Virus record (IMG/VR): IMGVR_UViG_3300028025_000865
Span: 1-25,682 of that record
Direction: 5' to 3' (one strand)
Source: a virus
Length of the DNA: 25,682 bases
The position numbers and the translations under genes are program-made. Below are positions 1 to 25,682 of this stretch, one piece after another (within the stretch, counting starts at the first letter, position 1; every line of letters starts with the position of its first letter). Under the pieces are notes generated by a model. The model searched no databases, had not been told where the DNA came from, and saw only the letters and a list, made by a program, of their open reading frames with translations.

Positions 1-42
1 TATATATATCTACCAACAAAATAGAACGTAAGGAATATGATA

Positions 43-678
43 ATGACTGAGATAGTTCAAGGAACGGAAGAATGGCATGCACTACGTCTTGGTAAAATCA
101 CCGCCAGTCGCATTGCAGACGTCATGGCAACGATTAAAACTGGTGAGGCAGCTAGTCGTGCAGACTACAGGATGCAACTCGTCTGTGAGCGTTTAAATGG
201 CAAGCGTGAAGAAGGCTACACTAATCAATACATGGCCAATGGTATCGAGTTAGAACCATTTGCTCGTGCATGGTATGAGGTAGAACGCAATGTGTTTGTT
301 AGGCAAGAGGCGTTTATGGAACATCCAACGTTGCCGTTCTGTGGGGCTAGTCCTGATGGCATAGTAGAAGAAGATGACGAGCTAGGGTTGATTGAAATCA
401 AATGCCCAAAAGCTACGACACACGCTAGGACAATGCTAGAAGATAGAGCGCCAACAAAATACATGCCACAGATGCAGTTTCAAATGGCATGCAGTGGGGC
501 CAAGTGGGTAGACTTTGTATCATACTGCCCTGAGTTCCCACTGGATTTACAATTGTTCATCAAACGCGTTTACCGGGATGATGAATATATTAAAGAGGTT
601 GAAAGCAAGGCAGTAGAGTTCAACGACGAAGTAGAAACAACAATTCAACGATTAAAAGGAAATAAAAATGGCAGTTAA
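43..678 (+). CDS. YqaJ-type viral recombinase exonuclease
   Basis: A 211-aa protein of the YqaJ/lambda-exonuclease family, which resects double-stranded DNA ends to give single strands for annealing-type recombination. Visible motifs are an N-terminal GTEEWHALRLGKITASR block (residues about 7-23), a G-x-E-x-E segment near residue 68-72, GASPDGIV with the metal-binding Asp about residue 105, and IEIKCP with Glu and Lys about 118 and 120. These form the D...ExK active site. A Gln-rich YMPQMQFQM motif follows. Length is normal for the family. I chose the ATG at 43 over the in-frame ATG at 37 because AGGA at 31-34 is 8 bases from the former and only 2 from the latter. It overlaps the next gene by 11 bases. 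No annealing partner (RecT/Erf/Red-beta) is visible; it may lie to the left. Confidence 0.9.
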   Translation: MTEIVQGTEEWHALRLGKITASRIADVMATIKTGEAASRADYRMQLVCERLNGKREEGYTNQYMANGIELEPFARAWYEVERNVFVRQEAFMEHPTLPFCGASPDGIVEEDDELGLIEIKCPKATTHARTMLEDRAPTKYMPQMQFQMACSGAKWVDFVSYCPEFPLDLQLFIKRVYRDDEYIKEVESKAVEFNDEVETTIQRLKGNKNGS

Positions 679-940
679 ATACAACTTAGTAGCAAAGAAT
701 GGCGAATACGAAGACAAGAATGGCGAGAAGAAAACACGCTGGACAAAGGTTGGCGTTGTTATGGAGACCAAGACTGGTGGCCTAGCAGCAAAGATTGAAT
801 TGTTCCCTATGGGCTGGGATGGCTGGTGCCAACTAGCAGAACCGGAGCCAGTAGTATCAATCGCTAAAGAAGGCGCTAAAGCTAACGGCTATCAGAAGCA
901 AGCCATTGATGAGATAGCAAGCGATATACCTTTTAATTAA
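668..940 (+). CDS. Small SSB-like protein with DIPF tail
   Basis: A 90-aa protein with no family I can name confidently. The first two thirds look like a compact beta-rich domain (KTRWTKVGVVMETKTGG, then a Trp-rich MGWDGW segment), followed by a short linker. The last residues are SDIPFN, close to the acidic DIPF tip by which bacterial SSB proteins recruit repair enzymes, here with one extra Asn. The start has a clean AGGA eight bases upstream, and the gene overlaps the exonuclease gene by 11 bases, so the two are translationally linked. From the tail and the context I infer a single-strand DNA-binding or replication/recombination accessory role. It could also be a dedicated cofactor of the exonuclease. 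The OB fold is not proven by what I can see. Confidence 0.75.
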   Translation: MAVKYNLVAKNGEYEDKNGEKKTRWTKVGVVMETKTGGLAAKIELFPMGWDGWCQLAEPEPVVSIAKEGAKANGYQKQAIDEIASDIPFN

Positions 941-1022
941 GTCCGACATCCCCACGGACTGACAAATATATGGGGATTCTTTTGTCATGCAACCCCAGCT
1001 AAAGGTGGGTTAAAACGTTAGC
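940..1022 (+). ncRNA. Structured intergenic RNA: kissing hairpins plus pseudoknot (candidate)
   Basis: This lies in the 179-base gap between the SSB-like gene and the regulator gene. Hairpin 1 pairs 940-945 (AGTCCG) with 955-960. Hairpin 2 starts on the next base and pairs 961-966 (GACAAA) with 981-986. Loop 1 bases 948-954 (ATCCCCA) are exactly complementary to loop 2 bases 971-977 (TGGGGAT), so the two hairpins can kiss over 7 bp. Downstream, 991-995 (AACCC) pairs with 1007-1011, and 998-1002 (GCTAA) with 1018-1022. These two interleave as an H-type pseudoknot. I do not recognise a known riboswitch or Rfam family. It could be a 3'-end stabiliser, a cis-regulatory leader or a small RNA. Confidence 0.45.
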
Positions 1023-1050
1023 AGGCCATCATGCACAGTTACCTTTCTAA

Positions 1051-1076
1051 ATATGTATTGCGTCAACAATACATAT
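1051..1076 (+). promoter_or_regulatory. 10-bp inverted repeat, candidate operator
   Basis: ATATGTATTG (1051-1060) and its exact reverse complement (1067-1076) flank the 6-base spacer CGTCAA. It ends 43 bases before the ATG of the winged-helix-like gene, and there is no T-run after it, so it is not an obvious terminator. A perfect AT-rich dyad in front of a regulator gene fits an autoregulatory operator. A weak sigma70-like match (TTGCAG 1078-1083, 16-base spacer, TATACA 1100-1105) lies just downstream. As RNA it would also form a hairpin. Confidence 0.45.
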
Positions 1077-1119
1077 ATTGCAGGGGTGGTTACTTAATTT
1101 ATACACTATGGAGAACACG

Positions 1120-1614
1120 ATGAGACCAGTAATTGAAAAGTATTTAAAAATAGAAATGCGTAACAAAAGTATTATGGATTTGATTGGCGATAAATCTATG
1201 ACAGCCATAGAGATAATCAAGCAGTCAGGTCTATCAAGAGATAATGTTTACTATGTATTGGCACACCTTACAGAGCATCATTACTTGACAATTACTAAGA
1301 GGCTAAAGAAGAAAGGCCACGGCATGTTGAATCACTACTCAGCATCAGGGATTGAGTTTGTGCCTAAGACAATTGAGCAGCTAGAGAAGATATACCCACG
1401 TGGTTACTTTGCTAAGCTACGCTATGACCAACGCACTGACGATGTTGTTGTTGATGAGAAAGGCCCATACGACGACATGATTGCAGCCAATCCAAACTTG
1501 AGAAAGATTGCGGCTATATGGGAAACTCGCCCAGAGTTATTTAAACAAGAGAAACGTAAGACAGAACATCGTGGTATACCAAGCACGTTCGGTATGTTTG
1601 ACATGGCAGCATAG
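1120..1614 (+). CDS. Winged-helix-like DNA-binding regulator
   Basis: A 164-aa protein whose residues about 18-68 fit a winged helix-turn-helix: a leading helix (SIMDLIGDKS), then MTAIEIIKQSGLSRDNVYYVLAHL as the helix-turn-helix, then a wing rich in Lys (KRLKKKGHG). This arrangement is typical of small MarR/ArsR-like or replication-control proteins. The C-terminal half (FVPKTIEQLEKIYPRGYFAK onward) is unassigned. I start at 1120 because GGAG at 1110-1113 sits six bases ahead; the in-frame ATG at 1108 and codons further upstream lack a ribosome-binding site. The perfect palindrome at 1051-1076 is a plausible target. It probably controls the small-gene operon that follows. An origin-binding role cannot be excluded. 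Confidence 0.75.
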   Translation: MRPVIEKYLKIEMRNKSIMDLIGDKSMTAIEIIKQSGLSRDNVYYVLAHLTEHHYLTITKRLKKKGHGMLNHYSASGIEFVPKTIEQLEKIYPRGYFAKLRYDQRTDDVVVDEKGPYDDMIAANPNLRKIAAIWETRPELFKQEKRKTEHRGIPSTFGMFDMAA

Positions 1615-1623
1615 GAGAAAGCA

Positions 1624-1884
1624 ATGTCTTTATTACCTTTGAATATAAACAATAATGCTCGGTCTATTAGCGACGGCTCAACTGCAAGCTACTATGAGTT
1701 ACCAAAAAATTCTACTGAACTACAAGACTTAATTAGCGCAAAGAATATGAACGCTCAAATAGGGGAAATATTTAGAGAATGTTATCGTTATGGACAAGCG
1801 TCACATTGCGATGAGATGCGAGGGATTAAAAAGATTTTATTTTATGCTAATGCTGAATTAAAGAGGTTACAAAATGTCGTGTAA
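1624..1884 (+). CDS. Small conserved-type phage protein, unknown function
   Basis: An 86-aa soluble protein, start ATG preceded by TAGGAGAAAGCA, a strong ribosome-binding site. The core (SYYELPKNSTELQDLISAKN, then QIGEIFRECYRYGQ and KKILFYANAELKRL) reads as three helices and is faintly reminiscent of the DUF3310/SaV-like family of small phage proteins, with the aromatic/Arg-rich helix around residues 46-60 followed by a Lys-rich helix. I cannot assign it firmly. It follows the regulator gene by 9 bases and overlaps the next gene by 11 bases, so it belongs to the same operon. Function unknown. Confidence 0.7.
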   Translation: MSLLPLNINNNARSISDGSTASYYELPKNSTELQDLISAKNMNAQIGEIFRECYRYGQASHCDEMRGIKKILFYANAELKRLQNVV

Positions 1885-2092
1885 TAAACAATGCAACCAA
1901 GGCCGTAACTGTAACTGTGACCGTAGTGGAGATAGAGCAGTAGTGATTGTAGCAACGTTACTACTTATTGCTGTGATGAGTATGGGTTACGGAGTATACA
2001 AACTATTTAACGTTACCAAAGGACAAGACTGTGCAGTAGAAGTGCAGTTTAGTAATGGTGTAAAGGCTACCTACCTTGGAACTAGCGTATGA
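1874..2092 (+). CDS. Cys-rich small membrane protein
   Basis: A 72-aa protein with one clear membrane segment (residues about 22-45: AVVIVATLLLIAVMSMGYGVY). Before it is a hydrophilic N-terminus with four cysteines at residues 3, 7, 13 and 15, plus basic residues, which would be cytoplasmic by the positive-inside rule. A short periplasmic tail (EVQFSNGVKATYLG) ends the protein. The Cys cluster could hold a metal. AGAGG lies seven bases before the ATG. Its stop overlaps the ATG of the next gene (ATGA-type). Early-operon membrane proteins of this size are often host-takeover or exclusion factors, but no specific function can be read. Confidence 0.7.
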   Translation: MSCNKQCNQGRNCNCDRSGDRAVVIVATLLLIAVMSMGYGVYKLFNVTKGQDCAVEVQFSNGVKATYLGTSV

Positions 2093-2349
2093 CTAAAGAC
2101 GAAGCATTAAAGATGGCGATTAATTTACTAGAAACATTAAAAAATGGAAAAGAAAATTTTGAGCAATCTAACATTCATATTGTTTGTGATTGTTGTAACT
2201 TAGCATTAAACACAAAATGGCAAGGATTAAGTGATGATGAAATAGATGATTTAATGTATCAATACTGTGATACAGATAATGGCTATTCAATTAAAAGTTT
2301 AATTAAATTGGTAGAGGAAAGATTAGAAAGAAGGAACAGCCATGACTAA
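2089..2349 (+). CDS. Small acidic phage protein, unknown
   Basis: An 86-aa acidic soluble protein starting MTKDEALKMAINLLETL, an opening common among small phage proteins that precede an EAL/EAM-type helix. The middle holds C-x-C-C (residues about 33-36) and LSDDEIDDLMYQ, which resembles the LTDEEI-type helix in many uncharacterised phage ORFs. The start codon is fused to the previous stop (ATGA) and GGAA lies eight bases upstream, so it is translated by coupling. The next 28-codon ORF begins with a near-identical N-terminus (MTKDEMDEL), which suggests a small duplication. Function unknown. Confidence 0.7.
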   Translation: MTKDEALKMAINLLETLKNGKENFEQSNIHIVCDCCNLALNTKWQGLSDDEIDDLMYQYCDTDNGYSIKSLIKLVEERLERRNSHD

Positions 2350-2428
2350 AGATGAGATGGATGAGCTTTACTATCTATTGATACTAAGTAAAATGAAAGA
2401 AAATGCAAAAAAATTATCAGGGAAATAA
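2342..2428 (+). CDS. 28-aa micro-ORF
   Basis: The ATG overlaps the end of the preceding gene by 8 bases, has AGGA seven bases upstream, and encodes MTKDEMDELYYLLILSKMKE plus a short basic tail, ending one base before the next ATG. The first residues copy the start of the previous protein. Packing and a good ribosome-binding site argue that it is translated. It may be a remnant of a duplicated gene or a peptide whose main job is to couple translation. Function unknown. Confidence 0.5.
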   Translation: MTKDEMDELYYLLILSKMKENAKKLSGK

Positions 2429-2429
2429 T

Positions 2430-2603
2430 ATGAATGGATGCCACAGTGACGTAGTTCCTGACAGGTGCCAGCACGATACGGTGTATCATAGCGATGGCAA
2501 GACATCATGGCCTTACATATTTACTAAAGATTGCCAATACTCAAAACAGGATATAATAGATGTTCGATGTGAGGGATGTAAGTTTAAACATGTACACGAT
2601 TGA
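2430..2603 (+). CDS. Cys/His-rich small protein, possible zinc binder
   Basis: A 57-aa protein with cysteines and histidines spread along it (C4, H5, C13, H14, C35, then CEGC near residues 47-50 and HVH near the end). The CxxC plus other Cys/His residues could hold a zinc ion. I start at the ATG at 2430 because AGGGA lies six bases before it, while the in-frame ATG at 2403 sits inside the previous micro-ORF with no ribosome-binding site. The following small membrane ORF overlaps its last 14 bases. Function unknown. Confidence 0.6.
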   Translation: MNGCHSDVVPDRCQHDTVYHSDGKTSWPYIFTKDCQYSKQDIIDVRCEGCKFKHVHD

Positions 2604-2706
2604 ATATATATTATGTTACAAAGAAGCGTTTGCTTTAGGAATGGCAACCGGGTTAGCAGTCGCCATCCTATATAACAAATATGTTACTTATTCATTACGT
2701 GCATAG
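2590..2706 (+). CDS. 38-aa single-helix membrane peptide
   Basis: This ORF begins inside the end of the preceding gene (+1 frame) and encodes a 38-aa peptide with a hydrophobic stretch, residues about 14-29 (FALGMATGLAVAILYN), followed by a short basic end. It looks like a one-pass membrane peptide. GAGGGA at 2571-2576 is rather far (13 bases), so translation may rely on coupling. Its last codons lie in the first copy of the 34-bp tandem repeat. Size and topology resemble small phage toxins, holins or regulators, but nothing more specific is supported. Confidence 0.5.
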   Translation: MYTIEYILCYKEAFALGMATGLAVAILYNKYVTYSLRA

Positions 2707-2746
2707 TAACTTATATGTTACTTATTCATTACGTACATAGTAACTT
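2679..2746 (+). repeat. Two tandem 34-bp direct repeats with internal dyads
   Basis: Copy 1 is 2679-2712 and copy 2 is 2713-2746, directly abutting and differing at one base (G at 2701, A at 2735). Each copy carries GTTACT and AGTAAC as inverted arms 16 bases apart. At the junction, AGTAAC and GTTACT are brought to 6 bases apart. Copy 1 includes the 3' end of the 38-aa ORF; copy 2 is non-coding, so it looks like a local tandem duplication, possibly kept as protein-binding sites. Confidence 0.9.
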
Positions 2747-2811
2747 CAAAGCCAAAGCGCATTTCTGTAGCTGCTGGTGATGTCCACATGATATAGTCCT
2801 TAATCTGTTCA

Positions 2812-2848
2812 AAGCAAGATTGCTTGTATGTAATAGTCTGCTTAATAT
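2812..2848 (+). promoter_or_regulatory. Candidate sigma70 promoter with overlapping palindrome
   Basis: TTGCTT (2820-2825), a 17-base spacer and TAATAT (2843-2848) make a plausible sigma70 promoter 44 bases upstream of the ATG at 2892. The -35 box is the right arm of a perfect 6-bp palindrome, AAGCAA-GA-TTGCTT (2812-2825), so a dimeric repressor could block it. The rest of the 2747-2891 gap shows nothing I recognise. Confidence 0.4.
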
Positions 2849-2891
2849 TAAAGACAAACAATAGAGAAAACCATGAATTGTAGGAGTTATT

Positions 2892-3116
2892 ATGGTAACA
2901 ACAACGAATGAAATTACTGGTGATGCAATCCTATCACGCAAGAATAACAAGCAATACGAAGATAACTACGATTTGATATGGGGCAAGAAGAACAAAGACC
3001 CTATCTGTGATGTGTGTGGCAAGAGCCTAGCGTCAACTAAAGAGTGTGGCTGGACTGGATGCCCATTGAATTGGGATGAAGGCCATATAGATATTAATGG
3101 CGGTGAGTTACCTTAG
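2892..3116 (+). CDS. Cys-rich protein, probable zinc-ribbon-like
   Basis: A 74-aa protein with a strong AGGAG ribosome-binding site seven bases before the ATG. Residues about 39-57 contain CDVCGK, then C and C (KECGWTGC), a CxxC...C...C set that suggests a small treble-clef or zinc ribbon. The N-terminal part (TGDAILSRKNNKQYEDNYDLIWG) is polar. It is the last gene of the + strand block, behind its own candidate promoter. Its stop codon interlocks with the stop of the opposing gene. Function unknown. Confidence 0.65.
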   Translation: MVTTTNEITGDAILSRKNNKQYEDNYDLIWGKKNKDPICDVCGKSLASTKECGWTGCPLNWDEGHIDINGGELP

Positions 3117-3298
3117 CTTGCGTATCGTTCGCACTCTACCCACATAGATAAGTCTTCACCGTTAATCTTAATCATCCCGGTGCTGGTGTGTATGTAAACA
3201 GTTTGCTCATCAGCATCGACTTCTATTTCTTCTATCTCTGAGCCAAGCAGTCTATTGCAAACGTCAACCATTGAGTCATCATCTTGTTGGTAGGCCAT
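3113..3298 (-). CDS. 61-aa acidic protein at the end of the late block
   Basis: A 61-aa acidic protein (MAYQQDDDSMVDVCNRLLG..., then two beta-like strands EIEEIEVDADEQTVYIHTST and MIKINGEDLSMWV). Its ATG overlaps the stop of the phosphoesterase gene (TGATG), so translation is probably coupled. It is the last - strand gene, with its stop interlocked (TTAG) with the + strand stop at 3114-3116. I recognise no family. The normal composition and tight packing support a real gene. Confidence 0.65.
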   Translation of the reverse strand: MAYQQDDDSMVDVCNRLLGSEIEEIEVDADEQTVYIHTSTGMIKINGEDLSMWVECERYAS

Positions 3299-4059
3299 CA
3301 GTAGTTATACCTTTCTTTAAGAAAGCGAATGGAAACAGGCATCTCATCAAATGCGCCATCATGCACTTCATGCAAGACGTAGAAGCCTCTGAAGTGTTGA
3401 TTGCCTTGTGGGCCTAAGTAGTCCTCATGATGCTCGTAGAAGCTGCCTGAAATTATGGCCGTCATTTCTCGCCCATCTGCCCGACGAGAGTACGCTATCT
3501 GTTTTCCTTGCTGATGGCCAGCAAAGCAACTCATGTGCTTCTTCGTAAGCAGAGCTTGAGCAGTAGTGATAGGCCTGCCCATGACCCCTGAGGTAAAGTA
3601 GTGACTATAAGCAATGCCATCAATAACGATGACATCGAGAAATGGTATAACTTCCCAGTCTTGATACGGTAAGTCATCTGTAGACATCAGCCCTTCAAGT
3701 TTGCTATCTTCATTGATAGCTCTATTAATTCTATTCTCGTGATTGCCTAGAGTGAGAACCATCCTAGGTTTATATTGCTTGTGTTTGTTGTGCTTTGCTG
3801 TCTTATTGTAGCGAAACAATGGGGTAAGAAGGGCATCCATTGCGTCTCTGGCTGCAAATAAATCCTTGGTGTACCTACGCCCCTCAAACGACTTCATTCC
3901 CCTGTCATACGTGCTTAAACTTTCCATGTCTGCAAAGTCTCCTATGCACACAATAACGTCGGGCTGTTTTTCTACAATAAAATTTCCAAGACATTTTAGG
4001 AAAGTAAAGTCATTCCCATCCTTGGCCTGCACATCCGGGATTACTAAGTGAACCGTCAT
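3298..4059 (-). CDS. Calcineurin-like metallophosphoesterase
   Basis: A 253-aa calcineurin-like phosphoesterase, predicted to hydrolyse phosphomono- or diesters using two metal ions. Motifs in order: IPDVQ (D9), GDFAD (D41), GNHENR (N106, H107, E108), YSHYF (H153) and AGHQQ (H182). The first motif is normally D-x-H; here it reads D-V-Q, a change I associate with the phage branch of the family. Substrate is unknown. It lacks a signal peptide, so it should act in the cytoplasm. Its ATG overlaps the endolysin stop (ATGA), placing it in the same operon as the lysis genes, though its role is more likely nucleotide or DNA metabolism than lysis. Confidence 0.88.
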   Translation of the reverse strand: MTVHLVIPDVQAKDGNDFTFLKCLGNFIVEKQPDVIVCIGDFADMESLSTYDRGMKSFEGRRYTKDLFAARDAMDALLTPLFRYNKTAKHNKHKQYKPRMVLTLGNHENRINRAINEDSKLEGLMSTDDLPYQDWEVIPFLDVIVIDGIAYSHYFTSGVMGRPITTAQALLTKKHMSCFAGHQQGKQIAYSRRADGREMTAIISGSFYEHHEDYLGPQGNQHFRGFYVLHEVHDGAFDEMPVSIRFLKERYNY

Positions 4060-4553
4060 TGTTCTCTGCGAAACAACGCGGCCTCATCTTTACGTCTGTT
4101 GTCTAAACCTTTTAGCACTTTGCCACCTGCCTTGTTATACTTAAGTAGACTTTGTATAGCCGTCTCTTTATCCCCACGTAGAAGCGCTTGACGGATGGTT
4201 GACCGCTGAAATGTACCAAGACCAAGATTAAAGCAGAAGCTAAGAATAGCATCGTATTCATTCTGTGAAAGTCGTATAGGTAAATAACGTTCAAGCCCTC
4301 GTTCAAATCGGGCGACATCCTTAGCCAGTAACTTGTCAACTTCTTCTTCGCTCCACTTACGATTGTCTTCAGGCTTAACTGGCCACGCTTTACGTCTAGC
4401 CATGCCTTCTATACTTGATGGTATCTTAGCTTGCTCTGGGTATAATACACTACCAACACCAATTGTCCACAACTTAGCAGGGCATTGATACGGTTTGTAT
4501 CGAACACCCTCGTGGTGCTTTAGCATTTTAAATAGTTCTTTACTTGCCTTCAC
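4056..4553 (-). CDS. GH24 endolysin (T4-lysozyme type, E-C-T triad)
   Basis: A 165-aa phage lysozyme that cleaves the N-acetylmuramic acid to N-acetylglucosamine bond of peptidoglycan. The catalytic block HHEGVRYKPYQCPAKLWTIG gives Glu15, Cys24 and Thr30 in the exact E-x8-D/C-x5-T spacing, with Cys where T4 lysozyme has Asp20. The C-terminal lobe holds FCFNLGLGTFQRSTI and a basic end. I favour the GTG at 4551-4553, with a weak GGGA upstream, because it gives the usual short helix before the catalytic Glu; ATG at 4524-4526 is the alternative, and the frame is open to 4592. No signal-anchor is visible, so release should depend on the holin. The start overlaps the holin gene by 14 bases. Confidence 0.88.
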   Translation of the reverse strand: MKASKELFKMLKHHEGVRYKPYQCPAKLWTIGVGSVLYPEQAKIPSSIEGMARRKAWPVKPEDNRKWSEEEVDKLLAKDVARFERGLERYLPIRLSQNEYDAILSFCFNLGLGTFQRSTIRQALLRGDKETAIQSLLKYNKAGGKVLKGLDNRRKDEAALFRREQ

Positions 4554-5037
4554 GATGCTTTTCCCATTGGCGTGAACCAAAGTAGAAACCAATTATACTA
4601 GACACAATAGCCATCTCGTCGTCAGAGAATACCAAGCCCATAGCTACAGTGAACTCTACGCCTGTATAGATTGCCCAGCCTAAGCCAACAAGGTCTACCA
4701 ATACTAGCAAGCCAACAAAAGTAAACGCAATCAATGGGCGAACCCTAGCGTTCATATCAACGACAGACTGTGATGCCTTGTCCATCATCTTCATATCGTG
4801 ATTGTATAAAGCCTCACGCTCTTGTGCATAAGTCTGCACTTCAATCTCATCTAGCTTAATGGCTTCAATCTTTTCTTGTGATGCAAAGCCAGCGGCAGCC
4901 ATAGCTGCTTCACGTTCTGTCTGCAAACGAGCCATAGCCATCTCATGTTTCTGGTCTCCCTTCTGCTGAAAGAATCCTAAGATACTTGGTAGTGCTGATG
5001 AGCCTATGCCTAATAGACCTGAGATAATAGATAACAT
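4540..5037 (-). CDS. Holin-like membrane protein (GTA_holin_3TM type)
   Basis: A 165-aa membrane protein. The N-terminus is hydrophobic (MLSIISGLLGIGSSALPSIL), then a long charged helix (residues about 25-95, KHEMAMARLQTEREAAMAAA and onward). Next come VRPLIAFTFVGLLVLVDLVG as one membrane span and a second one ending IIGFYFGSRQWEKHREGK. The RP before a span and the FYFGSR-x-x-EK ending match what I know of the GTA_holin_3TM (holin of 3 TMs) family. It would form lesions in the inner membrane to let the endolysin out. AGGAA lies six bases before the ATG. It sits directly upstream of the endolysin gene, as expected. The holin role itself is inferred. Confidence 0.75.
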   Translation of the reverse strand: MLSIISGLLGIGSSALPSILGFFQQKGDQKHEMAMARLQTEREAAMAAAGFASQEKIEAIKLDEIEVQTYAQEREALYNHDMKMMDKASQSVVDMNARVRPLIAFTFVGLLVLVDLVGLGWAIYTGVEFTVAMGLVFSDDEMAIVSSIIGFYFGSRQWEKHREGK

Positions 5038-5038
5038 A

Positions 5039-5509
5039 TTAGTTTCCTAGTGGGTTAGATGTAGCACGTTTAAGTGCTTTAAGTTGTGACTCTATGCCTT
5101 CACGCGTAGCTTTCATTTCCTCACGCACACCAAGTAATGATGCTGATGTCTCACGCACGTTGCCGTTAGTAATAGCCTTGGCTTCATTCGCTGTGCCAAT
5201 AGCATTAGATACTTTCTCTTGCATGGACACTAGCTGGTTAGATGTAGTAACCATAGAGTCTTTAACTGTGTTGACAGATGATTGTTGTGCAGACAGTTGA
5301 ACCTTTAACGCATTTACTTCTGCTCGTAACTCTGCATCGTCATAAGGTTTGGCTGCCTCAATCGCTTCAGTCGCCGCTATAACTCGGTTGTAAGTCGTTA
5401 TACCTACGTAGGCTGTTCCACCTATCGCTGGCAAGATTATTGAAAGCGTCAGAAATATTGCCTTCGGTGATAAGTTGGAGTAAGACTCCTTGATTTCCTC
5501 TAAGCTCAT
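5039..5509 (-). CDS. Membrane-anchored coiled-coil protein, i-spanin-like
   Basis: A 156-aa protein with a short cytoplasmic N-terminus, one membrane helix (residues about 17-37, AIFLTLSIILPAIGGTAYVG) and a long predicted coiled coil to the end (AELRAEVNALKVQLSAQQSS, then SNQLVSMQEKVSNAI and EEMKATREGIESQLKALKRA). This is the layout of an i-spanin (Rz-like), which links the inner and outer membranes in the last step of lysis of Gram-negative hosts. AGGAG lies seven bases before the ATG. The neighbours are the holin and endolysin. The first 143 bases are shared, in another frame, with the end of the secreted Pro-rich gene. It could instead be a second holin-associated protein. Confidence 0.65.
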   Translation of the reverse strand: MSLEEIKESYSNLSPKAIFLTLSIILPAIGGTAYVGITTYNRVIAATEAIEAAKPYDDAELRAEVNALKVQLSAQQSSVNTVKDSMVTTSNQLVSMQEKVSNAIGTANEAKAITNGNVRETSASLLGVREEMKATREGIESQLKALKRATSNPLGN

Positions 5510-6446
5510 ACGGTAACTCCTGCTGGTATGCCAGTGCGTCGTTCAATTGAATCTCCTGAATCTGCATTGGCTTGTTTAAAATCTCTAGGCTCATCACTAC
5601 TCCAAACCCCGGCACTAACTCCTTGCCCTTTGGAACCTGTGGCTGAGAGGTAGTCGGCGTACTCGCGTTCGATGTAGTCGGCGGCGGTGGCGCACTTGCT
5701 GGGGGTGGAGCGGATGCTGGTGTACTTGTGTTTCCTGACGAGGCCACTGGCGGTGCTGTCGTTGTCTCTGCAGTGGGAGCAGGGGAAGCTGGTATGTCTG
5801 GTGGTGGCGCTTCCATCGGTGGTGGCTCTGGTGGTGGCTCCGGTGCAGGTGCAGGTGGCATTGCTTCCGGGGTCGCAGGTACACTTAACGGACTCGCAGG
5901 ATTCACCGGACTCGTCATGTTGGTTGGATTGGTTGCACTCTTTGTACATGTGTTTGATGTTTCTATCCAAGGTAAAACTATAGGTGGACTGTAAGGCGTT
6001 GGGCATGTTGTTGTTTGCTGTTCTGTAATGGAACCTACAAACCCCTGCTGACATGCTACTGGTCTTTCTTGAACGCTTGGATTACAGCTTGGGGGATTTG
6101 GCGAACAGTTGTCAGAAGTTGTGACCCAATCTGTCCACTGGTTGTTACTACAAGTTTTAGTCCTTGTTTGATTAATTGAACCTGAGTAATTAGGCTCACA
6201 AGCAAGGCTTTGATTTTCAACAATGTCTGTACAAGTGGGTTGAACAGGTTGACTACATTCTGGTATGCCCGGAAAAAGCTCACACGCAAGTTGTTGACAA
6301 GCCTGCAAAGTAGTGCCTTGAGCGACGCCAAGACTTGAGTATACAGGGCCGTAATCTGCCCACTGACTTGCGTAACAATATGCTTGAACATAACTACTCC
6401 TTAGAAGAATCAGGCAGAGGAGTGATAAGGACAAAGTCTTTGCCAT
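5367..6446 (-). CDS. Secreted Cys-repeat and Pro-rich protein, overlaps both neighbours
   Basis: A 359-aa protein with a typical signal peptide (MAKTLSLSLLCLILLRSSYV, cleavage likely after VQA at 22). A Cys-rich region follows with two related repeats, residues about 76-114 and 126-167, each with the pattern C-x(4)-G-S-I-x-x-x-x-T-x-T-C then W and a final S-N/D-x-C. Next is a Pro/Ala/Thr-rich stretch (176-272) and an 87-residue C-terminal part. I start at 6446 because GAGGAA sits four bases ahead; the open frame extends to 6515. The repeat homology and signal peptide show this frame is coding. No lipobox is visible. It overlaps the upstream gene by 53 bases and the downstream one by 143. It could be a periplasmic/outer-surface or virion protein, or act with the spanin-like protein. 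Function unknown. Confidence 0.7.
   Translation of the reverse strand: MAKTLSLSLLCLILLRSSYVQAYCYASQWADYGPVYSSLGVAQGTTLQACQQLACELFPGIPECSQPVQPTCTDIVENQSLACEPNYSGSINQTRTKTCSNNQWTDWVTTSDNCSPNPPSCNPSVQERPVACQQGFVGSITEQQTTTCPTPYSPPIVLPWIETSNTCTKSATNPTNMTSPVNPASPLSVPATPEAMPPAPAPEPPPEPPPMEAPPPDIPASPAPTAETTTAPPVASSGNTSTPASAPPPASAPPPPTTSNASTPTTSQPQVPKGKELVPGFGVVMSLEILNKPMQIQEIQLNDALAYQQELPYELRGNQGVLLQLITEGNISDAFNNLASDRWNSLRRYNDLQPSYSGD
6056..6391 (-). CDS. Possible overprinted 111-codon ORF
   Basis: This ORF lies wholly inside the secreted-protein gene in another frame. It is listed because its ATG is preceded by AAGGAG-TAGTT, a near-ideal ribosome-binding site formed by the last codons and stop of the upstream gene, the spacing this phage uses elsewhere. 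The predicted 111-aa product is rich in Val, Leu, Gln and Lys and reads as several amphipathic helices (QITALYTQVLASLKALLCRL, LLKIKALLVSLITQVQLIKQ), not the low-complexity text usual for shadow frames. It could be a membrane-active or regulatory protein, or chance. No family recognised. Confidence 0.3.
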   Translation of the reverse strand: MFKHIVTQVSGQITALYTQVLASLKALLCRLVNNLRVSFFRAYQNVVNLFNPLVQTLLKIKALLVSLITQVQLIKQGLKLVVTTSGQIGSQLLTTVRQIPQAVIQAFKKDQ

Positions 6447-6969
6447 ATATTTCCTCAAACCATTCAGGGTGTAAATCATACCAAGCCTTTCTAGCTGCAT
6501 CACCAATAGCACCACCTATAGGACAAGGTGAACCAGACATCTCCATTGCTACCCAGTTCTCATGGTTAGCCGCACATGCTAATGATACTGCTGCTACCTT
6601 CAGGCCACTGTCACTTAGGAACTTAGCCCAACGAAGTTTAACGCAGTTGTTATCTGTGACCATTGTACCACCAGCAACAGAGAATATGCCGCCGTTAACA
6701 GCGCCACTGATACCAATGCTACATACGTCTTGACTGAAGGCTGACATGGATGGAGCCATAGCTGATGCTACAGGCTGACCCTTATAGTTGATAGTCGTCT
6801 CGTCTGCATGAGCATAGTTCTGCGACATCAAGAATACGATAAGGAATCCAGCTACCCCTATCAGTATACGTTCAAGCCTAGCAAGCCTTGCATTAATAGC
6901 TTCGTATCGTACAGCACAAACGGCCTCATGTGAATTAAGCCGCGCTTCAGTTCCATCAATATCGCTCAT
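6394..6969 (-). CDS. Anchored periplasmic protein, conserved phage type
   Basis: A 191-aa protein with a charged N-terminal helix (EARLNSHEAVCAVRYEAINA), a membrane anchor (residues about 35-50, ILIGVAGFLIVFLMSQ) and a domain beyond the membrane. That domain has APSMSAFSQDVCSIGISGAV, then TDNNC, LKVAAVSLAC and GSPCPIGGA. I have seen this Cys-bearing pattern in uncharacterised proteins of other tailed phages, but no function is known to me. I start at 6969 because AGAG lies upstream at proper distance; the frame is open to 7044 but that overlaps the preceding gene. The end (SSKE, stop) carries the AAGGAG discussed under the 111-codon ORF. Confidence 0.7.
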   Translation of the reverse strand: MSDIDGTEARLNSHEAVCAVRYEAINARLARLERILIGVAGFLIVFLMSQNYAHADETTINYKGQPVASAMAPSMSAFSQDVCSIGISGAVNGGIFSVAGGTMVTDNNCVKLRWAKFLSDSGLKVAAVSLACAANHENWVAMEMSGSPCPIGGAIGDAARKAWYDLHPEWFEEIYGKDFVLITPLPDSSKE

Positions 6970-6980
6970 TGTCATCTCTT

Positions 6981-7262
6981 TCAAAATAAAGCTACTACAA
7001 CAAATCCGACTAAACCACCTAACGCAGTTGCTACCCAATCCCATACGTCAGCAGTGTGCTTATCAGCATTACAGTAGTCATAAACTTCTTTAACTAATGC
7101 AATGATAGCTACAGCAGTGACAGCGTAGAAGCCTATGAATGGCGCTAGTGCTATGGCTATGATAAGTCCTGATATAAAGTGCATCTGCTTATCGGCTGGT
7201 ACTCTACAGGGTATGTATAGCTTTGCAAAGAAAGCATTAGCTATTGAGATTATTTTTTCCAT
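6981..7262 (-). CDS. Small multi-span membrane protein, possible holin/antiholin
   Basis: A 93-aa protein. After a short amphipathic N-terminus comes DKQMHFISG, a membrane segment LIIAIALAPFIGFYAVTAVA that runs on through IIALVKEVYDYC, then HTADVWDWVATALGG and a last span GLVGFVVVALF. The KE-x-YD ... H-T-x-D-x-x-D-x-x-A-T pattern is frequent in small phage and bacterial membrane proteins of VanZ-like appearance. Size and position (between fibre and lysis genes) would suit a holin or antiholin, but the three-span protein next to the endolysin is the stronger candidate. AGGA lies six bases before the ATG. Confidence 0.7.
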   Translation of the reverse strand: MEKIISIANAFFAKLYIPCRVPADKQMHFISGLIIAIALAPFIGFYAVTAVAIIALVKEVYDYCNADKHTADVWDWVATALGGLVGFVVVALF

Positions 7263-7273
7263 TAGTTATCCTA

Positions 7274-7882
7274 TTAAGAAGCTGTTTGATATACACCATT
7301 GATAGTTAATTTTCCACTTGTTGGGAAGTTTGATGGGTCTATTTGACCAAATCCATTTATTGGTTGTATATACCCATGCGATGTATTTGCTTCTATTGCA
7401 TAAGTAAATGGGGTTGTTAATGTAGATGACATTTGAACAGCATTTGGCCAACCATATCCACCGGTATTTGGTCGTGCAGTAAAAGGAAGACCAGCAATTC
7501 TAGTATTTCCTGTCCAAGAACCTTTACCTGACCAATCAATTTGTATTGCAAATGTAACCACGCGCCCTATCTTTGTATACCAACCTTCTTGTAGAGTCAT
7601 AACTGCATTACCGCTAGCACTATTTTGCAAGACAGGAGTAAATGTACCTTCTTCATAATCATCTAGCGTATTAGCATCTGTACTAGCACTCTGTGTAGCT
7701 GGGAATGTTATACCTGCACCTGAAGCTGATGGTGTAGCGTTGCCTACTGCAATGGTAGTAGCACCCTTGATTGTTGAACTAGCAACAACTGTAGTAGCAA
7801 CCACCGTACTAGGAGTAGTCGCACCTAACGCACCGTTTAAAGGTGTTACCGTATTTGCCGTTCCGTCTAAGACGATACTCAT
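7274..7882 (-). CDS. Fibre-tip/tail-spike-like protein, third in series
   Basis: A 202-aa beta-rich, Ser/Thr/Gly/Ala-rich protein. The first 70 residues are repetitive (TTPSTVVATTVVASSTIKGA, then an IAVGNATPSASGAGITFP segment) as in fibre shafts. At about residue 74, DDYEEGTFTPVL begins a knob-like domain with GWYTKIGRVVTF and GLPFTARPN, a module common in phage tail fibres and hydrolase-tip proteins. It probably sits at the distal end of the tail and contacts the host surface. AGGAG lies upstream, and the ATG overlaps the stop of the preceding small gene (TAATG). Unlike the other two tip proteins it lacks the LLRNST/TSATTYK module. Confidence 0.75.
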   Translation of the reverse strand: MSIVLDGTANTVTPLNGALGATTPSTVVATTVVASSTIKGATTIAVGNATPSASGAGITFPATQSASTDANTLDDYEEGTFTPVLQNSASGNAVMTLQEGWYTKIGRVVTFAIQIDWSGKGSWTGNTRIAGLPFTARPNTGGYGWPNAVQMSSTLTTPFTYAIEANTSHGYIQPINGFGQIDPSNFPTSGKLTINGVYQTAS

Positions 7883-8157
7883 TATGCTACTCCTTTAGGA
7901 TATTTAGCCTTAATTGCTAGGCAAGCATCTATGTATGCTTGTTGTTGTGCTGTGTCACCTTTAACTACTGCATCTAGGTAGTCAGTCATTGGTGGGTATT
8001 CTGCTGCTCGTTTAGCGATGTATGCTGTTGGATTTTTCCAAGCATTTACTGCTTCCACATTAATTTCGACTTTGTTTCCATCTTTATCAAATGCACCAGC
8101 TTCGTCATCAATAGTAACGACATCTTTGTATAGTGCGTAAATAGCATTGTGATTCAT
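7882..8157 (-). CDS. Small tail-fibre-associated protein, XkdW-like
   Basis: A 91-aa protein: MNHNAIYALYKDVVTIDDEA, then FDKDGNKVEINVEAVNAW, and a second half with YPPMTDYLDAVVKGDTAQQQ and a basic end. The pattern IYALYxxVVxIxxExAFDxDGN followed by YPxxxDYLDA is that of small XkdW-like proteins encoded next to tail-fibre genes, thought to be assembly or chaperone factors. I start at 8157: this ATG overlaps the previous stop (ATGA) and has GGGAGA eight bases upstream, whereas the start at 8172 has no site. The first half resembles the 85-aa protein encoded at 8753-9010, so the two are likely distant paralogs. Confidence 0.75.
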   Translation of the reverse strand: MNHNAIYALYKDVVTIDDEAGAFDKDGNKVEINVEAVNAWKNPTAYIAKRAAEYPPMTDYLDAVVKGDTAQQQAYIDACLAIKAKYPKGVA

Positions 8158-8753
8158 GCTGCAATCTCCCATAAAGTAATAGTAGAAGAATATCTAGCTC
8201 CATAGGTTGCAGACGAATCATCACCTGATACTGAATTTATCCGAACAGTTTTATTTTGTGTATGAAGTGCTTGTATTTTATATGTTGTTGCACTTGTTGT
8301 AGCTGGGGAATCTAAATAAGTAACGGTGCTACTGCCAGAAAACTCAGGTTGATTTGAATAACCGCCAGCGACAACGGATGCTAATACAGCAGAACCAGCA
8401 GCATCACCTATTGCAATGGCAGTTGAATTGCGAAGTAATCTTAAATTTCCACCAAATTGTCCTGTAGTAGCATCAACCATACTTGCTATTGATACAACAA
8501 TATATATTTTACTTGTAGCACTTGTTGGGGTAATTGATGCAGACATTCCAGTAACATCTACATAACTAGAAGATGTTGTAGAAAATGTATTTGATTTTGT
8601 TGTGCTAACCACTTGCAACACAGTACCAGCAGACTTGTTAGTCAGCATAGTGCCACTTGTTGCTGGCAGAGTAATGACAGTCGTTCCTGCTACTGCTGGT
8701 GCTTGTAAGGTAACGCTACCGCTGGTATCTCCAGCTACTACTATTGCGCTCAT
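8154..8753 (-). CDS. Fibre-tip protein, second in series
   Basis: A 199-aa beta-rich protein. Its N-terminal 60 residues (SGSVTLQAPAVAGTTVITLP, then TNKSAGTVLQVV) are of the kind that joins tail-tip modules. Residues about 75-199 are clearly paralogous to the end of the 191-aa protein at 9007-9582: shared SASITPTSATSKI, LLRNST, YLDSPATTSATTYK and the final ITLWEIAA. The 125-residue C-terminal module is probably the receptor-facing domain. Its ATG overlaps the previous stop. The codons of the last residues (WEIAA) contain GGGAGAT, which serves as ribosome-binding site for the next gene. Confidence 0.75.
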   Translation of the reverse strand: MSAIVVAGDTSGSVTLQAPAVAGTTVITLPATSGTMLTNKSAGTVLQVVSTTKSNTFSTTSSSYVDVTGMSASITPTSATSKIYIVVSIASMVDATTGQFGGNLRLLRNSTAIAIGDAAGSAVLASVVAGGYSNQPEFSGSSTVTYLDSPATTSATTYKIQALHTQNKTVRINSVSGDDSSATYGARYSSTITLWEIAA

Positions 8754-9010
8754 TATTTAACTCCTCTTATTACATTACGAGCTTCAGCCCTTAATGCACG
8801 AACATCTGTTGTGTCTTTGTCGTAGTCAGCAGTCATCATGTAATCTGTTGATGCTAGGTAGGCTAGTGCCTCTTGACGCTTGGCTTCTGCTGCTTGCTCT
8901 GCTTGAACTAAGGCTAGGTCGTATGTGACTTGATTGCCATCAGCATCAAATGCTTCATCGCCAACTGTGCGAACTACTTGTGGATATAGTTTATAGATTG
9001 CTTGTATCAT
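8753..9010 (-). CDS. Small tail-fibre-associated protein, XkdW-like
   Basis: An 85-aa protein with the same opening as the 91-aa one downstream (MIQAIYKLYPQVVRTVGDEA, FDADGNQVTYD), then a charged helix (EQAAEAKRQEALAYLASTDY) and TDVRALRAEARNVIRG. The STDY...R..LR ending is typical of small tail-fibre assembly proteins of tailed phages. It lies between two fibre-tip genes, overlapping the first by ATGA and the second by one base (TAATG). A chaperone or connector role for the tip protein next to it is the natural guess. Confidence 0.75.
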   Translation of the reverse strand: MIQAIYKLYPQVVRTVGDEAFDADGNQVTYDLALVQAEQAAEAKRQEALAYLASTDYMMTADYDKDTTDVRALRAEARNVIRGVK

Positions 9011-9582
9011 GCTGCTATCTCCATAAGGGTTATTGATGATGTATCGCCTTGACTTTGCACATAAGCAAAGCTTGCAGCAGCAGGATTTGAAAATTGCGTT
9101 TTATATGTAGTTGCTGATGTTGTTGTTGGACTATCTAAATAAGATGTGCTTTGAGTTCCTACTAGATTCCATTGAGCTGAGTTTGTCCAGCCAGCTAAGA
9201 TAGCAAATGTTATTAAGTCTGTTGAGTTGCGTAATAGTTTGATATTTACTCCGCTACCTGCATTTGTATTTGATTTTGCAACACCAGCTTGATTTACTAA
9301 AACAAGTATTTTGCTTGTAGCGGATGTAGGAGTAATTGTTGCTGTTAAACCTGTATCTGCATAAGTAGCACTTGCATTGCTAGTAGAACCACTATAATAA
9401 GCATTAACTACTTGTAACACACTACCTGTAGGCAATGAACCTTTGCTCAATCCAGTTACCGCTACACCTGATGATGTCACAGCAATCTTAGTAGAGCCAC
9501 CGCTTTGTAGATTAAGATTACCTGAAGTGTCGGGAGTTAATTCAACCCCTGTCGTCGTACTCGCATTTATCGTAACTGCCAT
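9007..9582 (-). CDS. Fibre-tip protein, first in series
   Basis: A 191-aa beta-rich protein. It starts MAVTINASTTTGVELTPDTS and has NLQSGGSTKIAVTSSGVAVT, the style of short fibre-shaft/head-binding segments in bacteriophage tail tips. Residues about 75-191 form the module shared with the 199-aa protein: ITPTSATSKI, IKLLRNSTDL, SYLDSPTTTSATTYKTQ, SSITLMEIAA. It directly follows the T7-like fibre gene, with AGGA nine bases from the ATG. I infer a distal receptor-binding or adaptor subunit. The MEIAA codons contain GGAGAT, the ribosome-binding site of the next gene. Confidence 0.75.
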   Translation of the reverse strand: MAVTINASTTTGVELTPDTSGNLNLQSGGSTKIAVTSSGVAVTGLSKGSLPTGSVLQVVNAYYSGSTSNASATYADTGLTATITPTSATSKILVLVNQAGVAKSNTNAGSGVNIKLLRNSTDLITFAILAGWTNSAQWNLVGTQSTSYLDSPTTTSATTYKTQFSNPAAASFAYVQSQGDTSSITLMEIAA

Positions 9583-9594
9583 ATTAATTTATCC

Positions 9595-11247
9595 TTAAAG
9601 AATTACCCAACGAGCGCCACTAGGAACTGTTACCGTTGCACCAGAATTGATAGTGATAGGGCCGACTGATGATGCAGATTTGCCAGATGTCAATGTATAG
9701 CTAGTCGTTACAATCAAGCTATTCTCTTGGAATACAGTATCACCGCCTGCACCAGTTGCACCAGCACCACCTACAGAACCCCAAGCAGAACCGTTATAAC
9801 CTTCAAATGCACCAGTAGATGTATTGAACCTAAAGTAACCAGTTTGAGGACTGCCATCACGCTCAGCAGTCGTGCCATTAGGAATATCAGCAGAGCCAGT
9901 TGTAGATGTTTGTGGAACAAAGCCAGTGCCAGACACGTAAGCCGCAACCCATGCACTGCCAGTGTAAACATTCATCACACCAGTAGATGAGTTAAAGTAT
10001 AAAGCGCCAGCAAGTAAAGCATTGCCATCATTGTCGACAGTAGGAGCTGATGATTTAGAGCCTAAATATCTGTCGTCAAAGTTATCAAAGGCAGTTAGCG
10101 TTTGGTCTCTAGCCGCCTCAGCCGCAGTCTGTGCAGATGCCGCAGATGTAGCAGAATTGGATGCGTTCGTAGCAGAAGTAGAAGCAGCACTAGCAGAGTT
10201 AGAAGCATTGGTTGCTGATGTACTAGCGGCACTAGCAGAAGTAGAGGCATTGCTTGCTTGTGTAGTTGCTGTGCTTGCAGATGAACTTGCAGAAGATGCG
10301 CTATTAGATGCGTTAGTTGCTGATGTAGATGCAGAACTAGCACTTGTAGACGCATTAGAAGCTGATGTTGCAGCCGCAGTAGCAGAGTTACCAGCATTGG
10401 TAGCAGCAGTAGATGCAGTAGAAGCAGATGTGCTTGCGTTACTTGCTTGAGTGCTTGCAGTAGATGCGGATGTAGAAGCATTGGAAGCAGAGGTTGACGC
10501 GTTAGAAGCAGAGGTACTTGCGGCACTAGCACTTGTTGAGGCGGCACTTGCAGAGGCAGCGGCAGCAGTAGCAGAATCACCAGCGGCAGCGGCATCAACA
10601 ACTAGACCCCACTTAGCAGAGTCAGCGTTAGTGCTGATTGGCAATGAGCCACTAGACGTATGAGCAGTAATTACAATGTAGACGTTAGAGTTAGTCGTAT
10701 CTTTAACTAAGTCACGGTTTTGGTATGACACGCCAGATGCCCAGTTACCACGCCAGTTACCAATAGGCTCACCAGCAACAGGATTACCATTAGCATCAAA
10801 GGCCAATGTCTTACCAGCCCTAGCCGTATTAATTGGCAATGTCATGTTAATGTTAGTAGGGTCAGTAACAGGAGCCTTAATGCCACGCTCTGCTGTCTCA
10901 GCTACTTGTTGAACTAGGATTGTCTGTGAATCCATCTCATCGTTCAATGTGTTAGCAAAGAAGTCACCACCAGTAGTAAAGTCTGTGGTACGCTGTATTG
11001 CTCGTGCGCCAACAATGGTTATACGGTCAGAGCCAGTAGCGGCAGAGACAAGAGTAACCGAGCCAGTTCCTAATGTAGAACTAATGCTAACGGTATAGTC
11101 TGTGGTAAGCGTCAGTAACAAGTCATTCTTGTATACCTTGATGTCAGTGTTAGTCAACACTTCAAAGTTAAACGCATACGGCCCAACACCTGCGGAGCCT
11201 GTGTAGACTATACGTCTTGATACGTTACTAATTGGATAATCAGCCAT
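9595..11247 (-). CDS. Tail fibre protein, T7 gp17-like N-terminus
   Basis: A 550-aa fibre subunit, near the 553 residues of T7 gp17. Residues 1-150 match the phage T7 tail-fibre N-terminal domain that binds the tail: RRIVYTGSAGVGPYAFNFEV, VYKNDLLLTLTTDYTVS, GSDRITIVGARAIQRTTDFT, FFANTLNDEMD. Then follow a linker (GKTLAFDANGNPVAGEP), about 155 residues of Ala/Ser/Thr/Asn repeats (219-375, seven-residue units of the STSASNA type, likely a long trimeric shaft) and two short ALYFNSSTG.../YFRFNTSTG modules before a beta-rich end. It has no large receptor-binding head of its own, which agrees with separate tip proteins being encoded next. Its ATG overlaps the stop of the large internal protein gene (TAATG). 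Confidence 0.92.
   Translation of the reverse strand: MADYPISNVSRRIVYTGSAGVGPYAFNFEVLTNTDIKVYKNDLLLTLTTDYTVSISSTLGTGSVTLVSAATGSDRITIVGARAIQRTTDFTTGGDFFANTLNDEMDSQTILVQQVAETAERGIKAPVTDPTNINMTLPINTARAGKTLAFDANGNPVAGEPIGNWRGNWASGVSYQNRDLVKDTTNSNVYIVITAHTSSGSLPISTNADSAKWGLVVDAAAAGDSATAAAASASAASTSASAASTSASNASTSASNASTSASTASTQASNASTSASTASTAATNAGNSATAAATSASNASTSASSASTSATNASNSASSASSSASTATTQASNASTSASAASTSATNASNSASAASTSATNASNSATSAASAQTAAEAARDQTLTAFDNFDDRYLGSKSSAPTVDNDGNALLAGALYFNSSTGVMNVYTGSAWVAAYVSGTGFVPQTSTTGSADIPNGTTAERDGSPQTGYFRFNTSTGAFEGYNGSAWGSVGGAGATGAGGDTVFQENSLIVTTSYTLTSGKSASSVGPITINSGATVTVPSGARWVIL
10125..10593 (-). repeat. Degenerate 21-bp coding repeat in the fibre shaft
   Basis: The stretch encoding residues 219-375 of the fibre is a chain of seven-codon units of the type S-T-S-A-S-N-A with frequent A/T/N exchanges. 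At DNA level units differ by many synonymous changes (GCA/GCT/GCG, AGT/TCT), so the array is old or is kept degenerate. The antisense and alternative frames are open only because of this composition. Confidence 0.85.
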
Positions 11248-14200
11248 TATTGTGGCACTCCTGTTGGTCTTTGTAATTCAAGTCTTTTTGCAAATGCAGC
11301 GTCATCAATTCTTTTCCGAAGTTTAACACCAATTTCAGAATCATCTTTATAAAGGATATCTCTTGCTTGTGCAAATGAATTTTCTATAATGCTTTCTACA
11401 TTATTTCGTCTTGCTTCAGCGTTACCATTTAACCAATATGGATTATCTTTTAAATTAAGAATCTGTTGTTTCATGTCAAGCCCACCCTTGTCTTTAGGGT
11501 CATTAGCAATACGCAAGTATTCAAGATATTCTTTATCACTCATTTTTACTGATATAGGAATATTTATTGGCTCACCATTAACATCGATTGGCATAGTAAT
11601 ATTATATATAGGAAGTGGTTTTTTAGATGACGCGCCACTTAGTATTAATATTTGAATTGCTTCGCTGTCCTTGCCTACTGAAAATTTTATTGGAGAACCA
11701 GGGTAATCAATTTTCTGTTCTTCATTAAACATATTTCTTTTAATTGTTTTTTCACCAGCAATCCCATAGGTCATTTCATTCCAGCCGCGCATTAAACCAG
11801 CAAGCCCAACTTCCATATCTGGGTCAATTGGATATTCATTTATTGCTGGGTCAAGATTTCTTTCAAAGTAATCTCTTGCTCCACTTGCAGGAACAACCAT
11901 ATCACCTAATGTTGTTGTCGCCCATGTTGCAAAATCATTCACAATTTTTGCTGTTGCTTTTTCTGTTGATTGACCAAAATTTCTAACATATTGGTCTAAT
12001 CCACTTATTGCTTGTAATGCCGGGTAATTTAAAATGTATTCATAAGCGCCAAATGATGCTACTGCAGCCATGCCAAGCAAATCATCATCTTCTAAATCTT
12101 GGGCATTTTCATTATAAGTAGCTCCCATAGCAGACAGTACAGAAAAAGTACTCATGCCAGTATGTGATACATACATTTTCCCAGCGTACTCTCCAGAACC
12201 AAAACTATATTTAAATGATTTGCCAAATTTAGATTCAGCTAATGCAGTTCTTTCTTCTTCAGTAAGTGGCGTATCACCGCTAATATCTTTAACAATACTA
12301 AATGGCATCCAGCCTTGCTCCATCATACGCTGACGTTGCACTTTATCTTTAGGCCCAGCACCAGTTATATGGCCATCAGCAGCCAATCCAGCAGCAGTAG
12401 CAATTACTCCGCTTCCAATACCAACTCTTGTAAGAGCCATGTCTCTAGTCATATAATCACCAGAGTGAATATCATTCATTATTTTTTTAGATAATTTAGA
12501 TAAGTTACTTTGAAACTCTTGTAAGAATACAGGCGCTTTTAAGATGCCTTCGCCAGTTGATTTTAATCCTTCAATAATAGCTAATGCTGGAGTTCTTTCA
12601 AGCGCTTGAACCATGTCATTAACAGGAGTGTTGATAAATGGCATTTTAATTTTAGCGGCTTTGCTCCACCATGTATCATGGCTAGTAAACCTTTGAAGAA
12701 TATCAGACGCGCTACCTTTTTCAGGTCTGCTTTCAAGAGTCCAGTATTTAGCCTCATCAATCACATCATCAGGTGGATTAGCAAAAACATCTCTATTGGC
12801 TTGTTGATATGCAGCAAATGCTTCGTCTTCATTTTTACCCAAGTCTATTGCAAGTTGTTGAGCTTCAAGACCACGCCTAGTAGCTAATGATTCAAGGCCC
12901 ATTTGATAATGCATGCCTTTCATAAACTCACTCACAGTTAATACTGAGCGGCCACCATAACTTGCTGCAAAGTTGTACGCCCCTAATATGGCTTTACTAA
13001 TAGGCATGGACTCTGGATTAATATCAAAAAAGTCTGGTCTTATTTTTATTTCCAGCCTATTAATATTACGCTCAATACCTGATACTTTATTTGTCCAAGC
13101 ATAAGAAGCTGCTTTTAACCCATTAGAGAATCCTTTGTCAAAAGATAATATTTGTGATATTGCCTCTTGACCATAACGCCTATTGCTTGCGCCTAATTTT
13201 ATTGCAGCCCTAACGCTACCAATTGCAGATGCGCCCAATGTTTCAACTGGCCTTAATCCTAATCTAGGAATATCTCCACCAAGTATTCTAACTATTGTTC
13301 CGGGGCCAGATACCATGCCACTAACTAACACGCCTAAAAATCTATTAGTCTTGCCAGTAGCAATAGCATCAATCATATCAATTTGAGCATTAGGATTATT
13401 TTTAACAGCAAAGTACTTATCAAAGAACCCAACCAAATCTTCTTGGCTTTTTAACCCATCAATGCTTGTTTCAAACATTTTAGCATCAGGCATTTGAATA
13501 CCAAGAACACCAAATGATTGTGCTATGTTTGTTTTATAGCCTTTTACAGAACGTAATACTAGGCTATTAAATGATATAGCTTTTACTGCATTAAACATTT
13601 CGTCTGTAGACGCTGTACCAGCCAGTACTTTTGCACCGATTTCATCAAGTTGCTTAGCGCTCCATTCTTCAGCTAATAGAACTTTCATAGAGTTTTCTGG
13701 AGAAACATCTATCTTACCGCCAGTTAGTCTTTGGATAAAATCATCATCAAGACCGCGTTTTTTTACTTGAGCTAAAACATCCTCGTGTGTAATTGTTTTT
13801 GTATCAATCTTTGCTAACTTGGTTATGGCGTCTAAAGCAGGAGCAATATCACCATTACGCGCAAGATTAAATACTTGATTTGGCGGCAATAACCCTTCTC
13901 TATCAACTACAGCAGATAATTCTTCTTCTGATTTTTTAATTTGAGCAGACAATTCTTCTGGCAAAATTACAGGCTCTTTAGCCATGTTTTGCTCTAATGG
14001 AATTAATTTTTCTGCAGGAGCAGGAGCTATAACTTGCTCAACTGTATCAACTGCAGGAGCAGCATTTTCACCAGATAAAGGCTCGGGCTGTAATACTTCA
14101 TCAATTTGTGGCTCTGCTACAGTTTCTAATGACTCGGTATTTTCATCAATTATCTCTTGAGCTTTAACATCTTCAACACTATTTTCAGTAGCTTTTGCTT

Positions 14201-14459
14201 CTTCAGCTTCTTGTTTAAGTGATTTTTTTGGAACAATAGATTGCTGTATTGGTCTATTTTTTCTAGTCTCAAGTACATTTTTTGTAGCTTTGATTACAGC
14301 TTTAGGAGCTGATTTAACTGCTGTTCCAGCTTTTTCACCAGCTTTTTCAAATACTTTTCCAAGCGCACGAATTCCACCAGCAACTTGCACACTTTCGCCA
14401 GTAAACACACTGCCTTCAGACATTTGATTAATCTTATTTAAAATATCTTCATCAGCCAT
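11247..14459 (-). CDS. Large internal virion / ejection protein (gp16 position)
   Basis: A 1070-aa protein at the place of the largest internal core protein of T7-like phages (gp16, 1318 aa). The N-terminal 200 residues are charged and Pro/Glu-rich (KNVLETRKNRPIQQSI, EPLSGENAAPAVDTVEQVIA), likely disordered. The middle is helical with hydrophobic patches (FLGVLVSGMVSGPGTIVRIL). Around residues 610-720, KAAKIKMPFINTPVNDMVQA, LERTP and GHITGAGP followed by QGWMPFSI resemble the conserved end of large phage polyvalent/ejection proteins (LPD38-like). No lysozyme or transglycosylase motif is visible. It probably enters the host envelope or cytoplasm with the DNA. Confidence 0.75.
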   Translation of the reverse strand: MADEDILNKINQMSEGSVFTGESVQVAGGIRALGKVFEKAGEKAGTAVKSAPKAVIKATKNVLETRKNRPIQQSIVPKKSLKQEAEEAKATENSVEDVKAQEIIDENTESLETVAEPQIDEVLQPEPLSGENAAPAVDTVEQVIAPAPAEKLIPLEQNMAKEPVILPEELSAQIKKSEEELSAVVDREGLLPPNQVFNLARNGDIAPALDAITKLAKIDTKTITHEDVLAQVKKRGLDDDFIQRLTGGKIDVSPENSMKVLLAEEWSAKQLDEIGAKVLAGTASTDEMFNAVKAISFNSLVLRSVKGYKTNIAQSFGVLGIQMPDAKMFETSIDGLKSQEDLVGFFDKYFAVKNNPNAQIDMIDAIATGKTNRFLGVLVSGMVSGPGTIVRILGGDIPRLGLRPVETLGASAIGSVRAAIKLGASNRRYGQEAISQILSFDKGFSNGLKAASYAWTNKVSGIERNINRLEIKIRPDFFDINPESMPISKAILGAYNFAASYGGRSVLTVSEFMKGMHYQMGLESLATRRGLEAQQLAIDLGKNEDEAFAAYQQANRDVFANPPDDVIDEAKYWTLESRPEKGSASDILQRFTSHDTWWSKAAKIKMPFINTPVNDMVQALERTPALAIIEGLKSTGEGILKAPVFLQEFQSNLSKLSKKIMNDIHSGDYMTRDMALTRVGIGSGVIATAAGLAADGHITGAGPKDKVQRQRMMEQGWMPFSIVKDISGDTPLTEEERTALAESKFGKSFKYSFGSGEYAGKMYVSHTGMSTFSVLSAMGATYNENAQDLEDDDLLGMAAVASFGAYEYILNYPALQAISGLDQYVRNFGQSTEKATAKIVNDFATWATTTLGDMVVPASGARDYFERNLDPAINEYPIDPDMEVGLAGLMRGWNEMTYGIAGEKTIKRNMFNEEQKIDYPGSPIKFSVGKDSEAIQILILSGASSKKPLPIYNITMPIDVNGEPINIPISVKMSDKEYLEYLRIANDPKDKGGLDMKQQILNLKDNPYWLNGNAEARRNNVESIIENSFAQARDILYKDDSEIGVKLRKRIDDAAFAKRLELQRPTGVPQ

Positions 14460-15010
14460 TATTTAATACCTTTAGTTGATTTTATAGCTTTAGCGCCTTT
14501 TTGAACTACCTTAGAAGCAGTTCCAATTGGAGCAAGAATATTTCCAGCACCTTCAACAAACTCCATACCTTTAGGCGAATCTGGCATGCCTAATGATTTT
14601 AAATGTCGAGCCATATCTTCAGATGATGTAAAAAAAGTTTCATCTTGCATTGCTTTGCCCAATGCCTGCAGTTTTGACTTACCTTCAGGTGTTTGTGCTG
14701 TAGCATATAACCCTCTAACAATGCTTTCAATATCACCAGCAATTCCACCTACACCCTGCGCCATGCCTTTACCTAAAGCACCTAAACTTTGTATGGCAAA
14801 TTCTCCACCTTTATTTTGTTCAATTGCTGAAGCAGCTGCATTGGTATAGTCTTTAAATGACTCTGACGCTTGCTTACCAACATCTGATGCAACATTAATA
14901 GTTGTTTCAATATTTTCCACGGCTTTAGGCGTAGCAAGTTCACCAACTAATGATACTGGTTGCAATGCTTGTATATAAGCATTTTGAATAATATCTTCCA
15001 TTGATGTCAT
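14459..15010 (-). CDS. Putative internal virion protein, small
   Basis: A 183-aa Ala/Gly-rich helical protein: QPVSLVGELATPKAVENIET, then a Gly-rich centre (LGALGKGMAQGVGGIAGDIE) that could insert in membrane, SEDMARHLKSLGMPDSPKGM, and a basic end (KGAKAIKSTKG). It lies between the two large internal proteins and shares their Ala/Lys/Gly-rich composition, so I infer an ejection-related protein. The ATG at 15010 has GGAA six bases upstream; MTSM leaves a second ATG three codons in. Its stop overlaps the ATG of the 1070-aa gene. The segment DSPKGMEF/APIGTASK is found in ends of other large phage ejection proteins, so this gene may have split from its neighbour. Confidence 0.65.
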   Translation of the reverse strand: MTSMEDIIQNAYIQALQPVSLVGELATPKAVENIETTINVASDVGKQASESFKDYTNAAASAIEQNKGGEFAIQSLGALGKGMAQGVGGIAGDIESIVRGLYATAQTPEGKSKLQALGKAMQDETFFTSSEDMARHLKSLGMPDSPKGMEFVEGAGNILAPIGTASKVVQKGAKAIKSTKGIK

Positions 15011-15034
15011 ATAGATTCCGGCTGTAATTTAAAT

Positions 15035-16762
15035 TTATGGAAGCTCAACATATTTTTTCTTTGTTTTTATTTTATAGTCTAAATACTTTTTGTTATCTTC
15101 TTTTAATAACAAATATGTTTTATTTTGCAAATAGTTTGGGCCATATTTATTTCTTGCCCATAATTCAAAGCCGCCATTATCAGGATTATATCCAAATGTA
15201 TTTAATGACTCATACTTTCTTTTTTGAGCCTCTTGATTTAATTTCATTTCTTCTGAAGATTGAATCTTTGCAGATGCCGCTTTAGCTGCTTCTAATTTTG
15301 TAGCATATAATGGCGTTCCATCTTTATTCGTTTCTTTTAAAGCCTTTTCAGTCATTTCCGTAAGCTCTAAAAATTGTTTTTTTGTTGTTGGCAATAAATG
15401 ATATGGGTCATGTTCTGCGCCAGATGATTGCGATATAAATTTATCAGCAGCAGAATTATCAACAGTAGATAATGGACTTAGTAAATCTCCAATAGCATCA
15501 ATTGGCAATTTATTGCCGTACTCTTTCATTACATCTTGCAATGTTTGTAATCTTCCAGACCGTATTTTATAAGCAGCTTCGTCTTTTAAATATTTTTGCT
15601 TTGCAGTTAATGGAGCAACAGTTGGAGTAACAATTGTTTTATATTGTTCAGCGGTAATTGAATCATCAATAACTAATTGAGTAGCTAATTTAATCCTATC
15701 TTTATTATTTGTTATTCTTCCCGGAGTATTTAAATCAATAATAATAGCAACATTATTTTTTTCTTTTGCTGCTTTTATTGCTTTGTTATTTATCTCAACG
15801 GCTGAATACTGTTTAGTTAATCTTGCATAAACAGATTCCATTACTTTATCTTTTTTGTCTTGGGCATAATTTGCCCACAAATCACTAAATTCTCCAAGCT
15901 CATTATTTGCAAGTTTTTGCATTGTTAAAGAAATGTCAGGCAATCCCGTTACCGGATTAGAAGCAAAAGATTTTGATAACGCTTCTGTTTCAAATTTATT
16001 ACTTACCAATTCTTCAAATCTAGTTGTAAATTCGCTCACTTGTTTTTTTGCAAATTCAGTACCGCCTTCACGAGCTTGCTCATATACTCGCCTAATCAAT
16101 AAGTTTTTAGCTTCATTTTGCAATGCTGGCTCAGTAATAGTTGCAATCATAGCTTCAGCAGCTTTTTTGCTATAAACTAAATTTTCTTCAGCTAATATTT
16201 GCTGGTCAATTAAATAATCAGCAGTCAGTTTCTTTGTAGCTTCTTTATAAAATGCACCAGCAGTAGCGCCCATAGATTGTTTAAATCTAACGGCAGATTC
16301 AGGGCTTATGTTTGCTAATGGCTTTTCAAATCCAGTAACAGCAGCCTCAAGTTTTTGTTTAATCTCAGCAGGGTCAGTTAGTTCTTTTCGCTCTACTTGA
16401 GAAAGTATGTCCGTTAATGCCGCTTGCCCATGCACTTCAAGTTGTGCGCGTAATTGTTCACCTTGAAACTTGCGTAAAGTATCTTCCCAAATCTGACCGC
16501 CACCACTAGCTTTAATTAAATCAATTCCACTAGATTGAGCGTTCTTTAACTGGTCTATTGTAATTGGATTATCAAGCGCAAACTGCTCCGCTTGCTTTAC
16601 TGTAGTCTTGCCCATCTCAGTAAAGGCATAGTTAGATAACCTGTCTAACTGGTTAGATAATGTTTGCGATTGCTTAAATGACTCACGCACATTGGCAAAG
16701 TCTAACTGAGGTAAGTCAGAGTAAACTCGACCAGTAGATTGGTATCTTGGTAAATCAGCCAT
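15035..16762 (-). CDS. Internal virion protein (gp15 position)
   Basis: A 575-aa, almost wholly helical, charged protein without signal peptide or membrane span: MADLPRYQSTGRVYSDLPQL, then long Gln/Ala/Lys/Glu-rich helices throughout (for example KQSQTLSNQLDRLSNYAF and QKLEAAVTGFEKPLANISPE). The order tube B, small internal protein, this protein, largest protein matches T7 gp12-gp14-gp15-gp16; T7 gp15 is 747 aa. It would be part of the internal core and eject through the tail to help build the trans-envelope channel. The ATG overlaps the preceding stop. No catalytic motif is visible. Codons are more AT-rich than in the tail genes. Confidence 0.75.
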   Translation of the reverse strand: MADLPRYQSTGRVYSDLPQLDFANVRESFKQSQTLSNQLDRLSNYAFTEMGKTTVKQAEQFALDNPITIDQLKNAQSSGIDLIKASGGGQIWEDTLRKFQGEQLRAQLEVHGQAALTDILSQVERKELTDPAEIKQKLEAAVTGFEKPLANISPESAVRFKQSMGATAGAFYKEATKKLTADYLIDQQILAEENLVYSKKAAEAMIATITEPALQNEAKNLLIRRVYEQAREGGTEFAKKQVSEFTTRFEELVSNKFETEALSKSFASNPVTGLPDISLTMQKLANNELGEFSDLWANYAQDKKDKVMESVYARLTKQYSAVEINNKAIKAAKEKNNVAIIIDLNTPGRITNNKDRIKLATQLVIDDSITAEQYKTIVTPTVAPLTAKQKYLKDEAAYKIRSGRLQTLQDVMKEYGNKLPIDAIGDLLSPLSTVDNSAADKFISQSSGAEHDPYHLLPTTKKQFLELTEMTEKALKETNKDGTPLYATKLEAAKAASAKIQSSEEMKLNQEAQKRKYESLNTFGYNPDNGGFELWARNKYGPNYLQNKTYLLLKEDNKKYLDYKIKTKKKYVELP

Positions 16763-17265
16763 TAAACTTTACCCCATTTGCCTTCAACGACTGGCGCTTT
16801 TGTTGTTGCTGTACCCGGCCTAGCACTTTGATACGCCATAGCCGCAGTTCCAAGTTTGCCAATAGCATCAAAGTAAGAACCAGTAATAGCATCTTTTGCC
16901 GCCTCATTTAACATGTTAGATTGTATTTCACCAAACGACAATGCGCTTTTAGCGCCTTCTTGTAATACACCAACATCTTGCCCTGCAACTTTAGTACTAC
17001 GCTCTTGTATCAACTTAGCTGAACCAGAGAACCCTGATACGCCACCAGCAAATCCCTTGGCAGCAGCAGTAGCATTATTTTGTAATACTCTGTCTAACAC
17101 TGAGTTGGCTTGTTGCTCATACTGCAAAGCATCACGACTAGCCTTTAATTGAGCTTGTTGTGCTTGCATGCGATACATTGTTGCTTGTTGCTTGCCTTGG
17201 CGGATAGAGCCAACGGCAGACATAACAGACGCGCCAGCAGCAATAAACGGAATAGCAAATGACAT
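16762..17265 (-). CDS. Internal virion protein (gp14-like)
   Basis: A 167-aa protein comparable to T7 gp14 (196 aa). A hydrophobic N-terminus (FAIPFIAAGASVMSAVGSI) is followed by a Gln/Ala-rich helix (QGKQQATMYRMQAQQAQLKA) and AAAKGFAGGVSGFSGSAKLI, a pattern typical of gp14-type internal core protein B, in which the hydrophobic start inserts into the host outer membrane. It is encoded immediately after tail tube B, with AGGA nine bases before the ATG. Confidence 0.8.
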   Translation of the reverse strand: MSFAIPFIAAGASVMSAVGSIRQGKQQATMYRMQAQQAQLKASRDALQYEQQANSVLDRVLQNNATAAAKGFAGGVSGFSGSAKLIQERSTKVAGQDVGVLQEGAKSALSFGEIQSNMLNEAAKDAITGSYFDAIGKLGTAAMAYQSARPGTATTKAPVVEGKWGKV

Positions 17266-17267
17266 AA

Positions 17268-19259
17268 TTAAGTTCCTTGATGTACAGCTATTTTATATTC
17301 CATACCAAGCAAAGTAAACTTGAGTGGATATGTTTGCGTAATTGTAATCTTAGCCTCATTGCTATAGCCAAGAATACCATTCAATATTTTAGTTCCAGTA
17401 AACTCCGGGATGTCAGTGTCAAGTATACCAGCAGTGTCAAATGTTCTAAACGGAACTTCTATGCCATTAATCTTCATGTGCTGAGTTTCTAACACTAGCG
17501 CATTAACTTCAACAATACGTTTCTTAAAGCCAACTCGCGTTCCAGTTTGCAACTTAACATCTACTGGCATAGTCCTAGCTTCTACTGCAATGGGTAATCC
17601 AATCTCATAACTCGTTGTAGATGCCCTAGGAAGCGTCACAGTGCCTCCAGAACCGACAATCTCATCGGCTTGAACCAATCCATCCAACAATAGGTTTACA
17701 GTCTTTCCTACGAGGTGTGAGACAGTCAATGATGATATTGCTCCACCAGTCTTAGCACAGTCTGTTAGCAAGGTATTATCAAAGCGTTCTACATAGTATT
17801 GAACAACGCCATCAATTGTACGCTTAACTACGGCATAAATAGTAGTAATGTCTACACCAATCTCTTGGAACTCGCCACCAGTAGTTATAAACTCTGATGG
17901 GGCAATCACATTTTCTACACGCAATAATGAGTAAGCAGCAATGGTGCCGTCTGTAGCATTGACGATTAACAGCAAATCATTCTCGTCAGTATCTACAGCC
18001 TTACGCAATGCCATGCGTTTAGGGCCTTTAAGCAAATGACCTGATAGCAATGAAATCTTGCTAGTAATGTATGTAAGTTGCGTATCGCTAAACGACACTT
18101 CGCTTAATGATTTGCCTTGACGTTGTATAAATAACGTGCCTGCATCCAGCAATTGAACACGCACACCGGGCTTGCTACCATTGCGGCCTGCACTGTTTAC
18201 AAAGAATGACGCTGGAGTGATTGGCTCCAAGCCTTGTTGTGGCACATAGAACTCGCCGCCAGTAGTAAACACTTGCAAGTCACGGCCACTAATCATGTCA
18301 ACAATGGCGTTAAATGTATTGGTATCTAACGTAGCTTCTACAGCGTCATCATCAAAACCTTCTGTAGGCTCAAAGTCAAAGAACTGACCTACACGGCTAC
18401 CCCATATAGTTGATGGCCTTGACTTGCTACCACCAAAGAATAGTCGACCTTGATGGAATGTAACTGAGCGTGGCCACCCTTTACTTGATGACCATACGTC
18501 TTCATAGCCAGTTTCTAATTCCCAGCTACCTGATGCAATGGCAGATGAGTTAAAGAATGGGAACTCTGTCACAGCATTGACTACAGTGCCACTAACGTAA
18601 GCAACAATCTTTGCACGACCTTGTGGCGTTGCATTGATGTATTGACCAACATGGCCTGAGTTAAACACGCTAGATGAAGCAGTTAATGTTATCTTGCCTG
18701 ATACAGCAGATGGGGTTAGCGTCGCAGATGGATTGCTATACGCTATTGTGTAAGCATACTTAGGGATGCTATCAAGTGTTAAGTTAGATGCAGTCCAAGA
18801 TGAGTCAGATGCGCCACGAACAATCTTAACTGGCGCCATAGTCTCTTGGGTAACAATCAATGTATCAGCAGATTGTGTCCAGCACATATCGTTTAATACA
18901 GATGAGCCAATAGTAGTAACTAGGTAAGGATTGCCAGTGCCATTAATGTTTGTAACTAATGAGCCACTTTTAAATACATACATGCGATTATGCGTAAAGC
19001 AAAGCATGTAGCTATCAGATGTGGAGAACTCAAATGAAACTAAACGTGAACCATTGCCAGCAGACTCAGTGCCAGAGTTAGGCAATGCAGTAACGTAACG
19101 CGTACCCGGCCTACGAGTGATGCCGCCTTGTGGCTGACAGACTACGTTCGTAGCTTTTTCTAAAGCATTACCGTATGACTTTAAATCATTACGCGCACGA
19201 ATAAGAGGGTCAAGCTCACCAGCCGTGAAGTTTGTCTGCATTGTGACAAAACGAGCCAT
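17268..19259 (-). CDS. Tail tubular protein B (nozzle, gp12-like)
   Basis: A 663-aa protein of the T7 gp12 nozzle type (T7: 794 aa). The start is characteristic: QTNFTAGELDPLIRARNDLK, then YGNALEKATNVVCQPQGGIT and RRPGTRYV. Later come FHQGRLFFGGSKSRPSTIWG and SRVGQFFDFEP, the beta-propeller-like segment shared by nozzle proteins, and STTSYEIGLPIAVEARTMPV, LQTGTRVGFKKRI towards the end. It forms the lower tail tube that closes the channel. AGGA precedes the ATG. It sits between tube A and the internal proteins, as in other T7-type genomes. Confidence 0.92.
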   Translation of the reverse strand: MARFVTMQTNFTAGELDPLIRARNDLKSYGNALEKATNVVCQPQGGITRRPGTRYVTALPNSGTESAGNGSRLVSFEFSTSDSYMLCFTHNRMYVFKSGSLVTNINGTGNPYLVTTIGSSVLNDMCWTQSADTLIVTQETMAPVKIVRGASDSSWTASNLTLDSIPKYAYTIAYSNPSATLTPSAVSGKITLTASSSVFNSGHVGQYINATPQGRAKIVAYVSGTVVNAVTEFPFFNSSAIASGSWELETGYEDVWSSSKGWPRSVTFHQGRLFFGGSKSRPSTIWGSRVGQFFDFEPTEGFDDDAVEATLDTNTFNAIVDMISGRDLQVFTTGGEFYVPQQGLEPITPASFFVNSAGRNGSKPGVRVQLLDAGTLFIQRQGKSLSEVSFSDTQLTYITSKISLLSGHLLKGPKRMALRKAVDTDENDLLLIVNATDGTIAAYSLLRVENVIAPSEFITTGGEFQEIGVDITTIYAVVKRTIDGVVQYYVERFDNTLLTDCAKTGGAISSLTVSHLVGKTVNLLLDGLVQADEIVGSGGTVTLPRASTTSYEIGLPIAVEARTMPVDVKLQTGTRVGFKKRIVEVNALVLETQHMKINGIEVPFRTFDTAGILDTDIPEFTGTKILNGILGYSNEAKITITQTYPLKFTLLGMEYKIAVHQGT

Positions 19260-19262
19260 CTA

Positions 19263-19877
19263 CTATCCTCGTACAGAAATTAGAGAGAAATCTTTAATGC
19301 TATTTGCTGGTTGGTTTTGGCCATCAATATTCATGGCAGTACGCATATAACCACCACGGCCATTCTCACCGGGAGAACCTACTGCTACACCTTGCCAATA
19401 AGCAGCCTTCTCAGTCTGGTCAGTAATTGGAATTGATATATGCCATGCTGTTAAGTATTTGAGCAACTGAATAAACCACACTGGCATTTCAGTCTCAGGA
19501 GTGTAATACTGGTAATCGACGTAAATAACTTCTTCGTTAGTCAGTAACTTGGAACCCATGATACGGTAAGCCACAATTGGCACTTCGTTTAAACCACTAG
19601 AGTTATACACAGCACGAGGCGCACCAAGCCTATCAGCAGGCATTTGGTATTCATACTTAAACTCATTGGTTGGGGTTGTTACTAGACGAGCAAGTTGCGT
19701 CTTCTTAAATGAGAAGCTCCATGGATAAATCATCAGAGCTTGGTCACGAATATCTGGGTATAGGCGGTCACATACAGAGGCTTCGTCTGTACCTTCAGTG
19801 AATGATGTGATTGGTTTTGCACCTAGCATTAGCAATGCGTCAGAACAAATAGAAACTCCAGAATCACCAGCAGCCAT
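19263..19877 (-). CDS. Tail tubular protein A (adaptor, gp11-like)
   Basis: A 204-aa head-tail adaptor of the T7 gp11 type (T7: 196 aa), which sits between portal and nozzle. Typical segments are SICSDALLMLGAKPITSFTE, CDRLYPDIRDQALMIYPWSF and FKKTQLARL, then MPADRLGAPRAVY. I start at 19877 because AGAGG is five bases ahead; the nine additional in-frame codons up to 19904 would reach into the terminator hairpin. It is the first gene behind that terminator. Confidence 0.9.
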   Translation of the reverse strand: MAAGDSGVSICSDALLMLGAKPITSFTEGTDEASVCDRLYPDIRDQALMIYPWSFSFKKTQLARLVTTPTNEFKYEYQMPADRLGAPRAVYNSSGLNEVPIVAYRIMGSKLLTNEEVIYVDYQYYTPETEMPVWFIQLLKYLTAWHISIPITDQTEKAAYWQGVAVGSPGENGRGGYMRTAMNIDGQNQPANSIKDFSLISVRG

Positions 19878-19890
19878 ATATACCTCTACA

Positions 19891-19926
19891 TAAATAAAAG
19901 CCACCCCACTTTTCAGCAGGGCGGCT
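19891..19926 (-). terminator. Intrinsic terminator between head and tail genes
   Basis: On the - strand, AGCCGCCC (19926-19919) pairs with GGGTGGCT (19906-19899) in 8 bp including one G-U, around a 12-base loop, followed by TTTTATTTA. The stem is modest and the T-run is broken, so it is likely partial. It lies just after the capsid and small head protein genes and before tube A, where T7 has T-phi. Confidence 0.6.
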
Positions 19927-19939
19927 AGTGTATTACTTA

Positions 19940-20218
19940 TTAATCACCATCAGTGTTAGCTAATGTTGTACCATCGTTTACATCTACAACGCCAGAAGCG
20001 TTAGAAAGAACATAAACTAAAGTAGCAACAGCAGTAGAACCTGTTGATGTTACGCAGTAGATTAAATCGCCAACGCTTAATACTGTTGCCAAGCTATTGA
20101 AATAGCCTGAAGTATTAACGTCTGCAATTGCATCAGTTGTTTTGTAAGCATAAATAGCTGGAGAGTTACCAGCTTTAGATGCTGCTACGGTTGAAAAACC
20201 AGTTGATGAATATGCCAT
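19940..20218 (-). CDS. Small head protein, possible decoration protein
   Basis: A 92-aa beta-rich Ser/Thr/Ala/Gly protein: YKTTDAIADVNTSGYFNSLA, VLSVGDLIYCVTSTGSTAVA, then VYVLSNASGVVDVND. Such proteins (SGYFN ... L.VGD.I) are regularly encoded directly behind the capsid gene in podoviruses; some are thought to decorate the head. AAGGAG lies seven bases before the ATG, a very strong site suggesting high output. The following hairpin ends the head-gene transcript in part. Its exact place in the virion cannot be seen. Confidence 0.8.
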   Translation of the reverse strand: MAYSSTGFSTVAASKAGNSPAIYAYKTTDAIADVNTSGYFNSLATVLSVGDLIYCVTSTGSTAVATLVYVLSNASGVVDVNDGTTLANTDGD

Positions 20219-20229
20219 TGTTTATCTCC

Positions 20230-21072
20230 TTAAGATTCACGAGCAACAATAGACACAATACCTTCTGCGTCGATAGTAGTTGCGCCAGCAGAGAACATAG
20301 ATGCAACCAAGAAAGATGTTTTTTCTGGGATGTAATTGATTTCTGTTTTTGGAGCAATACCTTCGCCGTAGCCGATAGCATCTTTGTGGAACGCAAAACA
20401 TGTACGGTCTAATGAACCATCAATTGCCAAACCACCTTCTGTGCGGTCGCCAATAACATGGAATTTAAAACCTAAGAATGTATCTAGTTCACCGTTTACT
20501 AATGCTTTAACAGTATTGAAGTCAGAGCTAGTTACTGCTGTCTCTGCCAATAATGATTGTAAACCATTAGAGTGAATGATAATGCCACGGTCTGTAGGTG
20601 GAACGTTGTTTTTGTCCATCAAGCCTTTAGCTTGACGAAGTTTAGCTACGTTCATGTTTGTATCTGTACCACCAACGTCGTTACCAACGCTTAATGATGT
20701 GCCAGAAGCAGCCAAAGCATCAAGAATCAATTGGTCTTGACGACGGCCAATAGCATTACCTAATACTTGAACAAGCTCTGAACGCTCATCAAAGTTTACT
20801 TTAGCTTGAGAGAATATGTCGCTGTATTCAGCAGCAATCCAGTCAGCTAGTGTTAATGTAACGTTAGAAAAACCAACGTTTAATGGTGTTACATCTGTTT
20901 GACCAACACGAGGTGTAGCAACGCCACGACCTACTTTTGGGAATTTAACTGTAGAACCTTCTACTCCACGACGCTGACGTACAGCACCTACCAACATTGC
21001 TTTACCTTGGTATGCTTGTTTAACTTCTGCGTCAAAGAGGGTTACAAAAGCATTTGATAGACCAATACTCAT
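20230..21072 (-). CDS. Major capsid protein
   Basis: A 280-aa major head protein (T7 gp10A is 345 aa), HK97-fold family by context. Segments include MSIGLSNAFVTLFDAEVKQA, GSTVKFPKVGRG, TLTLADWIAAEYSDIFSQAK, RRQDQLILDALAASGTS and KAIGYGEG-like DAIGYGEGIAPKTEINYIPE near the end, typical of capsid proteins of T7-type marine and freshwater podoviruses. AGGAG is well placed before the ATG. It has its own candidate promoter and a hairpin-rich leader, and a strong terminator isolates it from the scaffold gene upstream, consistent with very high expression. Confidence 0.92.
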   Translation of the reverse strand: MSIGLSNAFVTLFDAEVKQAYQGKAMLVGAVRQRRGVEGSTVKFPKVGRGVATPRVGQTDVTPLNVGFSNVTLTLADWIAAEYSDIFSQAKVNFDERSELVQVLGNAIGRRQDQLILDALAASGTSLSVGNDVGGTDTNMNVAKLRQAKGLMDKNNVPPTDRGIIIHSNGLQSLLAETAVTSSDFNTVKALVNGELDTFLGFKFHVIGDRTEGGLAIDGSLDRTCFAFHKDAIGYGEGIAPKTEINYIPEKTSFLVASMFSAGATTIDAEGIVSIVARES

Positions 21073-21211
21073 TTTGTATCTCCTAATAACGAATTATAAA
21101 TAAAGTTTTGTGCTGTGGTGTGCCGCGAAGCGGGCCGTTGCTTGCTACTTACGGAAGCCAATCGTCAAGGTTACTTGAGTTCGGGGTCAATTTAATGATA
21201 TGCCCACGCTC
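21073..21211 (-). promoter_or_regulatory. Hairpin-rich leader of the capsid mRNA
   Basis: The - strand transcript ahead of the capsid ATG can form TCAAG-TAAC-CTTGA (21178-21165), CTT-CCGT-AAG (21157-21148) and CCGC-TTC-GCGG (21133-21123), followed by an AT-rich single-stranded stretch and AGGAG. The first and third are compact stems. No ORF of note is present. It could stabilise the capsid mRNA or be an RNase processing site. The rest of the 254-base gap holds the promoter and terminator. Confidence 0.45.
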
Positions 21212-21240
21212 TTTATATCACAGTCAATAAATAAATACAA
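21212..21240 (-). promoter_or_regulatory. Candidate sigma70 promoter for the capsid gene
   Basis: On the - strand, TTGTAT (21240-21235), a 17-base spacer and TATAAA (21217-21212) lie just downstream of the scaffold terminator and about 140 bases ahead of the capsid ATG. The -10 box is good (5 of 6), the -35 only fair (3 of 6). A second -35-like TTGACT lies inside the spacer. Since a terminator precedes it, some promoter is needed here. Confidence 0.5.
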
Positions 21241-21281
21241 TTGTTTTTTACATATTGATAAGAAATATTTATGATTAGGAC

Positions 21282-21309
21282 AAAAAAATACCCAACCGAA
21301 GCTGGGTAT
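21282..21309 (-). terminator. Strong intrinsic terminator with UUCG loop
   Basis: On the - strand, ATACCCAGC pairs with GTTGGGTAT in a 9-bp stem (one G-U) closed by a cUUCGg tetraloop, followed by TTTTTTTG. It starts 18 bases after the scaffold stop codon. The opposite strand has no T-run, so it works only for leftward transcription. Confidence 0.92.
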
Positions 21310-21326
21310 CGTTGCTACATTTGTAG

Positions 21327-22100
21327 TTAATTGAACGCTTGGTTAAACATTCTTTCAACTTTAGTGCGGTAAGCCGCATCTGTTTTATAACGTGGGTCAG
21401 CTACCATACCCATCAATTCGTCTTTAGATGGCGCACCATCGATAGGCATTGATTGTGTAGGAATACGACCTTCATAGGCTTCGCGTAGTTTAGTTAATGC
21501 TTGAATACCTTTTGCAGTACCGCCCATAAACTTAAATTCTTCAAAGTCATCTTTGCCCCAAATGCCTTTCTGAACTAGGCCGCCAGCCCACTCAGTCATG
21601 CCTTTAATGATAACGTCAGCATTAGGGCCTAACGCTTTCTTCTCGGCAGCAGCATCAAACTTAGCTTGCTGTTGCACAGAGCCAGCCTTCTCTATCACGC
21701 CACCAACTAGAGCATCAAGAGCAACTTGGCTTACACCATACTCTTTAGCCCAACCTGACACGTGTTGACGAACTGGGTCGTCTTCTGGGGTTTCGCCAAA
21801 TGCTGAGTAATCATAGTTACCATCTTCTGGTGCTTTATGTTTACCTTGGCTAATTTGTTTCCGTAAATCTGTCCAAGATTTTGCTATTGCCTCAAGGTCA
21901 GGCTCCGCATCGTCTTTTTTCCAAAAATTCTCAGGCCACCAATCTGGGCGCTCTAACGGTGAGTCATCTTCTGGTGCTTGTAGATGGCTTATTTCCGACT
22001 TATTTGTATCTACTGGCTCGTTACTTTCTAATGAAATATTATCCAATAAGCCTTCGGCAGGTTGTTCTCCGCCTTGGGGTTGGGTATTTTCTTCGGTCAT
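21327..22100 (-). CDS. Capsid assembly scaffolding protein
   Basis: A 257-aa acidic scaffold (T7 gp9 is 307 aa), needed for shell assembly and absent from the mature head. The first 50 residues are Gln/Glu/Asn-rich and disordered; RPDWWPENFWKKDDAEPDLE followed by AIAKSWTDLRKQI is a signature of podovirus scaffolds. A helical middle (QQQAKFDAAAEKKA) follows and a basic helix-rich C-terminus (PRYKTDAAYRTKVERMFNQA), which normally contacts the capsid protein. The ATG overlaps the preceding gene by 4 bases. It is the last gene before a strong terminator. Confidence 0.9.
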   Translation of the reverse strand: MTEENTQPQGGEQPAEGLLDNISLESNEPVDTNKSEISHLQAPEDDSPLERPDWWPENFWKKDDAEPDLEAIAKSWTDLRKQISQGKHKAPEDGNYDYSAFGETPEDDPVRQHVSGWAKEYGVSQVALDALVGGVIEKAGSVQQQAKFDAAAEKKALGPNADVIIKGMTEWAGGLVQKGIWGKDDFEEFKFMGGTAKGIQALTKLREAYEGRIPTQSMPIDGAPSKDELMGMVADPRYKTDAAYRTKVERMFNQAFN

Positions 22101-22372
22101 TTAAGTTCCTTTGCTTGTTTAATCCGTGCTTCTAAATCCCTAATGACGCTACATTGTCCTTCACGATAAAATGCAAAGCTAGGGTCAGCTCCCGGCACGG
22201 CGACAGGATGCTCTAATATTGTATTACGTAACCAATCCATTAACTTCTTACCGTCTTCGTTAGATGCAAGTACGCGATGACATAGCTTAGCCAAGTCTTC
22301 ACGCGCCTGCTCTACCTTGCGTATGTCTGTAGCTTGAAACTCAAGCCCTTCCCATCCATCAAGTGTTGCCAT
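22097..22372 (-). CDS. Small phage protein, Bbp19-like
   Basis: A 91-aa helical protein. LAKLCHRVLASNEDGKKLMD, then WLRNTIL, and a second part with FAFYREGQCSVIRDLEARIK resemble the small Bbp19-like proteins that many podoviruses encode between portal and capsid: a helix ending in a G-x-x-x-L-x-x-L motif, a gap, then a G(R/Q)-x-x-V-I-x-x-L helix. Function is unknown; the position suggests head assembly. Its start overlaps the previous stop by one base (TAATG) and its end overlaps the scaffold start (ATGA). Confidence 0.7.
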   Translation of the reverse strand: MATLDGWEGLEFQATDIRKVEQAREDLAKLCHRVLASNEDGKKLMDWLRNTILEHPVAVPGADPSFAFYREGQCSVIRDLEARIKQAKELK

Positions 22373-22695
22373 TACATGTCATCCTCTGGTTCTTTAAATG
22401 GAGACTTACCTTGTTGCATCCTCATATTGGCATGGTCAAACGCTTTATTAATAAGTGTTTTTGGCATCTTATCAAAAAATGATGGACTCTTAGGGTCAAC
22501 GCTTAATAAATAATTTAGCTCTTTTTTGTCTAACGTAGGAACCATTAATGGAATTTCCACCTCTTTGCCATCAATGCTTGCTCCAATACTAATTTCAGTA
22601 GAAACTGCATTAGGATTATCTATACGTTTCTGCTCACCAAGCCAGCCTGTATATTTTTTACCAACTCCATCATGTCTCATTCCATAATCAGCCAT
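22372..22695 (-). CDS. Conserved phage protein next to portal, unknown
   Basis: A 107-aa protein: MADYGMRHDGVGKKYTGWLG, TEISIGASIDGKEVEIPLMV, PTLDKKELNYLLS, INKAFDHANMRMQQGKSPF. The series E-I-P-x-x-V-P-T-L ... A-x-x-H-A-x-x-R-x-x-x-G-x-S-P-F is common to small proteins encoded beside portal or terminase genes in many podoviruses and siphoviruses. Its job is unknown. Both ends overlap neighbours by one base (TAATG), so portal, this and the next gene form one coupled unit. Confidence 0.75.
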   Translation of the reverse strand: MADYGMRHDGVGKKYTGWLGEQKRIDNPNAVSTEISIGASIDGKEVEIPLMVPTLDKKELNYLLSVDPKSPSFFDKMPKTLINKAFDHANMRMQQGKSPFKEPEDDM

Positions 22696-24272
22696 TACAT
22701 CGCCCCTTTCATTGCTTCACCTGCAACTTGCGCCGCCATCTCTGGGTTTTGCTGTGCAGCTTGTTGTGCCATTTGCATAGCCTCTTGCTTCATCATATCA
22801 CGCTCGGCTGGTGAGTTACGTACTGACTGAGGTATCGCCATCTTATCTGCAATCAAGTCTAGCAACATATCAGTTTTAAGTGCAAACTGACCTTCTGGCC
22901 CAGCTTGCTGTGTAATTTGCAAGTATTGCATAATGTTTTGCACATCATCCATATTCTGTGACATGGCTAGTGGTGAGATAGGAGTTACTTTAATCTCAAG
23001 GCCGTTTACTTTTAATGGCAAGTCAATGATGCCACGGTCATCCATAATCTGTAGTATCTTCTCTACAAGTGGAACCATCGTCTCATTAATCAAGCGACCA
23101 AAGGCAGAGCCTAGGTTTTGTGATAACTGTTTCATGCGCTCAATAACTTCTGTCGCAGAACGAGCAGACATGTTATCTGGTGGCAATGACTCATCTAGCA
23201 AGATAGACTTAATGTTCATACGCAAGTCGTTCATCACGATTTGAGATACGTTGAAGTCACCAGCGCGTGGTAGAGGCTTCAATGACTCTCCTTGTGGCCC
23301 ACCGTTACGAGCTACAGGAATAATCACACCCGGAGCGATTGTGACAGTATTAGGGTTAAGCACACCATCATCAGCCGCAGTATAAACACCAGCAATAGCC
23401 AATGACGCATTTTTAAGCACTAGCTCTAGCACTTTGTTCAATGTCTTAATGTCAGGCAATGCTGTGATTAATGGGCCACGACCATAGATTTCACCAGCTA
23501 CTTTCATGTAACGGCTCACAACCCAAGGGCTAAACTTCATACGACGGTAGACAATCTCGGACTTGCTTTCCTTGTGGATAACATGGTAGCAATAGTCACC
23601 GCGTTTAGCATCAAACACTGTAGCCTCAATCAACTCAATGTCTTCTGTAGGCTTCTGCTCAATCTTGCTTTTCAATGCGCCTTCAATCTTAGCGTCTTTC
23701 CATTGCTGTGGTATGGCTTCGCCTTTTAAACGCATACGACGGTATACGTTATCAACACGACCATTAGCACCTTCTTCAAATGCAACTAGGAACTGTGGCA
23801 CTGGTATAAAGTTAATAGGGCTAGTATCGTCACCGGGTTGCACCATCATTACTGACGTACCAACGCAAAGGTCTAGCAATGACTCGCCTACAGCAATGTC
23901 AAAGTTAGATTGCTTGATGGTAGCAAACATCTTCTCGGTATAAACGTCTAACGCACCTTGGGCTTCAGCCTTACGGTCAGCAGGTATATCAGTGCCAGCC
24001 TCAAGACGACACCACTTAGTTTGCGGTGGGAATATGCCAGACTGCATGCGGTTAGCAAAGCGTTGTGTAGAGTTAATAGCAGTAGCATCAAAGACGCGAT
24101 TCATCTTCTTAGCACCGCCTACCTTGCCATCGTAGAATCCGTCATACAGATTACGTTGTGGCAATGCAAACTCATAAGCCTCGTCATAAAGAGAGCGGAA
24201 CTCCTCTTTCTTAGTCAGAGCAATCTCGTGACGTTTTAAAATATCTTCTGGTTTTAATCTCATTTCAGCCAT
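22695..24272 (-). CDS. Portal protein (head-tail connector, gp8-like)
   Basis: A 525-aa portal (T7 gp8: 536 aa), the dodecameric ring at the head vertex through which DNA is packed and ejected. Matching segments are LKPEDILKRHEIALTKKEEF, YDEAYEFALPQRNLYD, FDATAINSTQRFANRMQSGI followed by FPPQTKWCRLEAG, YGRGPLITALPDIKTLNKVL, ARSATEVIERMKQLSQNLGS and AFGRLINE. The C-terminus is Gln/Ala/Met-rich (MAQQAAQQNPEMAAQVAGEA), as usual for this family. AGGAAA lies upstream of the ATG. Confidence 0.95.
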   Translation of the reverse strand: MAEMRLKPEDILKRHEIALTKKEEFRSLYDEAYEFALPQRNLYDGFYDGKVGGAKKMNRVFDATAINSTQRFANRMQSGIFPPQTKWCRLEAGTDIPADRKAEAQGALDVYTEKMFATIKQSNFDIAVGESLLDLCVGTSVMMVQPGDDTSPINFIPVPQFLVAFEEGANGRVDNVYRRMRLKGEAIPQQWKDAKIEGALKSKIEQKPTEDIELIEATVFDAKRGDYCYHVIHKESKSEIVYRRMKFSPWVVSRYMKVAGEIYGRGPLITALPDIKTLNKVLELVLKNASLAIAGVYTAADDGVLNPNTVTIAPGVIIPVARNGGPQGESLKPLPRAGDFNVSQIVMNDLRMNIKSILLDESLPPDNMSARSATEVIERMKQLSQNLGSAFGRLINETMVPLVEKILQIMDDRGIIDLPLKVNGLEIKVTPISPLAMSQNMDDVQNIMQYLQITQQAGPEGQFALKTDMLLDLIADKMAIPQSVRNSPAERDMMKQEAMQMAQQAAQQNPEMAAQVAGEAMKGAM

Positions 24273-24280
24273 ATTGTTTC

Positions 24281-24859
24281 CTATTCATACCAATCAATTA
24301 ATAAATTAGCCGCATGAGCTTGTGAATTTACATTTGTTAATCTAAATAAATAAGTAGTTAACGGCTTTAATACATATTCAAACGTGTAGTTTTGCGCGCC
24401 ACCACCCTGTTTATTTGCTGGAACAAACTCTGCAATCAACTCTGTGCCAGTAGTTGTAACGGTTGGGTCTAATACAGCAGCGCCAACACTTGTAGTTGCA
24501 AGATTACGATTGCGCCTAAGGATTGGTATTGATGTTCCGCCACTTGTTGTTGGTTCTTCATATACATAAAACTCTGCCTCTCCAGAACCGCCGTAAGAAA
24601 ACACGGCATGTGGAGTAACTCCAGCAGGAAACGCAATAGCTATATTAATACTAGAACCAGCAGGCAATCCAGCAACGTATGAATATTGTTTATAGCAATA
24701 GTAAGCTCTGCCTTCATGTAACCGCAAATGATTTACATCAATACCTGGGGCAGGCCTATCAGAACCAACTGTCTGTTGTGCGCCATCTTTGTCTGTATAG
24801 GTAGGCGATACAAACCTAGACTTGTTGCTTATAGATTCACGTTCAACTTGAATAGCCAT
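24281..24859 (-). CDS. Beta-rich virion protein, possible head-associated
   Basis: A 192-aa beta-rich protein: DVNHLRLHEGRAYYCYKQYS, AVFSYGGSGEAEFYVYEEPT, RRNRNLATTSVGAA, LKPLTTYLFRLTNVNSQAHA and a terminal IDWYE. I recognise the general pattern (HLRLHEG ... Y.YE..T ... NRN ... L.P.T.Y.fRLTN ... WYE) from uncharacterised virion proteins encoded near portal or capsid genes of tailed phages. It is likely a jelly-roll-like structural or decoration protein, but its place in the particle is not known. The ATG shares bases with the preceding stop (TAATG). It lies immediately upstream of the portal gene. Confidence 0.75.
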   Translation of the reverse strand: MAIQVERESISNKSRFVSPTYTDKDGAQQTVGSDRPAPGIDVNHLRLHEGRAYYCYKQYSYVAGLPAGSSINIAIAFPAGVTPHAVFSYGGSGEAEFYVYEEPTTSGGTSIPILRRNRNLATTSVGAAVLDPTVTTTGTELIAEFVPANKQGGGAQNYTFEYVLKPLTTYLFRLTNVNSQAHAANLLIDWYE

Positions 24860-25014
24860 TAGTCATCCATTTCTTCGTCTTCTGGCATATCTTCAATCAA
24901 AGACTTCTTCTTCTCTTTGCTTTGTTTTGCAAGCATCTGCATCACATACTTAGATAGTCGCTTATCTTTTTTTAAGTCTTCTGCTTCTAACTCTATGCTT
25001 ATCTCTACGTTCAT
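24859..25014 (-). CDS. 51-aa acidic helical protein
   Basis: A 51-residue protein (MNVEISIELEAEDLKKDKRL, a basic centre QSKEKKKS, and an acidic end MPEDEEMDD). Its ATG overlaps the previous stop (ATGA) and its stop overlaps the next ATG (TAATG), so it is translationally coupled on both sides. Charge is split into an acidic front, basic middle and acidic tail. I know no family. Position among head genes suggests a minor head or packaging accessory. Confidence 0.65.
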   Translation of the reverse strand: MNVEISIELEAEDLKKDKRLSKYVMQMLAKQSKEKKKSLIEDMPEDEEMDD

Positions 25015-25163
25015 TTGCGTTTTACTCCAGCTTCACTCATTGCTATGGCTACGGCTTGGTCATGGCTAGTTACTTTGTCGCCAGAACTAGATTTAAGTGT
25101 GCCAGCTTTATACTCACGCATAACTTTAGCCACTTTTTTTTGCATCTTAGATGTCTCTTTCAT
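25011..25163 (-). CDS. DUF6496-like small basic protein
   Basis: A 50-aa basic protein, KVMREYKAGTLKSSSGDKVT followed by AVAIAMSEAG and KRK. The pattern K-V-M-x-E-[FY]-K-x-G-x-L-[KR]-S-x-S-G-x-K-V-T ... QA-[IV]-A-I-A-[LM]-S-E-A-G is that of the DUF6496 family, found alone or as a tail in phage and bacterial proteins; its function is unknown. A run of G ahead of the ATG, made by the end of the preceding gene (TTAGGGGGC), acts as ribosome-binding site. Confidence 0.8.
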   Translation of the reverse strand: MKETSKMQKKVAKVMREYKAGTLKSSSGDKVTSHDQAVAIAMSEAGVKRK

Positions 25164-25164
25164 G

Positions 25165-25395
25165 CTAGCCCCCTAATGTAGTTGATGCTGATAGACCTTC
25201 TTGCGCGTTAAGCCTTTCTGATGACAACAACATACGAGAGCCACCACGAGTACGAGCAGTTTTTTTAGCCGCTAGTTCTTCTGCCATTGTTCTGCTTGAT
25301 GCTTCATTTGTAGCTTGTTGAGCAACAGAAGCCATGTCAGGCGTAGCTTTTACTTCAGCAATAGCAGGTTTACCGCCACCAATAACTTTGGTCAT
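25165..25395 (-). CDS. Small Gly/Ala-rich head-region protein, copy 2
   Basis: A 76-aa protein (MTKVIGGGKPAIAEVKATPD, then a helix, then AKKTARTRGGSRMLLSSERL and EGLSASTTLGG). It is a clear paralog of the 80-aa protein encoded just upstream: both share MTxxIGGG at the start and K-(R/T)-x-A-R-x-R-G-G-S-R-x-L-L-S-x-x-R-L-N-x-x-E-G-L-x-x-S-T-T-L-G at the end. Small proteins with this R-G-G-R/S-x-x-L-L-S ... T-L-G ending are common beside terminase and portal genes in podoviruses; a role in packaging or head completion is plausible but unproven. Confidence 0.75.
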   Translation of the reverse strand: MTKVIGGGKPAIAEVKATPDMASVAQQATNEASSRTMAEELAAKKTARTRGGSRMLLSSERLNAQEGLSASTTLGG

Positions 25396-25396
25396 A

Positions 25397-25639
25397 CTAT
25401 GCTCCTAACGTTGTTGATGGAGTTAAGCCTTCTTCAGGGTTTAACCTAGATTCTGACAATAACAAACGTGAACCACCACGCGCACGAGCTAAACGCTTAG
25501 AAGCAATCTGCTCACTAAGGTCGCGCTTCTCTTGTTCTGCCTGCACACGCATCTTTTCTGTGTCAGCTTGTGATTGTTTTAACTGCTCTTGAGCTGCCGC
25601 TGCCGCCGCGCCACCACCACCACCAATAATTGAAGTCAT
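25397..25639 (-). CDS. Small Gly/Ala-rich head-region protein, copy 1
   Basis: An 80-aa protein: MTSIIGGGGGAAAAAAQEQL, a charged coiled-coil-like helix (SQADTEKMRVQAEQEKRDLS), then RLARARGGSRLLLSESRLNP and EGLTPSTTLGA. It is the upstream member of a tandem paralog pair. The middle helix has diverged and is longer here. GGAGA lies upstream of the ATG. Its last codons (TTAGGAGCA, for LGA) contain the AGGAG that serves the next gene. Function unknown; see the paralog for the context. Confidence 0.75.
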   Translation of the reverse strand: MTSIIGGGGGAAAAAAQEQLKQSQADTEKMRVQAEQEKRDLSEQIASKRLARARGGSRLLLSESRLNPEEGLTPSTTLGA

Positions 25640-25641
25640 TT

Positions 25642-25682
25642 TTATCTCCGCACCATCAAATCATAATCAAGTTTATCGTCGC
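25642..25682 (-). CDS. C-terminus of upstream gene, cut by window edge
   Basis: In the frame ending at the TAA at 25644-25642 the last codons read DDKLDYDLMVRR, open to the window edge, and the stop is two bases before the next ATG. In other T7-type genomes the gene upstream of these small proteins is often the large terminase, but twelve residues are not enough to tell. Confidence 0.5.
   Translation of the reverse strand, partial: DDKLDYDLMVRR

Follow-up and report, generated by a model that had tools for sequence, protein, structure and literature searches.

A predicted H-type pseudoknot at the end of an SSB-like gene in a podovirus fragment, a possible intercistronic mRNA element

Introduction

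To our knowledge, H-type pseudoknots that control phage genes have rarely been documented. Structured RNAs of several other kinds invite comparison with the locus described here. The put RNA of phage HK022 is an antiterminator composed of adjacent hairpins in the phage transcript, and the antitoxin RNAs of type III toxin-antitoxin systems (the ToxI kind) consist of H-type pseudoknots, about 35 nt in length, arranged in tandem upstream of a gene. In phage T4, the pseudoknot of gene 32 is the nucleation site for the cooperative binding of gp32 (PMC535899; PMC3014915).

Here we describe a pseudoknot, PK1, at the end of an SSB-like gene in a viral DNA fragment (the window, i.e. the whole 25.7-kb stretch analysed), together with the RNA that separates this gene from a winged-helix gene downstream. 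The gene 32 operators of T4, T2 and RB69 are like the predicted PK1 in that they are compact H-type pseudoknots, beside an SSB gene, whose two stems can stack and whose first loop is short; any kinship of the window's SSB-like protein with gp32 is hypothetical. The two differ in placement: the gene 32 pseudoknot belongs to the SSB gene's own 5' leader, about 67 nt ahead of the start, whereas PK1 lies at the ssb stop codon. Moreover, a bare tract rich in UUAAA/UAAA leads from the gene 32 knot to the ribosome binding site, whereas here the corresponding RNA is predicted to fold and its sole UUAAA (1010-1014) is lost in L002, the one relative with the same RNA. The HK022 put RNA resembles the original prediction for this locus, which pictured two abutting hairpins with complementary loops; L002 does not retain the second of them. 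A type III antitoxin RNA was considered and rejected, as there are no tandem repeats in 900-1140 and the gene downstream encodes a winged-helix protein and not a ToxN/AbiQ-like endoribonuclease.

Genomic context

The window is a fragment of a probable Methylophilales podovirus, with a portal protein 79% identical to that of the Methylophilales phage MEP301. A YqaJ-family recombination exonuclease gene (37..678, + strand; Pfam PF09588, E 1.2e-31; phrog_149 exonuclease) is followed by the SSB-like gene (668..940, + strand, 90 aa), whose distant phage homologues are annotated as single-stranded DNA-binding protein. The DIPF/DVPF C-terminal tip of the SSB-like protein is present in all relatives. 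The protein matched no Pfam family, and its AlphaFold model (pLDDT 53) was too poor to confirm the fold. We note that in both genomes with the pseudoknot the acidic tail of this protein ends in DIPFN in place of DIPF (929-940 in the window). A displacement of the stop by one base seems to be the cause, and it leaves the usual final Phe in the penultimate position.

The downstream gene (1120..1614, + strand) is preceded by a Shine-Dalgarno-like TGGAG (1109..1113, + strand) and encodes a winged-helix DNA-binding protein, as indicated by a confident wHTH part in the model, by PadR/ArsR/MarR-like matches and by weak Pfam HTH hits. Across the relatives, the DNA-binding half of this family is variable and the C-terminal part (EKGPYDDMIAANPNLRKI...EHRGIPSTFGM) is nearly invariant. 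The order exonuclease-ssb-element-wHTH is kept, and the ssb and wHTH genes lie on one strand. No intrinsic terminator, i.e. no G+C-rich hairpin with a T run behind it, was found in positions 1-3300. The suggestion that the segment makes a discrete small RNA has neither a terminator nor a promoter to speak for it.

Structure of PK1

All the pairings that had been predicted between the two genes are present in the sequence. The topology described as two hairpins with complementary loops is, in other words, that of an H-type pseudoknot plus an optional extra hairpin formed from loop 3. Stem 1 of PK1 pairs AGTCCG (940..945, + strand) with its exact complement CGGACT (955..960, + strand), and stem 2 pairs ATCCCCA (948..954, + strand), which lies within the loop of stem 1, with its exact complement TGGGGAT (971..977, + strand). 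The three loops are 2, 0 and 10 nt long, the third being the A-rich GACAAATATA (961..970, + strand). PK1 opens with base 940, on which the ssb stop codon ends. Two competing pairings are possible: the 3' strand of stem 2 may have an alternative partner in the CCCCA at 993-997, and an outer inverted repeat, AATTAAGT / ACTTAATT (935-942 / 1092-1099, + strand), which is kept in L002, excludes part of stem 1.

The rarity of these shapes was estimated by shuffling, and since the shapes were picked after the sequence had been seen, the figures are upper bounds on the surprise. Of 2000 shuffled versions of the 182-nt intergenic region (938-1119), 4 contained a PK1-type pseudoknot; among shuffled window strands, about 2.5% had one as long as PK1 and as rich in G+C. 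Abutting hairpins with stems of at least 6 and at least 7 complementary loop bases were found once on the + strand of the window, and one of 300 shuffled strands contained them. Other measures are ordinary: shuffled strands have about one pseudoknot with exact 6/6 stems each, the two strands of the window have 22 and 21 exact 5/5 pseudoknots where shuffles give 14.6 +/- 4.1, and the nested folding energy of 930-1040 is that of shuffled sequence (z = +0.23).

Sequence conservation

Among 19 related viral contigs, the same intergenic RNA was found in one, L002 (identical with L033, IMGVR_UViG_3300036985_002954). Over 935-1108 this sequence is 78% identical to the window, and conserved blocks reach as far as the ribosome binding site of the winged-helix gene. 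It is conspicuous that all 26 paired bases of PK1 are unchanged and that a single one of its 38 positions differs (C963A, in loop 3). In the next 133 bases, 23 of 117 aligned positions differ (20%; Fisher p = 0.009 for the comparison with PK1). PK1 is also better conserved than the end of the ssb gene, where at least 5 differences fall within the final 30 bases; the SSB-like protein is 100% identical in the two genomes.

With only two members in everything that was searched, PK1 shows no covariation, and its invariance is the only evidence that homology provides. There is no open frame common to both versions, so the conservation is not accounted for by a coding function. A small-peptide reading was ruled out by the frames in the window and L002. 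A pseudoknot for programmed frameshifting or readthrough was likewise rejected: there is no spacer after the stop, and the readthrough frame of 26 codons in the window meets a stop within 13 codons in L002.

The original prediction had recognised no known RNA family, and the searches agree. In Rfam release 15, no family reached the gathering threshold in the window and relaxed thresholds gave nothing for the element, the best sub-threshold match being sn1502 (18.8 vs 60 bits). An exact-pattern scan of 2.9 million viral contigs with the three conserved blocks returned only L002/L033 and chance matches in unrelated contexts, one conserved block had no match in 84,980 prokaryotic genomes, and distant blastn in phages and plasmids gave no real match to the element. 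In 17 related records the element was found only in that of L002, and MEP301 gave a 19-base match (E 0.003). Within the limits of these exact-pattern and blastn scans the element is an unclassified instance of a familiar kind, the phage mRNA pseudoknot.

Additional helices

The rest of the predicted structure fares less well in L002. The second of the abutting hairpins, GACAAA/TTTGTC (961..986, + strand), has 3 of its 6 pairs broken there; for this hairpin the original prediction thus runs into the refuting case that it had named itself, a relative without compensatory changes. A possible second pseudoknot (991..1022, + strand), in which AACCC/GGGTT (991-995/1007-1011) interleaves with GCTAA/TTAGC (998-1002/1018-1022), is weak: its second stem is unchanged, one of the five pairs of its first stem is replaced by an A.A mismatch, and exact 5/5 knots are common by chance. 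The kissing hairpins are thereby reduced to one H-type pseudoknot, which is invariant and not covarying, and the second pseudoknot is unproven.

Another helix, P3, which was not in the original prediction, pairs 1024-1030 with 1085-1091 and, further in, 1032-1035 with 1079-1082 (1024..1091, + strand) and closes a hypervariable hairpin. The region ends about 18 nt before the Shine-Dalgarno sequence of the winged-helix gene. Between the window and L002, P3 shows two one-sided changes that keep the pairs, and no pair is broken. A common helix with at least two tolerated changes was also found in 77 of 1000 column shuffles (7.7%), so the support for P3 is only suggestive. In sum, of the interlocking structures first proposed one knot is credible; P3 is plausible, and the remainder is unsupported.

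An alternative leader at the same site

The other 18 relatives (L003-L020) carry, at exactly the same intergenic place, an unrelated and shorter leader, here called type B. Its layout is ATGGGG-AAAAG-hairpin-CTAGTA-CCCA and it ends a few bases before the same Shine-Dalgarno sequence. The type B leader and the PK1 element thus share the two flanking genes, the ribosome binding site and the ability to fold, whereas type B is unrelated in sequence and forms a single hairpin and no pseudoknot. Examples of the hairpin just upstream of the winged-helix gene are seen in L010 (3293-3336) and L019 (3267-3329); in the latter, GGGC/GCCC replaces GGGG/CCCC. Formal pair counts (covariation) for the type B hairpin were not above those of the controls, and none of the seven loci scanned with this leader gave an Rfam match at the gathering threshold. 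The GAAA/AGUA internal loop of the type B helix resembles a loop E motif, i.e. one with a bulged G.

In L016 and L004, the type B leader stands before a regulator that shares 96% identity with that of the window. Leader type and regulator type therefore assort independently, which argues against an operator specific for the regulator and for a general-purpose or modular element. The presence of an unrelated hairpin in 18 relatives indicates that the site holds a swappable, structured intercistronic element ahead of the winged-helix gene. In MEP301 and P19250A, the closest relatives in culture, the corresponding position is taken up by other genes or by pqqA.

Possible functions

We tentatively read the roughly 180 nt between the SSB-like and winged-helix genes as an intercistronic, cis-acting mRNA element of which PK1 is the best-supported part. 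Such an element, lying in a message read through from ssb, would act on the downstream cistron. While ssb is translated, terminating ribosomes would cover stem 1 of PK1 and keep it open; once the ribosomes are gone, or if some protein binds the knot, PK1 and the helices behind it would close, provided that they fold in vivo as drawn. The closed form might then set the level of downstream translation, or the cutting and decay of the mRNA, and the effect could be in either direction. The proposal that this RNA is a cis-regulator of the downstream genes is supported by the presence of a foldable element at this site in every relative and by the two changes that P3 tolerates; the independence of leader type and regulator type tells against it in its regulator-specific form. 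The cis-acting reading also draws on the rarity of PK1 in shuffles, on the invariance of its paired bases and on the kept gene order, with no terminator found between the two genes. The sequences show the pairings, their rarity, the conservation of PK1 and the exchange of leaders at the site; transcription across the region, folding in the cell, a binding partner and the sign of the effect are inferred.

The main functional rival is that PK1 is a stability plug in the 3' UTR of the exonuclease-ssb message, which would hold up 3'-to-5' nucleases or mark a site of processing and leave the downstream gene unaffected. It is established in general that 3' structures protect bacterial mRNAs, and PK1 begins at the stop codon and is the best-conserved intergenic stretch. 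We regard this as unlikely, given that the conserved blocks run on to the ribosome binding site of the next gene and that nothing comparable follows the stop closely in the relatives, whose hairpin adjoins the downstream ribosome binding site instead. The main null explanation, namely that PK1 is a strong but functionless pairing kept because the window and L002 share the segment by recent descent, is somewhat unlikely. It draws on the frequency of exact 6/6 pseudoknots in shuffled strands, on the average nested energy, and on a comparison of two sequences only, with the adjoining ssb protein fully identical in both; the 4 occurrences in 2000 local shuffles speak against it, as does the fact that PK1 is better conserved than both its neighbors, the end of ssb and the RNA that follows.

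The PK1 block beside a conserved gene end could be due to recent shared ancestry or to a DNA element. The latter, an operator, replication start or recombination site whose inverted repeats would work at the level of DNA, double- or single-stranded, would suit the position of the repeats 948-954/971-977 and 935-942/1092-1099 next to the exonuclease and ssb genes, and also the exchange of the site between two unrelated sequences. It is nevertheless improbable, as 900-1140 holds no direct repeats or iterons, the 3' conserved blocks occur only once in the window, and a specific operator for the winged-helix protein is at odds with the unlinked regulator and leader types. The SSB-like gene next to PK1 makes an SSB-binding role attractive. 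By analogy with T4 gene 32, SSB would bind PK1, spread along the RNA and repress the winged-helix gene; PK1 belongs to the general class of the gene 32 pseudoknot and adjoins an SSB-like gene with a DIPF tail. We consider this very doubtful: PK1 is behind ssb and not in its leader, about 140 nt instead of about 67 nt before the start that it would control, the RNA after it is structured and not bare, with no kept series of UUAAA repeats, and PK1 is missing in sister phages whose SSB is almost the same. That the locus is a second, independently evolved case of control by a phage SSB and an H-type pseudoknot, acting on the next gene of the operon and with different RNAs swapped in by sister phages, is hardly to be expected.

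A conserved knot where an SSB gene ends, in phages whose hosts are abundant methylotrophs, offers a clean and inexpensive test case. The swap of two unrelated structured elements would moreover show how control RNAs between cistrons are exchanged by phages; should PK1 be a product of chance and recent descent, it is of no consequence.

Additional observations

In L017, positions 1004-1070 of the - strand gave a borderline Rfam match to the int-alpA RNA (36.1 vs 35.8 bits). Positions 2721-2789 of the window (- strand) encode MWTSPAATEMRFGFEVTMYVMNK, a PqqA-like cofactor precursor peptide, which is also found in nearly all the related contigs and in P19250A (L076). Lake Baikal methylotroph phages are reported to carry pqqA (PMC7678222). 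MEP301 as well carries a pqqA (L091, 3384-3316, - strand), which is unannotated and absent from the account given in the MEP301 paper.
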